Shown in pieces: positions 1-64,000 of a DNA stretch of 64,000 bases (position 1 is its first letter; each line of letters starts with the position of its first letter). The translations under genes were made by a program, and so were the position numbers. Under the pieces are notes generated by a model. That model searched no databases. It had not been told where the DNA came from and was given only the letters and a program-made list of their open reading frames with translations. The stretch is from Ohtaekwangia koreensis (lineage in GTDB: Bacteria > Bacteroidota > Bacteroidia > Cytophagales > Cyclobacteriaceae): assembly GCF_900167975.1 (NCBI RefSeq), contig NZ_FUZU01000002.1, positions 689,501 to 753,500 on the forward strand, written 5' to 3'.

Positions 1-2011
1 GAGTAACAAGACCTCCAACGTTTTTGAACTTTACCTGGTATATATTTTTGCCTTCGAGCTTTTTGCGAACATCGTTATCGTTGATGCGGCTTTTGAATTC
101 ACCATACATCTGGTCTGGTGTATTTGTCATAGTAAAAGGTTGAGGACCGCTGCTAAAGTCTGTGCCTGCACTACTTTTATTTTCAGCAACCAGGTCGCCT
201 TTTTTAGTTTTCAGATTTTTCTTTTCAGGATCAATCTGTTCTGTTTTCAACTGAAACCATTTTACTTCATCTACGGCTACATCTACATTATCGACAGAGT
301 AGAACCAGCCTCTCCAGAACCAATCGAGATCAACACCCGATGCATCTTCCATTGTACGGAAAAAGTCTGCAGGCTTTGGATGTTTAAAAGCCCAACGCTC
401 AGAGTATTCCTTGAAAGCTTTATCGAATAACTCAGGTCCCATCACAGTTTCACGAAGTAATGTAAGGGCTGCAGAAGGTTTGGTATATCCGTTCGCTCCA
501 AATTCATTGTTGCGCATATCATCACCATTGGTCATGATCGGACGCATCTGAGCTTTGTCACCTTTCATAAAAGGAACTATACCTTTTGGTGTACCATGCG
601 AACTATATAATTCAGGATAGCGAACACGAACCGTTTCTTTCTCCAGAAATGTATTCAACCCTTCATCCATCCACGTCCACTGACGTTCGTCAGAGTTAAC
701 AATCATTGGGAAGAAGTTGTGACCAACTTCATGTACTACGACTTGTACAAGGCCAACCAGTTTCTGTTGTGAATATGTACCATCTTTATTAGGACGTGAT
801 CCGTTGAAGCAGATCATCGGGTATTCCATTCCCTGGTTGGCTGTGTGAATTGAATACGCTACCGGGTATGGATAATTGAAAGTACGTTCTGAATATATTT
901 CAAGTGCATTCTTTATAGCCTTGGTAGATTCTTTCTCCCAAAGCGGATTACCTTCTTTAGGATACAACGACATGGCTAATGGTGTTTTGTCACCGGCCTT
1001 CACAGATTGTGCATCCCAGATAAACTTGCGTGATGAAGCAAATGCAAAGTCGCGTACATTCTCTGCGTAAAATTCCCACGTGGCTTTTTTAGTAGCTTTT
1101 GTTTTTTCTTTTTGCACAGCTTCCTCTTGTGTAACGATGAAGACAGGCTTATCAAAACTCTTCTTAGCTTTTTCAAGACGTTCAATCTGTTCTTTGCTCA
1201 ACACGTCTTTCGGATTTTGAATTGTACCCGTTGCGCCTACAATGTGATCGGCAGGAACGGTAATGCGAACACGGTAATTTCCAAAAACCAGCGCAAACTC
1301 GCTCTGTCCCAGGAACTGCTTGTTCTGCCATCCTTCATAATCATCGAATACACACATGCGTGGAAACCACTGTGCGAAAGTATATACATAGTTGCCATCT
1401 TCCGGAAAGTATTCATATCCTCCACGTTGATTGAAGATCTGGCGATTGTATTCGGTATAGCTCCACTCAACGGAGAATGTAAATTTCTCACCAGTCTTTA
1501 ATGCAGCGGGAAGATCCACACGCATCATGGTTTGATTTATAGTATATGGAAGACTTTTACCTGCAGCATCTTTTACTGACTTGATAGTATAGCCACCTTT
1601 ATAGTCAGATGTTTTCACACCCGTCATCATATTGAAAAAACCGGCAGGCACAGAGTCGCGCACTACACCCGTTTTTGTTTGAGACGTCATGTTATTGTCT
1701 GCAAGTATATTCTGATCCAACTGAAGCCACAGAAATGTTAATGACTCGGGTGAATTGTTATGATAGGTTACCGTTTCTGAACCAGTGAGCAACTGAGTTT
1801 TATCATCAACCTCTACATTGATCACATAGTCGGCACGTTGTTGCCAGTAATTTTGGCCTGGCGCTCCCGAACCAGTGCGATATGAATTTGGTGTTGGCAA
1901 TACTTGATCAAGTTGTTCAAACTTTCCCTTCCAGGATTTTGCATCGGGCTGAGTCTGCGCAGAAACCCTGATCAGCACACAGGTTAATATAATAGCAAAT
2001 AATAGTCTCAT
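1..2011 (-). CDS. Secreted M1 family zinc metallopeptidase, C-terminus beyond window
   Basis: The reading frame is uninterrupted from the ATG (complement of 2009-2011) to the left edge, giving about 670 residues without a stop. It begins with a signal peptide ending near VSAQT. The zinc site is HEVGH at about residues 427-431, followed 19 residues later by the third ligand Glu in WMDEGLNTF, the M1 (gluzincin) spacing. The exopeptidase motif, usually GAMEN, reads QGMEYPM. The product is a close paralog of the next gene, and long blocks around the active site are nearly identical. M1 enzymes remove N-terminal residues from peptides; a signal peptide places this one in the periplasm or outside. 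It is probably cotranscribed with the second M1 gene and the HupE-like gene, since all three lie on the minus strand. The family is clear; the substrate is unknown. Confidence 0.9.
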   Translation of the reverse strand, partial: MRLLFAIILTCVLIRVSAQTQPDAKSWKGKFEQLDQVLPTPNSYRTGSGAPGQNYWQQRADYVINVEVDDKTQLLTGSETVTYHNNSPESLTFLWLQLDQNILADNNMTSQTKTGVVRDSVPAGFFNMMTGVKTSDYKGGYTIKSVKDAAGKSLPYTINQTMMRVDLPAALKTGEKFTFSVEWSYTEYNRQIFNQRGGYEYFPEDGNYVYTFAQWFPRMCVFDDYEGWQNKQFLGQSEFALVFGNYRVRITVPADHIVGATGTIQNPKDVLSKEQIERLEKAKKSFDKPVFIVTQEEAVQKEKTKATKKATWEFYAENVRDFAFASSRKFIWDAQSVKAGDKTPLAMSLYPKEGNPLWEKESTKAIKNALEIYSERTFNYPYPVAYSIHTANQGMEYPMICFNGSRPNKDGTYSQQKLVGLVQVVVHEVGHNFFPMIVNSDERQWTWMDEGLNTFLEKETVRVRYPELYSSHGTPKGIVPFMKGDKAQMRPIMTNGDDMRNNEFGANGYTKPSAALTLLRETVMGPELFDKAFKEYSERWAFKHPKPADFFRTMEDASGVDLDWFWRGWFYSVDNVDVAVDEVKWFQLKTEQIDPEKKNLKTKKGDLVAENKSSAGTDFSSGPQPFTMTNTPDQMYGEFKSRINDNDVRKKLEGKNIYQVKFKNVGGLVT

Positions 2012-2034
2012 GATTTGTTTGATTTCTTTAACGC

Positions 2035-2088
2035 ATATACCCTCTACACTGTAAATCGTTTTGAACGACTATTGTGTAAAGGGTATAT
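2035..2088. repeat. Long inverted repeat between the two M1 peptidase genes
   Basis: Arms 2035-2049 and 2074-2088 are 15 bases each and pair with one mismatch. A smaller CGTT/AACG pair lies near the centre, so the whole 54 bases can fold into one long hairpin. No U-tract follows on the minus strand, so it does not look like an ordinary intrinsic terminator. A role in mRNA processing or stability between the two cistrons is inference. Confidence 0.75.
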
Positions 2089-2100
2089 TTTGATTGACGT

Positions 2101-4326
2101 TTAATTATTTTTCTTTTTGAACTCGTCAAACTTTGACGACTGAACTTTAGGGAACACGTTGTCTTGTGCATTTACATCGGTAATCTCTTGCAGCGGATCG
2201 ATCACGATGCTCGCTACTTCTTTCTCCTTCACAAACACCTTGGTAACTTTGGTTTCATTAAGGCGCCAGATCTCTGCTGGTATACGCTCGATTTCTTTCG
2301 AACCATCTTTATAGGTCCACTGAATAATTACAGGCATAACAAGTCCGCCTTTGTTGCTCAGCGTTACTTCATATATATTCTTGTTCTGCAGTTTTTGCAT
2401 CACGGCTTTGTCATCAATCTGACTTCTGAATTCACCATACATGCGTGGGTCAGTAGTTGTCAGGCTAAAAGGTTCAGGGCCGTTGTTGAAGCTATCAAAC
2501 TTCTTGTCACCACCTTTTGCATTGAGATCGCCTTGCTTTACTTTCAGATTTTTAGTTTCAGGATCAGTTTCCGATGTGCGCATCTTGAACCACTTCACCT
2601 GGTCAATAGATTGATCCACTACATCTGTAGTATAGAACCAACCTTTCCAGAACCAATCGAGATCAACAGCAGATGCATCTTCCATCGTACGGAAAAAGTC
2701 TGCTGGCTTCGGATGTTTGAATGCCCAGCGCTGTGCATATTCTTTGAAGGCTTTATCAAATAACTCTCTGCCCATAATGGTTTCGCGCAGCATGAATAAA
2801 CCTGTTCCGGCCTTTGCATACTGTTCATTACCAAACTGAATTACCTGTTCAGAGTTCACCATCAACGGGCGCATTGAACTTTGATCACCCTTCATATAGG
2901 GAACGAGTGCTGCAGGTTTACCTCTATCGAAATCAATATCCGGATAGCGCTCAATCTCTGTTACCAGTTGAACAAATGTATTTACACCTTCATCCATCCA
3001 GGTTGTTTGGCGTTCATCATTGTTGATGATCATCGGGAAAAAGTTGTGGCCAACTTCGTGCACGATAACACCCACCATACCTTTGCGAATAGCAGGAGTA
3101 TAGGAACCATCTTTTGCAGGACGACCGTAGTTAAAACAGATCATCGGATATTCCATTCCCTGGTGTGCAGCATGAACAGATATAGCGACAGGGTAAGGAT
3201 AATCGATCGTCATGCGTGAGTATACTTCCAGAGCATTTTTTACAGCTCTGGTAGATTCTTTTTCCCATAGGGGATTACCTTCCTTCGGATAGAAAGACAT
3301 AGCCAGTGGAGTCTTGCTGCCAATCTTTACTGCTTGTGCGTCCCATATAAATTTACGAGATGTAGCGAAGGCGAAATCACGAACGTTATCAGCATGGAAT
3401 TCCCAGGTCTTCTTCTCTTTTACTTTTGTTTTCTCACGTTGAACAGCTTCTTCCTGTGTAGCAATGATCACCGGTTTATCGAAAGAAGATTTCGCTTTTG
3501 TAAAGCGATCAAGTTGTGCTTTACTTAATACTCCTTCCGGATTTTTCAATTGGCCAGTAGCCCCTACGATGTGATCGGCAGGTACTGTGATCTTTACTTT
3601 ATAGTCACCGAATGGAAGCGCAAACTCGCCTTGTCCTAAAAATTGTTTATTCTGCCATCCTTCATAGTCATCATATACACACATGCGCGGGAACCACTGC
3701 GCAATCACATACGAGTAATTTCCATCCTCCGGAAAGTATTCAAACTGCGTACGCTCACGAACACGAACACCGTCATTGATATTATATCCCCAATCAATGG
3801 AGAAAGAATATTTCTGACCAGGATTAAGCGGCTGTGGTAAATCAATCCGCATCATGGTATAGTTAATAAGATATGGAAGGTCTTTGCCAGCAACATCTCT
3901 TACAGCTTTGATTTTGAAACCTCCATCAAAATCAAAAAGATTATAAGTAGAGCCGGCTGATTTTGCATCGATAGAATCACGAAGTGTACCACCTCTTGTC
4001 TTCTGTGTCATGTTACCTTCTGCCAACTTGTTTTGATCTAGTTGTAGCCAGAGATAACGCAATACATCCGGAGAGTTATTATGGTATGTTATAGTTTCCG
4101 AACCACTTATACTTTGGTTGTCGTCATTCAATTCAACGCTGATTACGTAATCAGCTTTTTGTTGCCAGTACTTGGGACCTGGTGCACCAGAGCCAGAGCG
4201 ATACTCATTCGGCGTTGGCAGTTGCTGGTCAAGTTGTTCAAACTTGCCTTGCCACTTTGGCGTCTCCTGAGCCCACGCTGTCTGCATCATTACGACAAGG
4301 AGGGAAATTTTTAAAACACGCTTCAT
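2101..4326 (-). CDS. Secreted M1 family zinc metallopeptidase
   Basis: This is a 741-residue gluzincin peptidase. The preferred start is MKRVLKISLL at 4326, which begins directly with a signal peptide ending at AWAQ; the longer frame to 4350 would run into the upstream gene. The zinc motif HEVGH is at about residues 423-427, and the third ligand is the Glu of WMDEGVNTF 19 residues after the second His. The substrate-binding motif reads QGMEYPM rather than GAMEN, as in the neighbouring paralog. The C-terminal part (FWKGWFYTTDVVDQSID onward) is predicted to be a beta-rich accessory domain. It lies 16 bp after the HupE-like gene and 89 bp before the second M1 gene. It is an intact copy of a tandem duplication; the natural substrate cannot be read from the sequence. 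Confidence 0.92.
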   Translation of the reverse strand: MKRVLKISLLVVMMQTAWAQETPKWQGKFEQLDQQLPTPNEYRSGSGAPGPKYWQQKADYVISVELNDDNQSISGSETITYHNNSPDVLRYLWLQLDQNKLAEGNMTQKTRGGTLRDSIDAKSAGSTYNLFDFDGGFKIKAVRDVAGKDLPYLINYTMMRIDLPQPLNPGQKYSFSIDWGYNINDGVRVRERTQFEYFPEDGNYSYVIAQWFPRMCVYDDYEGWQNKQFLGQGEFALPFGDYKVKITVPADHIVGATGQLKNPEGVLSKAQLDRFTKAKSSFDKPVIIATQEEAVQREKTKVKEKKTWEFHADNVRDFAFATSRKFIWDAQAVKIGSKTPLAMSFYPKEGNPLWEKESTRAVKNALEVYSRMTIDYPYPVAISVHAAHQGMEYPMICFNYGRPAKDGSYTPAIRKGMVGVIVHEVGHNFFPMIINNDERQTTWMDEGVNTFVQLVTEIERYPDIDFDRGKPAALVPYMKGDQSSMRPLMVNSEQVIQFGNEQYAKAGTGLFMLRETIMGRELFDKAFKEYAQRWAFKHPKPADFFRTMEDASAVDLDWFWKGWFYTTDVVDQSIDQVKWFKMRTSETDPETKNLKVKQGDLNAKGGDKKFDSFNNGPEPFSLTTTDPRMYGEFRSQIDDKAVMQKLQNKNIYEVTLSNKGGLVMPVIIQWTYKDGSKEIERIPAEIWRLNETKVTKVFVKEKEVASIVIDPLQEITDVNAQDNVFPKVQSSKFDEFKKKNN

Positions 4327-4342
4327 ATATAGGTTATAAGAG

Positions 4343-4936
4343 TTATTCAATCCAAAATGCTTTTTCTTTCAGTAACATCAAAGCGATGCCGGCTACCGCC
4401 GATGAGATCACCATTTTCCAGTCTCTACGGTTTACTCCAAACAAATCCACCAAAAGAAAAGCAGCCGTTAAAAAGATGGCAACAATAATTATCTGGCCTA
4501 CCTCTAAGCCAAGATTAAAGGCCAATAACTGGGATATGATCCGTTCATCTTTTCCAAGAATACTTTTCAGGTAGTTTGAGAATCCCAAGCCATGAATCAA
4601 TCCAAAAAATGCAGCGAAGAAGTAGTTTAACTGAATAGGTCTTCCTGAAAGACTGTCTTCATTTTTAAAAAGATTGGAAGCTGCAGTAATAAAAATCGTA
4701 AGTGGAATTAAGAATTCAATTAGCTCAGCTTTAACGGTAACGATTTCTAACGTTGATAGAGCTAATGTTATAGAGTGACCGATTGTAAACGCTGTCACCA
4801 GGATCAACACTTGCCGCCAGTCACGCATCAAGTATAAAGCACATAATGCGACTACAAATAAAATATGATCGTAGCCATTCGAGTAATCCAGTATGTGATC
4901 CTTCCCTAAACCAAAATAGAGTTGAAACTCGCTCAT
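4343..4936 (-). CDS. HupE/UreJ-family membrane protein
   Basis: A 197-residue, strongly hydrophobic protein with about six or seven predicted membrane segments. Conserved His/Asp positions of the HupE/UreJ group are visible: GKDHILDY and GYDHILF near the N-terminus, GHSITLAL in the middle and IHGLGFSNYL further on. HupE and UreJ relatives are thought to be nickel or cobalt permeases, but this sub-type in Bacteroidota is not characterised as far as I know. It is the first gene of a minus-strand set with two M1 zinc peptidases and faces away from the DUF6702 gene. A weak promoter-like TATACTTG sits at 4968-4975 on the minus strand. Metal transport linked to the zinc peptidases is inference from context. 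Confidence 0.8.
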   Translation of the reverse strand: MSEFQLYFGLGKDHILDYSNGYDHILFVVALCALYLMRDWRQVLILVTAFTIGHSITLALSTLEIVTVKAELIEFLIPLTIFITAASNLFKNEDSLSGRPIQLNYFFAAFFGLIHGLGFSNYLKSILGKDERIISQLLAFNLGLEVGQIIIVAIFLTAAFLLVDLFGVNRRDWKMVISSAVAGIALMLLKEKAFWIE

Positions 4937-5060
4937 AGTTAACTAAATGAAAAAATTAAAAAGGCCACAAGTATAGAAGATAATTTTGATAAATGGCGCA
5001 GGTACCTTGTGCTGCAACCCCTCAATTGCTGATGTGGCGAGCAACCCACATCATTTTTCG

Positions 5061-5089
5061 TTGAAATTATTCTTTCGGTATTATTTTTG
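5061..5089 (+). promoter_or_regulatory. Bacteroidota-type promoter for the DUF6702 gene
   Basis: A TTG element at 5061-5063 is followed after 18 bases by TATTTTTG at 5082-5089, an exact match to the TAnnTTTG box. Transcription would start near 5096, about 24 bases ahead of the ATG at 5120. Confidence 0.7.
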
Positions 5090-5119
5090 GAAAGTCAATT
5101 TTGATTTATCCCGCTTTCC

Positions 5120-5626
5120 ATGATTGTATCATTTTCTGTTTTATCATTTGTTCAAAGCCTCGCGCTTACGGTGATGCTTCACCCGCTTCATGTTTCTGTA
5201 ACGGAAGTAGAGTATGATGAAAAAGATAAAGCGCTGGAGATAATGATGCGCGTTTTTGTTGACGACCTCGAGTTAACGATGCGCAATAAACTGAATCAAC
5301 CTGAACTTGATATCACAGAACCAAAAGGCATGACACTCGATCAGATGGTGCTTCCTTATATTACAGAACATTTTAAATTGTCGTTGGATAATAAGGTGCA
5401 GAAAATTCATTACCTCGGCCATGAGAAGGAAGGCGAAGCTTTCATTTTTTTTATTGAAGTTCAGAATGTGAAAAAATGGAAGTCGATCCAGGTGATGAAC
5501 GACATTATCATGGAGATACACGAAGACCAATCGAACCTGGTACATGTTACGGTGAAAGGAAAAGTGAGAAGCCTTAGGCTCACAAAAAGCAAGTCGCAAG
5601 ATGTACTGACCTTTGATACGAAATAA
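5120..5626 (+). CDS. DUF6702 family secreted protein
   Basis: A 168-residue protein with a hydrophobic N-terminal segment (about residues 1-20) that looks like a signal peptide, followed by the family hallmark HPLHVSVTEVEYDEKDKALEI. The rest alternates short beta-like strands with polar turns and has no cysteine pairs or catalytic motif that I recognise. A good promoter lies 31 bp upstream. It is divergent from the HupE-like and M1 peptidase genes; I recall DUF6702, HupE/UreJ and M1 peptidases occurring together in other Bacteroidota, which suggests a shared role in the envelope. The biochemical function is unknown. Confidence 0.75.
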   Translation: MIVSFSVLSFVQSLALTVMLHPLHVSVTEVEYDEKDKALEIMMRVFVDDLELTMRNKLNQPELDITEPKGMTLDQMVLPYITEHFKLSLDNKVQKIHYLGHEKEGEAFIFFIEVQNVKKWKSIQVMNDIIMEIHEDQSNLVHVTVKGKVRSLRLTKSKSQDVLTFDTK

Positions 5627-5694
5627 TATAGTGTCACATCACGTTGTTATAAGTGTTATAAAAAATTCGATCTTCGCAGCAAAATAAAGAATGC

Positions 5695-6705
5695 ATGAAG
5701 AACTCAGTGCTCGCTGCCTTGCTTCTGATACTGGTGGTAGCTGGTTGTACTAAAGATGAGGAGGAGTGTGTCTCCAAGCCCGAAACATCTGGCAAAAAAG
5801 TAGAAGTTGTACTCGAGCAATTCCAAGACTCACTTGTAAATATCAAAAGTAAGGCTGCATTGGTATCGTTGTTTACGCGGCAACCTTTACTCCGTGACTA
5901 TATATTCAGGCGGACTGAATACCCAAGTGATTCTGTTTTTCTCGATGAACTTTATGCAAGGTTTAACAATCCTCACCTCGATACATTGCTGCTCGAAACC
6001 AGGCGTGTATTCGGAGATGTTTCAGGATTGAAAGCAGAATTCGAAGAAGCCTTTACCAACATTAAATATTATTACCCCGACTTTACGCCTCCCAAAATTC
6101 AGACCGTGATTTCCGGTCTTGATACCGATATGCTGGTAACTGATTCGTTGATTATTGTAAGCCTTGATTTTTATTTGGGAAGAGGTGCCAAGTATCGTCC
6201 GAAAAATGTTTATAACTATATACTTCGCAAGTACGATCCGGATGATATACTTCCTTCATCGATGTTGATATACGGTATCAGTGACCGGTTCAATAAAACA
6301 GATATGAAAGACAAGACCGTGCTGGCCGATATGATTGCGTATGGTAAATCATTTTACTTTGCCAAACACATGCTTCCCTGCACTCCCGACAGTGTGTTGA
6401 TCTGGTATACTCCCGAAGAAGTAAAAGGCTCGCGCGCGAATGAAGACTTGATCTGGGCACGCTTCATAGAGAGCAACGTCTTGTTCGCAACAAGTCACGT
6501 AGTAAAGAAAGATTATCTTGGAGAGCGGCCGGTTACGATTCAGGTAGGTGAGAAGTGTCCTGGAAGAATTGGTCAATGGGTTGGATGGAGAATCGTAAAT
6601 AAATATATGGAGTCTCATCCCGATATAACATTGCCACAGTTAATGAATACTGCTAATGCGCAGCACCTGTTTAAAGAATCACACTATAAACCCGGGAAGC
6701 AATAG
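5695..6705 (+). CDS. gldB: Gliding motility lipoprotein GldB
   Basis: A 336-residue lipoprotein: a short hydrophobic signal ends in a lipobox with Cys18 (LVVAGC). The body carries GldB-type segments such as YYYPDFTPPKIQTVISGL, LDFYLGRGAKYRP and YIL.KYDPDDILPSSM, and ends in GRIGQWVGWRIVNKYMESHP. GldB is needed for gliding in Flavobacterium johnsoniae and is widespread in Bacteroidota, including strains not known to glide; its exact role is not settled. No other gld gene is adjacent, so it stands alone between the DUF6702 gene and tpiA. Length fits the family. Confidence 0.87.
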   Translation: MKNSVLAALLLILVVAGCTKDEEECVSKPETSGKKVEVVLEQFQDSLVNIKSKAALVSLFTRQPLLRDYIFRRTEYPSDSVFLDELYARFNNPHLDTLLLETRRVFGDVSGLKAEFEEAFTNIKYYYPDFTPPKIQTVISGLDTDMLVTDSLIIVSLDFYLGRGAKYRPKNVYNYILRKYDPDDILPSSMLIYGISDRFNKTDMKDKTVLADMIAYGKSFYFAKHMLPCTPDSVLIWYTPEEVKGSRANEDLIWARFIESNVLFATSHVVKKDYLGERPVTIQVGEKCPGRIGQWVGWRIVNKYMESHPDITLPQLMNTANAQHLFKESHYKPGKQ

Positions 6706-6802
6706 GGGTGGAGTAAAGGACAGAGACATAAACATAAAGCAACGGGTTCATGCAAATCTTTTCGCTTTCTATTTTAAACTTTCCGCTTTAAACTTCTCCT
6801 CC

Positions 6803-6810
6803 TATCTTTG
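6803..6810 (+). promoter_or_regulatory. Promoter -7 box for tpiA
   Basis: TATCTTTG matches TAnnTTTG exactly, and the ATG lies 38 bases downstream. No convincing -33 TTTG is seen at the expected distance. Confidence 0.55.
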
Positions 6811-6848
6811 GAACCTTAGAAAAAATTCAACCTTAATAAAACTAGACT

Positions 6849-7610
6849 ATGCGCCAGAAAATTGTAGCCGGAAACTGGAAGATGAACAAGACTCTTGAAG
6901 AAGCAAACATCCTTGCATCTGAAATAACAGGTATGGTTGCTGACGAAGTAAAGGGTGATGTGAAAATTATTTTTTGTGTTCCATTTCCATACCTGTTACC
7001 CATCAAGAATCAATTAGGTAACAATACTAGAATTTCGGTTGGTGCACAAAATTGCAGCGAGCACGAATCAGGTGCCTATACAGGAGAGACTTCTGCTGCC
7101 ATGTTGAAATCATTAGGCGTACCTTATGTTATTCTTGGGCACAGCGAACGCAGACAATATTTCGGTGAGGATGCTGCGTTACTCACGAAGAAAACAGATA
7201 TAGCATTGAAGCACGGATTAACCCCAATCTTCTGCTGTGGCGAACCTCTTGAAGTACGCGAGAGCAACGGTCACGAAGCTCTTGTAAAGAAACAAGTAGA
7301 AGAGAGTCTTTTTCATTTGGACGCAGATACTATAAAGAAAATTATAATAGCCTACGAACCCGTGTGGGCAATCGGAACAGGAAAGACAGCGTCAGCACAA
7401 CAAGCACAAGATATGCACGCAGTAATTCGTAAGCACCTGGCATCAAAATATGGTCAGGCTGTTGCAGATTCTATTGCTATACTATATGGCGGTAGTGTAA
7501 ATGCTGCCAATGCAAAAGAACTCTTTGCTTGCCCGGATGTAGACGGAGGTTTAGTTGGAGGAGCATCTTTGAAGTCAAGAGAATTTGCAGAAGTAATTAA
7601 AGGAGCATAA
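6849..7610 (+). CDS. tpiA: Triose-phosphate isomerase
   Basis: A 253-residue TIM barrel that interconverts dihydroxyacetone phosphate and glyceraldehyde 3-phosphate in glycolysis and gluconeogenesis. The three signature segments are present: the catalytic Lys in GNWKMN (Lys11), the electrophile His in LGHSERRQYFG, and the catalytic base Glu with loop 6 in YEPVWAIGTGKTAS. The phosphate-binding ends YGGSVNAANA and GLVGGASL are also intact. Length is normal. It is followed after 15 bp by prmA, with which it is probably cotranscribed. Confidence 0.98.
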   Translation: MRQKIVAGNWKMNKTLEEANILASEITGMVADEVKGDVKIIFCVPFPYLLPIKNQLGNNTRISVGAQNCSEHESGAYTGETSAAMLKSLGVPYVILGHSERRQYFGEDAALLTKKTDIALKHGLTPIFCCGEPLEVRESNGHEALVKKQVEESLFHLDADTIKKIIIAYEPVWAIGTGKTASAQQAQDMHAVIRKHLASKYGQAVADSIAILYGGSVNAANAKELFACPDVDGGLVGGASLKSREFAEVIKGA

Positions 7611-7625
7611 GCACCAAACACGATA

Positions 7626-8459
7626 ATGTACTATACCCGCCTCCAAGTAATCTGTGATCCTGATTTTTCTGAAATCCTGATGGCCGAAATTGCAGAGGCG
7701 GGTTTCGATACTTTTATGGAAACAGAAAAAGGATTCGAAGCTTATGTAGAGCTGGAGAAATATGATAAAGAAAGACTGCAGTATATAAAGGACAGATATA
7801 GTCCGCAGACGTCACTTGTATTTTACCAGGATAGAATTCAAAAGCAAAACTGGAATGAAGAGTGGGAGAAGAGTTATCAGCCCATCATTGTTGATGACCG
7901 CTGTTTAATTCGCGCAGAGTTTCATAAGATCGAAAAGGTATATCCATACGAAATTACGATCACTCCTAAAATGTCTTTTGGTACAGGTCACCACCAAACA
8001 ACATATTTGATGGTGAAAGCTCAAATGGATATAGATCATCAGCACAAGCGCGTGATGGATGCTGGGTGCGGCACAGCTATACTTTCTGTTATGGCATCCA
8101 AACTTGGTGCAAAAGAAGTTATAGCATTTGATATTGATGAATGGAGTGTGGTCAATGGGCAGGAGAACATCGAAGTGAATCACGCCAACAACATTACTAT
8201 ACAGCAAGGTAAACTGAATGAACTCGCCATCTCCGGAACATTTGATATTATCCTGGCTAACATTAATAAGAACGTTCTTCTCGAAGAAATAAAGTTATAC
8301 CAGCAATATCTCATGGAAGATGGTTTACTTTTATTGAGTGGTTTTTATACGCATGATATAGATGACCTTTTGAATGAAGGCGCAACGTTCAATTTGAAAG
8401 AAGTGCGGAGAGATGAACGCGAAACATGGGCTTCATTATTATTAAAAAAAGGAAAATAA
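7626..8459 (+). CDS. prmA: Ribosomal protein L11 methyltransferase
   Basis: A 277-residue class I SAM-dependent methyltransferase that trimethylates ribosomal protein L11. The N-terminal substrate-recognition domain is followed by FGTGHHQTT (about residues 117-125), the SAM motif VMDAGCGTAILSVMASKLG, the acidic ribose-binding strand VIAFDIDEWSV and the NIN catalytic-loop motif in ILANINKNVLLEEI. These are PrmA hallmarks. It sits 15 bp after tpiA; the tpiA-prmA pair recurs in Bacteroidota to my knowledge. Confidence 0.94.
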   Translation: MYYTRLQVICDPDFSEILMAEIAEAGFDTFMETEKGFEAYVELEKYDKERLQYIKDRYSPQTSLVFYQDRIQKQNWNEEWEKSYQPIIVDDRCLIRAEFHKIEKVYPYEITITPKMSFGTGHHQTTYLMVKAQMDIDHQHKRVMDAGCGTAILSVMASKLGAKEVIAFDIDEWSVVNGQENIEVNHANNITIQQGKLNELAISGTFDIILANINKNVLLEEIKLYQQYLMEDGLLLLSGFYTHDIDDLLNEGATFNLKEVRRDERETWASLLLKKGK

Positions 8460-8509
8460 TTACGTTGACTAAAATTTAACGATTGCAGTACATTAAGACG
8501 TTCCAAGTT

Positions 8510-8540
8510 TTTGTTCCGTAGCATAGCGTTTCTATCTTTA
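8510..8540 (+). promoter_or_regulatory. Promoter for nadK
   Basis: TTTG at 8510-8513, a 19-base spacer, then TATCTTTA at 8533-8540, one base off the TAnnTTTG consensus. The nadK ATG lies 43 bases downstream. Confidence 0.65.
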
Positions 8541-8583
8541 ACAAGTAAAGACGGCTCAACAAAAAACGTAAACGATATACCGC

Positions 8584-9459
8584 ATGCGCATCGCTGTACA
8601 TGGAAAAGAATTTAACCGTCAGACAGCGCCATTCATTACCCGTATCTTCGAAGTTTTAGCGCATCACAATTCCGGGATTCTCGTGTCTGAGAAATTTAGT
8701 AAGTATCTGCGGCCACCTGCTTTTAAAAATATTAAGTTCGAGACCTTCGCGATTGGCGACCCTTTGACTGACGTTGATGCGATGATAAGCATCGGAGGCG
8801 ATGGAACATTATTGGATTCGGTAACCTATATCAATAAACAGGAGATTCCGGTACTCGGCATTAATACAGGTCGCTTGGGATTCCTCGCCACAAACAGTAA
8901 AGAGGAAGCCGAGCATGCCATTACGCAAGTTTGCGAAGGCAATTATACACTTGACCTGCGTTCAGTATTGAAGCTTGAGACTAACCAGGACGTTTTTGGA
9001 AACCTAAATTTCGCTCTCAACGATGTTACAATTGTAAAGAAGGACAGCTCTTCCATGATCACTATCCACACGTATATTGATGGTGAGTTCTTAAATTCGT
9101 ATTGGGCAGATGGAATTATTGTCGCTACGCCAACCGGATCTACCGGGTATTCTTTAAGTTGTGGAGGTCCACTTATATTTCCAAGGTCAGGTAATTTTGT
9201 AATAACACCTGTTAGTCCACATAATTTAACCGTGCGACCCATTATAGTTGCAGATGGATCTGAAATTACTTTTGGTGTCGAAGGGCGGAGTAAAAAATTT
9301 TTAATCTCACTCGATTCGCGGGTTGCTTCTGTAGATGCGACCATTAAGTTGACGGTATCGAAGGCTGATTTCAGGGTAAAATTGATACAACTTGAAGGGC
9401 AACATTACTTCAAGACACTTCGCCAAAAGCTAAATTGGGGACTAGACATTCGGAATTAA
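8584..9459 (+). CDS. nadK: NAD kinase
   Basis: A 291-residue ATP-NAD kinase that makes NADP from NAD in the cytoplasm. The catalytic GGDGT motif is at residues 71-75 in MISIGGDGTLLDSV, followed by LGINTGRLGFLA. The second family motif is ATPTGSTGYSLSCGGP, and the C-terminal half (VSPHNLTVRPIIV) is typical. Length is normal. It has its own promoter and is followed 38 bp later by the DUF6089 gene. Confidence 0.97.
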   Translation: MRIAVHGKEFNRQTAPFITRIFEVLAHHNSGILVSEKFSKYLRPPAFKNIKFETFAIGDPLTDVDAMISIGGDGTLLDSVTYINKQEIPVLGINTGRLGFLATNSKEEAEHAITQVCEGNYTLDLRSVLKLETNQDVFGNLNFALNDVTIVKKDSSSMITIHTYIDGEFLNSYWADGIIVATPTGSTGYSLSCGGPLIFPRSGNFVITPVSPHNLTVRPIIVADGSEITFGVEGRSKKFLISLDSRVASVDATIKLTVSKADFRVKLIQLEGQHYFKTLRQKLNWGLDIRN

Positions 9460-9463
9460 TATT

Positions 9464-9471
9464 TACTTTTG
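9464..9471 (+). promoter_or_regulatory. Promoter -7 box ahead of the envelope biogenesis operon
   Basis: TACTTTTG fits TAnnTTTG and lies 26 bases before the preferred ATG at 9498. No TTTG is found at the expected -33 distance. Confidence 0.45.
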
Positions 9472-9497
9472 TAATTCACTGATCTATAGACTTGTCT

Positions 9498-10568
9498 ATG
9501 AGAAAGCTAATCTTGGTCTTATTCACATTCCTGTTTTTAACAGGAGCCGAAGAAGTAACTGCCCAAATGAACAGAAGGGCAATTAAAAGTAATAATAAAC
9601 GAATGATGACTTACCGTGGGCGTAAGTCCTGGTTCGGAAAAGAAAAAGTCTACAGCATGGTGGGCGTTTCAATAAATGCTCTTAACTATTATGGCGATCT
9701 TTCTCCAAAGCCAAATCGTTTCAGTACCGACATTTCATTCACACGGCCAGCGATAGGAATTTCTTTTGCACACCGTTTTGGTCCACGATATACGCTTACT
9801 GCATCTTTCATGTACGGAACCTTAAAAGGATCCGATGTTAAATCAGCCGATCCGGGGGATGCTGATAATGGAGTTTTCAGATATAAAAGAAATCTCTCGT
9901 TCAGAAATAGAATTAAAGAACTTTCTGTAGTGGCCAGTATCGATTTGTTTGAGAACCAGGCAACCTATATTAGTCGTGTTGCATGGACACCTTATGCATT
10001 TGCTGGTGTTGCAGTTTTCCATCATAACCCACAGGCACAAGCACCAGCAACGGATTTGCAGGGCAACGCTCTGCCAGAAGCAGGCAAATGGGTTGATCTG
10101 CAACCTCTGGGAACAGAAGGACAAAAATCTACGCTCCAGGAAGGTGATGCCAATTATGGTATTAAGCCTTACAAAAGAATTCAACCCTCTATACCATTTG
10201 GGATCGGTGCACGTTTTAGATTAAATGAAGTACTTGATCTTTCAGCAGAAATTGGATTTAGATATTTGTTTACGGATTATATTGATGACGTAAGTCAAAG
10301 CTATGTAGACCTTGGAGTATTTCAAGGCAATCGATTGGCGCAGTCAATGTCATATAGAACCGGAGAAATATTGCCGGGCGATCATTCTTATGTTGCCAGA
10401 GATGGTCAATCCTATAGTGTGGTATCCGGATATGGAGAAGAATATACAGATGCTAACGGAAATACAAACCTGCGAGGAAGTAAAGACGACAAAGATATCT
10501 TTATGGTGACAACGATAAAAATGACCTATATACTGGGTAAATCTTTTCATAGGGCTAAATTCAGATGA
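9498..10568 (+). CDS. DUF6089-like outer-membrane beta-barrel protein
   Basis: A 356-residue secreted protein with signal peptide MRKLILVLFTFLFLTG ending near VTAQ. I start it at ATG 9498; a TTG two codons upstream is possible but less likely. The body is rich in alternating aromatic and polar strands (SMVGVSINALNYYGDLSPKP, PSIPFGIGARFRLNEVLDLSAEIGFRYLFTDYIDDV) and ends in a C-terminal strand terminating in an aromatic plus basic tail, as in outer-membrane barrels. It overlaps the next barrel gene by 4 bp (ATGA), so the two are translationally coupled. The function is not known; position ahead of uppS and bamA suggests envelope assembly. Confidence 0.75.
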   Translation: MRKLILVLFTFLFLTGAEEVTAQMNRRAIKSNNKRMMTYRGRKSWFGKEKVYSMVGVSINALNYYGDLSPKPNRFSTDISFTRPAIGISFAHRFGPRYTLTASFMYGTLKGSDVKSADPGDADNGVFRYKRNLSFRNRIKELSVVASIDLFENQATYISRVAWTPYAFAGVAVFHHNPQAQAPATDLQGNALPEAGKWVDLQPLGTEGQKSTLQEGDANYGIKPYKRIQPSIPFGIGARFRLNEVLDLSAEIGFRYLFTDYIDDVSQSYVDLGVFQGNRLAQSMSYRTGEILPGDHSYVARDGQSYSVVSGYGEEYTDANGNTNLRGSKDDKDIFMVTTIKMTYILGKSFHRAKFR

Positions 10569-11254
10569 TGATTTTTTCCAAGCGATTGTCTTTAGTTATC
10601 GGAATAATCTTAGCAAGTGCCATCTCGGCATTTGCACAGCGCTCGGAAGTTGGTTTTGGCATCGGTACATTTAATTATACCGGTGACCTTGTCAGAACCT
10701 ATAATTTTAAATATTCGAAACCGGCTGCTACAGTTTTTTATCGTTCCAACCTGAGCAGTGTTGTGAGCTTTCGGGCTGCTATAACCGCAGGAAAAATTGG
10801 TGCTTCAGAAAAACCAATCGATGCCTTTGCTTCCAAAAGAGATGCTTCATTTGATTTATTCCTGATGGAAGCATCCACCGTGATGGAATATCATTTCTTA
10901 AACTGGCGTGAGACAAAACGCTTCGTAAGATTCACACCTTATTTATTCGGAGGCTTGGGTTTGTTTGGAATATCCGGTAATGCAGAAAAGACAGCAGAAT
11001 ATAGTAACGTTCAGGCCGTTATTCCTTTTGGCGTGGGTGTTAAATATGTATATACTCCCAAGTGGTATTTCGGATTAGAGCTTGGTATCAGGAAAACTTT
11101 TTTTGATTATTTGGACAATGTTTCAGCCGGAGATCAGCGATATAAAAACTTTAAGTATGGCAATCCGAACGATAACGATGTTTATTATTTCCTAGGGATT
11201 AGCATTACCCGCACATTTTACGACATTCCATGCCCTAAAAATCCATACAAATAG
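10565..11254 (+). CDS. DUF6089 family outer-membrane protein
   Basis: A 229-residue protein with signal peptide ending at AFAQ, then beta-strand pattern RSEVGFGIGTFNYTGDL and the family-like segments FLFGGLGLFGISG, IPFGVGVKYVY and LGIRKTFFDYLDNVSA. The C-terminus closes with YFLGISITRTFYDIPCP. It is related in layout to the preceding gene but shorter. DUF6089 genes commonly precede uppS and bamA in Bacteroidota, as here. An outer-membrane barrel of about eight strands is predicted; the molecular role is unknown. Confidence 0.8.
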   Translation: MMIFSKRLSLVIGIILASAISAFAQRSEVGFGIGTFNYTGDLVRTYNFKYSKPAATVFYRSNLSSVVSFRAAITAGKIGASEKPIDAFASKRDASFDLFLMEASTVMEYHFLNWRETKRFVRFTPYLFGGLGLFGISGNAEKTAEYSNVQAVIPFGVGVKYVYTPKWYFGLELGIRKTFFDYLDNVSAGDQRYKNFKYGNPNDNDVYYFLGISITRTFYDIPCPKNPYK

Positions 11255-11274
11255 CGGCACATCTCTGCAAGCCC

Positions 11275-11305
11275 TTTTAACCCAAAACCCTTTTTACTAC
11301 TTTTG
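11275..11305 (+). promoter_or_regulatory. Promoter directly in front of uppS
   Basis: TTTT at 11275-11278, a 19-base spacer, then TACTTTTG at 11298-11305. Only seven bases separate the box from the GTG start codon at 11313, so transcription would begin at or next to the start codon. Confidence 0.6.
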
Positions 11306-11312
11306 GCCCCCT

Positions 11313-12065
11313 GTGGCTTCCCTAAAAGAACATATCGACTTTAGTAATTTGCCTAAACACATTGCCGTTATCATGGACGGTAACGGTCGGTGGGCAAAAA
11401 AGAAAGGCGCAATGCGCATTTTTGGTCATCGTAATGCAGTTCAGGCTGTGAAAGATGTGACTGAAGGTTGTGGCGAACTTGGAATCAAGTATCTGACTTT
11501 ATACGCTTTTTCCACTGAAAATTGGAATAGGCCTAAAGCCGAAATTGATGGATTGATGGAGTTGCTTGTGAGCACATTGAAGCAAGAGATAGGTACTTTG
11601 ATGGAAAATCAAGTAAAACTTGCAACAATTGGTGAGACTTCAAACTTGCCGCCTGATTGCCAGAAGAATCTTGCTTGGGCAATTGATCAAACCAAGAATA
11701 ACAGTGGTATGATCTTGAACCTCGCGCTTAGTTATAGTGGTCGTTGGGAGATCCTGAAAGCTGTTAATAAAATGGCCGAGGATGTTAAAGCAGGAAAAAT
11801 AAATCCCGGTGAAATAAATGAGTCGGTGTTTGAAAACTATTTGCAGACTTCAGGCATCCCAGATCCAGAGTTGTTGATTCGCACAAGTGGTGAGTTACGC
11901 ATTAGTAACTTTTTATTGTGGCAGATCGCTTATACAGAATTATACATCACACCCACACTTTGGCCCGACTTCCGAAAGGAGCATCTATATGAAGCAATCT
12001 GGTCATATCAGCAACGCGAACGAAGATTTGGAAAAACAAGCGAACAATTGAACCCTGTAAGTTGA
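11313..12065 (+). CDS. uppS: Isoprenyl transferase (undecaprenyl diphosphate synthase)
   Basis: A 250-residue cis-prenyltransferase that builds the C55 lipid carrier for peptidoglycan and polysaccharide synthesis. The signature IAVIMDGNGRWAKKKG places the catalytic Asp at residue 22, followed by GHRNAVQAV, LTLYAFSTENWNRP and the late motif PELLIRTSGELRISNFLLWQIAYTEL. The start is GTG; no ATG precedes the conserved region, and 17 residues before HIAVIMDG matches the family length. The stop overlaps the bamA start (TGATG). The promoter box abuts the start codon, so the mRNA may be leaderless. Confidence 0.96.
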   Translation: MASLKEHIDFSNLPKHIAVIMDGNGRWAKKKGAMRIFGHRNAVQAVKDVTEGCGELGIKYLTLYAFSTENWNRPKAEIDGLMELLVSTLKQEIGTLMENQVKLATIGETSNLPPDCQKNLAWAIDQTKNNSGMILNLALSYSGRWEILKAVNKMAEDVKAGKINPGEINESVFENYLQTSGIPDPELLIRTSGELRISNFLLWQIAYTELYITPTLWPDFRKEHLYEAIWSYQQRERRFGKTSEQLNPVS

Positions 12066-14746
12066 TGAAGAAAGTTTTATTTCTGGTTATCCTGATTGGT
12101 ATTACGGCAGATGCCTGGGCTCAATTCAGAAAGCGCAATACCACTACGGGTGCAACAGAAAATAATTTGAACTATGCGAGTCCGGTAGAGTATACCATCG
12201 CAGGCATTGAGGTCACAGGTCTGAATGTGCTGGATAAAAATGCTATGGTGTCGCTTACCGGTTTGAAAGTTGGTGACAAAATAAAGATCCCCGGAGACGC
12301 AATTACTAACTCAATACGCAGTCTTTGGAAGCATGGACTTGTAGGCGATGTTACAATTCAGGTTGCCAGAATTGAAGGCAATGATGTATACCTAAATATA
12401 GTATTAGCAGAGCGTCCCCGTCTGACAGGATTTTATTTCACAGGTATTAATAAATCTCAGGAGAGTGGGCTAAAAGAAGATCTTACTCTGATCCGCGGCA
12501 AAATTGTAAATGATGCTATGATCCGGAATACGGAACTTGCTGTTAAGAAGTACTTTGTGAAAAAAGGATTTCTTAGCACGGAAGTAAAAGTTATACAGGA
12601 AAAAGATACGCTTAACCGTGATGGTATAAGACTAAAAATTGCAGTCAATCCCAAATCAAAAGTTAAGATCAACAAGATTTCATTTGAAGGAAATAACAGC
12701 ATTAGTGATGCAAAGTTGAAAAAGAAAATGAAGGGTACACATGAACGCCCTCGCTTCTCTTTACACCGTGCTCTTATAAGTGAAGTTATCGCACTGAAGC
12801 CTAAAGAATTTGTTGACTCGAGCTACAAGACGAGTTGGAAGGAAGTTAAAGAGTTTATCAATGACAATGTAAAACTCAATCTCTTTACCAGTTCTAAATT
12901 TATTCAAACAGATTACGAAGACGATAAGAAAAAGATAATTGAGTACTTTAACTCAAAGGGATATCGCGATGCTGAAATTGTAACGGATACGGTATACGCA
13001 CATGATGGGAGGACTATCAATATAGATTTTCAAATTTATGAAGGTCCCAAGTATTACTTCCGTAACATCATTTGGACAGGGAACTATATATACTCTGACA
13101 AGCAGCTGAATGCCGTATTGGGTATAAGCAAAGGTGATGTATATAACAGCGAACTTTACAATAAGAAACTTCAGTTCAATCCCAAAGGATTAGACATCAG
13201 CGGACTTTATATGGATGACGGTTATCTGTTCTTCCGTATTAACCCTGTAGAGGTGGCCGTTGCCGGAGATTCCATCGATGTTGAGATGAGAATTTTTGAA
13301 GGCGAACAAGCTACGATCAATGAAGTAACCATAGCAGGAAATGATCGCACCAGCGATCACGTTATACGCAGAGAATTAAGTACGATTCCAGGCCAGAAGT
13401 TCAGACGTTCTGATATTATCCGGACACAACAAAAACTTGGACAACTTGGCTATTTTGCTCCTGATAAAATTGGACAGAACCTTGTGCCGAATCCTGCAAA
13501 TGGTACCGTGGATATTGAGTGGACAGTGGAGGAGCAATCAAACGATCAGGTTGAGCTTTCCGGAGGTTGGGGTGGTTACTATGGATTCGTAGGTACACTT
13601 GGATTAACATTCAACAACTTCTCTCTTCGTAACATTCCTCACTTTGATAATTGGAGACCACTTCCGGTTGGAGATGGACAAAGACTCTCACTGCGAGCTC
13701 AGGCAAACGGCAGGTCATTCCAAAGCTATAGCTTCTCATTCACAGAGCCGTGGTTAGGTGGACGTAAGCCTCATTCACTTTCCGTTAGTTTCAATAGCTC
13801 ATTCCAGCGATATCCGTATGGAAGCAGTTCTACCAACGATAACGATTCGCGCCTCCAGGTACATAGCGTATCGGTTGGATTGGGTCGACTGTTAGAATGG
13901 CCAGACAATTATTTTACACTTACAAACTCTGTGTCATACCTGCGCTATATTCTTAACAATTGGAATTCAGGCTTAGGATATACCGACGGAGTTTCAAACA
14001 GCTTTACATTCAATACAACACTTGCGCGTAACAGTATTGACAATCCGATGTATCCTGCACAAGGATCAAGTATTTCATTAAGCGTTACGTTAACGCCTCC
14101 ATTCTCACTATGGAGAAATATAGACTACTCTACAGCAGATGCTGCAGAGCGCTATAAATGGATTGAGTATCACAAGTGGATGTTTGATGCCAAATACTAT
14201 TTGCCTCTTGACAACAAGAAAAAACTTGTGTTGGAAGCGAAAGCTCACTTTGGATTCATTGGACAATACACGGATAAGGCCGGTATAGGTCCGTTTGAAA
14301 GATTCTACCTGGGTGGTGATGGATTGGCCGGTGGCTTTAATTCATTCCTGTTAGGCCAGGAGGTAATCGGTTTGAGAGGCTATGAGAACAACGTACTCAC
14401 ACCGCCTTACTATAACGCAAACCAGAACAGTGCTTCAGGCGTACTCGCAGGTGGTATCGCATATGATAAGTTAGGATTGGAATTGCGTTATCCGGTAACA
14501 ACAGGTAATGCTGCAACCATCTACGGATTTATCTTCGCAGAAGGAGGTAACAACTGGAACAATTACGATGATTTTAATCCGTTTAATTTATATAAGTCAG
14601 CAGGCTTTGGTGCTCGTATATTCATGCCGGCATTCGGATTGATTGGGTTGAATTGGGGATATGGATTTGATCCGGTACCGTTGAATGGCAGGGGTCCTGT
14701 GAGTGGCTCACAATTCCATTTTACTATCGGCCAGCAAATCAGATAA
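12065..14746 (+). CDS. bamA: Outer membrane protein assembly factor BamA
   Basis: An 893-residue Omp85 protein, the central insertase for outer-membrane barrels. A signal peptide ends at ADAWAQ. The periplasmic half carries repeated POTRA-type modules (for example YTIAGIEVTGLNVLDKNA, FEGNNSISDAKLKKKMKG, INEVTIAGNDRTSDHVIRREL). The C-terminal barrel includes the family motif FERFYLGGDGLAGGFNSF and ends GPVSGSQFHFTIGQQIR. The ATG at 12065 shares its A with the uppS stop codon; a TTG one codon earlier is less likely. Two Skp-type chaperone genes follow immediately, the standard gene order. Confidence 0.96.
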   Translation: MKKVLFLVILIGITADAWAQFRKRNTTTGATENNLNYASPVEYTIAGIEVTGLNVLDKNAMVSLTGLKVGDKIKIPGDAITNSIRSLWKHGLVGDVTIQVARIEGNDVYLNIVLAERPRLTGFYFTGINKSQESGLKEDLTLIRGKIVNDAMIRNTELAVKKYFVKKGFLSTEVKVIQEKDTLNRDGIRLKIAVNPKSKVKINKISFEGNNSISDAKLKKKMKGTHERPRFSLHRALISEVIALKPKEFVDSSYKTSWKEVKEFINDNVKLNLFTSSKFIQTDYEDDKKKIIEYFNSKGYRDAEIVTDTVYAHDGRTINIDFQIYEGPKYYFRNIIWTGNYIYSDKQLNAVLGISKGDVYNSELYNKKLQFNPKGLDISGLYMDDGYLFFRINPVEVAVAGDSIDVEMRIFEGEQATINEVTIAGNDRTSDHVIRRELSTIPGQKFRRSDIIRTQQKLGQLGYFAPDKIGQNLVPNPANGTVDIEWTVEEQSNDQVELSGGWGGYYGFVGTLGLTFNNFSLRNIPHFDNWRPLPVGDGQRLSLRAQANGRSFQSYSFSFTEPWLGGRKPHSLSVSFNSSFQRYPYGSSSTNDNDSRLQVHSVSVGLGRLLEWPDNYFTLTNSVSYLRYILNNWNSGLGYTDGVSNSFTFNTTLARNSIDNPMYPAQGSSISLSVTLTPPFSLWRNIDYSTADAAERYKWIEYHKWMFDAKYYLPLDNKKKLVLEAKAHFGFIGQYTDKAGIGPFERFYLGGDGLAGGFNSFLLGQEVIGLRGYENNVLTPPYYNANQNSASGVLAGGIAYDKLGLELRYPVTTGNAATIYGFIFAEGGNNWNNYDDFNPFNLYKSAGFGARIFMPAFGLIGLNWGYGFDPVPLNGRGPVSGSQFHFTIGQQIR

Positions 14747-14748
14747 CT

Positions 14749-15285
14749 ATGCGGGTTTATTTAATTACAATAATTTTTCTCATTTTCGGCCCGACTTTTG
14801 TCAAAGCACAGAGATTCGGGTACATTGACACGGATTATATCCTGAATAAAATGCCTGAATATAAAAAGGCGCAGGACGAAATCGGTCAATTGTCGGAAGC
14901 TTGGGAGAAGGAAATACAGGACATGTCAAAAAAAATAGAGTCCATGTATAGTGCCCTTCAAGCTGAACAAGTTCTTCTGACTGAAGAAATGCGAAAGGAC
15001 AGAACAACAGCCATCCAAAAGAAGGAAGCTGAGATGAAAGAATACCAGAAGAAGGTATTTGGATTTGGAGGATTGTTCTTTCTTAAGAAGCAGGAATTGA
15101 TTAAACCGATCCAGGATAAGGTTTGGGATGCTGTTGATAAAGCGGCAAAACAGAATAATCTGGCGATCGTCTTTGACAAGGCAGGTGAGCTCGTAATGAT
15201 CTATACAGATCCTCGATATGACTATACTGACTTTGTGTTGGATGAGTTGGGACTTGGAGACCCTAATGATAAGATTAAAAACTAA
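14749..15285 (+). CDS. OmpH/Skp family periplasmic chaperone (first copy)
   Basis: A 178-residue protein with signal peptide ending near VKAQ, then RFGYIDTDYILNKMPEYKKA, the usual Skp/OmpH opening. A long charged helical middle (about residues 45-115) is predicted to form a coiled coil, and the C-terminal strand region reads AIVFDKAGELVMIYTDPRYDYT. Skp holds unfolded outer-membrane proteins and feeds them to BamA. It starts 2 bp after bamA, so cotranslation is likely. A glycine-phenylalanine patch in the middle of the helix (FGFGGLFFLKK) is a small oddity not found in the second copy. Confidence 0.88.
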   Translation: MRVYLITIIFLIFGPTFVKAQRFGYIDTDYILNKMPEYKKAQDEIGQLSEAWEKEIQDMSKKIESMYSALQAEQVLLTEEMRKDRTTAIQKKEAEMKEYQKKVFGFGGLFFLKKQELIKPIQDKVWDAVDKAAKQNNLAIVFDKAGELVMIYTDPRYDYTDFVLDELGLGDPNDKIKN

Positions 15286-15298
15286 ATTGAATACCGTA

Positions 15299-15868
15299 AT
15301 GAGAAAATTCGTTTTACTTGTGGTGCTAGGATTGGGAGCAATTGCATCCTATGCACAAACCGCTGCTGCGCCTAAGATTGGTTATGCGGATGTTGATTAT
15401 ATCTTCAGCCAAATGCCTGACGCCAAACAAATTGACGCGGATCTGAAATCTTTACAAACACAACTGAAAAATCAAATCGATTCTAAGGTTCAGGAGTTTC
15501 AGAAAAAACTGGCAGACTATAATGCAGCTATTCAGGCTAACACAATGCCAGATGCTGTACGTGCAAATACCGAACGTGAATTGCAACAGTTACAACAGAA
15601 CATAGAAAAGCTTCAGCAAGATGCTCAGACTAACCTGCAAACTAAGCAGACTCAATTAATGGATCCTGTTTACAAGAAGGTAGGAAAGGCAATTGAAGAT
15701 ACTGCTAAAGAGAACGGATTTACATTTGTTCTTAATCAGCAGATCGGTGGATTGGATGTAATTCTTTATGGAGATGAGAAGATGGATATTTCGGATCTTG
15801 TGCTGAAGAAAATGGGAGTAACTCCTAAGCCAGCAGCAGCAACTACTCCGGCTCAACCAAAGAAATAA
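15299..15868 (+). CDS. OmpH/Skp family periplasmic chaperone (second copy)
   Basis: A 189-residue paralog of the preceding gene. The start at 15299 (MRKFVLLVV) gives a signal peptide ending at SYAQ; the frame extends upstream to 15218, but that part overlaps the first copy and has no signal. The mature protein opens PKIGYADVDYIFSQMPDAKQ, has a Gln-rich coiled coil and ends in a flexible Ala/Pro tail (PKPAAATTPAQPKK). Two OmpH genes after bamA are common in Bacteroidota. A strong terminator follows, ending the operon. Confidence 0.88.
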   Translation: MRKFVLLVVLGLGAIASYAQTAAAPKIGYADVDYIFSQMPDAKQIDADLKSLQTQLKNQIDSKVQEFQKKLADYNAAIQANTMPDAVRANTERELQQLQQNIEKLQQDAQTNLQTKQTQLMDPVYKKVGKAIEDTAKENGFTFVLNQQIGGLDVILYGDEKMDISDLVLKKMGVTPKPAAATTPAQPKK

Positions 15869-15896
15869 TTCTTACTATATTATAGTGTATAGAAAC

Positions 15897-15932
15897 AAAA
15901 AAACCGCCTCGTCTGAGGCGGTTTTTCTTTTT
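15897..15932. terminator. Bidirectional intrinsic terminator between ompH and hpf
   Basis: The stem AAACCGCCTC/GAGGCGGTTT (15901-15910 and 15915-15924) has a GTCT loop, with an A-run on the left and a T-rich run on the right. It can stop transcription from both sides, fitting the convergent genes. Confidence 0.93.
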
Positions 15933-15947
15933 TGGGTTGATTGGAAA

Positions 15948-16250
15948 TTATACTCTTCCGTTTTTAACTTTTGTTTTAAATTTTTCTAACTGCATTCTGA
16001 TAGCATCTGTCGCCATGTCGGTAGCGGCTTCAAAAGAACGAGCTTTTTCGATAGCAAAAAGCATACTCCCCGGAACTCGTAATTTAATTTCTACTGTTTT
16101 GTTTTCAATCCCTTCATTGTTTAGTCGAAGAAATACTTCGCCATCCACTAAGCGATTATAAAAAGTGTCCAGCTTGTCAAGCTTCTTTTGAATGAAGTTG
16201 ATGAGCTTGCTGTCAGCATCAAAGTGAATGGAATGAACTTGTACCTTCAT
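15948..16250 (-). CDS. hpf: Ribosome hibernation-promoting factor (short HPF/RaiA family)
   Basis: A 100-residue protein of the short HPF/RaiA type, which binds the small ribosomal subunit and helps inactive ribosomes dimerise or stay silent in stationary phase. It shows the expected alternation of strands and helices: VQVHSIHFDADSKLINFIQKKLDKLDTFYNRL, then VEIKLRVPGSMLFAIEKARSFEAATDMATDAI. The long-form C-terminal dimerisation domain is missing, which is normal for the short class. It lies downstream of xerC on the same strand; the rpsU-xerC-hpf order recurs in Bacteroidota to my knowledge. Confidence 0.92.
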   Translation of the reverse strand: MKVQVHSIHFDADSKLINFIQKKLDKLDTFYNRLVDGEVFLRLNNEGIENKTVEIKLRVPGSMLFAIEKARSFEAATDMATDAIRMQLEKFKTKVKNGRV

Positions 16251-16286
16251 AATGTTAAATTTAAAAAGTTGAAGAATAAAACAGTT

Positions 16287-16307
16287 GCTGGTATTACAAT
16301 GACCAGC
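16287..16307 (-). terminator. Weak hairpin between xerC and hpf
   Basis: A 6-bp stem (GCTGGT/ACCAGC) with a 9-base loop is followed on the minus strand by a short T-rich run. It may partly terminate xerC transcription. Confidence 0.35.
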
Positions 16308-16362
16308 GCATTGTCAGATGTAGTTATTTTATCATAGCGTTCATTTACTTTCATTATGTATA

Positions 16363-17244
16363 TCAGGCCTTAGGGTGCGCCTGGTCGAAAACCTTTTTTA
16401 ATTTTTCAATTGAGTTGTGGGTATATACTTGCGTGGCCGAAAGACTGCTATGTCCAAGTAAGTCTTTTACAGCATTTATCTCTGCACCTTTGTTTAACAA
16501 ATGCGTAGCATAGGTGTGTCGTAAAACGTGTGGGCTTTTTTTCTCTGCGGAGGAATTTTTAATGAGGTGATCTTTTACAATTCTGTAAACCATCATAGGA
16601 TAACATGGCTCACCTTTATCTGTAACAAGTAGCAATCCGTGGTCTTGTTTTGTCACTTCTCTGTTTCTCACGATACTATACTCTTCAAGTATAGAAACGA
16701 GATTGACTGCAAATGGGATTACTCTTTCCTTATTTCTTTTTCCAAGAACTTTGATGGTTCTGTTCCCTAGATTAACATCATTCTCTTTTAAGGTCAATAG
16801 CTCAGAAAGACGTATACCTGTTCCGTAGAATAATTCCAGGATTAACTTTTCTCGGTGGCCAGCAAAAGTGTGTTCGAATGATTGATTATCCAGGACTTTT
16901 ACCATGTCGCTTTCTTTTACAAAGCTTGGTAATTTCTTACTGGCCTTCAGGATTTTGATCTTGAGCATCGGATCCTTTGCAATAACTTCTTCGCGTTGTA
17001 AAAATTTATAGAACGTTCGAAGGCAGGCGATTTTTCGATTGATGGATGAAGACCCTATATTTTGCTCAACGAGCTGTATGATCCAGGAGCGAATGACTTG
17101 ATAGTCGGCTGCGTCAATCTTGGTATCAGGGAAAGTTATGGTAAGAAAAGTACCGAACTGTTTTAGATCTGTTTCGTAAGCCAATACAGTATTGGAGCTC
17201 ACTCGCTTTTCGTATTGGAGATATTTGAGAAAGGAATCCACCAT
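16363..17244 (-). CDS. xerC: Tyrosine recombinase, XerC/XerD type
   Basis: A 293-residue site-specific recombinase that resolves chromosome dimers. The N-terminal SAM-like DNA-binding domain (about 1-90) is followed by the catalytic domain with all expected residues: Arg145 in GTGIRLSELL, Lys169, His239 and Arg242 in HVLRHTYATHLL, His265 in LLGHSSLSATQ and the nucleophile Tyr274 in VYTHN. Full family length and position between rpsU and hpf argue for the housekeeping Xer enzyme rather than a mobile-element integrase. Whether it is the XerC or XerD partner cannot be told from this window. Confidence 0.93.
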   Translation of the reverse strand: MVDSFLKYLQYEKRVSSNTVLAYETDLKQFGTFLTITFPDTKIDAADYQVIRSWIIQLVEQNIGSSSINRKIACLRTFYKFLQREEVIAKDPMLKIKILKASKKLPSFVKESDMVKVLDNQSFEHTFAGHREKLILELFYGTGIRLSELLTLKENDVNLGNRTIKVLGKRNKERVIPFAVNLVSILEEYSIVRNREVTKQDHGLLLVTDKGEPCYPMMVYRIVKDHLIKNSSAEKKSPHVLRHTYATHLLNKGAEINAVKDLLGHSSLSATQVYTHNSIEKLKKVFDQAHPKA

Positions 17245-17290
17245 GCTATCAGCACCAGTACAGCTTGAATAGAAGGCTGTAATGATAGCA

Positions 17291-17332
17291 ATGTAAAAAA
17301 ATAATCCCCTTTAGGAAATACCTTAAGGGGAT
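17291..17332 (-). terminator. Intrinsic terminator downstream of rpsU
   Basis: The stem 17304-17315 / 17321-17332 pairs with one mismatch around an AAATA loop, and an A-run at 17295-17301 becomes a U-run on the minus strand. It would stop rpsU transcripts before xerC. Confidence 0.8.
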
Positions 17333-17333
17333 A

Positions 17334-17381
17334 TGTGGATAAAATGATAATATATTGTGGACAAGTTGTAGCTTATCCACA
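17334..17381. other. Cluster of three DnaA-box sequences, candidate origin or DnaA-binding region
   Basis: Two perfect TTATCCACA boxes are present: one on the minus strand at 17334-17342 and one on the plus strand at 17373-17381. Between them TTGTCCACA lies on the minus strand at about 17355-17363, one base off. The surroundings are AT-rich (a stretch around 17341-17354 and another from 17382 to 17402). All lie in the 167-bp gap between xerC and rpsU. The two outer boxes can also pair as a 9-bp RNA stem, the main alternative. No dnaA gene is in the window. Confidence 0.55.
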
Positions 17382-17404
17382 ATTAAATATTTTTAATTCA
17401 ACAA

Positions 17405-17420
17405 AACGCTTTTAAGCGTT
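17405..17420 (-). terminator. Hairpin overlapping the rpsU stop codon
   Basis: AACGCTT and AAGCGTT flank a two-base centre, and a short TTTTGTT run follows on the minus strand. It may be the first of two stacked rpsU terminators. Confidence 0.4.
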
Positions 17421-17609
17421 AGGATCCTGAAGTCTCTGTTGCTCGCGATAAGCAGCACGAATGATTTGATTTCTACGTCTCACAGATGGCTTTTCGAAAG
17501 AAGTACGGGAACGTAATTCCTTTAGAACACCTGTTTTTTCAAACTTCTTCTTGAAACGCTTCAGCGCCTTGTCAATTGATTCGTTTTCTTTTACGTTAAC
17601 GATAAGCAT
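17412..17609 (-). CDS. rpsU: 30S ribosomal protein S21
   Basis: A 65-residue basic protein: [27 protein letters not shown], then [26 protein letters not shown], the S21 signature with its Arg/Lys-rich middle. S21 sits near the anti-Shine-Dalgarno end of 16S rRNA; in Bacteroidota, where SD sequences are little used, its role in initiation is of special interest. It has its own promoter and is followed by two hairpins, so it is probably expressed apart from xerC. Confidence 0.97.
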
Positions 17610-17627
17610 ATTTCTTATTTAGGGCTG

Positions 17628-17659
17628 CAAAGATAGCAGAATGTCAGTGAATTATCCAA
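17628..17659 (-). promoter_or_regulatory. Promoter for rpsU
   Basis: On the minus strand, TATCTTTG (17628-17635) lies 18 bases before the ATG, with TTG at 17657-17659 after a 21-base spacer. The upstream element nearly touches the end of the acyl-CoA dehydrogenase gene. Confidence 0.65.
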
Positions 17660-17661
17660 GA

Positions 17662-18831
17662 CTACTTTAAAATGGTGCGAGAAATAACAAGTTTTTGTAT
17701 CTCAGACGTACCTTCTCCAATGGTGCAAAGTTTTGCATCACGATAAAATTTCTCCACCGGGAAGTCTTTTGTGTAGCCATAACCACCAAAAATTTGTACT
17801 GCATCATTGGCAACTTCAACAGCCACTTCTGATGCAAAAAGCTTCGCCATAGCCGACTCCCTCGTAACATTCTCTCCTTTATTTTTTAAATCTCCAGCTC
17901 TGAATGTCAGTAGTTTAGCGGCTTCTATTTTGGTAGCCATATCAGCAAGTTTGAAGGAAATGCCCTGAAAGCTTGAGATTGGCTGGTTGAATTGATGGCG
18001 TTCCTGTGAATACTTCAATGCAGCGTCAAATGCTCCCAGCGCAATGCCAAGGCTAAGTGCAGCAATGGAAATTCTACCACCATCCAGCACTTTTAACGCC
18101 TGAACAAACCCGTCCCCCTCCTTTCCAATAATCTGCGATTTATGAACGCGACAATCACTGAAAATTAATTCAGCCGTTTCAGAAGCTCGCATTCCGAGCT
18201 TATTTTCCTTTTTGCCTGCAGTAAATCCTGGTGTTCCTTTATCAATCAAAAAAGCCGTCATTCCGTGAGAATCTCCTACCTCACCGGTCCGGACGATCAC
18301 CACAACAGCATCTCCGGACTTACCATGAGTAATGAAATTTTTGGCACCATTGATAATGTAGTGGTCACCGTCCTTGATGGCAACCGTTCTCATGTTACCT
18401 GCATCGGAACCTGTATTGGGTTCAGTAAGGCCCCAGGCGCCTATAAATTCGCCTGAAGATAACTTAGGTAAATATTTTTTCTTCTGTTCTAACGATCCAA
18501 AAAGCAAAATGTGGTTAGTGCAAAGTGAGTTGTGTGCGGCCATCGATAAACCAATTGAGCCATCTAATCTTGAAAGCTCAACAATAGCAGTAATGTATTC
18601 CAAGTATCCAAAACCAGCTCCTCCAAATTCTTCTGGCACTAATACCCCCATTAGTCCCAGTCTCCCCATCTTCTTAAACAATTGCACGGGAAATTCCTGA
18701 CTCTCGTCCCAAGTCATTATGTTAGGTCTGATTTCTTTATTCCCAAAGTCGCGGACCATTTGAGAAATCATCCTTTGATTTTCAGTTTCATCAAAACTTA
18801 TCGATTTAAGTTTGTCGGTTATAACTTCCAT
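17662..18831 (-). CDS. Acyl-CoA dehydrogenase
   Basis: A 389-residue flavoprotein of the acyl-CoA dehydrogenase family, which introduces the alpha-beta double bond in fatty-acid or branched-chain acyl-CoA breakdown. Visible hallmarks are [32 protein letters not shown], the FAD-binding [22 protein letters not shown]-like region and [23 protein letters not shown], followed by the catalytic Glu in IGEGTSEIQ. The frame extends 20 codons further, to 18891, but a well-spaced promoter lies inside that extension, so MEVITDKLK at 18831 is the likely start. Chain-length preference cannot be read from the sequence. Confidence 0.93.
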
Positions 18832-18861
18832 AGGATATAGAGAATGTTGTATTGAAAACGT

Positions 18862-18892
18862 TAAAGTTATGTTTTCTCCGAATAATAACAAA
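18862..18892 (-). promoter_or_regulatory. Promoter for the acyl-CoA dehydrogenase gene
   Basis: On the minus strand TTTG (18889-18892), exactly 19 bases, then TAACTTTA (18862-18869). It sits 30 bases before ATG 18831 and inside the longer open frame, which decides the start. Confidence 0.7.
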
Positions 18893-18976
18893 CGAATGTT
18901 AGGTTGTAATATAAATATGCTTAATATTTTAGGCTTTGTTTATAGCAAACACTCCCTAAAATGTGGTCAAAAGTTT

Positions 18977-18984
18977 TAATTTCG
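18977..18984 (+). promoter_or_regulatory. Possible -7 box for ugd
   Basis: TAATTTCG resembles TAnnTTTG with one change and lies 22 bases before the ugd ATG. No TTTG is seen at the right distance. Confidence 0.35.
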
Positions 18985-19006
18985 CAGGTTCAAAAACCCA
19001 TTATCC

Positions 19007-20320
19007 ATGAAAATAGCTGTAGTTGGCACAGGTTACGTTGGTCTCGTAACCGGAACCTGTTTTGCTGAAACCGGAAACACTGTGACCTGCGTAGACATCG
19101 ATCAAGAAAAGGTCAAGAAACTTCAAAACGGAAAAATCACCATTTACGAACCCGGTCTCGAGCAACTTTTCGAACGGAACATTAAACAGGAGAGGCTTTT
19201 CTTCACAACAAATCTTGCAGAAGGAATCAAGGATGCTAAAATTATTTTCTTAGCGCTTCCCACACCTCCAGGAGAAGATGGTTCTGCCGATTTAAAGTAC
19301 ATTCTTAAGGTGGCATCTGATCTTGGTCCGATCCTGTCGGATTATACCGTGATCATTGACAAGAGTACGGTGCCGGTAGGAACGGCAGATAAAGTAAGAG
19401 ACAGAATTGCTGCGAACGCCAAGGTTGAATTCGATGTGGTTTCTAATCCCGAATTCTTAAGAGAAGGTGTCGCGGTGGAGGACTTTATGAAACCGGATCG
19501 CGTTGTTATAGGTACAAATTCACCACGGGCGAGAAAAATTATGGAGGCCCTATATGCACCATATGTTCGCCAGGGTAATCCTATCATTTTTATGGATGAG
19601 CGTTCAGCTGAGCTTACCAAGTATGCCGCGAATTCATTTCTGGCAACCAAGATTACCTTCATGAATGAGATTGCTAACCTATGTGAACTCGTAGGTGCGG
19701 ATGTTGACTCAGTACGCAGAGGTGTAGGTACAGATAGTCGAATTGGAAAAAGATTTTTATTCCCAGGTATAGGCTACGGAGGAAGTTGCTTCCCCAAAGA
19801 CGTTCAGGCATTGGCAAAATCGGCTTCCGATGTGAAGTATGATTTCAGAATCCTGAATGCCGTGATGGATGTGAACGAAGATCAAAAAACAAGATTGATT
19901 GAAAGAATTAAGACTCATTTCAAGGGCAATCTAAAAGGAAAGACTATAGCTTTCTGGGGACTTTCTTTCAAACCTCATACAGATGATATTCGTGAGGCTC
20001 CATCTCTTTACAATATCGAAGCATTATTAAGTGAAGGCGTAACAATTCGTGCTCACGATCCTGAAGCTATCGAAAATGTGAAGCGGATTGTAGGCGATAA
20101 AATTGGATACTTTGATACTCCTTATGATGCAGCAGAAGGTGCGGACGCCATCTTCATTGCAACAGAATGGCCAGAGTTCCGCACACCTGATTTTGAAAAG
20201 CTTTCAGGCCTTCTGAAAAGTAAAGTAATTTTTGACGGTAGAAATCTTTATGACCTTTCGAATATGAAAGAACTTGGATATACATACTTCAGCATTGGAA
20301 GAGAGGTGATCAATGGCTAA
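19007..20320 (+). CDS. ugd: UDP-glucose 6-dehydrogenase
   Basis: A 437-residue NAD-dependent enzyme that oxidises UDP-glucose to UDP-glucuronate for polysaccharide synthesis. The N-terminal Rossmann motif is [12 protein letters not shown], the STVPVGT and SNPEFLREG segments follow, and the catalytic Cys261 lies in [10 protein letters not shown]. The C-terminal UDP-binding part includes [18 protein letters not shown]. Its stop overlaps the next gene by 8 bp; that gene decarboxylates the product, so the two form a UDP-glucose to UDP-xylose pathway. Confidence 0.96.
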
Positions 20321-21302
20321 GGAAAGAGTTTTAATCACAGGAGGAGCTGGATTTCTCGGCTCCCATTTATGCGATCGCTTCCTTAAAGAAGGATATAGTG
20401 TTATAGCAATGGACAACCTTATCACAGGTGACCTGCGTAATATCGAGCATCTTTTTAAACATGCTGATTTCGAATTCTACCATCATGATGTTTCTTCTTT
20501 TGTACATGTTCCAGGTGATCTGAAGTATATACTTCATTTTGCATCTCCGGCAAGTCCAATTGATTATCTGAAGATTCCCATTCAAACATTGAAAGTTGGA
20601 TCGTTGGGTACACACAACTTGCTTGGTTTAGCACGTGTTAAGAAAGCGAGAATCCTTGTTGCTTCAACTTCTGAAATTTATGGTGATCCACTTATTCACC
20701 CTCAAGTGGAAGAATACTATGGTAACGTAAACCCTATAGGCCCTCGCGGTGTATATGATGAAGCCAAGCGTTTTCAGGAAGCTATTACCATGGCATACCA
20801 TACTTACCATGGACTTGAAACACGAATCATAAGGATATTCAATACATACGGACCTAGAATGCGCCTGAATGATGGACGTGTATTACCTGCTTTCATCGGT
20901 CAGGCTTTACGCGGCGAAGACCTCACTGTATTTGGTGATGGTTCTCAGACACGCTCGTTCTGCTATGTAGACGATCAGGTTGAAGGTATATTCCGATTGC
21001 TAATGTCAGACTATCACTTACCTGTGAACATTGGGAATCCGGATGAGATCACGATTGGTGATTTCGCGGAAGAGATTGTAAAACTGACGGGCACGAAGCA
21101 GAAAGTAGTTTATAAACCACTTCCTCAAGATGATCCGAAACAGCGACAACCCAACACAACCAAGGCTAAAGAAATTCTTGGTTGGGAAGCAAAGGTATCT
21201 CGCTCCGAAGGATTGAAAATTACGTATGAGTACTTTAAGTCATTGCCACAAGAAGTACTATATCAACGTGATCATAAAAATTTCGAAAAATTCATCCGCT
21301 AA
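20313..21302 (+). CDS. UDP-glucuronate decarboxylase (UDP-xylose synthase)
   Basis: A 329-residue extended short-chain dehydrogenase that converts UDP-glucuronate to UDP-xylose with bound NAD. The GGAGFLGSH Rossmann motif, STSEIYGDP (Thr119-Glu121) and the catalytic Tyr148-x-x-x-Lys152 in GVYDEAKR are visible, together with [14 protein letters not shown] and RSFCYVDD, typical of the UXS group. The pattern [13 protein letters not shown] separates it from epimerases and dehydratases. It overlaps ugd by 8 bp and is followed 11 bp later by rfbB. Confidence 0.93.
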
Positions 21303-21313
21303 AATCTTTCCAG

Positions 21314-22372
21314 ATGTCAGTGAGAAAAATACTTATAACAGGAGGAGCCGGTTTTATCGGCTCGCATGTAGTCAGATTATTTGCAAATAAATATCCGACT
21401 TACACAATCGTTAATCTGGACAAGCTCACCTACGCAGGTAATCTTGAAAATCTGAAAGACGTTGAGAAAAAATCAAACTATCATTTTGAGCGTGGAGATA
21501 TACTCGACATAGAGTTCTTGAATAGTGTATTCAAGAAACATGAGATAGATGGAGTTATACACCTTGCTGCAGAATCGCATGTAGATCGTTCCCTTCATAA
21601 TCCCGCAGAGTTTGCGAATACAAACATCATCGGAACGCTGAACTTGCTGTGTGCAGCTCAAGCCGCGTGGAATGGTCAATTCGAAAACAAACGCTTCTAT
21701 CATATCTCTACAGATGAAGTATATGGTTCGGCTGAGCATGGTGGATTCTTCACAGAGGAAACTCCAATCGATCCACGGTCACCGTACTCAGCATCAAAAG
21801 CCAGTAGCGATCACTTCGTGAGTGCTTATAACAACAGCTTTGGTCTGCCTACGTTAATCAGCCGTTGCTCGAATAATTACGGTCCTTTTCATTTTCCTGA
21901 AAAGCTGATTCCTTTGATGATCAATAACATCATCAACAGCAAGCCGCTGCCGGTGTATGGTAAAGGTGAAAACATTCGTGATTGGTTGTTTGTAGAAGAT
22001 CACGCACGTGCTATAGATGCTATTTTCCATAAGGGAAAAGTTGGAGAAGTATATAATATAGGTGGTAATAATGAGTGGAAAAACATCGACCTGGTAAACT
22101 TGCTTTGCCACATCATGGATAAAAAACTCAATCGCCGTGAAGGTACTTCTGCTGGTCTCATAACACATGTAAAAGACAGACCTGGGCATGATCTGCGATA
22201 CGCTATAGATGCATCTAAACTGATTAGTGAAACAGGATGGCGTCCGGAAGTAACGTTCGAGATTGGATTAGAGAAGACCGTTGACTGGTATTTGGCAAAC
22301 ACTACGTGGTTGAATAATGTAACATCTGGTGAGTATCTCAAGTACTACACCAACATGTATCAGGAGAGATAA
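21314..22372 (+). CDS. rfbB: dTDP-glucose 4,6-dehydratase
   Basis: A 352-residue short-chain dehydrogenase that makes dTDP-4-keto-6-deoxyglucose, the branch point to rhamnose and other deoxysugars. It has GGAGFIGSHVV, LAAESHVDRS, the catalytic triad region STDEVYG (Thr133, Asp134, Glu135) and Tyr158-x-x-x-Lys162 in PYSASKASSD, plus SNNYGPFHFPEKLIP. The partner thymidylyltransferase follows after an 83-bp gap that holds a long hairpin. The later rhamnose genes rfbC and rfbD are not in this window. Confidence 0.96.
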   Translation: MSVRKILITGGAGFIGSHVVRLFANKYPTYTIVNLDKLTYAGNLENLKDVEKKSNYHFERGDILDIEFLNSVFKKHEIDGVIHLAAESHVDRSLHNPAEFANTNIIGTLNLLCAAQAAWNGQFENKRFYHISTDEVYGSAEHGGFFTEETPIDPRSPYSASKASSDHFVSAYNNSFGLPTLISRCSNNYGPFHFPEKLIPLMINNIINSKPLPVYGKGENIRDWLFVEDHARAIDAIFHKGKVGEVYNIGGNNEWKNIDLVNLLCHIMDKKLNRREGTSAGLITHVKDRPGHDLRYAIDASKLISETGWRPEVTFEIGLEKTVDWYLANTTWLNNVTSGEYLKYYTNMYQER

Positions 22373-22386
22373 TTAATGTATGACTG

Positions 22387-22429
22387 TTCATATTGTTATG
22401 TGCTGATACGATGCACATAGCAATATGAA
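22387..22429. repeat. Intercistronic hairpin between rfbB and rfbA
   Basis: Arms 22387-22403 and 22413-22429 are 17 bases each with one mismatch around a 9-base loop. No T-run follows on either side, so it is unlikely to be a simple terminator. It could stabilise or split the rfbB-rfbA message. Confidence 0.75.
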
Positions 22430-22455
22430 TCTATCAACTATAAAAACACTCAACA

Positions 22456-23322
22456 ATGAAAGGTATTATTTTAGCAGGAGGTTCAGGTACGCGCTTGTAT
22501 CCGTTAACCATTGCTGTCAGTAAGCAACTCATGCCATTATACGATAAGCCGATGATCTATTATCCGTTATCAGTTTTGATGATGGCTGGGATTCGGGAAA
22601 TTTTGATCATCGCTACTCCGCATGATATGCCGATGTTTCAGAAATTATTAGGCGATGGTAAGAACCTGGGATGTTCATTCAGTTATGAAATTCAACCACG
22701 CCCCGAAGGTTTAGCACAAGCATTTATCATCGGTGAAAAATTTGTTGGCAACGACAAAGTCGCCCTTATTCTCGGCGATAATATATTCTACGGATCAGGC
22801 ATGCAAAAACTATTGCAATCCAACAGTAATCCTGACGGAGGAGTTGTATTTGCATATCACGTTACAGATCCAGAGCGCTATGGTGTAGTAGAATTTGACG
22901 CTAATAAGAAAGCAATTTCCATCGAGGAGAAACCAGCGAATCCTAAATCGAATTATGCTGTTCCGGGATTATATTTCTACGATAATGAGGTTGTAAAAAT
23001 CTCCAAAGAACTGAAGCCAAGTCCGCGTGGCGAACTTGAGATCACCGATGTGAACAACGTTTACCTCAAGCGAGGGAAACTTACGGTAGCACCGATGAGT
23101 CGTGGTACGGCCTGGCTGGATACAGGTACTTTTGATTCGCTCATGCAGGCTTCTAATTTTGTTCAGACCATTGAGCAACGTCAGGGACTAAAAATTGGAT
23201 GTATAGAAGAAGTGGCATACCGCCAAGGCTTCATTACAAAAGATCAATTGCTGACCATCGCAAAACCATTGGAAAAAAGCGGTTACGGTACATATCTAAA
23301 AAATCTGCCAGAGTATATCTGA
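22456..23322 (+). CDS. rfbA: Glucose-1-phosphate thymidylyltransferase
   Basis: A 288-residue nucleotidyltransferase that makes dTDP-glucose, the substrate for rfbB. The sugar-nucleotide signature [18 protein letters not shown] opens the protein, followed by [30 protein letters not shown], the [10 protein letters not shown] segment and [16 protein letters not shown]. Length and motifs fit RmlA. Gene order rfbB-rfbA with an HD-domain gene 7 bp downstream suggests a single transcript, though the hairpin upstream may alter relative levels. Confidence 0.97.
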
Positions 23323-23329
23323 TATACTT

Positions 23330-23941
23330 ATGTTTTCAGAAGAATTTTCCAAAGTTATATCGCACTACAATGATGGTGCGACAAATAAACTTTGGAGTGA
23401 GATTGAAAAGCAATACTCTTCAACCAAGAGATATTACCATAATCAAACTCACCTCGAAAATCTTTTGAAAGAGCTTTTGCCCGTGAAAGAGTTAATTACA
23501 AACTGGGATTGCATAGTCTTCTCGATTGCCTATCACGATATTGTTTACAATACGTTGAGAAAGGACAACGAGGAAAAAAGTGCGTCACTCGCTGAGAAGA
23601 GACTTTCTGAAATAAATTTTCCGGCAGAAGGTATAAGAATTTGTGTTGAACAAATTCTTGCCACGAAGAGTCATACGGTCAGCAAGAATCCTGACACTAA
23701 TCTTTTCACGGATGCAGATCTCTCGATTCTTGGATCGGACTGGAGTATATATATCGAGTATGCCAATAATATCCGAAAAGAATATTCCTTTTATCCGGAC
23801 TTGGTTTACAGGCCAGGGAGAAAAAAAGTATTAGAACATTTTTTGTCGATGGACAGAATTTTTAAAACCGATGAATTCTCCGGTCGATATGAAAATAAGG
23901 CAAGAGAGAATATTTTTAGAGAACGCGAAGGCCTTGGGTGA
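23330..23941 (+). CDS. HD-superfamily phosphohydrolase-like protein (COG4339-like)
   Basis: A 203-residue helical protein with HD-type metal ligands: His37 and His41 in RYYHNQTHL, the His69-Asp70 pair in IAYHDIVY, and Asp128/Asp130 in FTDADLSILG. The pattern YHN.THL...YHD...D.DL matches the predicted metal-dependent phosphohydrolases of COG4339, some of which carry misleading receptor names in databases. The substrate is unknown. It starts 7 bp after rfbA and ends just before the rimP promoter, so it is probably the last gene of the nucleotide-sugar operon. Confidence 0.75.
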   Translation: MFSEEFSKVISHYNDGATNKLWSEIEKQYSSTKRYYHNQTHLENLLKELLPVKELITNWDCIVFSIAYHDIVYNTLRKDNEEKSASLAEKRLSEINFPAEGIRICVEQILATKSHTVSKNPDTNLFTDADLSILGSDWSIYIEYANNIRKEYSFYPDLVYRPGRKKVLEHFLSMDRIFKTDEFSGRYENKARENIFREREGLG

Positions 23942-23949
23942 TTACAGGA

Positions 23950-23981
23950 TTTGACATTGAAGCAAAAAAGCTATACTTTTG
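23950..23981 (+). promoter_or_regulatory. Promoter for rimP-nusA-infB
   Basis: TTTG at 23950-23953, a 20-base spacer, then TACTTTTG at 23974-23981. Transcription would start near 23988, leaving a leader of about 59 bases that contains a strong hairpin. Confidence 0.75.
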
Positions 23982-24005
23982 CCGAAGTTTCTTAGTATTC
24001 TTTTT

Positions 24006-24025
24006 GAGGGGACCACAGTCCCCTC
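24006..24025 (+). promoter_or_regulatory. Strong hairpin in the rimP leader, possible attenuator
   Basis: A perfect 8-bp stem, GAGGGGAC/GTCCCCTC, closes a CACA tetraloop and is followed by a T-rich stretch (TTTGTTT). It lies between the promoter and the rimP ATG, so it is part of the mRNA leader. It resembles a terminator with a short U-run and could attenuate the operon. Confidence 0.6.
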
Positions 24026-24046
24026 TTTGTTTATAGAGTTTTTTTA

Positions 24047-24511
24047 ATGGATATAGTAGCAGAGATAAGACGCATCGCTGAATCAGAATTGACTGACCAA
24101 AGCCAGTTTATAGTTGATGTTATTGTTTCCTCCAAACAAGGGCCTCGTAAGATATTGGTACTTCTGGATAGTGACAACGGCATCAAAATAGATGAATGCG
24201 CAGATCTGAGCAGGGCCCTTTCCAATGTGCTTGATGAAGTAACTTGGCTCGAAGACAGTTACTTGTTGGAAGTATCAACACCTGGTCTGGACCATCCGTT
24301 GAAATTAAAACGACAGTATCATAAGAATATAGGACGCAGGCTGAAAGTGAAAGTCCTTGAGAAAATAGAAGAAGGGAAACTGGTAGCTGTAGCGGATGAG
24401 ATGATTACACTGGAACAAGAAATTGGCACCGGTAAGAAGAAAGAAATAAAGACAATTGGAATCCCTTTTACAGACATAGAAAAAGCTTTTGTGTTAGTAA
24501 GTTTTAAATAA
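24047..24511 (+). CDS. rimP: Ribosome maturation factor RimP
   Basis: A 154-residue protein needed for 30S subunit maturation. The N-terminal domain includes VLLDSDNGIKIDECADLSRALSNVLDE and the family motif YLLEVSTPGLDHPLKLKRQYHKNIGRRLKV; the C-terminal part is an SH3-like barrel ending IPFTDIEKAFVLVSFK. It is first in the classic rimP-nusA-infB operon and is preceded by a strong leader hairpin. Confidence 0.95.
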   Translation: MDIVAEIRRIAESELTDQSQFIVDVIVSSKQGPRKILVLLDSDNGIKIDECADLSRALSNVLDEVTWLEDSYLLEVSTPGLDHPLKLKRQYHKNIGRRLKVKVLEKIEEGKLVAVADEMITLEQEIGTGKKKEIKTIGIPFTDIEKAFVLVSFK

Positions 24512-24520
24512 GACGAAACC

Positions 24521-25765
24521 ATGGATGCACATGAATTAATTCAGTCGTTTGCTGAATTTGCAAAACAGAAGAACATTGACCGGCCAACGATGATCCGGAT
24601 CCTGGAAGATGTGTTCAAGAACATGATCCGTAAAAAGTATGAGTCGGATGAGAACTTCGATGTTATCATCAACGCAGACAAAGGCGATCTTGAAATATAT
24701 CGCTTTCGCGAGATCGTAGACGATGACTCGGAAGACATCTGGGATTTCGACAAAGTAAGTTTGTCGGAGGCACGTAAAATCCAACCGGATTTCGAAGTAG
24801 GAGAAGAAGTATCTGAGCAGATCTATATTGAAGATTTCGGACGCAGAGCTGTAACAACAGCGCGCCAGACATTAATTCAAAAAGTGAAAGATCTGGAGAA
24901 GGATATTCTCTTTCAGAAGTATAAAGATCTTGTTGGTGAAATAATAGCTGGTGAAGTATACCAGGTGTTAAGCAAAGAAGTTTTGCTGACAGATGGTGAA
25001 GGCAATGAAATTGCTGTACCACGGAACGAACAAATCCAGAAGGATCGTTATCGCAAAGGCGAAAATGTTCGCGCGATTGTTCATAAAGTGGAAATGGTAA
25101 ATGGCAATCCGAAAATTATTTTGTCACGTACCTCTCCGGTATTCCTCGAAAGATTATTTGAACAAGAAGTTCCGGAAGTATATGATGGTCTTATCACTAT
25201 TAAAAAAGTGGTACGTGAACCAGGTGAGCGTGCAAAGGTTGCTGTTGAATCATATGATGATCGCATCGATCCTGTGGGAGCATGCGTGGGTATGAAGGGT
25301 TCGCGCATACACGCTATCGTGCGTGAACTGCAGAACGAAAATATTGACGTGATCAATTACACAGAGAACCTGGAACTATATATCCAGCGTGCACTGAGTC
25401 CTGCGAAAATATCATCTATCAAAGTAGATAAAGATAATGGACGTGCATCGGTATATCTGAAACCAGATCAGGTGTCACTTGCTATCGGAAAAGGTGGATT
25501 GAATATTAAACTTGCAAGCCGCTTAGTGGGTTATGAAATAGATGTATTCCGCGAATTGGCTGAAGGTCAGGTAGAGGAAGATGTTGACCTGAGCGAATTC
25601 TCAGATGAGATTGAGAGCTGGGTAATTGACGAGTTAAATCGCATTGGTCTTGATACAGCAAAGAGTGTTCTGGCGCTTTCCAAAGATGAATTGGTAAGAC
25701 GTACTGACCTCGAGGAAGAAACTGTAGAAGGTGTTTTGAACATCCTGAAAAAGGAGTTCGAATAA
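24521..25765 (+). CDS. nusA: Transcription termination/antitermination protein NusA
   Basis: A 414-residue RNA-polymerase-associated factor. The N-terminal polymerase-binding domain (about 1-125) is followed by an S1 domain (around GEIIAGEVYQVLSKEVLLT), then two KH domains with DPVGACVGMKGSRIHAIVREL and VSLAIGKGGLNIKLASRL, and a C-terminal acidic and helix-hairpin-like tail (IDELNRIGLDTAKSVLALSKDEL). It starts 9 bp after rimP. Confidence 0.97.
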   Translation: MDAHELIQSFAEFAKQKNIDRPTMIRILEDVFKNMIRKKYESDENFDVIINADKGDLEIYRFREIVDDDSEDIWDFDKVSLSEARKIQPDFEVGEEVSEQIYIEDFGRRAVTTARQTLIQKVKDLEKDILFQKYKDLVGEIIAGEVYQVLSKEVLLTDGEGNEIAVPRNEQIQKDRYRKGENVRAIVHKVEMVNGNPKIILSRTSPVFLERLFEQEVPEVYDGLITIKKVVREPGERAKVAVESYDDRIDPVGACVGMKGSRIHAIVRELQNENIDVINYTENLELYIQRALSPAKISSIKVDKDNGRASVYLKPDQVSLAIGKGGLNIKLASRLVGYEIDVFRELAEGQVEEDVDLSEFSDEIESWVIDELNRIGLDTAKSVLALSKDELVRRTDLEEETVEGVLNILKKEFE

Positions 25766-25892
25766 GTCGTTTTGTAATTTGGGTTTATAACGAATCCTTA
25801 ATAAGTGAGCGATGAACTGTGAACAATAAGTTAAATTGCGCGACTACGCGCTTTTGAATTTTAAAGTCCTTAAAAAACAGGCATATTTGAAT

Positions 25893-28820
25893 ATGGCAGA
25901 AGAAAAGTTGATTAGGTTGAGTCAGGCTGCAAGAAAGCTCAATGTGGGGCATAACACCATTTTGGACTTTTTGGGGAAGAAAGGTTTTGAGGTTGAAAAT
26001 AACCCCAACGCTAAACTCACGCCTGAGCAATTCAACCTTTTGTCCAAAGAATTTGCCTCTTCTGCTACTGATAAACTGGAAGCATCCGGTCTTCATATCG
26101 GAGCCAAACACGTTGATAATCTTGTATTGGAAAGTGAAAAAGAACTTGCCAAAAAACGTGTTGAGGAGGAAGAGCGAATTATGATTAAGAACCTCGGATC
26201 AAAAGAGGTTAAGGCGAAAGATGAGCCAAAGCCAGCGGATAAAGTTGAGCGCGAAAAGCCGAAGCTGGAAGGCATAAAAGTTATTGGTAAAATCGATCTG
26301 GAGAAAAAACCTGTTGCTAAAGAAGAAGTGGTTGAGGAACCACCCGTTGTAGAGAAACCAGTCGTTGAGAAACCAGTACCTGTAATTGAGAAGATAGAAG
26401 TTCCAGAGGTGAAGGAAGTTATTCCAGAACCTAAAGAACAGAAAGAGATCAAGGAGATTCCAGAAGTAAAAGAAGTTCCGAAGGAAGTAATAAAAGAAAC
26501 TCCCCCTCCTGTAAAAGAGCCGGTAGTTGTAGTGCCTCCTAAAGTTGTTGAGCAAAAGCCTCCTGTGGTAGCTGAGAAAGCTGAGCCTGAAATGGAATTG
26601 ATCAAGGCTAAAGCTGATCGACTGAAAGGATTAAAAGTTGTCGATAAAATCGAACTGCCGGTTGATAAGAAAAAAGATTCACCGGTTGCTTCATCCGATA
26701 CAAAAGATGATCGCAAAGGGAAGCGTCCGCGTAAGCGTATACCGACAGCCGATGATCAACAACGAGGTCCTGGTCAGCAGCAGCAAGGTGGCGGTCAGCA
26801 GGGCGGAGGCCAACAAGGTCAGGGCGGCCAACGTCCTAACCCACAACAGCGCCCTAATCAGCAGCACGGACAACAACGCAGAGGACCACACGCCCCAAGA
26901 GTTCAAAAAGAAGAACCTACTGAGAAGGAAATCCAAGATCAGATTCGCGCTACCCTTGCCAAGTTGAGCGGTGGTGGTAAGAAGACGAGTGGATCAAAAT
27001 ATAGAAGAGAAAAACGTCAGGCGAACTCAGACGCGCAGGAGCAGCAAATGCTTCAGGAACAGGAGGCATCGAAAACGCTTCGTGTTACCGAATTCATTTC
27101 TGCCAATGACCTGGCATCGCTTATGGATGTCTCTGTAAACGATGTGATCTCAACCTGCCTGAGTCTGGGTATGTTCGTATCAATCAATCAGCGCCTTGAT
27201 GCAGAAGCAATCACGGTAATTACGGACGAATTCGGATACGCTGTTCAGTTTACTTCTGCAGAGGAGGAATTGGAAGTTGAAGAAGAGCAAGGCAATGATG
27301 TGAACTTGCAACACCGTGCCCCTATCGTAACGATCATGGGTCACGTTGATCACGGAAAAACATCGCTCCTCGATTATATCCGTAACACGAAAGTTACAGC
27401 ATCAGAGGCTGGTGGTATTACACAGCACATCGGTGCTTACGATGTAACAACGAAGAGCGGTAACAAAATAGCATTTTTGGATACACCAGGTCACGAAGCC
27501 TTTACAGCGATGCGTGCCCGTGGTGCCAAACTTACGGATATAGCAATTATAGTTGTAGCAGCTGATGATGACGTAATGCCTCAAACCAGAGAAGCGATTA
27601 ATCACGCTCAGGTAGCAGGTGTTCCGATTGTAATCGCGATCAATAAAATTGATAAGCCATCAGCAAACCCTGATAAAATTCGTGAAGCTCTTTCAAAGAA
27701 TAATATTCTTGTAGAAGAGTGGGGTGGTAAATATCAAAGCCAGGAAATTTCAGCAAAGACCGGAAAAGGTATAGATGACTTGCTTGAAAAAGTATTGTTG
27801 GAAGCTGAGATCCTGAATTTGAAAGCAAACCCGGATAAGAATGCAAGCGGTTCAGTTATTGAAGCGTCATTGGATAAGGGACGTGGTTATGTCGCTACCA
27901 TAATGGTACAAACAGGAACACTGAAGGTAGGAGATATAGTACTGGCTGGAGCACACTATGGTCGTGTGAAAGCTATGTTTGATGATACCGGGAAGAAAGT
28001 AAATGAAGCAGGCCCTTCTACACCAGTAGTATTACTTGGTTTGGATGGAGCGCCTCAGGCTGGTGAGAAAGTAACGGTGATGGAAACCGACCGTGAAGCA
28101 CGTGAGCTTGCCGGTAAGAGAAGTCAGTTGTTACGTGAACAAAGTATACGCACCAAGAAACATATCACACTGGATGAGATCGGAAGACGTCTTGCGATCG
28201 GAAGCTTTAAGCAATTGAACGTAATTGTAAAAGGTGACGTGGATGGATCTGTTGAAGCGTTGTCTGATTCATTGCTGAAACTCTCTACACCGGAAATTCA
28301 AGTCGCGATTATACACCGTGGCGTTGGTCAGATTTCTGAGTCCGATGTATTATTAGCATCAGCATCAGACGCTATTATCCTCGGCTTCCAGGTGCGACCT
28401 TCGAATGCTGCGAAACGTGTAGCAGAGAACGAAGAGATTGAAATCCGTTTATACTCTATCATCTATGATGCAATCAATGATGTAAGGGCTGCGATGGAAG
28501 GTATGTTGGCGCCAGAAACAGAAGAAGTAATTGTAGGAAATGCAGAAGTTCGTGAAGTCTTCAAGATTTCGAAGATCGGAACAATCGCAGGATGTATGAT
28601 TACAGATGGATCTGTGAAACGCTCGAATCCAATTCGTTTAATCCGCGATGGTATAGTTGTATATGCAGGTAAACTTGGTTCACTCAAGCGTCATAAAGAC
28701 GATGCAAGTGAAGTAAGATCAGGATTTGACTGCGGTATAGGTATAGATGGTTTCAACGACATGCAAGTAGGCGATGTTATTGAAAGCTACGAGCAACGTG
28801 AAGTAAAGCGAACGCTTTAA
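25893..28820 (+). CDS. infB: Translation initiation factor IF-2
   Basis: A 975-residue GTPase that brings initiator tRNA to the 30S subunit. I start it at ATG 25893 ([19 protein letters not shown]); the frame runs open to 25836 only through non-conserved codons. The N-terminal winged-helix-like part is followed by a Val/Pro/Glu/Lys-rich linker (about residues 110-245), then a Gln/Gly-rich stretch (about residues 288-330). The G domain begins at Gly483 with GHVDHGKTS, then DTPGHEAF and NKID; the C-terminal domains complete a normal IF-2. The two low-complexity linkers are typical of large bacterial IF-2 but unusually repetitive here. Confidence 0.97.
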
Positions 28821-28838
28821 TACAGATATAGTTCAAGG

Positions 28839-28868
28839 AAAGCCTGATCATTTATGATCAGGCTTTTT
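28839..28868 (+). terminator. Intrinsic terminator after infB
   Basis: A 12-bp stem AAAGCCTGATCA/TGATCAGGCTTT with a TTTA loop runs into a T-run. It closes the rimP-nusA-infB operon. Confidence 0.93.
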
Positions 28869-28915
28869 AATTTTAAATTAAACGTAGAACGGATTTAGCC
28901 ACCGTTTCTGGTAGT

Positions 28916-29566
28916 ATGTATATCATGGAATTTATTCAGCAATATTGGATTTATGGATTGGGTTTTTTTGCGCAGTCGTTATTTGGTGCTCGTTTGCTGG
29001 TTCAGTTATTCTATTCTGAAAAACAAGGCAAAGTAGTATCGCCAACTATTTTCTGGCAACTTAGTCTCCTCGCATCATTCCTCTTTTTGATCTATGGAAT
29101 AATCCGTAATGATATAGTTATTATAATAGGTCAGACATTGTCCTATTTTATTTATGTCAGGAATCTTCAACTTAAAAATGACTGGACGAAAATTCCACTC
29201 GTACTGCGAATCGTTTTGTTGTTACTGCCAATGGTTACATTGACATGGATCATTTTCGGTGCAGATCAAAAGATGTCTCAAATCTTCTCGAAAAATGATT
29301 TTACAAATCCGATTATTTTTATGGGAGCCATCGGGCAGTTAATGCTGAACCTGCGATTTATACACCAATGGTATTACTCAGAAAAACATAAAACTTCTAT
29401 ACTGCCGCTTGGCTTTTGGATTATCAGCACCGGAGCATCTATTCTTATACTTATTTACGCAACGTATCGTGTTGATCCGGTTCTACTTGTTGCTCAAAGC
29501 ATGGGGATAGTAGTATATATACGAAATATAGTCATTCACTTTAAAGGAAAGACCAGCGCACTCTAA
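28916..29566 (+). CDS. Lipid A biosynthesis N-terminal (LAB_N) domain membrane protein
   Basis: A 216-residue membrane protein with two related halves, each containing three predicted helices: GLGFFAQSLFGARLLVQLFYSEKQGK opens the first and FMGAIGQLMLNLRFIHQWYYSEKHK the second. The repeated Q..F..R...Q...SEK pattern marks the LAB_N family, related to small multidrug-type and lipid-handling membrane proteins. LAB_N proteins often lie near glycosyltransferases for lipid A or polyprenyl sugars, but none is adjacent here. An internal ATG three codons later (28925) is an equally good start. The molecular role is unproven. Confidence 0.8.
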   Translation: MYIMEFIQQYWIYGLGFFAQSLFGARLLVQLFYSEKQGKVVSPTIFWQLSLLASFLFLIYGIIRNDIVIIIGQTLSYFIYVRNLQLKNDWTKIPLVLRIVLLLLPMVTLTWIIFGADQKMSQIFSKNDFTNPIIFMGAIGQLMLNLRFIHQWYYSEKHKTSILPLGFWIISTGASILILIYATYRVDPVLLVAQSMGIVVYIRNIVIHFKGKTSAL

Positions 29567-29585
29567 ACGTTAAACAACTGCGATT

Positions 29586-30782
29586 TTGTTATCTACACTT
29601 CTTACACAAGAGGCACAGCAATTCATTCATCAGCATGCAAACGATGATGAACGAGAGCTCGTGTTAAAGTATAAAGAAATCCATGGTGTTCCTTCAGCGC
29701 AAATTGCTGATCAGATTTCAGGAAGAAGAAAAGCAAAGGATAAGCTACCGGTTTTTTACACAACGCCAAATATCATTTACCCCCCTGGCGCTAATCTTGA
29801 GCAAAGCTCTTCGGAGATAACAGCAATATATAAAACTGAGATTGTTAAAGAAGAGGCAGTAGCACTCGGTATTTTGGTTGATCTTACAGGAGGCTTCGGC
29901 ATCGATACATATTTCCTGAGTCGCATTTTTAATCGTGTGGAGTATATAGAGCCTAATGCCGCTCTTCTGGCAATAGCCAGGCACAATCACACACAGCTTC
30001 AGGCAACCAACATTCAGTATCATAGTAAAACTTCTGAAGAGTATATAAAAGAACTGAAACATACCGATCTGATTTTCATCGATCCATCCCGCAGGATTAA
30101 AGGACAAAAAGTTTTTAAGTTAAGCGATTGCGAACCGGATGTAACAGTATTGTATGATGAGATTTTTAGAAAGACAGATCATCTGTTAATTAAGACGTCT
30201 CCTTTGCTGGACATCCAACAGGGGTTGAGAGAACTCAAGACGGTTAAGAAAGTATATATAGTTTCAGTCGCGAATGAGTGCAAGGAGCTTTTGTTTTTAT
30301 GCTCCCGTAGTTATACAGGTGAACCAGAGATCGAAGCAGTTAACATTCTCACGAATAGAACTGATAAGTTTTCTTTCACGTTTGCCCAGGAACGTGCAGT
30401 AGAGGTTGTGTATAATTCTCCGATGGAATATATCTATGAACCGAATGCTTCGCTGCTGAAAGCCGGTGCTTTTAAAGTCGTTGCGCTGCGGCACAATCTT
30501 TTCAAGATCCATCCAAGTACTCATTTATATACTGACTCTCACTATATTCAGGATTTTCCCGGAAGAATTTTTAAAGTGGAGGCTCTTATTAAGAGTGATC
30601 GAAAAATAATTCAATCCTATTTCCCAGACGGAAAGGCAAATGTGATTACGCGCAACTACCCGTTGAGCACAGAAGAATTAAAGAAGAAAACCGGATTAAA
30701 AGATGGAGGTTTAAAATTTTTGATTGGCTTTTCCGGAAAGAATGAAAAATTTCTGGCTGTAGCCGAACGCGCTATATCTTAG
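29586..30782 (+). CDS. THUMP-like class I SAM-dependent methyltransferase
   Basis: A 398-residue predicted methyltransferase. A helical N-terminal part (about 1-85) precedes the SAM-binding motif LVDLTGGFGIDTYFLSR, the acidic EYIEPN strand and the catalytic-loop-like FIDPSRR. The C-terminal third resembles the ferredoxin-like and THUMP-like domains of the Porphyromonas PG1098 family. Such enzymes are thought to act on RNA, but the substrate is not known. The best start is TTG at 29586; no in-frame ATG precedes the conserved core. It lies between the LAB_N gene and an rRNA methyltransferase gene. Confidence 0.72.
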   Translation: MLSTLLTQEAQQFIHQHANDDERELVLKYKEIHGVPSAQIADQISGRRKAKDKLPVFYTTPNIIYPPGANLEQSSSEITAIYKTEIVKEEAVALGILVDLTGGFGIDTYFLSRIFNRVEYIEPNAALLAIARHNHTQLQATNIQYHSKTSEEYIKELKHTDLIFIDPSRRIKGQKVFKLSDCEPDVTVLYDEIFRKTDHLLIKTSPLLDIQQGLRELKTVKKVYIVSVANECKELLFLCSRSYTGEPEIEAVNILTNRTDKFSFTFAQERAVEVVYNSPMEYIYEPNASLLKAGAFKVVALRHNLFKIHPSTHLYTDSHYIQDFPGRIFKVEALIKSDRKIIQSYFPDGKANVITRNYPLSTEELKKKTGLKDGGLKFLIGFSGKNEKFLAVAERAIS

Positions 30783-30823
30783 ATCGATTTAAAAATCAGC
30801 ACACATGCCTCAAACTTTCTTAA

Positions 30824-30831
30824 TACTTTTG
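30824..30831 (+). promoter_or_regulatory. Promoter -7 box for the RlmI-like gene
   Basis: TACTTTTG fits TAnnTTTG, with 14 bases between it and the ATG at 30846, implying a leader of only about 8 bases. No clear -33 element. Confidence 0.5.
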
Positions 30832-30845
30832 CGAATAACTACGAT

Positions 30846-32033
30846 ATGACGATTACCAATAAAATCATTCTTAAAAAAGGTAAAGAGTATTCCATTGAGC
30901 GTTTCCATCCTTGGATATTTTCGGGAGCTATTCAAAAAATGGAAGGCAGTGTTACGGATGGATGTTGGGTAGAGGTGCTGAACTTCAAAAATAAAACACT
31001 AGGCTTCGGTCATTACCAAAATGGAAGCATCGCTGTACGAATGGTAAGTTTCGGTGAGCAGGTACCAGCAGAAAATTTTTGGGAAACAAAGCTGTCGAGT
31101 GCTTTGAAGATGAGAAATAATTCGGGTCTTCCTGCGGTGGAGACAAACGCATTCAGGCTTATACACGGCGAGGGAGATGGTCTCCCCGGGTTAATCATTG
31201 ACTACTATAATGGAGCCGCAGTACTGCAGGCACATGATGTGGGGATGCACAATGATCGTCAAAAAATAGCACAGGCATTGGTTGCTGTTTTAGGTGATAC
31301 ACTCAAGACAGTATATTATAAAAGTCACGGTACATTACCTGGTAAATTAAGAGACGCACAACAGGATGAATATCTTTATGGATCAAGTATAGCAGCACAC
31401 GCAGTAACAGAGAATGGAAATAAATTTTTGATTGATTGGGAAGAAGGACAAAAGACCGGATTCTTTCTTGACCAACGAGAGAACAGAAAATTACTCGGTG
31501 ATTTTTCCAAAGGGAAAAAAGTATTAAACACTTTCTGTTATACCGGTGGCTTCTCTGTATATGCTTTACATGCTGGTGCAGAACTTGTTCATTCTGTTGA
31601 TGCTTCCGAGAAGGCTATAGCACTTACCCGGAAGAACCTCGAACTGAATGGCTATGATCCAAATACACATGCATGCTTTGCAGAAGACACATTTGATTTC
31701 TTGAAGGACAAGCAGAATGAATATGATGTTATTGTTCTCGATCCTCCAGCGTTCGCCAAGCATCGTGATGCACGTCATCAGGCAGTGAAGGGATACCAAC
31801 GCCTCAATACGGAAGCGATGAAAAAGATAAAACCAGGTGGTATTATCTTTACATTCTCCTGTTCGCAGGTAGTAGATCGTCAGTTATTTTATGATACCAT
31901 TGTATCTGCTGCTATACAGGCATCGCGCCAGATTAAAGTACTGCACCATCTCTCGCAACCTGCAGATCACCCCGTGTCCATTTTTCATCCGGAAGGAGAA
32001 TACCTCAAAGGCTTGGTGCTATATGTAGAATAG
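30846..32033 (+). CDS. RlmI-like 23S rRNA cytosine-C5 methyltransferase
   Basis: A 395-residue protein with an N-terminal PUA domain (KGKEYSIERFHPWIFSGAI, residues about 10-80), a linking domain with IHGEGDGLPGLIIDYY and a C-terminal SAM domain: KTGFFLDQRENRK, VLNTFCYTGGFSVYALHAGA, VVLDPPAFAKHR and FTFSCSQVVDR. This order matches RlmI, which makes m5C1962 in 23S rRNA in E. coli. The exact target in this organism is inferred. It converges with the DUF4440-like gene with 9 bp between the stops. Confidence 0.88.
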   Translation: MTITNKIILKKGKEYSIERFHPWIFSGAIQKMEGSVTDGCWVEVLNFKNKTLGFGHYQNGSIAVRMVSFGEQVPAENFWETKLSSALKMRNNSGLPAVETNAFRLIHGEGDGLPGLIIDYYNGAAVLQAHDVGMHNDRQKIAQALVAVLGDTLKTVYYKSHGTLPGKLRDAQQDEYLYGSSIAAHAVTENGNKFLIDWEEGQKTGFFLDQRENRKLLGDFSKGKKVLNTFCYTGGFSVYALHAGAELVHSVDASEKAIALTRKNLELNGYDPNTHACFAEDTFDFLKDKQNEYDVIVLDPPAFAKHRDARHQAVKGYQRLNTEAMKKIKPGGIIFTFSCSQVVDRQLFYDTIVSAAIQASRQIKVLHHLSQPADHPVSIFHPEGEYLKGLVLYVE

Positions 32034-32042
32034 CGATTGCTG

Positions 32043-32366
32043 TTAGCTATAGTGCCACTCTTTTATAGTGCGATGCGAGACGAGTTGCCAATTCTTATTT
32101 CGTAGTGCGAATACACGTATATAGCGTATACCATACCTGTATACTTTGTCCTTTTCGCTACGTGAAATAATCAGACGTCCGGTAACAATGGCTAAATCCT
32201 GATGTAACTCCACCAGTGTAGAGTCATGCTCACGGGATGTAAATTTCTTCGCAGGATTCTCTACATCTTTTATCCAACTCTCTTTTCCTTCAACGTAACC
32301 TGTGCCATGCGTAAAGACAAAATCATCTGCATAAAATTGTCTTAATATAGCAACGTCTTTTTTCAC
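32043..32366 (-). pseudogene. SnoaL/DUF4440-like protein, probably truncated at the N-terminus
   Basis: A 107-residue frame resembling the NTF2/SnoaL fold: DVAILRQFYADDFVFTHGTG, then LVELHQDLAIVTGRLIISR and VFALRNKNWQLVSHRTIKEW. Family members usually carry about 20-40 further residues before KKDVA, often with a signal peptide. Upstream the frame stays open for only 13 more codons, with no ATG, before a stop; the first usable start is GTG 32366. It therefore looks like a gene that lost its 5' end, although a short functional form cannot be excluded. Confidence 0.5.
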
Positions 32367-32677
32367 AACTGCATAATCATATAGCCAGGTGTTTTGTTTG
32401 GGTCAGCCGAAGATAAAAATCATCTCTTAATAATCATGCTGGCATTTCTTTTTTGTCCGTGTTCGGGAGTTGGGGACCAATGAAAAAGTGGCATCTCCTC
32501 TACAGGAAAGAGTGCTATAGCTTACCCTTCGCATATCCAGATAACCTGTTTACATCAGCCTGAATTCATTGGTAAAAACGCCTGATACCGCCTTTGTAAT
32601 ATCCGAATCCAGTAGTAAAAAAGGTTGGTATGTTTGTCGTAATTAGGATAACTTTGGACCCTTAAAAAAATCAAATT
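32367..32677. other. Gene-free stretch upstream of yajC
   Basis: About 310 bases without a convincing coding frame. The right end holds the yajC promoter. The left end adjoins the broken 5' end of the DUF4440-like gene, and I could not trace the missing N-terminal segment in any frame. No tRNA, repeat or strong hairpin is seen. Confidence 0.5.
32625..32656 (+). promoter_or_regulatory. Promoter for yajC-ybbR-coaE
   Basis: TTG at 32625-32627, a 21-base gap, then TAACTTTG at 32649-32656, an exact TAnnTTTG match. The yajC ATG lies 22 bases downstream. Confidence 0.65.
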
Positions 32678-32989
32678 ATGTACTCAATCTTGTTACAAGC
32701 CCAGCAACAAAGTAATCCTTATTTCCAGTTTATTTTCTTTGGAGCTATTATCGTGGTTTTCTATTTCTTCATGATACGTCCTCAGCAAAAGAAGGCAAAG
32801 GATCAAAAGAAATTTACAGAAGAAATTAAACGTGGTGACGCTGTTGTTACAATCGGTGGTGCACATGGCACGATTGCTGAATTGGAAGGCGATACATTTA
32901 TTATGGAAGTAGAAAAAGGGGGACGCATCCGTTTCAATAAGTCTGCCATCTCGATGGAAGCAACGAAAGCTGCGAACAACAAGAAGTAA
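32678..32989 (+). CDS. yajC: Preprotein translocase subunit YajC
   Basis: A 103-residue inner-membrane protein that joins SecDF at the Sec translocon. One transmembrane helix (about 18-37, FIFFGAIIVVFYFFMIRPQQ) runs into the family motif MIRPQQKKAKDQKKF, followed by a small cytoplasmic domain with RGDAVVTIGGAHGTIAEL. Length and motif are typical. It is first in a yajC-ybbR-coaE block common in Bacteroidota. Confidence 0.95.
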   Translation: MYSILLQAQQQSNPYFQFIFFGAIIVVFYFFMIRPQQKKAKDQKKFTEEIKRGDAVVTIGGAHGTIAELEGDTFIMEVEKGGRIRFNKSAISMEATKAANNKK

Positions 32990-33004
32990 TCTGCTGATGT
33001 TGGC

Positions 33005-33030
33005 ACGTGTTTATGTAACTTGAAACACGT
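33005..33030. repeat. Hairpin between yajC and ybbR
   Basis: ACGTGTTT and AAACACGT pair perfectly as an 8-bp stem around a 10-base loop. No T-run follows, so a processing or stability role is more likely than termination. Confidence 0.55.
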
Positions 33031-33056
33031 AAACACCGAAACGTATACCAGCATAC

Positions 33057-34001
33057 ATGAGCGTTATAAATTCGATATTCAACTTGTTACGTTTCAATAG
33101 AAAAAACTGGAAGGCCGTAGTGCTGTGTTTATTTGCAGCCACGGTCTTTTGGTTTTTTAATGCGTTGAATAAGAATTATACCACGAACATTTCTTTCCCG
33201 CTCAAGTTCGATTACGATCAGGAAAATTATGTTGCTATTCATCCGCTTCCACAGGTAGTGCGTGTTAATGTTACAGGTATAGGATGGGATTTATTCAGAC
33301 GAAGTCTCGGATTGAAAGTTCCGGCACTAGTAGTCCCGTTGGAGCGCCCAGTCGAAATTAGAAAGATCGTTGGCAGCACACTCCCTGCATTGTTTGCAAA
33401 TCAAATCGAGCGACTCGAAATCAATTTTGTCTTAACGGATACACTTCACATTGCTATCGAGCCCAAAGGGAAACGATGGGTTACGCTTGCTGTGGATACG
33501 CCATCTATACTCTTTCGGAATGGCTATGTGATGACCAGTACACCTTCAATCTCCCCGGATAGCATTTATATTGAAGGTCCCTGGAACTTAGTGAAGGGTA
33601 TATCTGAGCCGGTATATCTTAAAATCTCTCAACGCAATATTGATGAGAGTTTTCACAACGATGTGGAAGTTCAATTTGTGAACAATGAACTTATCAAAAG
33701 AAATCCTCCTACAGTATCTGTAGACTTTGAAGTAGATAGACTTCGACCGGTAACGGATTCTGTTCGATTGGTATTGGTAAACTTACCGAAGGGTGCACGA
33801 CCATCACTCGCGGTACGTAAATTTCCATGCACCTTCGCAATACCGCAACGGTATATGGATGACTACATTCCTGATTCTATAAAAGCAGTAGTAGATCTGA
33901 AAAATTTCTCAAGAGGTTTTAAACGGGTACAACCTGTTTTACAGGGGTTGCCTCCTTACTCTAAGGTGATAAAGGTAGATTCTGTATTTGTTAAATTTTA
34001 A
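33057..34001 (+). CDS. YbbR/CdaR-like membrane-anchored protein
   Basis: A 314-residue protein with one N-terminal transmembrane helix (KAVVLCLFAATVFWFFNALN, about 19-38) and an extracytoplasmic part made of YbbR-type beta domains (VRVNVTGIGWDLFRRSLG, then PSISPDSIYIEGP). YbbR (CdaR) proteins in Firmicutes regulate the di-adenylate cyclase CdaA; in Bacteroidota the family is usually found between yajC and coaE, and its partner is not established. No cyclase gene is nearby. Confidence 0.82.
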   Translation: MSVINSIFNLLRFNRKNWKAVVLCLFAATVFWFFNALNKNYTTNISFPLKFDYDQENYVAIHPLPQVVRVNVTGIGWDLFRRSLGLKVPALVVPLERPVEIRKIVGSTLPALFANQIERLEINFVLTDTLHIAIEPKGKRWVTLAVDTPSILFRNGYVMTSTPSISPDSIYIEGPWNLVKGISEPVYLKISQRNIDESFHNDVEVQFVNNELIKRNPPTVSVDFEVDRLRPVTDSVRLVLVNLPKGARPSLAVRKFPCTFAIPQRYMDDYIPDSIKAVVDLKNFSRGFKRVQPVLQGLPPYSKVIKVDSVFVKF

Positions 34002-34004
34002 TCT

Positions 34005-34607
34005 GTGGCTAATCCTCTTCAAATTGGTATAACAGGAGGAATCGGATCGGGCAAAACACTCGTGTCTAAAATTTTCGCGTGCCTGGGTATTCCTGTATAT
34101 GATGCAGACAGCCACGCGAAAGAACTAATGACCACCGATGGAATTCTCGTATCACAGATAAAGAAAGAATTCGGTGATTTGTCATACCTAAGCGATGGAG
34201 CCCTCAACCGAAAATACCTGAGCGAGGTAGTTTTCAACAACCAGGAAAAATTGGATATACTGAATAAACTTGTACATCCCCGTGTTGCAGAAAATTATAC
34301 TCAATGGGTGAAACGTAATAGTGATCAGGTGTATATTTTAAAGGAAGCAGCGCTATTATTTGAAACAGGCTCTTATCAGGCACTGAATAAAATAATAGTT
34401 GTTCATGCTCCGGAAGAAGTACGCATTAAGCGCGTTATGCATCGTGATGGCAGAGCAGAGCAACAGGTGAAAGAGATCATACGAAAGCAGATGTCCGAAG
34501 AGGAAAAATTGAAACGGGCTGATTTCATACTATATAACGATGAGTCTTCCCTTATTATCCCACAAGTGCTTACGCTGCACAACCAACTTCGGACGCAAGC
34601 CTCCTGA
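34005..34607 (+). CDS. coaE: Dephospho-CoA kinase
   Basis: A 200-residue P-loop kinase for the last step of coenzyme A synthesis. The Walker A motif is GITGGIGSGKTLVSK (residues about 7-21), followed by GIPVYDADSHAKELM with the family DAD motif, and the lid region HRDGRAEQQVKEIIRKQMSEEEKLKRADFIL. The start is GTG at 34005, 3 bp after ybbR; no ATG gives the conserved N-terminus. Confidence 0.95.
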   Translation: MANPLQIGITGGIGSGKTLVSKIFACLGIPVYDADSHAKELMTTDGILVSQIKKEFGDLSYLSDGALNRKYLSEVVFNNQEKLDILNKLVHPRVAENYTQWVKRNSDQVYILKEAALLFETGSYQALNKIIVVHAPEEVRIKRVMHRDGRAEQQVKEIIRKQMSEEEKLKRADFILYNDESSLIIPQVLTLHNQLRTQAS

Positions 34608-34685
34608 TCGGTGGCTCCTTCTCTTTTCTGAACCAGATCAATACTGTGGGGGTTATTTAAAAGCTATAGATTTTTAATATATATA

Positions 34686-35738
34686 ATGTCCAGACTTAGC
34701 ATCGTATTATTCATTCCGTTTTTAGTGTTCGGTATATCCTGTAAGTCGAAGAAAGAAAATTCGCCTGCAGCAGGACGTCCCCGAGTACAGGGCCCTGTAG
34801 TGGCTGATGCATTTCGTGTAGCTAAAAGTTCCATCAGTGAAAATATAGAAGTGCCTGGTTCACTTTTACCTTATGAAGAAACGCAGCTTCGCGCAGAAGT
34901 AGGCGGCCGCATTGTAGCATTGAATATAAATGAAGGAGCCGTAGCACAGAAAGGTGCCTTGTTGGTAAAATTATTCGACAAGGACTTACAAGCGCAATTG
35001 AAGAAACTTCAGGTTCAGCTTCAGATCAAAGAGAAAACAGAAGAACGCAACCGTGAGCTTGTGAAGATCAACGGGATCAGTCAGCAGGATTATGAACTGG
35101 CCGCACTCGATGTTGAAAATCTTAAAGCAGATATACTATCAACGCAGATTGCTATTTCAAAAACAGAGATTCGTGCACCCTATACTGGTAAGGTTGGATT
35201 AAGAAGTGTGAGCCTGGGTGCATATATAGCACCGACAGATGTTATTACTACCATTCGCCAGGTAGATCAGCTTAAGCTTGAATTTTCCGTGCCTGAGAAA
35301 TATGCAAAGGAATTACAAAAAGGATATAGTGTAAGTTTTAGAGTAGATGGTGGCGGTCAACCTCACAAGGCCACTATATTAGCTACGGAAAGTAGTGTAG
35401 ATCAAAACACCAGGACACTAAAAATACGGGCCGTAGTAAATGAACGTCATCCGGAACTTGTGCCCGGTATATTTGCTAAAGTAAATTTACAGCTCGGTCA
35501 GAATAGTGAGGCATTGCTGGTTCCGACACAAGCTGTCATTCCTACGGCGCGCGACAAACAGGTTATACTGCTAAGAAAAGATAGCGTTGTATTCACAACA
35601 GTGGAAACCGGTATCCGAGATTCAGCCTATATACAAATTACAGCAGGGCTGAAGCCGGGTGATACAGTAATTACTTCGGGGTTGATGGCAATACGTCCCA
35701 ACTCCAAAGTAAAGGTAAAGAAGGTAAGCACCCTATAA
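34686..35738 (+). CDS. RND efflux periplasmic adaptor lipoprotein
   Basis: A 350-residue membrane-fusion protein. The lipobox places the lipidated Cys at residue 19 (FGISC). The lipoyl-like halves (ETQLRAEVGGRIVALNINEGAVAQKGALLVKL and ISKTEIRAPYTGKVGLRSVSLGAYI) flank a helical hairpin, and beta-barrel and membrane-proximal domains follow (VPTQAVIPTARDKQVILL). It links the inner-membrane pump to the outer-membrane channel. It heads a complete adaptor-pump-channel operon, with 9 bp to the pump gene. Confidence 0.93.
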   Translation: MSRLSIVLFIPFLVFGISCKSKKENSPAAGRPRVQGPVVADAFRVAKSSISENIEVPGSLLPYEETQLRAEVGGRIVALNINEGAVAQKGALLVKLFDKDLQAQLKKLQVQLQIKEKTEERNRELVKINGISQQDYELAALDVENLKADILSTQIAISKTEIRAPYTGKVGLRSVSLGAYIAPTDVITTIRQVDQLKLEFSVPEKYAKELQKGYSVSFRVDGGGQPHKATILATESSVDQNTRTLKIRAVVNERHPELVPGIFAKVNLQLGQNSEALLVPTQAVIPTARDKQVILLRKDSVVFTTVETGIRDSAYIQITAGLKPGDTVITSGLMAIRPNSKVKVKKVSTL

Positions 35739-35747
35739 GCAAACAGT

Positions 35748-38700
35748 ATGAATATATCTGAACTAAGCCTGAGGAGACCGGTAATGGCGTTTGTGATGAA
35801 CATCATACTGGTGCTGTTTGGTATAATTGGCTTTAACTTTTTGGGTATACGCGATTACCCAGCCATTGATCCTCCAGTAGTAAATGTGCGTACAACATAT
35901 TCAGGAGCGAACGCAGATATTATTGAATCACAGATCACCGAGCCTCTTGAAAAATCAATCAATGGTATAGCGGGTATAAAAAATATTATATCCTCATCGA
36001 GTGTAGGGAACAGTAATATAAATATTGAATTTGAGTTAGGCGTTGATCTTGAAGCTGCCACGAATGACGTGCGCGATAAAGTTTCTCAGGCAACTCGATC
36101 TTTACCTCAGGACCTTACGAGTCCACCAGTAGTATCAAAAGCAGATGCGAACTCGGATGCTATCATTTCGATGACGGTGCAAAGCACTACTAAAAATTCA
36201 TTGCAGCTAACCGAGTATTGTAACAATGTTTTAGTGGAGCGCCTGCAAACTATACCCGGTGTTAGCAGTATACAGATATGGGGAGAGAAACGCTATGCGA
36301 TGCGCATCTGGCTTGATCCCGGAAAACTAAGCGCCTATAGCTTAACACCGCTTGATGTTCAAAATGCTCTGAACAAAGAAAACGTTGAATTGCCCTCTGG
36401 TAAAATTGCAGGCGATGCAACGGAGCTGACCGTTAGAACTTTTGGTAAATTATATACTGAAGAAGATTTTGAAAATGTAATCGTCAAATCTGTTCCACAG
36501 GGTGATATCCGGTTGAAAGATATCGGACAAGCATTGTTGGGCCCTGAGAACGAAGAGTCCGTATTACGGGAAAGTAATATACCGATGGTTGGTATGGCGA
36601 TTGTTCCATTACCCGGAGCGAACTATGTTGAGATTGCGGATGAGTTCTATAAGCGCCTTGAGCAAATAAAGAAGGAAGTTCCGGAGGATATCAAACTGGA
36701 TATAGCAATGGATCAAACTATATTCATCAAACGATCTATATCCGAAGTAGAAGAAACACTGATCATTTCATTCTTGCTGGTGGTGTTGATCATCTATTTG
36801 TTCTTCCGCGATTTCGTCATTGCCATTCGTCCGTTGATAGATATACCGGTTTCTCTGATTGCGACTTTCTTCGTCATGTACCTCTGTGGATTTTCGATCA
36901 ATGTACTCACGATGCTCGGCATTGTACTCGCCACGGGTCTCGTGGTGGATGATGGTATAGTGGTGACGGAGAATATATATAAGAAGCTGGAGCAGGGTAT
37001 GAATAAATACCAGGCAGCCAGAGAAGGATCGAAGGAAATTTTCTTTGCCGTTATCTCAACTTCTATTACACTGGCAGTAGTATTTCTTCCTATACTTTTT
37101 CTTCAGGGATTTGTCGGTCGTCTCTTCCGCGAGTTCGGTATCGTGGTAGCGAGTGCAGTGCTTATTTCATGCTTCGTCTCTTTAACACTAACACCAGTAT
37201 TGAGCGTAAAGCTTACTCGTACTAAACATGAACACTCGTGGTTCTACCGCGTTACGGAACCCTTATTCGCCAGTTTAGAGAATGGCTATAGACGTCTGCT
37301 CGAAGCCTTCATGCGTGTTCGTTGGGTATCGTTTATTATTATACTCTTGTGTTTTGGCTCGGCTTATTTCATTGGCACCAACATGCAATCTGAACTTGCA
37401 CCGATGGAAGATCGTAATCAATTCCGCCTACAGTTGTCAGCTGTGGAAGGAACATCGTACGACTATATGGATCAATACGTACAAAACCTCGTGGGGTTTG
37501 TACAGGATTCTATCCCGGAATATAAAACAGCACTTTCTGTAACGGCTCCAGGCTTTACAGGTGGTGGTGCTGTTAACACGGGTTTTGTTCGGGTAACATT
37601 GTCAGATCCACAAGATAGAGATCGCTCACAACAAGAGATAGTGGATATGGTGAATCGTAACCTCTCCGGCTTTCCGCAAGGAAAAGCCTTCGCAATACAA
37701 GAGCAGACTATATCTGTGAATCGAAGGGGCGGGCTACCTGTACAATTCGTAATTCAGAATAACAACCTGGAAAAACTTCGGGAAGTAATTCCAACATTTT
37801 TAGAAGAAGCCAATAGTAGCCCTGTGTTGCAGGGTATAGATATAGACTTGAAATTTAATAAGCCTGAATTAAGAGTAGAGATTAACCGGTTAAAAGCTGC
37901 ACAACTGGGCATCAGCGTACAAGATATAGCACAAACATTGCAGTTGGCGTATAGTAATCTTCGCTTCGGATATTTTACAAAGGAAGGTAAACAATATCAG
38001 GTGATGGGGCAGGTTACACGCATCGATCGTGACGATCCGGATGATTTGAAAAATTTATATGTCCGCACAGGTTCGGGTGAGCTAATTTCGTTGGATAACG
38101 TTGTCTCTGTACAAGAGTCTACAACTCCTCCTTCACTATATCACTTCAATAGGTATAAATCTGCCACTATATCTGCCGGTCTTGCTCCTGGCAAAACTGT
38201 AGGCGATGGTATAAAAGTAATGGAAGAGATCTCGGCTAAGCTGCTGGACGAGAGTTTCACTACTTCGCTAACCGGTACCTCACGCGATTATGCTGAGAGC
38301 TCAAGCAATACTTCTTTCGCATTCTTGTTAGCGCTGTTATTGATATACCTTATTCTAGCGGCCCAGTTTGAAAGCTTTGTGGATCCGCTTACTATTATGT
38401 TTACGGTGCCTTTGGCGATTAGCGGTGCATTTATATCACTCTATATATTTGGTCAGACGGTAAATATATTTTCACAAATCGGTATGATCATGCTCATCGG
38501 TCTGGTTACCAAGAACGGTATACTTATCGTTGAATTTGCAAACCAGAAACGCGAGGAAGGACTGTCTAAAATAGAAGCAGTGCTGGAAGCTTCGCGCCTT
38601 CGTCTTCGTCCGATCCTGATGACGAGTCTGGCTATGGCTTTGGGCTCTTTACCATTGGCGCTTTCATTGGGGGCTGCCTCTACAAGCCGTAAGCCATTGG

Positions 38701-38861
38701 GTATTGTAATTGTCGGCGGAATTATGTTCTCACTTATATTAACGTTATTCGTAATCCCGGCAATGTATTCATTCCTTTCACGAAAGAGAAAACATATAGA
38801 ATTTGGTAATGAGGCTTCATCAACTCCTCAGCCACAAAAAGAATTGGTATATGAAGATTAG
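35748..38861 (+). CDS. RND family efflux permease
   Basis: A 1037-residue inner-membrane proton antiporter of the hydrophobe/amphiphile (HAE) RND type. It starts LRRPVMAFVMNIILVLFGIIGF, contains two large periplasmic loops and twelve predicted helices, and shows the proton-relay Asp pair in TM4 (GLVVDDGIVVTENIYKKL) and the second-half signature GLVTKNGILIVEFANQKR. The aromatic-rich and acidic pattern fits drug, bile or lipid efflux rather than heavy metals. The tolC-like gene starts inside its last codons, so the two are coupled. Confidence 0.95.
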   Translation: MNISELSLRRPVMAFVMNIILVLFGIIGFNFLGIRDYPAIDPPVVNVRTTYSGANADIIESQITEPLEKSINGIAGIKNIISSSSVGNSNINIEFELGVDLEAATNDVRDKVSQATRSLPQDLTSPPVVSKADANSDAIISMTVQSTTKNSLQLTEYCNNVLVERLQTIPGVSSIQIWGEKRYAMRIWLDPGKLSAYSLTPLDVQNALNKENVELPSGKIAGDATELTVRTFGKLYTEEDFENVIVKSVPQGDIRLKDIGQALLGPENEESVLRESNIPMVGMAIVPLPGANYVEIADEFYKRLEQIKKEVPEDIKLDIAMDQTIFIKRSISEVEETLIISFLLVVLIIYLFFRDFVIAIRPLIDIPVSLIATFFVMYLCGFSINVLTMLGIVLATGLVVDDGIVVTENIYKKLEQGMNKYQAAREGSKEIFFAVISTSITLAVVFLPILFLQGFVGRLFREFGIVVASAVLISCFVSLTLTPVLSVKLTRTKHEHSWFYRVTEPLFASLENGYRRLLEAFMRVRWVSFIIILLCFGSAYFIGTNMQSELAPMEDRNQFRLQLSAVEGTSYDYMDQYVQNLVGFVQDSIPEYKTALSVTAPGFTGGGAVNTGFVRVTLSDPQDRDRSQQEIVDMVNRNLSGFPQGKAFAIQEQTISVNRRGGLPVQFVIQNNNLEKLREVIPTFLEEANSSPVLQGIDIDLKFNKPELRVEINRLKAAQLGISVQDIAQTLQLAYSNLRFGYFTKEGKQYQVMGQVTRIDRDDPDDLKNLYVRTGSGELISLDNVVSVQESTTPPSLYHFNRYKSATISAGLAPGKTVGDGIKVMEEISAKLLDESFTTSLTGTSRDYAESSSNTSFAFLLALLLIYLILAAQFESFVDPLTIMFTVPLAISGAFISLYIFGQTVNIFSQIGMIMLIGLVTKNGILIVEFANQKREEGLSKIEAVLEASRLRLRPILMTSLAMALGSLPLALSLGAASTSRKPLGIVIVGGIMFSLILTLFVIPAMYSFLSRKRKHIEFGNEASSTPQPQKELVYED

Positions 38862-40176
38862 ACTTTCCGTATTACGGGCGACCTTTTTTGTTTTTCTTTT
38901 TATCAAAACGGCAAGTGCACAGGAACAGGTTTCGCTCGAAAAGGTAATCGCGTTAGCCCTTGAAAAGAATTACGATATACGTCTCGCCACCAATGCATCC
39001 GAAGCTTATGCAACAGATAGAGGGTACGCCTGGGCTGCGTTTGTGCCGCAGGTAAATGCAACAGGATCTATTGTGCGGAATAGCAACAATCAGGAACTAC
39101 GCTTTCAAGATGAAACCCGTAACAATAGTGGTAAGGCTATCTCCAATAACACCAATGGTTCGGTACAACTTAACTGGACGTTGTTTGATGGAACAAAGAT
39201 GTTCGCGACAGCGGAGCGACTCCGGTATATAGATGCACAAGGTGAATTGTTGGTGAAGGAGCAAATGGTAACGACCATAGCTTCAGTCATTACAAATTAC
39301 TATGATATAGTGCGGCAAAAGCAGCAGCTTAAAGCTACACAGGAGCAGATGGCTGTGAGTGAAGAACGTGTAAAGCTTGCTGAGCGTAAACTTCAGGTTG
39401 GTACAGGTGGTAAACCGGAATTGCTTCAGGCTCGTGTTGATTTTAACGCGCAGCGTACGCTTACAATTCAACAGGAGGCTTTGATTGTTCAATTAAAAGA
39501 ACAACTGAATGCGCTTGTAGATTCTCAATTGCCACCGGTATATGAAGTGACAGATACAATTATTATTAACCTGGATTTAAAACGGGAGGACCTGGCTGCT
39601 AATCTGGAGGGCAACAATTATAGTCTACAGGCGTCATCAATGAATCGGGATATAGCAAAGTTGTCAGTACGTGAGAGAAGGGCTGAACTATACCCGGTGT
39701 TGAGTTTTAATGCAGCCTATAATTATTCAAAGACAGATAACATAAAACTTATTAATCCATTCTCAGCTTTATATAGCCAAAGCGATGGCTATAATTATGG
39801 ACTCACATTATCGGTTCCGATCTTGAATGGATTTAATACCAGACGACTCATTACGCAGGCGAATATAAATTACAGCCGTCAGCAATTGTTTTATGATCAG
39901 CTTAAGATAAATGTCAACGTTGAATTGAAGAATGCATATGTAGATTACGACAATGCAAAGAAAATACTACTAATAGAAGAGGAAACAATTTTGCTGGCGA
40001 AGGAAAATGTATTTATAGCACTCGAAGGTTTCAAGCGCGGTATAACAACCTTCATTGAGTTGCGTACTGCACAGCAAAGTTTAGCAGATGCCTATAACCG
40101 ATTGATCAATGCGCGTTACCTCGCAAAGGTAGCAGAGACACAATTGCTTCGGTTAAATGGTGGCCTGTTGAAGTAA
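38851..40176 (+). CDS. TolC-like outer-membrane efflux channel
   Basis: A 441-residue protein with signal peptide ending near ASAQE and two OEP repeats of long helical hairpins (EKVIALALEKNYDIRLATNAS; KLQVGTGGKPELLQARVDFNAQ; GFKRGITTFIELRTAQQSLADAYNRLINARY). The ATG at 38851 overlaps the pump gene by 11 bp and begins directly with the signal peptide; the longer frame from 38803 lies inside the pump gene. It supplies the exit duct for the RND pump. Confidence 0.93.
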   Translation: MKIRLSVLRATFFVFLFIKTASAQEQVSLEKVIALALEKNYDIRLATNASEAYATDRGYAWAAFVPQVNATGSIVRNSNNQELRFQDETRNNSGKAISNNTNGSVQLNWTLFDGTKMFATAERLRYIDAQGELLVKEQMVTTIASVITNYYDIVRQKQQLKATQEQMAVSEERVKLAERKLQVGTGGKPELLQARVDFNAQRTLTIQQEALIVQLKEQLNALVDSQLPPVYEVTDTIIINLDLKREDLAANLEGNNYSLQASSMNRDIAKLSVRERRAELYPVLSFNAAYNYSKTDNIKLINPFSALYSQSDGYNYGLTLSVPILNGFNTRRLITQANINYSRQQLFYDQLKINVNVELKNAYVDYDNAKKILLIEEETILLAKENVFIALEGFKRGITTFIELRTAQQSLADAYNRLINARYLAKVAETQLLRLNGGLLK

Positions 40177-40201
40177 CAATCTCCACGAAAGTGATTATAG
40201 C

Positions 40202-40230
40202 AAGCTCTGGATTTATTTCAGAGCTTTTTT
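40202..40230 (+). terminator. Intrinsic terminator after the RND operon
   Basis: An 8-bp stem AAGCTCTG/CAGAGCTT is followed directly by a T-run. Confidence 0.88.
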
Positions 40231-40288
40231 ATTTACAGCGGATGTAATGCGACTATATTTTATCAAATTGCTTTGAAGATATATACCC

Positions 40289-41104
40289 ATGATTGAACAG
40301 ATTAAGGAGGCTTCCGATTTTATTCAAAGCAAAGGAGTAACTCAGCCTGAAGTGGGTGTTGTGTTAGGCACCGGCTTGGGTAATCTTTTTGTCGAGGAGA
40401 TCCAGAATCCTATTGTGATAGAGTATCACCACATTCCGCACTTTCCGGTTTCAACGGTGGAGTCGCATAAAGGTAAGCTTATCTATGGAACGATAGCCGG
40501 TAAATATATACTTGCCATGCAGGGCCGCTTTCATTATTATGAAGGGTATAGCATGAAGCAGATTACTTTTCCTATTCGGGTAATGAAGAAGCTCGGTATA
40601 AAGAATCTCCTGTTGTCAAACGCTGCCGGTAATATGAACCTTGATTGGAAAAAAGGAGAGTTGATGTTACTGGATGATCATATCAATTTTCAACCTGATA
40701 ATCCATTACGAGGATTGAATGATAGTACGTTGGGGCCTCGCTTTCCGGATATGAGCCAACCTTACTCAAAGCGATTGAATGATCTTCTGACAACTATTGC
40801 AAATGAAAAGGGCATTACGCTTCATACAGGAGTATATGTAAGTGTTACAGGACCGAACCTCGAGACGCGTGCAGAGTATAGATTTCTTCGGAATATAGGA
40901 GCTGATGCTGTAGGCATGAGCACGGTGCCGGAGGTTATTGTAGCCAACCACATGAGTATACCGTGCTGCGCTATTTCCGTTTTAACAGATGATTGTGACC
41001 CTGATAACCTGAATCCGGTTAACATTGAACAGATCATTGCTATTGCAGGCCAGGCGGAGCCAGCCCTCACAGAAGTATATAAAGAATTGATCTCGCGTAT
41101 GTGA
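40289..41104 (+). CDS. Purine nucleoside phosphorylase (trimeric type)
   Basis: A 271-residue enzyme that splits inosine and guanosine with phosphate in purine salvage. Motifs of the trimeric PNP/MTAP family are clear: VVLGTGLGNL with the phosphate-binding loop, VESHKGKLIYG, GRFHYYEGYSMKQITFPIRVMKKLG, SNAAGNMNLDWKKGELMLLDDHIN and GADAVGMSTVPEVIVANHM. The length fits. It has a terminator on each side and seems to be transcribed alone. Confidence 0.94.
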   Translation: MIEQIKEASDFIQSKGVTQPEVGVVLGTGLGNLFVEEIQNPIVIEYHHIPHFPVSTVESHKGKLIYGTIAGKYILAMQGRFHYYEGYSMKQITFPIRVMKKLGIKNLLLSNAAGNMNLDWKKGELMLLDDHINFQPDNPLRGLNDSTLGPRFPDMSQPYSKRLNDLLTTIANEKGITLHTGVYVSVTGPNLETRAEYRFLRNIGADAVGMSTVPEVIVANHMSIPCCAISVLTDDCDPDNLNPVNIEQIIAIAGQAEPALTEVYKELISRM

Positions 41105-41110
41105 TATAAC

Positions 41111-41143
41111 AAAAAAATCCCGGAGGGTTACTCCGGGATTTTT
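41111..41143. terminator. Bidirectional intrinsic terminator
   Basis: An 11-bp stem AAATCCCGGAG/CTCCGGGATTT with a GGTTA loop has A-rich sequence on the left and T-rich on the right. It separates two convergent genes. Confidence 0.93.
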
Positions 41144-41165
41144 GTATTATATTTTTTGTAAAGTA

Positions 41166-41918
41166 TTATGCCGTTGCTGCAGATGATTCTTCAAATTTTT
41201 GAGACATTCTTAACGTAACAGTTTTCTTGGCTTTGTATCCACAATAGCCACACTGGAAATGCTTCAACAGTTCGCCTTCTTCTATAGTGGAAGGAGTTTT
41301 CAGAATTTCTTCACGAACAACTTTAAAAGTCTGGTAGTTACATTCAGGGCATTGCAAAGCGTGCAAGTGACCAGAGTATCTTTCGATTTTAACGTAGCCG
41401 GTTTCTTCGTCTTTCCATACATCATAGTCAATGGAGAAAACATTTTCTTCAGCTTGCATACCTTCATCGAGGTAAGCATCTTCTTCGTCTTCGCTCAACA
41501 GCTTCATAGCCTTGCCGGTTTTTGGAGAAACCCGCGGCTTGTAACGAAGTACTTTCAAGCGTTTTTCTATAAAGAAAGGATAATAGAATTTTAACAGGTT
41601 CTGAATGATCAGTGCTACGATCAATCCCATTGCAAACGTGGTGAACACACGCACGAAAATCCAGATTGGATTAAGTTCTACAATGTTGGCATTTGCGTAA
41701 AAGCAACAACCGATTACCAAAATAACAGAAGCGATCCATAGGGTCTTGATCTCGCTGCGGTTAATGTAATCATATTTGGTTTTGGCATCGTTCATTGTTG
41801 CAAGTCGCACAACATGATACAGAGCAATCAGAATGGCAATTGCCCAGGCAGCAAACGCTATGTTCTTTGCCATCGAATTCCAAGCGTCATACTGATGTGG
41901 ATCTACTATCTCTTCCAT
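41166..41918 (-). CDS. Membrane protein with C-terminal zinc ribbon, unknown function
   Basis: A 250-residue protein of a family I do not recognise. Three membrane segments are visible (about 21-40, 59-77 and 84-108), the second containing a CC pair. The rest is likely cytoplasmic: a basic stretch after the third helix, an acidic region (SEDEEDAYLDEG), and a predicted zinc ribbon with Cys190-Pro-Glu-Cys193 and Cys223-Gly-Tyr-Cys226. The C-terminal tail is Ser/Ala-rich. It stands alone between convergent pnp and an alpha/beta hydrolase gene, with a TATATTTG promoter box upstream. A sensor or assembly role is possible but purely speculative. Confidence 0.7.
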   Translation of the reverse strand: MEEIVDPHQYDAWNSMAKNIAFAAWAIAILIALYHVVRLATMNDAKTKYDYINRSEIKTLWIASVILVIGCCFYANANIVELNPIWIFVRVFTTFAMGLIVALIIQNLLKFYYPFFIEKRLKVLRYKPRVSPKTGKAMKLLSEDEEDAYLDEGMQAEENVFSIDYDVWKDEETGYVKIERYSGHLHALQCPECNYQTFKVVREEILKTPSTIEEGELLKHFQCGYCGYKAKKTVTLRMSQKFEESSAATA

Positions 41919-41950
41919 GGTTACAGGTTGGTTATTAATATTCCTATTAG

Positions 41951-41958
41951 CAAATATA
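41951..41958 (-). promoter_or_regulatory. Promoter -7 box for the zinc-ribbon membrane protein
   Basis: TATATTTG on the minus strand matches TAnnTTTG and lies 32 bases before the ATG. A -33 element is not clear. Confidence 0.45.
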
Positions 41959-42072
41959 GAGTCCTGATTTTATTAAACCTAACACGTGCGTGCAGTGCAC
42001 TTGAAAACATATACAATTTAGTACTGTTTTAATCAAATTGTCAACGGTAATCTGCCAAAGTAAGAGGTTTAA

Positions 42073-42831
42073 TTACAGGTGATTCACAAAAACTTTAACG
42101 AGGTTAACCGTTTCAGTAAATTTTTCGAACATACCCATGTGAGCAACATCATTCAGTACGTGAAGCACTGGTTTCTTACAAAGTGCTGCTTGCTCTTCTA
42201 CACTGGCGGCTGGTATGCTCTGATCTTTTTTACCGGCAATTAATAAAACCGGTTTATCAAATTGTTGTAAAACTTCTACACGTGCAGGACGATCTCGCAT
42301 AGCCTGTGTATAACCTGTTACAGTATCCTCACTGGACTGAATAGCGATTTCACGAATACGTGCAATGGCCGGATGCTCCGGATTAGCAAAAAGTTGTTGA
42401 ATGAAGTTAGAGGTAAAAGCTAACGCTCCATTCTTTTTTACAAAGTCTATAGTTTTGGTACGCGACTCTTTTTTTTCTGTAGAATCACTATATGCAGTCG
42501 AATGAAAAAGACCTATACCTGCAAATAGATTTAAATTTTTTGCCGCCATTGCAAGCGTTACATAACCGCCAAGTGAATGTCCGATAACAACAGGGTTCTG
42601 AATTTTCTGTTCCTCAATCCACAAAAGCAACTGAGTGGCTACATCGTCAATTGAAAATGGAGAACTTAACGATTCACTTTTACCAAAACCAGGAAGGTCT
42701 GGTGTGTATACTTTGAAATTTTCAGAGATTGTGGCAGCGAACTCATTCCACACAGCACTGTTCATGGGAAAACCATGGATCAGAATAACGGGTTGGCCTG
42801 TGCCTTGAACATTAAAAAATATCTTCGACAT
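42073..42831 (-). CDS. Alpha/beta-fold hydrolase
   Basis: A 252-residue hydrolase. The oxyanion segment is ILIHGFPMNSAVW, the nucleophile is Ser86 in IGHSLGGYVTLAMA, the acid is the Asp in AGKKDQSIPA, and the catalytic His231 lies in NDVAHMGMFEKF. It has no signal peptide, so it is cytoplasmic. It starts 2 bp after dxs on the same strand. The sequence resembles general esterases and haloperoxidase-like hydrolases; the substrate is not known. Confidence 0.87.
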   Translation of the reverse strand: MSKIFFNVQGTGQPVILIHGFPMNSAVWNEFAATISENFKVYTPDLPGFGKSESLSSPFSIDDVATQLLLWIEEQKIQNPVVIGHSLGGYVTLAMAAKNLNLFAGIGLFHSTAYSDSTEKKESRTKTIDFVKKNGALAFTSNFIQQLFANPEHPAIARIREIAIQSSEDTVTGYTQAMRDRPARVEVLQQFDKPVLLIAGKKDQSIPAASVEEQAALCKKPVLHVLNDVAHMGMFEKFTETVNLVKVFVNHL

Positions 42832-42833
42832 TA

Positions 42834-44753
42834 TTATCTCGGTACTAATTCCAACATCTCTACAACAGCTCGCTCGATTCCTTCTACATCAAAACTACAT
42901 TCGTGGTGAAGTTCATGCTGCTCACCATGTTCTACAATTCTATCCGGAATTCCTAACCTTCTCACTTCTGCTCGAAGATTATTGTCGGCCATAAATTCAA
43001 GTATAGCACTTCCAAAACCTCCTTGCAGACAACTATCTTCAACGGTTAATATTTTTTTGTATTGACTGAATATCTCAAGCAACATTTTTTCATCCAATGG
43101 TTTTGCAAAACGCATATCATAATGCCCTATCAAAATGTTATGCCGGGCAAGGCGCTCGCAAACTTCTACTGCGTAATTACCAATGTGTCCAAGCGTTAAA
43201 ATTGCTAACTCGTTCCCTGCTCTCAATTTTCGTCCGGTTCCAATCGCGATTTCCTCCATAGATGTTTTCCACTCAGGCATAACACCCTGGCCCCTTGGAT
43301 AACGAATGGTGAAAGCCTGCTCGGCTCTTGGTAACTGAGCAGTATACATGAGGTTGCGTAGTTCTGCTTCATTCATCGGAGCAGCAATAATCATATTCGG
43401 AAGACAACGGAAGTAAGCAATGTCATATGCACCGTGGTGGGTAGGTCCGTCAGCACCAGCAAAGCCTGCACGGTCAAGGCAGAAATTGACAGGCAAATTC
43501 TGTATGCACACATCATGCACAACCTGATCGTATGCGCGTTGCATGAATGAACTATATATATTACAGAAAGGCACTAGCCCCTGCGTTGCAAGGCCTGCTG
43601 AAAAAGTGACAGCATGCTGTTCCGCTATACCAACATCAAACGCACGGTCAGGCATTTCCTTCATCATGATGTTCATTGATGAACCCGATGGCATTGCCGG
43701 AGTTATACCTACAATTTTGTCATTGGTTCTTGCAAGCTCTACCAATGTATGGCCAAATACATCCTGGTATTTTGGAGCCTGTGGCTTCTCATATATCTTT
43801 TTAAAGATCTCGCCTGTGATCTTGTCAAATGTTCCAGGTGCATGCCAGGTAGTAGCATTTCCTTTTTCTGCAGGGCCATATCCTTTTCCTTTCACAGTGA
43901 CACAGTGAAGAATTTTAGGACCCTTTATGTGCTTAAGATCATTGAGGATTGTTACAAGATGATTTACATCGTGACCATCTACCGGACCAAAATAGCGAAG
44001 GTTGAGAGACTCAAATAAATTACTCTGACTTAACAACGTTGACTTTATACCGGTCTCAACTTTAGAAACAATTTCCTGCGCGCTCTTTCCGAAGTTCGAC
44101 AGCTTGCCCAGTAAGTTCCAGACTTCGTCTTTTAATTTATTATAGGTTTTGGATGTAGTAATATCCGTTAGATAATCTTTCAGTGCACCAACATTCGGAT
44201 CGATCGACATACAGTTGTCGTTCAGAATAATCAGAACATTAGAGTCAGAAACACCAGCGTGATTCAAACCTTCAAAAGCCATTCCTCCTGTTAATGCACC
44301 ATCACCAATTACTGCGATGTGTTGCTTCTCGTCTTCTTTTAAATACTTGGAAGCAACAGCCATACCCAACGCAGCAGAAACAGAGGTCGAAGAATGTCCT
44401 ACACCGAAAGCATCGTATTCACTTTCTTTTCTTTTCGGAAAACCAGAGAGGCCGTTGTAAACACGGTTCGTATAAAAAGTATCTCTTCGGCCTGTCAGAA
44501 TTTTATGGCCGTAAGCCTGGTGGCCTACATCCCATACGAGTTGGTCGTACGGAGTTTTAAAAACATAATGCAATGCCACGGTAAGCTCTACCACACCGAG
44601 ACTTGCCCCGAAATGTCCGCCATAAACGGAAACATTATCGATGATGAAATGGCGGAGCTCCTCACAAAGCTGAACCAATTGGGCCTGATCGAGCTTTTTG
44701 AGATCATCAGGTGAATTTATTTCTCCTAAAAGTTTTCCCGGGGTTATCAGCAT
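42834..44753 (-). CDS. dxs: 1-deoxy-D-xylulose-5-phosphate synthase
   Basis: A 639-residue thiamine diphosphate enzyme, the first step of the non-mevalonate isoprenoid pathway. Visible motifs are LVWDVGHQAYGHKILTGRR, the ThDP motif GDGALTGGMAFEGLNHAG ending in LNDN, the pyrimidine-domain segment DVGIAEQHAVTFSAGLATQG, and DGPTHHGAYDIAYFRCLPNM. The length is standard. It feeds the same prenyl-phosphate pool used by uppS elsewhere in this window. The hydrolase gene downstream is probably cotranscribed. Confidence 0.97.
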   Translation of the reverse strand: MLITPGKLLGEINSPDDLKKLDQAQLVQLCEELRHFIIDNVSVYGGHFGASLGVVELTVALHYVFKTPYDQLVWDVGHQAYGHKILTGRRDTFYTNRVYNGLSGFPKRKESEYDAFGVGHSSTSVSAALGMAVASKYLKEDEKQHIAVIGDGALTGGMAFEGLNHAGVSDSNVLIILNDNCMSIDPNVGALKDYLTDITTSKTYNKLKDEVWNLLGKLSNFGKSAQEIVSKVETGIKSTLLSQSNLFESLNLRYFGPVDGHDVNHLVTILNDLKHIKGPKILHCVTVKGKGYGPAEKGNATTWHAPGTFDKITGEIFKKIYEKPQAPKYQDVFGHTLVELARTNDKIVGITPAMPSGSSMNIMMKEMPDRAFDVGIAEQHAVTFSAGLATQGLVPFCNIYSSFMQRAYDQVVHDVCIQNLPVNFCLDRAGFAGADGPTHHGAYDIAYFRCLPNMIIAAPMNEAELRNLMYTAQLPRAEQAFTIRYPRGQGVMPEWKTSMEEIAIGTGRKLRAGNELAILTLGHIGNYAVEVCERLARHNILIGHYDMRFAKPLDEKMLLEIFSQYKKILTVEDSCLQGGFGSAILEFMADNNLRAEVRRLGIPDRIVEHGEQHELHHECSFDVEGIERAVVEMLELVPR

Positions 44754-44926
44754 GGGTTTTTTTGCATTAATGCCTCTATAAACAATAATTGAAGGTAAGA
44801 GTTTTACACTATCACTCCTAACTTGCGATTAAACGGACTAATTGACCTGAAAAAGAAGTTTTCGCTAAAAAAATAAGCCACAAAATTAGTATTTCTTTTC
44901 AATCGGGCTTTTTGCCGGATTATAAA

Positions 44927-44934
44927 TAAATTTG
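44927..44934 (+). promoter_or_regulatory. Promoter -7 box for scpA
   Basis: TAAATTTG matches TAnnTTTG, with 16 bases between it and the scpA ATG. No TTTG at the standard distance. Confidence 0.45.
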
Positions 44935-44950
44935 TCCTCTCACTCGATTT

Positions 44951-45736
44951 ATGACACAGGAAAATTTTGAGGTAAAACTCCCGCTGTTTGAAGGTCCGTT
45001 CGATCTTCTGTTGTTCTTCATTGAACGCGATGAACTGGATATCTATGATATTCCGATCTCAAAAATCACAAACGACTTCCTGGAGTATATTCAGCAGATG
45101 GAGCAACTTAATATAGAGGTAGCGAGTGAATTTATACTGGTGGCGGCAACCCTCATGCGCATCAAATCAAAAATGTTGTTACCGCGTCCGCAGTTGGATG
45201 AGCAGGGGAATGAAATTGACCCTCGCGAAGAACTTGTACGCCACTTGCTTGAATACAAGAAGTATAAATCTGTTGTTGATACCTTCCACAAAATGGAAGA
45301 GACCGAGCTTACCAAAGAGAAACGTGGTAACCTGATGAAGGAGCTGCGCACTCTGGCAGAGAGTACAAACGTAGAGGCCGAGCTTCAGGACATCACGATA
45401 TTCAAACTGATGCAGGTGTTTGATAAGGTATTGAAACGTTATCAGGCGGATAAAAACAAACCGGTACACCAGGTAATTCAGTATCCCTATACGGTTGAAG
45501 GACAAAAGAAATATATAACAGATGCGCTGGAAAATAAAACCAAATTATCCTTTACGGAGATGTTGGAAACATTCCCGACACGTATCGGACTGATCTTTAA
45601 TTTCCTGGCTATTCTTGAAATGCTGGCGCTGCAAATCCTTACCATTCAGGTAGGCGAAGGCTTTAATAATTTTTGGATCACGAAATACAACGCTACCGCA
45701 GAAACAAAAGAAGTAAATACTACTTTAAGCGAGTAG
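44951..45736 (+). CDS. scpA: Segregation and condensation protein A
   Basis: A 261-residue kleisin that bridges the SMC heads in the bacterial condensin. The N-terminal signature FEVKLPLFEGPFDLLLFFIERDELDIYDIPISKITNDFLEYI is intact, followed by EFILVAATLMRIKSKMLLP and the C-terminal winged-helix part FTEMLETFPTRIGLIFNFLAILEMLALQILTI. The partner scpB is not adjacent. Confidence 0.93.
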   Translation: MTQENFEVKLPLFEGPFDLLLFFIERDELDIYDIPISKITNDFLEYIQQMEQLNIEVASEFILVAATLMRIKSKMLLPRPQLDEQGNEIDPREELVRHLLEYKKYKSVVDTFHKMEETELTKEKRGNLMKELRTLAESTNVEAELQDITIFKLMQVFDKVLKRYQADKNKPVHQVIQYPYTVEGQKKYITDALENKTKLSFTEMLETFPTRIGLIFNFLAILEMLALQILTIQVGEGFNNFWITKYNATAETKEVNTTLSE

Positions 45737-45766
45737 TATATATTCTAAAATGTGAAAGTATATATT

Positions 45767-46714
45767 TTATAAGCCAAAGAGTTTAAAAGCTCTTGACAGG
45801 TCTACATTTCCACCGGATAGAATTACGCCCACTTTCTTATTTCTGAAAGTATCTTTTGCTTTTAATACTGCTGCAAATGGAACTGCACCGGATGGCTCAA
45901 CAATGACTTTCAGATTTTCCCAGAGGATTCGCATCGCATTAATAATTTCCTGATCACTTACCGTGATCACTCCCTTCACATGATCGCGAATGATCGGGAA
46001 TGTTTTATCCCCCACCGTAGTAAGCAATCCATCAGCAATCGAGTTGGATTGAGAAGGCTCTATAATTCCGCTTTTCAGTGAGCGATAGGCATCATCGGCA
46101 CCCTCGGGTTCTCCTGCAAAGACAGATGTAGCCGGGGAAAAATACTTTGTGGATAATGCTGTGCCGCTTAACAGACCACCACCACCAACAGGAGGTATAA
46201 TTACTTCTAACGAAGGTATATCTTCAAAAAATTCCTTCGCAACAGTTGCCTGGCCGGTAATAACCTCATAGTCGTTAAAGGGGTGGATAACACTTGCACC
46301 CGTTTTTTTAACCACTTCCTGTAGTGTGGTTTCACGAGACTCCAGTGTTGGTTCGCATTCAAAAATCTCTCCACCAAAACTTATAACACCACGCTTCTTG
46401 ATTTCAGGTGCTGTATGCGGCATCACTATATATGATTTTATACCCATGATTTTTGCAGAGCGTGCTATCGCCTGTGCATGGTTGCCGGAAGAGTGTGTCG
46501 CCACTCCTTTTGCTCTGGCTTCATTGGAGAGAACGAGTACAGCATTCATGGCGCCTCGTGCTTTAAAGGCGCCAGCTTTTTGAAGGTTCTCGCATTTAAA
46601 GAATACGTTTGCCCCAACCAGTGCATTGATAGCCTCAGAGGTCATTACCGGAGTGTGATCGATATATACTTTGATCCGCTCGTGTGCAGCTTCGATTGCT
46701 TCCTTTGTTATCAT
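45767..46714 (-). CDS. Threonine/serine dehydratase-like PLP enzyme
   Basis: A 315-residue fold-type II PLP enzyme. The PLP lysine is Lys51 in KCENLQKAGAFKARGA, the substrate loop is HSSGNHAQAIA and the phosphate-binding glycine loop is VGGGGLLSG. Absence of a C-terminal ACT domain and the short length match catabolic threonine ammonia-lyases and serine racemases, which cannot be told apart by eye. It converges with scpA and lies downstream of a DPP-IV-like gene from which a terminator separates it. Confidence 0.9.
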   Translation of the reverse strand: MITKEAIEAAHERIKVYIDHTPVMTSEAINALVGANVFFKCENLQKAGAFKARGAMNAVLVLSNEARAKGVATHSSGNHAQAIARSAKIMGIKSYIVMPHTAPEIKKRGVISFGGEIFECEPTLESRETTLQEVVKKTGASVIHPFNDYEVITGQATVAKEFFEDIPSLEVIIPPVGGGGLLSGTALSTKYFSPATSVFAGEPEGADDAYRSLKSGIIEPSQSNSIADGLLTTVGDKTFPIIRDHVKGVITVSDQEIINAMRILWENLKVIVEPSGAVPFAAVLKAKDTFRNKKVGVILSGGNVDLSRAFKLFGL

Positions 46715-46736
46715 CCCGCGTTGCTTATGTTAGTTA

Positions 46737-46767
46737 TAAAAAGTGATCCCGACTTTTGCCGGGATCA
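46737..46767 (-). terminator. Intrinsic terminator after the DPP-IV-like gene
   Basis: An 8-bp stem TGATCCCG/CGGGATCA with an 8-base loop is followed on the minus strand by CTTTTTAT. Confidence 0.85.
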
Positions 46768-46774
46768 TACGATA

Positions 46775-48937
46775 CTATAGATTTTCCAAAACGTAATCCA
46801 TCATCATCGTGTAGAGATGAAGTTTGGTTTTGCCACCCTGTATACCATGATGCTTATCAGGATAATAGAATGAATGAAATTGTTTGCCCGCATTGACCAA
46901 TGCATCTTGCAACACTACCGAATTTTGGAAATGAACGTTATCATCGCCTGTGCCATGGATTAATAGAAAGTTACCTTGTAATTTATCGGCATAGGTAGAA
47001 GGTGAGTTATCATCATAACCACTTGCATTCAGTTGAGGTGTTTGCAGGTATCGCTCGGTATATACCGTGTCGTAAAATCTCCAGTTCGTAACGGGCGCCA
47101 CGGCTATACCCATCTTAAATATACCCGCACCTTTCGTCATAGCAAGAGATGACATATAGCCACCATAGCTCCATCCCCAGATACCAAGCCGGCTATCGTC
47201 AACATATTCAAGTGTGGAAAAAAATTTTGCTCCGGCTATAAGATCTTCCAACTCATACTTACCAAGTTGTTTATAGGTGAGCTTTTTGAAATTCTCTCCG
47301 CGTGCACCTGTTCCACGCGAATCAATCACGGCTACTATATATCCTTTTTGTACCAGCATTTGATGAAAGAAGAAATGACTTCCTCCCCATGCATTGCTTA
47401 CGTTTTGTGAGCCCGGCCCACTATACTGGTATACCAGCACCGGGTATTGTTTTGAGGCATCAAAGTTCTTAGGCTTCAACATATAACCATCGAGTTGCGT
47501 GCCCTCTACTGTTTTGAAAGAGAAAAATTCTTTAGCAGAAAAACCATACTCGTCCAATACCTTGGCCAACGCATCATTGTTCTCCAATACTTTCAGTAGT
47601 GCGTTGCCTTTCGTTTTATAAAGGCTCACTACAGTTGGATGTGCAGACGTGGTAAAGTAATCAATATAGAATTGATAGTCTGTGCTCATATTTATAGTAT
47701 GGCCACCGGCACTTTCTGAAAGCTTCGTTTTCTTGTTACTATTGAGCGAGATGGAATAGAAATGTCTTTCAAGAGGTGATACTTCCGTGGAAGTATAGTA
47801 TAGCGTTTTGGTCTTTTCATCAAGCCCCAGAATTTGACTTACTTCAAATTTGCCGCTGGTGATTTGTTTTACGAGTTTTCCATCGATCGAGTATAAGTAT
47901 AGATGTTTAAACCCATCCCGTTCAGTGGTATAGATAAATTGCTTGCCATCGTTCAGGTAAATCAGGTCATCCGTAAATTCCAGGTCAATGAAGGTTTCGC
48001 TTTTTTCGCTGAGTACAACTGTGGATGCTCCGGTGGACGCGTTTACGTGAAGAATATCAAGATTGTTCTGAAGCCTGTTCAGTTTCCGGATCGATAATAC
48101 ATTTGCATCAGCAGTCCATTTTACACGTGGTATATATATATCTTTCTCCGTGCCTATATCTGCTTTAACTTTTTGTTTGGAGGCGAGATCATAGAACCAG
48201 ATTTCAACCGTAGAGTTTGCTTCCCCTGCCTTCGGATATTTGAAGCGATAATCGGTTGGATATAGCGTCTTCCCCCAGCGCTGAAGATTATACTCGCGCA
48301 CAGCCGATTCATCAAAACGATAGTATGCTAATTTCTTCCCGTCAGGCGACCAATAAAAACCATCCACAAAGCTGAATTCTTCTTCGTATACCCAGTCCGT
48401 TGTGCCGTTGATAATGTGATTGAATTTGCCATCCGTAGAAACCTGCACTTCCTGCATATCTGCCAGCGTAACATAGAAAAGATTATTCTCACGGACAAAA
48501 GCAACCTTGCTTCCATCTCCGGAGAATGCTGCATAAGATTGCTTGTCCTTCGATGACAACGCCTTCACGGATTTGGTGGCGATATCATAAACAAAATAAT
48601 CCGCAGTAAACGATCTGCGGTAAATACTTTGAAAGTTTGTAGAGAGCAACAGTTTCTTTTCGTCTCCACTGAACAGGTAATCCTGAATTTCTATTTTAGG
48701 ATTTAGCGTTGATCCATCCACGAGCGTTTCAACCGGCTTGCCACTAGTAATGTTGTATTTTACGACCTTGTTATTCTCTAATGTTGAGTAAAACTTTCCA
48801 TCTTTCATCCAGTTTATACCGCGAACTGTTTTTTGAGAGAAGGTATTTTTAGTGGTAAAATCTTCAACGGTAATTTGTTTCTGGGCATATCCTGTAATGC
48901 TAAAAGCAAAAAAGACAGCGATTAAGAGTTTATTCAT
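46775..48937 (-). CDS. S9 family prolyl peptidase, dipeptidyl peptidase IV type
   Basis: A 720-residue secreted serine peptidase. A signal peptide ends at GYAQ; the N-terminal beta-propeller covers about residues 25-480 and includes the Glu-pair region YEEEFSFVDGFYWSPDG, expected for binding a free N-terminus. The catalytic triad is Ser590 in GWSYGGYMSSL, Asp666 in GTGDDNVHFQ and His697 in KHHGIQGG. DPP-IV enzymes release X-Pro dipeptides in the periplasm. It is divergent from ypdA with only 66 bp between them. Confidence 0.94.
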   Translation of the reverse strand: MNKLLIAVFFAFSITGYAQKQITVEDFTTKNTFSQKTVRGINWMKDGKFYSTLENNKVVKYNITSGKPVETLVDGSTLNPKIEIQDYLFSGDEKKLLLSTNFQSIYRRSFTADYFVYDIATKSVKALSSKDKQSYAAFSGDGSKVAFVRENNLFYVTLADMQEVQVSTDGKFNHIINGTTDWVYEEEFSFVDGFYWSPDGKKLAYYRFDESAVREYNLQRWGKTLYPTDYRFKYPKAGEANSTVEIWFYDLASKQKVKADIGTEKDIYIPRVKWTADANVLSIRKLNRLQNNLDILHVNASTGASTVVLSEKSETFIDLEFTDDLIYLNDGKQFIYTTERDGFKHLYLYSIDGKLVKQITSGKFEVSQILGLDEKTKTLYYTSTEVSPLERHFYSISLNSNKKTKLSESAGGHTINMSTDYQFYIDYFTTSAHPTVVSLYKTKGNALLKVLENNDALAKVLDEYGFSAKEFFSFKTVEGTQLDGYMLKPKNFDASKQYPVLVYQYSGPGSQNVSNAWGGSHFFFHQMLVQKGYIVAVIDSRGTGARGENFKKLTYKQLGKYELEDLIAGAKFFSTLEYVDDSRLGIWGWSYGGYMSSLAMTKGAGIFKMGIAVAPVTNWRFYDTVYTERYLQTPQLNASGYDDNSPSTYADKLQGNFLLIHGTGDDNVHFQNSVVLQDALVNAGKQFHSFYYPDKHHGIQGGKTKLHLYTMMMDYVLENL

Positions 48938-49003
48938 GATGAGTATAGGTTATCAGTCCAAATTTTTAAGAATATTGTTGAATTATCAAATTGAATTATA
49001 AGA

Positions 49004-49972
49004 ATGGAACAGTTTGATGTTGTTATTATCGGTGCCGGGCCTATTGGCCTCGCGTGCGGCATTGAAGCAAAGAAGAGCGGATTGAGTTATGTGATTCTTG
49101 AAAAGGGCTGTCTCGTTAACTCGCTTTTTAACTATCCGCTGAACATGACTTTTTTCTCGACTTCGGAGCGGCTTGAGATTGGTGAGGTTCCATTTATATC
49201 GCATCAGCCAAAACCAAATCGATTTGAGGCGTTGGAATATTACAGAAGGGTTAGCACAAGCTGGCATCTGAACCTCAAGTTATATGAAAAAGTAACAACG
49301 ATAACTTCCGATTCAAACAATCACGTTGTTACAACGATGAAGGGACAGTATCAATCCAAAGCTGTTATACTTGCCTTGGGTTTTTATGATCTGCCTTACT
49401 TGTTGCACGTACCTGGTGAAGACCTTCCCAAAGTAAAGCATTACTATGACGAGCCGCATCCATACTTCGGACAAAAGGTTGTTGTCGTTGGTGCTGCCAA
49501 TTCAGCTGTAGATGTAGCACTTGAAACGTGGCGCAAAGGTGCTGAGGTAACCATGGTGATTCGCGAAGATGGAATCCGCGAAAGCGTAAAGTACTGGGTG
49601 AAGCCTGATATAGAAAACCGGATTCAGGAAGGGTCTATCAAAGTATACTTTCATTCTGAAGTAAAAAAAATTACGAAGGATGCTGTGGAGATAAAAACAC
49701 CGGAAGGTGATGTCGTAATTCCAAATGATTTTGTATTGGCAATGACAGGCTATCAACCTCCGTTTGAATTTATGAAAGCGAGTGGTATAACATTTCATGA
49801 AGACCCGTTTCATACTCCGGTATATAATGAAGAAACGATGGAGACCAGTGTGCCCGGTATATATCTGGCAGGAGTAGTATGCGGTGGCTTGAAGACGAAC
49901 AAGTGGTTTATTGAGAACTCACGCGTACATGCTTCTATGATCTTGCAGGACCTTACTAAAAAAATAAAATAG
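49004..49972 (+). CDS. ypdA: YpdA-type bacillithiol disulfide reductase
   Basis: A 322-residue flavoprotein related to thioredoxin reductase but without its redox CxxC. It begins FDVVIIGAGPIGLACGIEAKKSGLSYVILEKG, continues NYPLNMTFFSTSERLEIG (family-specific), has the NADPH-binding VVVVGAANSAVDVALETWRKGAEVTMVIR and ends VPGIYLAGVVCGGLKTNKWFIENSRVHA. YpdA (Bdr) reduces oxidised bacillithiol, so its presence suggests this organism uses bacillithiol. The bsh biosynthesis genes are not in the window. Confidence 0.88.
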   Translation: MEQFDVVIIGAGPIGLACGIEAKKSGLSYVILEKGCLVNSLFNYPLNMTFFSTSERLEIGEVPFISHQPKPNRFEALEYYRRVSTSWHLNLKLYEKVTTITSDSNNHVVTTMKGQYQSKAVILALGFYDLPYLLHVPGEDLPKVKHYYDEPHPYFGQKVVVVGAANSAVDVALETWRKGAEVTMVIREDGIRESVKYWVKPDIENRIQEGSIKVYFHSEVKKITKDAVEIKTPEGDVVIPNDFVLAMTGYQPPFEFMKASGITFHEDPFHTPVYNEETMETSVPGIYLAGVVCGGLKTNKWFIENSRVHASMILQDLTKKIK

Positions 49973-50273
49973 AAGAGTGCTCTCCCGGAGGAAAACACTC
50001 TCACCTGATTAACCAACCAACTACAGGTATACTATGTAAAGAGCAGGTATAGGAATCTGCTTTTTATTTAACATCGATCATGTTAGCCACAGTGGCCTTG
50101 ACAAGCTCTCTCAGAAAACTGGAATATATTTCAGAACGCTTCGTTTAGATAGCGAGTGTTGATACATGCCGAAGCGGCATAAGAAATGGGGTCTTAGAGT
50201 TTTCATAGAGCAGGGTAATGCAAGCTATGCCTATAGAGCGCTCAAGTCAACTCCACAATAATGTGGGACAACA
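49973..50273. other. Gene-free convergent region with several hairpins
   Basis: About 300 bases between convergent ypdA and the response regulator gene. Besides the terminator at 50042-50069 I see short stems: ATGCC/GGCAT near 50167-50181 and CCACA/TGTGG near 50252-50264. There is no coding frame or tRNA-like fold that I can support. A small RNA is possible but not shown. Confidence 0.5.
50042..50069 (+). terminator. Terminator after ypdA
   Basis: A 7-bp stem AGCAGGT/ATCTGCT, including one G-T pair, leads into TTTTTATTT. Confidence 0.65.
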
Positions 50274-50909
50274 TTAAATTTCGCCACGCAAAGATTTTGA
50301 GATAACTTCGGCTTTGCCGTGAACGTGAAGCTTGCGGTATATATTTTTAATGTGAAAACGGACCGTTTCAATGCTGATGTCCATTCGATCAGCAATCAAT
50401 TTATAGCTTAGCCCATCCACCAGACCAATTACAATTTCTTTTTCTTTCGCAGATAGAGGTGATTGCGGCTCTTTCTTTTTGGCGTTGCTCAGGGCGAAGT
50501 GCTCTATAACCTTTCTCGCAATTTGAGGCGACATTGGCGAGCCGCCTTTCGAAAGCAGTTCTATACCTTCCTTTATTTCTTCGAGTGGTGTGTTCTTTAA
50601 TAAGTAACCTGTTGCCCCGGCACACAGGGAATCGAAGATTCTTTTGGGATCATTATATACCGAGAACACGATGACATCTATATCGCTATTTTTTTCTTTG
50701 ATAAGTTTTATACCATCAATACCCGACATACCGGGTAAGCCGAGATCCATGATCAGCACATTTGGCATCGTACCGGCATCTACATTTTTTAGAAAGTCTT
50801 CAACGGAGCCGTATGCAATTTCGCATGAAAAATTCTCCTGACGGTTCAGAAAGGTTTGAACGCCTTTACGGATTTGCTCATCATCTTCAATAATTCCTAC
50901 AAGGATCAT
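50274..50909 (-). CDS. NarL/LuxR-type response regulator
   Basis: A 211-residue two-component regulator. The receiver domain (about 1-120) has the acidic pair Asp9/Asp10, the phospho-acceptor Asp55 in LIMDLGLPG, Ser83 and Lys105. The C-terminal LuxR helix-turn-helix is clear in LSAKEKEIVIGLVDGLSYKLIADRMDISIETVRFHIKNIYRKLHV. No histidine kinase gene is next to it, so it is an orphan here; its targets are unknown. Confidence 0.93.
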   Translation of the reverse strand: MILVGIIEDDEQIRKGVQTFLNRQENFSCEIAYGSVEDFLKNVDAGTMPNVLIMDLGLPGMSGIDGIKLIKEKNSDIDVIVFSVYNDPKRIFDSLCAGATGYLLKNTPLEEIKEGIELLSKGGSPMSPQIARKVIEHFALSNAKKKEPQSPLSAKEKEIVIGLVDGLSYKLIADRMDISIETVRFHIKNIYRKLHVHGKAEVISKSLRGEI

Positions 50910-50995
50910 ACTGCAAAATAACGAAGAGGAATGATATTCGTTAGCCCTGTTTTAATCACATAAAGATGGGGGACACTTTAAGTGAGATGTTTATA

Positions 50996-51925
50996 TCAGG
51001 GAACGAGTACTTTCAACTTAGTCGATGACACCTTAACACGGGCAGGAAGTTTTCCGAGTAATTCGCCATCAGCTTCAATGAGACAAGTTTTTTCAGATTC
51101 AAAATCAATGGCATCGGCTTGTTTGTAAAATACTTCTGGATGCTGAATGTGTTTACCACTTTTCATAGGGATGGAATGTCGTATAAAATCCAATACGGAA
51201 ACATCGCCACAAATAAAGGCGTCAAAAATTCCATCATTTGTTTTGGCATCGGGCGCCACACATAATCCATGGCCATAATACTGGCCATTGCCAACAGCAA
51301 ACGTGCGTAACTTGCCTTGCCAGTTCCAGGTAGAATTTCGGGCCGTTACAACAACCGGCCTATAGGTAAAGAATGTGATGAGTATAGATATATAGTACGC
51401 TATAGCCGAACCAAAAGTACGATCACTTTTCAGTACCCGCTTTACAACTTCAGGCCCCATCCCTATATCTGCTACATTGATAAAGTAGCGATGATCTTTC
51501 TCTCCTGAATCAGAAATATAGTCAACCTCGCCAACGTCAAGCAATTGAGGCTCAAATTTCTTGAGCAACAGCATTAATTGACGGGGATCGGATTTTATAT
51601 CTATACTTCGCGCAAAATCATTTCCGGTCCCTAGCGGGAAAACCGCGATCACCGGAAGGTCTGTATAATTTTCTCTTCCTTTCAGTACACCATTGATAAC
51701 CTGGTGTAGTGTACCATCGCCACCTGCAGCGATGATGACATCATACTTTTTATCGACAGCTTTGGAGGCAAGCGAGACTGCATCATTGCGGGAAAGCGTT
51801 TCGTATATTTCTGTTTTATATACAAGACGTAGCATAGGAAGTATTTTCCGATAGAAGTACAACCGCTCCATCGAAATGCCGTTCAGTATAACAGCAACAC
51901 GTATAGCTTTTAAAGGGGCGCTCAC
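50996..51925 (-). CDS. Diacylglycerol kinase-like lipid kinase (YegS/DgkB family)
   Basis: A 309-residue lipid kinase. The nucleotide-binding motif IIAAGGDGTLHQVINGVL has GGDGT at residues 68-72, followed by IAVFPLGTGNDFARSI and FINVADIGMGPEVVKRVL, and the C-terminal half is beta-rich (CLIEADGELLGKLPARVKV). It starts with GTG and overlaps the stop of the TPR gene by 4 bp (GTGA), so the two are coupled. It probably phosphorylates diacylglycerol or a related lipid. Confidence 0.9.
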   Translation of the reverse strand: MSAPLKAIRVAVILNGISMERLYFYRKILPMLRLVYKTEIYETLSRNDAVSLASKAVDKKYDVIIAAGGDGTLHQVINGVLKGRENYTDLPVIAVFPLGTGNDFARSIDIKSDPRQLMLLLKKFEPQLLDVGEVDYISDSGEKDHRYFINVADIGMGPEVVKRVLKSDRTFGSAIAYYISILITFFTYRPVVVTARNSTWNWQGKLRTFAVGNGQYYGHGLCVAPDAKTNDGIFDAFICGDVSVLDFIRHSIPMKSGKHIQHPEVFYKQADAIDFESEKTCLIEADGELLGKLPARVKVSSTKLKVLVP

Positions 51926-53028
51926 TTGCAGTTCTTCTTGATCAATGCTTTTGCTTCTGTTGACCCTAGTTCTTCTGCACGTTTAAAATCGAGGCACGCA
52001 TCGTACTTGTTGTTCATGGTAACTTTCACGACACCGCGCTGTAAATAAGTTTCCGGATCACTCGGGTATAGTTCAATAGACGAAGAGTAATCCTCGATCG
52101 CTCCAGCATAATCTTCTTTTTCTGTTTTACTGAGTGCGCGATTATCGTAATATACCGGATTGGTATCATCCAGTTCAATCGCTTTGGTATAGTCTGCTAT
52201 AGCACCATCGTGGTCTTCCATGCTATATTTTACGACACCACGTAAATTATAGGTTTCCGGTTCGGTAGCATTCAGTTCAATCGCTTTGGAGTAATCTTCC
52301 AGCGCACCTTTAAAATCCTGTTTGGCATTTTTAGCAAGCGCACGGTTTTCAAATTTAAGAGCATCCTTTGGGTCGAGTTTGATGGCCTGGTCATAATCAG
52401 CAACAGCCTGATCGAGATTACCCGTATTATAGTATGCAACTCCCCTATAATTATAGAGGGCAGGATCATTTTTGTCGAACTCAATCGCTTTTGAATAATC
52501 ATCTATAGCACTGATGAATTCACCCAGCTCTGCCTTTACTACACCACGGTTGAAATACTTATCAGAATCAACCGGACCAAGTTCAAGTGCTTTTGAAAAA
52601 TCGAAGTATGCTCCCTGCAGGTCTTCCGTATTATACTTTGCTAATCCGCGGTTGCTATAGGCATCTGCAAATTTACTGTTGAATTTAATGGCCTTATCGA
52701 AATCAGGAATAGCACCTTCATCATCACCCAACGCCATCTTGGCTTCACCACGATTATTAAGAGCATCGGCAAAAGTAGAATCGATTTCAAGTGCAGCGTT
52801 GTAATCTCCTATAGCACCATAAAAATCCTCCAGCTCCAACCGCGCCTGACCGCGAAGATTCAGCGCTATTTTATTTTTAGGATTACTATCAATGATCTTG
52901 GTGAGGTCTGCCTTTGCACCTTTAAAATCATTCGCGGCAATTTTTTTCCGTGCACTTTCCAATGCAGCGTCTTGTGCCTGTGCAATGCCGGTGATAAGTA
53001 CTAAAAGTATGAATGCGATTTTTCTCAT
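51922..53028 (-). CDS. Secreted tetratricopeptide-repeat protein
   Basis: A 368-residue protein with signal peptide MRKIAFILLVLITGIAQAQ and about ten consecutive 34-residue TPR units covering nearly all of the mature protein (repeating pattern YNRG.AKY...D..GAI.DY.KAIEL). The start is set at 53028; the frame runs 11 codons further without a signal. The evenness of the repeats suggests a continuous solenoid for binding peptides or proteins in the periplasm. It is coupled to the lipid kinase gene; no enzymatic domain is seen. Confidence 0.88.
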   Translation of the reverse strand: MRKIAFILLVLITGIAQAQDAALESARKKIAANDFKGAKADLTKIIDSNPKNKIALNLRGQARLELEDFYGAIGDYNAALEIDSTFADALNNRGEAKMALGDDEGAIPDFDKAIKFNSKFADAYSNRGLAKYNTEDLQGAYFDFSKALELGPVDSDKYFNRGVVKAELGEFISAIDDYSKAIEFDKNDPALYNYRGVAYYNTGNLDQAVADYDQAIKLDPKDALKFENRALAKNAKQDFKGALEDYSKAIELNATEPETYNLRGVVKYSMEDHDGAIADYTKAIELDDTNPVYYDNRALSKTEKEDYAGAIEDYSSSIELYPSDPETYLQRGVVKVTMNNKYDACLDFKRAEELGSTEAKALIKKNCK

Positions 53029-53167
53029 GCCTGGTTTTAAAATAACGGCCAATTTAAACATAAAAATGAAGCGGTATGCACTGGTTTTCTATTGCTGATT
53101 CCGACCTTCTATCCCGTTTTATAAAACGGTTCGGTTCTTTCCATTATTTTCACATCAAAAGTTTTTT

Positions 53168-54274
53168 ATGAAGAAGTATTTTATAGCGGCCTTGCTTGCC
53201 GGAAATATAGCGTTTGCCTGTGCTCAGGAAAAACCATTGGATGATAAAATGGATTTTGAAGACTACGATCCGCCATCAACGCTCGTTGTTCCGGAGCATC
53301 GTTTAACGCGTGCTAAATTTCCATTCATTGATGTTCACAATCACCAGTTCAATATGCCAACTCAGGATTTGAACGCGTTGTTGAAAGAAATGGATAAGCT
53401 TAATATGGCTGTGATGGTAAACCTGAGTGGTCGTGGTCGTGGGAGTACAGAACATCTTGAAAAATCGCTGGAGAATGTAAAGAAGACAAACACGAAAAGA
53501 TTTATTGTTTTCACCAATATGGATTTTGCTGCGATCGATGATCCCGAATGGCAAGGGCGTATGGTCAGGCAGTTGGAAGAAGATGTAAAGAAAGGTGCAA
53601 ACGGGTTGAAGATTTATAAAAGCCTGGGCATGTTTACACAAGACAGCAAAGGTAATCGTGTACATATAGATGATCCGCGTATAGATCCTATCTGGGCAAA
53701 GTGTGGTGAGCTGGGTATACCCGTGCTGATTCATGCTGCTGATCCCAAACAATTCTGGCAGCCCATTGATAAGAATAATGAACGCTGGCTTGAGTTGAAA
53801 CTTCATCCCGGCAGAAGGCATGACACGGATCCGGTTTCATGGGAGACTATCATTGCAGAGCAGCATAATATTTTTAAGAAGCACCCAAAGACTAAATTCA
53901 TCAATGCTCACTTGGGATGGTATGGAAGTGATTTGAAAAAGCTTGGTGAACTTTTGGATCTATACCCGAATATGTATACTGAGATCGGTGCTGTTATCGC
54001 TGAACTTGGTCGACAACCCCGTGCGGCAAAAGCATTTTTAACAAAGTATCAGGATCGCGTTCTCTTCGGTAAAGACTCATGGGTGCCTGAAGAATATGAA
54101 ACGTATTTCCGTGTGCTTGAAACAGCAGATGAATATTTCCCCTATCACAAACGCTACCATGCTTTCTGGCGCATGTATGGACTGGATTTACCGGATGATG
54201 TATTGAAGAAGATATACTATAAAAACGCACTCAAGGTGATTCCGAATATCGATGCGAGTCAGTTTCCGAAGTAA
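53168..54274 (+). CDS. Secreted amidohydrolase-2-type metal-dependent hydrolase
   Basis: A 368-residue TIM-barrel hydrolase with signal peptide ending AFACAQ. Metal ligands are visible: His57 and His59 in FIDVHNHQF, a Lys in NGLKIYKSLG, His in VLIHAADP, His in FINAHLGW and Asp in LFGKDSW. The pattern fits the amidohydrolase-2 group, which includes decarboxylases and lactonases; the exact reaction cannot be told. Export to the periplasm is unusual for that group. It stands alone, divergent from the TPR gene. Confidence 0.83.
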   Translation: MKKYFIAALLAGNIAFACAQEKPLDDKMDFEDYDPPSTLVVPEHRLTRAKFPFIDVHNHQFNMPTQDLNALLKEMDKLNMAVMVNLSGRGRGSTEHLEKSLENVKKTNTKRFIVFTNMDFAAIDDPEWQGRMVRQLEEDVKKGANGLKIYKSLGMFTQDSKGNRVHIDDPRIDPIWAKCGELGIPVLIHAADPKQFWQPIDKNNERWLELKLHPGRRHDTDPVSWETIIAEQHNIFKKHPKTKFINAHLGWYGSDLKKLGELLDLYPNMYTEIGAVIAELGRQPRAAKAFLTKYQDRVLFGKDSWVPEEYETYFRVLETADEYFPYHKRYHAFWRMYGLDLPDDVLKKIYYKNALKVIPNIDASQFPK

Positions 54275-54313
54275 GTATATATTGGTTTGTGCTTCGGATG
54301 TTTGTAACCGGTA

Positions 54314-54360
54314 TTCTATACTATCATTAAATTCATTTGAAAATTTGGGATAGTATAGAA
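54314..54360. repeat. Inverted repeat between convergent genes
   Basis: TTCTATACTATC and GATAGTATAGAA form a perfect 12-bp pair around 23 bases (54314-54325 / 54349-54360). No T-run follows. It lies between convergent genes and may still help end transcripts in both directions. Confidence 0.65.
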
Positions 54361-54394
54361 CACCTGATTGCTATAGTATGATTTGAATTATATT

Positions 54395-55144
54395 TTAATT
54401 CTGGCTGGACTCGTTACTCTTTGAAGAAGCACTTCCTCCAAAACGGAATCCGATGCCTGTGCCTAACTGAAACGTTCTGTATTCAAAATATACATCCGGG
54501 CTTGCCGCTATTGTTACGCCTGCCTGAAAAGTAAAAAAGACGTGATTGTTAGCAAGGTTTACACGGCCGATAACAGCGGGCTCAACAAATACTTTTGGTG
54601 ATGCATTAACATCGGAGATTGTAACACCCGTTATTTCATCTTTAAATTCATAGAAATCAACAACGGAAAAACGAGGAACGAATGATACACCCATTACTTT
54701 CTTATTAATACCAAAAGCTGGTTGAACAAACCAGCGTTCATATTTACCGGTAGTCCATGAATCAGTAGAGCCAGAGCCGAAGATATCATACTCATCATAG
54801 CTGGATGCATCTCCACGTCCATAGCCTGCGAAAATTTCATAACACCAGATGCCATCATTTTCATAGTAGCCCAAGCCTCCTTCAAAAAAACTATGACGGT
54901 GGTAGTTGTCTGTATCATCCGGATCGATCTTGCCGCGATCAGAGAATGAATAATTTCCCATCAGGCCAATGTGATTTGTTACAGAGACTGCGCCTTGCAG
55001 ATCGAGTCCGTTGCCCACTTGCATGGACCCTTGAAATTCTCCTCCTTTGGTAAACATCGGAGAGTTGCGCAGATTTGGAACATAAATCGGAGCACATGAC
55101 GAAACCAGAATGATGAAAAATACTGGAAGTAAAAATTTTTGCAT
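54395..55144 (-). CDS. Predicted beta-barrel lipoprotein, unknown function
   Basis: A 249-residue lipoprotein: the signal ends with a lipobox at Cys17 (LVSSC), followed by APIYVPNLRNSPMF, a start seen in many uncharacterised Bacteroidota outer-membrane lipoproteins. The body has repeated amphipathic strands (GLDLQGAVSVTNHIGLMGNYSFSD; KVFVEPAVIGRVNLANNHVFFTF; FQLGTGIGFRFGG) that suggest an outer-membrane barrel, and a Ser-rich tail. I do not recognise a named family. It is divergent from the nitroreductase gene. Confidence 0.72.
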   Translation of the reverse strand: MQKFLLPVFFIILVSSCAPIYVPNLRNSPMFTKGGEFQGSMQVGNGLDLQGAVSVTNHIGLMGNYSFSDRGKIDPDDTDNYHRHSFFEGGLGYYENDGIWCYEIFAGYGRGDASSYDEYDIFGSGSTDSWTTGKYERWFVQPAFGINKKVMGVSFVPRFSVVDFYEFKDEITGVTISDVNASPKVFVEPAVIGRVNLANNHVFFTFQAGVTIAASPDVYFEYRTFQLGTGIGFRFGGSASSKSNESSQN

Positions 55145-55186
55145 GTTGTGATAGATTGATTACTCTAATTTAAAAAACTTATAATC

Positions 55187-55783
55187 ATGAACATAGATTC
55201 TTCAAAAGCAGAATTAGTAAACACTTTAATCAGAAACCGCAGATCAGTTTTTCAACAGCAATATAGTGGCGAAAGAGTTGACGATGCGATTGTAAACCAA
55301 ATGCTTGAGAATGCACGGTGGGCTCCAACACATAAATTTACCGAGCCATGGCATTTTGTTGTATTCACAGGTGAGGGGTTAAAACGACTTGGCGAGCAGC
55401 AGGCAGCAGTATATAAAAGCGTAACAGAGGCAAGTGGTACATTTAAAGAAGAACGCTATCAAAACCTGCTCACGAAAACAGTTTTATCATCGCACATTAT
55501 TGCTGTAGGTATGAAGCGCGATGAAAAAAAATCATTGCCTGAACTTGAAGAAATAGGAGCTGTGTTTTGTGCTGTGCAAAATATGTACCTCACGGCAGCA
55601 GCGTACGGTATAGGGTGTTACCTGAGCAGTGGTGGTATAACTTATTTTGAGGCAGCAAAAGAATTATTTGGTTTGGAAAAAGATGATAAGCTGCTCGGCT
55701 TTTTGCACATCGGCATACCAAAAGGTCCTGTGCCTGACAGCAAAAGAAAACCTATTGAAGAGAAGGTAACATGGGTAAAATAA
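55187..55783 (+). CDS. Nitroreductase family protein
   Basis: A 198-residue FMN-dependent oxidoreductase. The FMN-contacting opening LIRNRRSVFQQQYSGERVDDAIVNQMLENARWAPTHKFTEPWHFVV is typical, as is the late segment YGIGCYLSSGG and the C-terminal GFLHIGIPKG. It probably uses NAD(P)H to reduce quinones or nitro compounds; the natural substrate is unknown. It has no signal peptide. Confidence 0.9.
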   Translation: MNIDSSKAELVNTLIRNRRSVFQQQYSGERVDDAIVNQMLENARWAPTHKFTEPWHFVVFTGEGLKRLGEQQAAVYKSVTEASGTFKEERYQNLLTKTVLSSHIIAVGMKRDEKKSLPELEEIGAVFCAVQNMYLTAAAYGIGCYLSSGGITYFEAAKELFGLEKDDKLLGFLHIGIPKGPVPDSKRKPIEEKVTWVK

Positions 55784-55990
55784 AAACTGTATTTATATGG
55801 ATATAGCTTCGCAACTCATGGTATAAATTGATTGGCATGAAAGTGGCTAACCATAGTATTGATAAATATATATTGAACAATACGGATCGTAATGCCCTTT
55901 TCTGTCATCTTATCGACTTGTAAGGTTACTTTTATAACGTGAAACAGGTATTAAGAAGCTTATTGGGTAAATTGCGATAAATTAAATTGT

Positions 55991-56524
55991 ATGAAATATT
56001 CTATACTGTTACTCATTGTGTTTTCGAGTGTGCTTGTAAAGGCACAGGTTGGTAAGCAGTTTCCTGCCATGGAAGCCGAAACCGTGGAAGATAAAAAAGT
56101 AAAATTACCAGATGATGTTAAAGGCAAATACACATTGCTGGGTCTTGCATACTCAAAAAAATCGGAAGACGAATTGAATTCCTGGTTTCAACCTGTGTTT
56201 GAAAAGTTTATACAAAAAACAACAGGTGTGCTGGCCGGCTTTTCGTATGACGTAAATGTTTATTTCGTACCGATGTTCACAGGTGTCAACGCTGCGGCTA
56301 CTGGCACAGCAAAACGGAAGGCGATTAAGAACATTGATCCACAACTACTGCCCTACATCTTGTTTTACAGAGGCGAATTGAAACCATACAAAGAGGCTCT
56401 CGATTTTGAAAAGAAAGACATCCCTTACTTTTTCGTACTGGATGCTACAGGAAAAATTGTTTATGCTACCTCGGGCAAATACACGGCCGACAAAATGGAT
56501 AAAGTTGAAGAAGTGATGGAGTAG
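55991..56524 (+). CDS. Secreted thioredoxin-fold-like protein (ATP10-like)
   Basis: A 177-residue protein with signal peptide ending VKAQ. The mature part reads GKQFPAMEAETVEDKKVKLPDDVKGKYTLLGLAYSKKSEDELNSWF, and later FFVLDATGKIVYATSGKYT, which follows a peroxiredoxin/thioredoxin-like fold and recalls the ATP10 family. There is no CxxC and no Cys in the mature protein, so it is not a disulfide oxidoreductase. The gap of 207 bp before it holds a weak TACTTTTA box at 55927-55934. A role in assembly or binding is inference. Confidence 0.6.
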   Translation: MKYSILLLIVFSSVLVKAQVGKQFPAMEAETVEDKKVKLPDDVKGKYTLLGLAYSKKSEDELNSWFQPVFEKFIQKTTGVLAGFSYDVNVYFVPMFTGVNAAATGTAKRKAIKNIDPQLLPYILFYRGELKPYKEALDFEKKDIPYFFVLDATGKIVYATSGKYTADKMDKVEEVME

Positions 56525-56563
56525 GCAATGTGATGAAGTAATATACTTTGACTTGATTTCAGG

Positions 56564-56598
56564 AAAGTCCCTCTCCGTTTCGGAGAGGGACTTTTTTT
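56564..56598 (+). terminator. Strong intrinsic terminator
   Basis: A 14-bp perfect stem around a TTT loop (56564-56577 / 56581-56594) with a T-run. It ends the ATP10-like gene just upstream of the PrsW gene. Confidence 0.95.
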
Positions 56599-56603
56599 AT
56601 GCG

Positions 56604-56611
56604 TACCTTCG
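56604..56611 (+). promoter_or_regulatory. Possible -7 box for the PrsW-type gene
   Basis: TACCTTCG, a common variant of TAnnTTTG, lies 17 bases before ATG 56629 and overlaps the first codons of the longer frame from 56599. It supports the later start. Confidence 0.4.
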
Positions 56612-56628
56612 CTGTACAATTTGTTTGC

Positions 56629-57357
56629 ATGGATTTCTTCAGCTTGTTAGCCCTTGCTCTTGCTCCCGGTGTTGCCATTGGACTATATATTTACCTGAAG
56701 GATAAACACGAACGGGAGCCGTTGCTATTGCTTGTTATAAGTTTCCTGTATGGAGCATTGAGCGCCATCCTTACGCTGGCTATAAGTTACCCGATCAATA
56801 TTCTTATTCTCACCAAAGAACATGACGTTGTTCACCAGTTCGTTAACGCCTTTTTTAAAATTGCTCTGATCGAAGAGTTCAGCAAATTTATTTTTGTTCG
56901 CTTTATACTTTTCTATAATAAAAACTTCAACGAGCCTTTTGATGGTATTGTATATGCAGTAATGGTAAGCATGGGTTTTGCAACACTGGAGAACGTACTA
57001 TATACATTTCAGTCCGGGTTTATGACAGGTGTGTTGAGATTGTTTACAGCCGTGCCGGCACATGCTACATTTGGCGTTATGATGGGTTTCTTTTTAGGGA
57101 AAGCCAAATTCACACACCGGCAAGGATTACTGATGAGCATTGTTGCACTCGCAGTCGCTACACTCTTTCATGGTATGTACGATTACTTCTGGTTTATATC
57201 CTATCTACCCGGCATTTGGCTTGCCGCCATTGCATCACTGCTCATAGGATTTGTTTTGTCGCGTAAAGCCATCCGGCTACATCAGCAGGCATCGCCCTTT
57301 ATAGCACAAAATCATTCGCATATAAAAGAAGACAAGCCGGAGCCTCCGGAAGTATAG
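56629..57357 (+). CDS. PrsW-type intramembrane metalloprotease
   Basis: A 242-residue membrane protein with about eight predicted helices. PrsW motifs are present: Glu82-Glu83-x-x-Lys86 in LIEEFSKF, GFATLENVLY (Glu121, Asn122), His145 in PAHATFG and His181 in LFHGMYD. PrsW cleaves the anti-sigma factor RsiW in Bacillus subtilis; the target here is unknown and no sigma/anti-sigma pair is adjacent. The start at 56629 is preferred because the longer frame begins right at the terminator's T-run and covers a promoter-like box. Confidence 0.87.
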   Translation: MDFFSLLALALAPGVAIGLYIYLKDKHEREPLLLLVISFLYGALSAILTLAISYPINILILTKEHDVVHQFVNAFFKIALIEEFSKFIFVRFILFYNKNFNEPFDGIVYAVMVSMGFATLENVLYTFQSGFMTGVLRLFTAVPAHATFGVMMGFFLGKAKFTHRQGLLMSIVALAVATLFHGMYDYFWFISYLPGIWLAAIASLLIGFVLSRKAIRLHQQASPFIAQNHSHIKEDKPEPPEV

Positions 57358-57885
57358 CTATTGTATTTTTTTCAATGTGGCAGTCTTTTTAAAGTATCCT
57401 TTCTGGATCAGGCTGATCAACTTTTTAGATGAAGGATCGATCTGGTATAAGGTTTCATTTTTCAACACCGTTGAGTCAACTTGTATTTCTTTGGACAAGT
57501 GCTGCAGCATATCATGAAATACACTGTCTTCAGCCTGCAACATATAGCAGGTGATATCGCCATTCTTTTCTTGTTGAATAACGCGCAGTAACCACTCAGG
57601 TCTGTCATTGATGTTGATGAAGTAAAATCCTTCGTGGTATTTCAAAAGTAAACTGTCGCTTAGAATACTTCCACCGTGCGGATCGCTGGATGCAAAATAT
57701 CGGTTGGATTGCACAACCAGTGTATCGCGTATAGCACGATTATCATCCGGAAGGATATACCGGCCTTGCAAAGAAGAAGGTATACTATGAAGTTTTTTTA
57801 TACCCTTTGGTTGCGGTTCTTTATAGGTAACTTCTTTGCAACTGATCAGTAGTATAAGAATGAAATAAACGAGAACTCTCTTCAT
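57358..57885 (-). CDS. Lipoprotein of unknown function
   Basis: A 175-residue lipoprotein with lipobox Cys16 (ILLISC). The rest is mixed alpha/beta (GRYILPDDNRAIRDTLVVQSNRYFASSD; LLKYHEGFYFININDRPEWLLRVI) with no motif I recognise. Its stop codon touches the PrsW stop (TAGCTA), so the two genes are convergent with no space. A promoter lies almost at its start codon. Confidence 0.72.
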   Translation of the reverse strand: MKRVLVYFILILLISCKEVTYKEPQPKGIKKLHSIPSSLQGRYILPDDNRAIRDTLVVQSNRYFASSDPHGGSILSDSLLLKYHEGFYFININDRPEWLLRVIQQEKNGDITCYMLQAEDSVFHDMLQHLSKEIQVDSTVLKNETLYQIDPSSKKLISLIQKGYFKKTATLKKIQ

Positions 57886-57890
57886 GGAAA

Positions 57891-57920
57891 TGAAGGTACA
57901 AAGAACATTGAAAAAGCAAA
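57891..57920 (-). promoter_or_regulatory. Promoter abutting the lipoprotein start codon
   Basis: On the minus strand TTTG (57917-57920), 18 bases, then TACCTTCA (57891-57898). Only five bases separate it from the ATG at 57885, implying a leaderless or nearly leaderless mRNA. Confidence 0.55.
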
Positions 57921-57924
57921 AAAA

Positions 57925-60306
57925 TTACTGAACGCGTAATCCTTCTTCAATATCTTTCAACAAATTATCAGGGTCTATCATTGGCAAAGTATTTTGTTCA
58001 CTTGCCATTTGTGCACGCAACGCATGTAGGCCGGTAGCTCCTGGTAACTCTTCCAACTCAAGCTCTTCCACTTCACCAACGATCATACCCTTCGCTTTCA
58101 GGTAGTGGAAGTATCGCTTATACTCATCCTCTACCTTTGCCTGGTTATATACAATGGCAAGTTTACCCGGTTGAGTAAGTCGCTCTCCTGTATTTTTTAT
58201 ATGCGCTTTATCAATTCGTTTCTTAACGATCTCATACCGGATATCATAGGCGCCATCCACATCAAACTGTTTTTCATCAGGGCGGAAGCGGATAGAAATC
58301 GGCTGGTCGTGTACCAATATCAATTGAGTTATTTCGAGCTTCGTCTTCATGTTCGATTTCAACGCTTCAATTTTGCGATTAACCTCGATCATCACCAGCA
58401 ACTGCCACAAGCGGAAGTTCTTCAGATTAAAAGTGTCGAACGTTTTATTTTTTACCAGAGAAGTTCCCAGGTATATAGTAAACTCAACGCCATCGGTTTT
58501 ATACTTCTCGAAATAATGGGGAAACATTTTTTGTGCATCATTCTCCGCATCGTCCAGGTAATTGCTGATGGTTCTGTTAATGAGTTCAAGACTTTCCTCA
58601 AATGCCTTTCTGCGTTTGTACACCACCCCAAACGTTGGGTCGAGGTTAGACTTATACTTATCGATGAGCCGCTGAAGTTCTTCTTCATTACTAAAATGAT
58701 CGATCATTGGATTGATCTCCGATTTCAAAAAGTCGAGCACATTGCTTTCATCACCGGAGGCAAGGCCACGATTAATTTTCTGGAGTTGCTCATCCGTTTT
58801 AAAGATAGCTTCTTCCAGCAAGGGAAGTTTTGTAACAGCGTAAATTTTATGAAGAAGTTCTTTAGCAAGCTTCAGGTTTTGTTGAAGGTCGCGTTGAATG
58901 GCCATGTTACGTTCGATCGAGGAATTGCGCACATCTGCCAAACCATACAACGGGTATACATCTTTGAAAGCAATCTCTTCAAGAGTCGCCTTATCATCTG
59001 TTCTTCTTTTGTTTAACAGATTCAACCCTGCTTCAAAAAACCTCCATTGAACCGTAGGATGTATAGCGGTACATTCTTCCTGGATCAACGCCCGTACTTC
59101 TGTAGACATTTCTTCCTTTACGCGTTTTACGGAAGCGGTAAACATCGGAAGTACATTTTCAACTTTATGCGCGCTTACCGGATTCAACTTACCCGGTGTT
59201 GGTGTAGCGAGCTCAAGCATACCTATAATTTCTTCGCCATCAATCAGTGGGGCGAGTAATATATTCTGAATGCCATTCTTCAAAAGCGATTCTTCCACTA
59301 CAGATTTAAAGGGATACTCGGAGAGATTCTCTATGGTAACGTATCGTCTTTCGAGCCAGCTTCGCTCATATATAGATCCTGTAAAATCCTGACAAGGAGA
59401 ATTGTCGTTGCTGCAAGCTGTTACACTATTCCAGCGTTCGGCTTCGGGGTTATTTATTACGATGTCATTATTAGGATCCAGGTATGCAATGCCTAAACGA
59501 ATGTCGGGTATACCAAAAAGCGAACGGAGCTTATGTTGGATCCGTACAAAACTCTCGCTGCGGATCACGGCATTGCGCTCAAGTAAATCATACTTGATAG
59601 ACGAGAGCATTTCTTGCTCTGTAACATCTACGAGACGCATGATCAGCAATCCATGAAACTCAAAATTTTCAGGGTTGATATACTGCAGCCACAAATCGTG
59701 ATCGTAAATTTTCTCCATCAGAAATTTTACAATGTTTTTCTCGATGGGTTTATATTCAACCTTTGCGATTACGTCACAGAACTGGTGACTGATTTCTATT
59801 TTATATACTTTGTCTAATCCGTTATTCGGATCTTTCAACGTTACAAGCACAGGCCGAGGACTTTCCGCGAACATTCCTAGATTCTGGAATTTCTCAAGGA
59901 TCATCAAACAAGCCCGTACAGTTTTGCCGAGTTTAATTTTGCCTCCCGGTACATTCGCCTGTGCATGTTCTTCAAAAGATTCAAAGAATATAGTTTTGTC
60001 AAATGCAGGTGTGCTATATAAAGATTTAAACTTAAAAGGTTGGAGTGCAACGATCAGATCATTGTTGTTGGTAGCGGAAGGAATAGCGGCCGTCATCAGA
60101 AAATCGATGAACGGTTTGTGTCGTGCAAATACCGCTTCATCCTCTATAGGTTGCTTCAGCTCGGGTGCTTGCTCAATATATGCTTTAATGGTGGGTGCAA
60201 AAGCAGAAAAGTGACCTTCCTGGATACGCTGTTCCCAATGTTCTATCAGCAGCCGAAAGCTTAATAGAGTTTTAAAGGGAAATATAGTGGTGGTAGAATT
60301 GTCCAT
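57925..60306 (-). CDS. Large GAF-domain protein of unknown function
   Basis: A 793-residue cytoplasmic protein. The middle (about residues 245-400) carries a GAF-type module: LGIAYLDPNNDIVINNP, then RYVTIENLSEYPFKSVVEESLLKNGIQNILLAPLIDGEEIIGMLELATP. Around it lie long helical regions of no family that I recognise; the C-terminal part (about 600-790) is mixed and acidic. There is no histidine kinase, cyclase or DNA-binding domain. It may be a sensor or scaffold that binds a small ligand; the output is unknown. Confidence 0.72.
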   Translation of the reverse strand: MDNSTTTIFPFKTLLSFRLLIEHWEQRIQEGHFSAFAPTIKAYIEQAPELKQPIEDEAVFARHKPFIDFLMTAAIPSATNNNDLIVALQPFKFKSLYSTPAFDKTIFFESFEEHAQANVPGGKIKLGKTVRACLMILEKFQNLGMFAESPRPVLVTLKDPNNGLDKVYKIEISHQFCDVIAKVEYKPIEKNIVKFLMEKIYDHDLWLQYINPENFEFHGLLIMRLVDVTEQEMLSSIKYDLLERNAVIRSESFVRIQHKLRSLFGIPDIRLGIAYLDPNNDIVINNPEAERWNSVTACSNDNSPCQDFTGSIYERSWLERRYVTIENLSEYPFKSVVEESLLKNGIQNILLAPLIDGEEIIGMLELATPTPGKLNPVSAHKVENVLPMFTASVKRVKEEMSTEVRALIQEECTAIHPTVQWRFFEAGLNLLNKRRTDDKATLEEIAFKDVYPLYGLADVRNSSIERNMAIQRDLQQNLKLAKELLHKIYAVTKLPLLEEAIFKTDEQLQKINRGLASGDESNVLDFLKSEINPMIDHFSNEEELQRLIDKYKSNLDPTFGVVYKRRKAFEESLELINRTISNYLDDAENDAQKMFPHYFEKYKTDGVEFTIYLGTSLVKNKTFDTFNLKNFRLWQLLVMIEVNRKIEALKSNMKTKLEITQLILVHDQPISIRFRPDEKQFDVDGAYDIRYEIVKKRIDKAHIKNTGERLTQPGKLAIVYNQAKVEDEYKRYFHYLKAKGMIVGEVEELELEELPGATGLHALRAQMASEQNTLPMIDPDNLLKDIEEGLRVQ

Positions 60307-60509
60307 GCAAATGAGTTATTGGTAGTAAATACGAGGGATCACAACCAAGGTTCCTTAAAATTAGACGGAAGTGTTGAATTTTTAGTGTAAAACCTTAACT
60401 TATTAGTATGAATCACAACACACAATCCAGGTGTAATCCTGCTGCTATTTTTAAAGTGATTACAACCCGGCCGATGATTGAAGTGTCTATTACATAAATG
60501 CAACAAAAA

Positions 60510-61232
60510 ATGAAGTGCCGGGTATTCCTCTGTGCGTTCGTCTGGATTATTTGTGCTGGGTGCAGTCTCAGTGAAAGCGCCCTGCAAGATGGGCTATATG
60601 TTTTTTCGGATGTTTCTGATTTTAGTAAAAGTCAATATGGCTGGGAAGCAGATTTTACCGACTATCCGGCCACGCAAGAAGATTCTATGAAATTCAATCT
60701 GCGATCTGACTATACGAATTTGCCAGCCAATCTGGGTTCAAAGAAAGCCATGATGTTGTCGGGTAATAATTTAAGTGATGATCTCTTTATGTTTATGAAA
60801 AAGAAAGTCACAGGTCTTACTCCGAACACAGCCTATAACATTGTATTTGAAATCAAGTTTGCTACCAACGCTCCTTCGGGAAGCTCCACAGCTGGGGGAT
60901 CTCCTGGTGAAAGTGTATTTCTGAAAGCCGGAGCTTCGAATGTCGAACCGCAGAAAGTTATACTGGAAAGTAATTATACTCTGAACGTTGACAAAGGCAA
61001 ACAACTGGATCGTGGAGAAAACATGATTGTGTTGGGTAACATTGCCGGCGGTGCAAACATACAAGACTATACATTGATCACACGCACCAATGCTGATAGC
61101 TATGTTCCCTTTGTTGCTACGAGTAATAATGCGGGTGAGCTATGGTTAATTGTAGGAACAGATTCCGGTTATACTGGGACAACGACCATTTATTATACCA
61201 ACGTGAGCGTTGTGTTCAGCGCAACCTATTAA
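60510..61232 (+). CDS. Lipoprotein of unknown function
   Basis: A 240-residue lipoprotein (start at the second Met, 60510) with signal MKCRVFLCAFVWIICAGC, the final Cys being the lipidated residue. The rest is beta-rich with many Gly, Ser, Thr and Asn (GSKKAMMLSGNNLSDDLFMFMKKKVTGLTPNTAYNIVFEIKF), suggesting a carbohydrate-binding or fibronectin-like jelly-roll fold. It has no recognised family motif and stands alone. Confidence 0.68.
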   Translation: MKCRVFLCAFVWIICAGCSLSESALQDGLYVFSDVSDFSKSQYGWEADFTDYPATQEDSMKFNLRSDYTNLPANLGSKKAMMLSGNNLSDDLFMFMKKKVTGLTPNTAYNIVFEIKFATNAPSGSSTAGGSPGESVFLKAGASNVEPQKVILESNYTLNVDKGKQLDRGENMIVLGNIAGGANIQDYTLITRTNADSYVPFVATSNNAGELWLIVGTDSGYTGTTTIYYTNVSVVFSATY

Positions 61233-61300
61233 TCCCATCATCGAATTGCAGTTTACGTAACTATATATTTAGGCACTATAGCTACCGAACAAAAGTAAGC

Positions 61301-61332
61301 TTGTAAATTTCTTCTGTTAAATTTTAGCTTCG
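61301..61332 (+). promoter_or_regulatory. Promoter for proC
   Basis: TTG at 61301-61303, a 21-base spacer, then TAGCTTCG at 61325-61332, a variant of TAnnTTTG. The ATG lies 58 bases downstream. Confidence 0.5.
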
Positions 61333-61389
61333 CGTGAAGAAGTCGAAGAAAGTGTTTTAATTTTCACACTTCATCTTTCAATCACGTTT

Positions 61390-62187
61390 ATGAAGCATTC
61401 AAAGATTGCCATTATTGGCGGAGGAAATTTAGGAGCAGCTATCGCAGAAGGACTTATCAAAAGTGAGTTTGTTGTTCCGCAGCAGATCACCGTTACACGT
61501 AGAAATCTCGCAGCACTTTTGCCTCTCGAAACAGCAGGCGTAACGATCACCAGCGATAATGAAAAAGCAATTAAAGATAGTGATGTAATTATCGTAGCAC
61601 TTAAACCTTATAACGTTAAGGAGGTTCTGGAAGGACTGAAGAAGAATTTCGATCCATCGCGACATATAATCATTAGTGTAGTAACCGGAGTCTTTCTGAA
61701 AGACCTAGCGGCCATAGTAAATCATGGAGTGCCGATCTTCCGCGCCATGCCCAATACGGCGATCGCTATACAAGAGTCTGTAACATGCCTTTGTTACGAA
61801 GGTGCCAGTGATATACAGATAAAGTATGTTACCGATCTTTTCGATCAGCTGGGAATTACCATTGCCATTGATGAAAAACTTATGGACGCAGCAACCGTGC
61901 TGGGTGCATGTGGTATAGCGTATGCATTGCGTTTCATTCGTGCCTCTACGCAAGGTGGTATAGAAATCGGCTTCGATGCTAAAACAGCAAATCTCATTGC
62001 AGCACAAACGGTAAAGGGCGCAGCAGAATTATTATTGAAATTAGGACGCCATCCAGAAGCAGAGATTGATAAAGTAACAACACCGAAGGGATGTACCATC
62101 GTTGGATTAAATGAAATGGAGCATCAGGGATTCAGCTCATCGCTGATCAAAGGCATTGGCGCATCGTATGACAAGATTGTAAAGTAG
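61390..62187 (+). CDS. proC: Pyrroline-5-carboxylate reductase
   Basis: A 265-residue NAD(P)H enzyme for the last step of proline synthesis. The Rossmann start is IAIIGGGNLGAAIAEGLIKS, followed by VIIVALKPYNVKEVL, FRAMPNTAIAIQESVTCLC and the substrate region AAQTVKGAAELLL..HPEAEIDKVTTPKGCTIVGL. The length is normal. Confidence 0.95.
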   Translation: MKHSKIAIIGGGNLGAAIAEGLIKSEFVVPQQITVTRRNLAALLPLETAGVTITSDNEKAIKDSDVIIVALKPYNVKEVLEGLKKNFDPSRHIIISVVTGVFLKDLAAIVNHGVPIFRAMPNTAIAIQESVTCLCYEGASDIQIKYVTDLFDQLGITIAIDEKLMDAATVLGACGIAYALRFIRASTQGGIEIGFDAKTANLIAAQTVKGAAELLLKLGRHPEAEIDKVTTPKGCTIVGLNEMEHQGFSSSLIKGIGASYDKIVK

Positions 62188-62210
62188 GAGTACAGCAGGA
62201 TATAGTTTAG

Positions 62211-62684
62211 TTAGAAGCGTATCCTGACTTCATCTTTATACTTCACCGGTACACGGAAGGGTATACCATGATAGGTTAATTTGAGAGAACCCTCGTAGCG
62301 AACTTCAAACTTCTTTCCGCCCAATACACCGAGCAACGTATCAAAGAATCCAAGTTCTTTCATGGCGAGTTGTACTTCCAGCGGCACTGTAAATTCTCCT
62401 TTTGCAGGGATCACGGTTCTAAGCTTCTGATCGATCTTGCCTGCTTTTTTCCCATTCACATATATATCTACATCTATTTTTCTGAGCCTTCCTTGTTTGT
62501 TGTTCGGGTTGAAAAAAATAGCGTTCGCTTTTAACCGAGGGTCTGTATTGGCATCGACCACAACGTCTTTGATCTGCCGGAGTTGAACTTCTTCGTAATC
62601 GGTTTTACATCCATATAGCAGGGCGACAAATAAAAATGTAAACGCCAGCCGAACTATTGGGTGGATAAACATGTTGTGCTTCAT
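62211..62684 (-). CDS. LEA type 2-like lipoprotein
   Basis: A 157-residue lipoprotein with lipobox Cys26 (LLYGC). The mature part fits the LEA14-like/WHy fold: VVDANTDPRLKANAIFFNPNNKQGRLRKIDVDIYVNGKKAGKI, then IPAKGEFTVPLEVQLAMKELG. LEA-2 domains are small beta sandwiches linked to stress protection in other organisms; the role in Bacteroidota is unknown. It converges with proC. Confidence 0.78.
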   Translation of the reverse strand: MKHNMFIHPIVRLAFTFLFVALLYGCKTDYEEVQLRQIKDVVVDANTDPRLKANAIFFNPNNKQGRLRKIDVDIYVNGKKAGKIDQKLRTVIPAKGEFTVPLEVQLAMKELGFFDTLLGVLGGKKFEVRYEGSLKLTYHGIPFRVPVKYKDEVRIRF

Positions 62685-62741
62685 GATAGGAAAATGATAT
62701 AAATTTCCGCACAGAGAAATTACGGTGCGATTAAGTAAAAT

Positions 62742-62790
62742 GTTATCTGCTACAAGTATTATGCCTGAGCATACACCTCTAACAGATAAC
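62742..62790 (-). repeat. Nested hairpin downstream of tpx
   Basis: GTTATCTG (62742-62749) pairs with CAGATAAC (62783-62790), and a smaller TATGC/GCATA stem lies inside. A short T-rich run follows on the minus strand, so it may act as a weak tpx terminator. Confidence 0.5.
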
Positions 62791-62798
62791 GAATAAGT

Positions 62799-63299
62799 TT
62801 AGCCAATAGCGTTTAGTGCGGCGTCATAATTGGGTTCCTGACCGATCGTAGGAACAACTTCGGTATACTTTATTTTACCCTCCTGGTCGATAACGACAAC
62901 ACAACGCGCGAGTAAGCCGTTGAGCCCGCCATCAACCATTTCAACACCATAACTCTTTGAGAAGCCCTTGTTTTTGAAATCAGAAAGACTCACCACCTGG
63001 TCGATTCCTTCTGCAGCACAAAAACGTTTGAAGGCAAAAGGAAGATCTTTGGAGATGCTGAGAATAACGGTATTATTTTTTTCTGCTGCACGCTTGTTAA
63101 AGGTGCGTACAGAGGTGGCGCATACACCGGTATCAATGCTGGGAAATATATTCAGTACTATATTTTTACCTGCATAATCCTTCAGGGAATATTCTTTAAG
63201 ATCAATTCCCGCCAAAGTGAAATCCGGAGCTGTAGAACCGATTGCAGGTAAGTTTCCGTTGGTTGTAACAACGGCTTCACCAAGTTTTGTTTGTGCCAT
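62799..63299 (-). CDS. tpx: Thiol peroxidase
   Basis: A 166-residue atypical two-Cys peroxiredoxin that reduces peroxides. The peroxidatic Cys60 lies in FPSIDTGVCATSVRTFN and the resolving Cys94 in AFKRFCAAEGI, matching the Tpx spacing. The opening VTTNGNLPAIGSTAPDFTLAGIDL is typical. It probably draws electrons from thioredoxin. Confidence 0.96.
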   Translation of the reverse strand: MAQTKLGEAVVTTNGNLPAIGSTAPDFTLAGIDLKEYSLKDYAGKNIVLNIFPSIDTGVCATSVRTFNKRAAEKNNTVILSISKDLPFAFKRFCAAEGIDQVVSLSDFKNKGFSKSYGVEMVDGGLNGLLARCVVVIDQEGKIKYTEVVPTIGQEPNYDAALNAIG

Positions 63300-63351
63300 G
63301 AATAAATTATTAAAATGTTAGAATGTAGATAACAAAGCTTTAAAGCCAGTG

Positions 63352-63396
63352 TTCAAAATTAATTATGTTCTTGTTATGGCATAATTTTATTTTGAA
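63352..63396. repeat. AT-rich inverted repeat between tpx and rnr
   Basis: Arms 63352-63367 and 63380-63396 (16 and 17 bases) pair with one bulge and no more than a mismatch, around a 12-base loop. It lies between divergent genes, so it cannot be a shared terminator; it could be an operator or DNA-bending site. Confidence 0.55.
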
Positions 63397-63479
63397 TAAT
63401 AGCATCGTATAGATGTAGAGTGACACGAATTGCTGATATTTAGAAGCAATTATTATTGTAATTAATTAACCCCGCTCGC

Positions 63480-64000
63480 ATGAGCAAGAAGAAAAAAGAA
63501 ACAAAATCAAAAAAACCAAAAGGTAAAGAGCTGAAAAATCTTTTCCTGGGATCTATACTTGAAATACTGGATGAAGCGTCCGGAAAAGGATATAGTATCA
63601 AACAGATTATTAAAAAATTAGGTCTGAAGAAACGCGAAGACATCAAACAGGCAACACATCTCGTTTATGAGTTAGCCGATGATGAACGCATCAAGGAACT
63701 TAGTAACGGAAGTTATACCACCAATCGCCAGAAAGAAGAACTGACTGGTATTGTAGATCATGTCAGTTCACGCTTTGCATACGTTCGTATAGGCGAAGGT
63801 AAAGATGATATATATGTAAAGTCGCGGGACATGGGTTCCGCAGTGGATGGCGATACTGTTAAGATCGAGATTCTGCCGACACGCCATGGTGATCATCCGG
63901 AAGGAAAAATCACGCAGGTAATCAGACGTAATCGTACGCGTTATGTAGGCAAGCTCGAGCTCTCCAAGAACTTTGCGTTTGTGGTTCCTGACCACCGTAA
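63480..64000 (+). CDS. rnr: Ribonuclease R, N-terminal part
   Basis: The frame opens at ATG 63480 and runs off the right edge after 173 residues. A Lys-rich start (MSKKKKETKSKKPKGKE) leads into a winged-helix-like domain (LEILDEASGKGYSIKQIIKKLG) and then the cold-shock-like segment GIVDHVSSRFAYVRIGEGKDDIYVKSRDMGSAVDGDTVKIEI, the usual layout of RNase R. The catalytic RNB domain lies beyond the window. RNase R is a 3'-5' exoribonuclease that degrades structured RNA. Confidence 0.9.
   Translation, partial: MSKKKKETKSKKPKGKELKNLFLGSILEILDEASGKGYSIKQIIKKLGLKKREDIKQATHLVYELADDERIKELSNGSYTTNRQKEELTGIVDHVSSRFAYVRIGEGKDDIYVKSRDMGSAVDGDTVKIEILPTRHGDHPEGKITQVIRRNRTRYVGKLELSKNFAFVVPDHR

Follow-up and report, generated by a model that had tools for sequence, protein, structure and literature searches.

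A row of DnaA-type sites close to the likely replication origin, probably regulatory, overlaps an rpsU 3' UTR hairpin upstream of xerC in Ohtaekwangia koreensis

Sites of the datA type consist of DnaA boxes that lie away from oriC on the same chromosome side, and they titrate DnaA. Double DnaA boxes occur in E. coli at nrdA, mioC, purH, rpoH and DARS; a gap of 2-3 bp between boxes is the one that E. coli DnaA prefers, and its binding at purH is disrupted by mutating either box or the spacing (PMC11317965, sections consulted). In E. coli, nrdAB is among the targets of DnaA, and it has been proposed as one in Caulobacter (PMC8203912, sections consulted). In Bacteroidota, bS21, the product of rpsU, is subject to autoregulation at the RNA level through a 5' Shine-Dalgarno sequence, and the Cytophagales that fit this behavior are mainly Cyclobacteriaceae (PMC9976891, sections consulted); a word search of the available main text of that paper returned no mention of xerC, DnaA or a hairpin. 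Judged by titles and abstract openings, the open-licence papers retrieved include neither one on a DnaA regulon in Cytophagales nor a description of the box site between rpsU and xerC that is the subject of this analysis.

This site resembles datA in that its boxes lie off oriC on the same chromosome side, and differs from it in having fewer boxes and in adjoining a terminator and a candidate promoter. The double boxes of E. coli stand on one strand 2-3 bp apart, a step of 11-12 bp, with one box of the pair frequently poor and an RNR promoter among the targets; good pairs of this kind are seen in several relatives, and an RNR gene, nrdB, is a putative target here too. Unlike those (PMC11317965, as far as consulted), the putative DnaA array is situated in a 3' UTR that is transcribed, its middle unit is degenerate in this genome, and one of its boxes also serves as a hairpin arm. 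It shares with the bS21 autoregulation the gene and a possible control at the RNA level, but lies in the 3' UTR where the described system uses the 5' Shine-Dalgarno sequence (PMC9976891, sections consulted). Two elements overlap at the locus, namely a same-strand DnaA-like array and a hairpin in the rpsU 3' UTR. The array would be an ordinary kind of site, for which we infer DnaA binding, in an unusual place, conserved and overlapping an RNA hairpin.

The window, i.e. the whole stretch of 64,000 nucleotides analysed, corresponds to C5:689501-753500 in a genome of 7,241,272 bases and 6 contigs, and the box site to C5:706,834-706,881. Three DnaA boxes are found there within 48 bp of AT-rich sequence, in a 167-bp gap (17245-17411) between xerC and rpsU. 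Re-reading of the sequence recovered them where the first-pass annotation had placed them: a perfect TTATCCACA at 17334-17342 on the minus strand, a middle box TTGTCCACA at 17356-17364 on the minus strand, and an inverted perfect TTATCCACA at 17373-17381 on the plus strand, the two outer boxes being mutually complementary as had been claimed. In the direction of the genes, the order is the rpsU stop, the hairpin, units 1, 2 and 3 of the array (TTGTCCACA, ATATTATCA and TTATCCACA, in 11-bp steps), the rpsU terminator and a candidate xerC promoter. Unit 1 is the middle box and forms the 3' arm of the hairpin; the inverted box forms the 5' arm; unit 3, the perfect minus-strand box, follows 22 bp after unit 1. 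Between them, unit 2 (17345-17353, minus strand) is degenerate, with 5/9 box matches, and was assigned from the sequence by its 11-bp register.

The flanking features lie on the minus strand as well. Upstream of the element, rpsU (17412-17609) is an ORF of 65 aa with homologues in 57 of the 59 genomes searched, and downstream, xerC (16363-17244) is an ORF of 293 aa, named as a tyrosine recombinase gene by the first-pass annotation and from a reading of its protein. The hairpin (17355-17382) has arms at 17372-17382 and 17355-17365 and a 6-nt loop at 17366-17371, as defined by RNA folding and covariation. A putative intrinsic terminator of rpsU spans 17296-17332, where a stem of 17321-17332 with 17304-17315 (an inverted repeat 92% complementary) is followed by a T-rich run. 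The Bacteroidetes promoter consensus consists of TTTG and TANNTTTG; the candidate xerC promoter, TTTC-N19-TACATTG (17289-17318), places TTTC at 17315-17318, overlapping the rpsU terminator, and TACATTG at 17289-17295. Of 45 distinct regions of relatives that passed a filter, 24 have TTT[CG] at exactly 19 nt ahead of the second promoter element. A simple promoter and terminator scan of 17000-17800 returned no site, the rpsU terminator included, and both features were called instead from the inverted repeat, the fold and the comparison.

Genome-wide, the perfect TTATCCACA occurs 60 times, or about once per 121 kb, near the one per 130 kb that had been anticipated and slightly above the 48 copies of the reversed-word control. 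The pair between rpsU and xerC is the only one in the genome less than 1 kb apart, the next closest being separated by 1,158 bases. By simple arithmetic a perfect-box pair spaced so tightly is expected about 0.02 times per genome, a figure limited by the fact that two perfect boxes within a self-complementary arrangement are not independent. Over the whole window the density of near-boxes (up to one mismatch) is ordinary, with 23 copies, a count reached by 13 of 100 shuffles. The earlier expectation that so tight a cluster is unlikely by chance is upheld with that reservation on independence; over the genome as a whole the perfect box is barely enriched.

Same-strand DnaA-like units stepping by 11 bp recur in relatives, again placed after the rpsU stop and before its terminator. 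The rpsU 3' regions of 110 loci, amounting to 100 distinct regions, were surveyed and all 100 entered a lag test. In the 88 distinct regions classed as "other", 15 ACA pairs (from 14 loci) occur at lag 11, whereas no other lag between 3 and 30 gave more than 2; shuffled controls gave a mean of 0.66 and a maximum of 5. Since the rpsU loci are mutually related, the lag-11 count is not one of independent events. Chance alone as an explanation for the box cluster was rejected on the genome-wide pair spacing together with this lag test. Chryseolinea-like examples read TTATCCACA-TT-TTATCCCCA-TT-CTCTCAACA (L035) and TTATCCACA-TT-TTATACGCA-TT-CCATCAACA (L038). Several relatives carry better box-like units at the place of unit 2, and good pairs of same-strand boxes 2-3 bp apart, where the present locus has units 1 and 3 at 22 bp with the degenerate ATATTATCA between. 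The unit consensus is mostly TTAT[AC]AACA (27 units; 27 loci picked by hand, 25 of them with usable distinct stretches), and in outer relatives position 6 is mostly A. As to conservation of the boxes, by which the first-pass annotation proposed to judge the cluster, the 11-bp array recurs, but 74 of the 88 other regions lack a lag-11 pair and one relative (L275) has no boxes.

The same annotation had offered, as its competing explanation, an RNA stem formed by the outer boxes. A hairpin of the two perfect outer boxes was ruled out as the best fold; in the lowest-energy hairpin the plus-strand box pairs with the middle box rather than the far outer one. The stem itself was retained, in this other pairing, as a covarying hairpin that survives box loss in one relative. 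An RNA model was built from 8 sequences (8 of 12 rows were kept, L008, L035, L037 and L038 being left out because of misalignment by MAFFT), and at E ≤0.001 it gave a single match in each of 60 genomes out of the 390 of the family. All 30 of the matched loci that were fetched lie after rpsU, and 29 have xerC downstream, the remaining one being cut short; in the 30 the element falls between the rpsU stop and the terminator. For the later model-built alignment 12 of the 30 loci were given, L273 and L276-L292 being excluded; 3 of 15 model matches, which fell on the other strand, were discarded, and L274 remained misaligned.

In the structure-fitted alignment of 12 sequences, pairing extends to 98.3% of cells, with a covariation score of 0.231 where shuffles give 0.110 (0/500 reaching it); in the free alignment the values are 97.7% and 0.195 against 0.072 (0/500). 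In both, the score goes beyond shuffled controls, as is expected of a structured RNA. Pairs with two-sided change number 2 in each alignment, which 379 of 500 shuffles reached in the structure-fitted and 58 of 500 in the free alignment; being no better than shuffles, they indicate that few events carry the covariation signal. Immediately inward of the boxes, the 12 sequences have a CG, AU or GC pair. Also, relatives do not hold the inverted box at a fixed distance: measured from start to start, it is 13-18 bp away from unit 1, which fits RNA pairing better than phased DNA binding. L275 (G224) keeps a long hairpin and has lost the boxes, in L273 the hairpin pairs different units, and in outer relatives the array persists while a hairpin of this kind is absent. 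The covariation and L275 bear out the RNA stem in part, and the occurrence of either element without the other means that the two are separable in evolution. The hairpin of the genus, made possible by the inverted upstream box, seems to have been kept by selection. Comparison of 17200-17700 with Rfam gave 8 weak matches, every one below the gathering threshold, and a known RNA family was discarded on this basis.

Arrays of the same kind occur elsewhere in these genomes. Across 59 genomes, with the own genome counted, a two-unit pattern with an 11-bp step has 32 matches against 4 for its reversal. The 7 genomes of the genus account for 18 of the 32, and a box-based pair pattern has 31 against 7 there. 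The reversed control of the two-unit pattern is probably biased (AT becoming TA), and so spacing was also examined. Pairs of TCCACA within 24 bp are no more numerous in the 7 genus genomes than those of the reversed pattern (124 against 122), and their offsets peak at 22 (19 pairs) and 11 (15), followed by 21 (11) and by 9 and 20 (9 each), orthologous sites being counted once per genome. One set of orthologous arrays lies upstream of a gene named nrdB, for the ribonucleotide reductase small subunit, from a reading of its protein. The array is present in 7/7 genus genomes, in G021 and, more weakly, in G030; the gene nrdB itself was found in 57 of 59 genomes, and of the 30 loci read for the array the other 21 have at best isolated weak matches. 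The own nrdB array comprises three box-like units in an 11-bp step at C5:933203-933231, and a promoter-like TTTG-N19-TNCNTTTG begins 59 bp from the array start in 8 of 9 loci. A further array of three units in an 11-bp step (C6:1910422-1910450) lies directly upstream of a gene that, from its protein, looks like pcm (L-isoaspartate methyltransferase); it occurs in 6 of 7 genus genomes and was not found in G006. Separately, a tandem pair CTATCCACA-AT-CTATCCACA was seen in two genus genomes (G002:C6:262483 and G003:C28:46506).

Of the six contigs, C5 and C6 were sampled for GC skew, and 590 kb of C5 around the site were then read. Along C5 the skew has mostly negative values up to about 600 kb and mostly positive ones beyond; within the stretch read, the cumulative minimum falls at C5:598,422 (third-codon positions, 546-548 kb), against 706.8 kb for the box site, so that the turn is about 108 kb away. 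The dnaA gene is on a different contig, at C6:1157 kb. An AT-rich gap at C5:590.9-591.3 kb contains several boxes, the last of them TTATCCACA, followed by AACATGACTAATTATAAATACTATATATATAATATAATAA, a TATATATA-rich tract that looks like an unwinding tract. This interval, C5:590900-591300, is likely the true oriC, and lies about 116 kb from the box site. The gene upstream of the gap was found in 16/16 chosen relatives, each with 2-7 near-boxes in the next 910 bases; these relatives were chosen by hand and are mostly genomes with a match to the hairpin model. Taken over 17 such probable oriC regions, each of 400 bases and with the own one among them, TTATCCACA together with its one-mismatch variants is present 60 times against 3.0 expected from flanking sequence. 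The pattern of last box plus tract matches in 5 of the 17 only, indicating that the tract differs in the remaining regions. Another cluster, of four near-boxes in a gap, was noted at C5:518562-518760, and its paired boxes are also present in G001, G004 and G005.

The variants found at these oriC regions provide the link to DnaA. TTATCAACA occurs 13 times (in 8/17 regions) against 0.17 expected, TTATCCACA 8 times against 0.50, TTGTCCACA 4 times against 0.17, TTATACACA 7 times, TTGTCAACA 4 times, and TTATAAACA 3 times against 0.08 expected. The unit variants of the rpsU array resemble those enriched at the family oriC. Also, the own DnaA carries near its C-terminus GGRDHSTVIHA, which we take to be its box-reading signature.

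The reading best able to accommodate these observations, to which we assign a probability of about 0.58, takes the cluster for a short row of DnaA-type sites that lies close to the origin without being the origin, and that probably regulates xerC. Comparison speaks for it through the 11-bp step of the units, their likeness to variants enriched at the family oriC, the nrdB and pcm arrays and the constant 59 bp at nrdB, to which the E. coli precedents and the signature in the own DnaA can be added. DnaA would bind the same-strand boxes cooperatively, as E. coli DnaA does with boxes 2-3 bp apart, and the bound array would adjust xerC transcription in step with replication initiation, in the manner of E. 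coli nrdAB. Formation of the rpsU 3' end would perhaps be adjusted too, and the array may also retain some DnaA near oriC. Counting against a DnaA array are the degenerate unit 2 of this locus, the A that prevails at position 6 in outer relatives, the 74 of 88 other regions that lack a lag-11 pair, the slight genome-wide enrichment of the perfect box, the unremarkable number of TCCACA pairs, the loss of the boxes in L275 and the variable distance of the inverted box.

An alternative that we consider unlikely would dispense with DnaA: the hairpin and terminator would set the 3' end or stability of the rpsU mRNA, and the box-like appearance would merely result from the stem together with an 11-nt repeat at the RNA level. 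The covariation score and pairing of the hairpin, its persistence without boxes in L275 and the position of the element between stop and terminator all agree with such a role, but it is weakened by the two-sided changes, by outer relatives that have the array without the hairpin, and by the nrdB and pcm arrays, which stand upstream of genes. Slightly less credible is a dual use of the same boxes, in which the DNA array would tie bS21 and XerC output to initiation, the RNA would fold into the hairpin, and nrdB and pcm would complete a small DnaA regulon.

That the array of DnaA-type sites serves mainly to titrate DnaA near oriC, leaving the neighbouring genes unaffected, appears improbable. In 18 genomes (same contig, linear coordinates; own, G002, G003, G004, G006, G021 and 12 of the 16 chosen relatives), 34-406 kb separate the site from the oriC region, and 75-118 kb do so in the genus and G021, as titration would have it. 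This distance may simply be a result of gene order, however, and the boxes are few; moreover, the array lies directly upstream of the candidate xerC promoter, a position that favours gene regulation over titration, and nrdB has the same layout. More doubtful still is a different DNA-binding regulator with a DnaA-like site: it would explain why the units depart from the E. coli box in its strict form and mostly have A at position 6 in outer relatives, but not the enrichment of the same variants at the family oriC. Finally, the first-pass proposal of a candidate replication origin, prompted by three boxes within 48 bp of AT-rich sequence, is very probably wrong by the test that the annotation itself had set, and can be set aside: the GC skew turns elsewhere, and so does one find elsewhere a superior cluster of boxes, accompanied by an AT-rich tract and by a flanking gene shared by the chosen relatives.

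The preferred reading, that of a regulatory array of DnaA-type sites, leads to predictions on the position of the origin in these Cytophagales and on the box variants accepted by their DnaA. It further predicts a small DnaA-controlled gene set made up of nrdB, pcm, and xerC or rpsU. If true, the link between DnaA and xerC would join the start of replication to the resolution of chromosome dimers.
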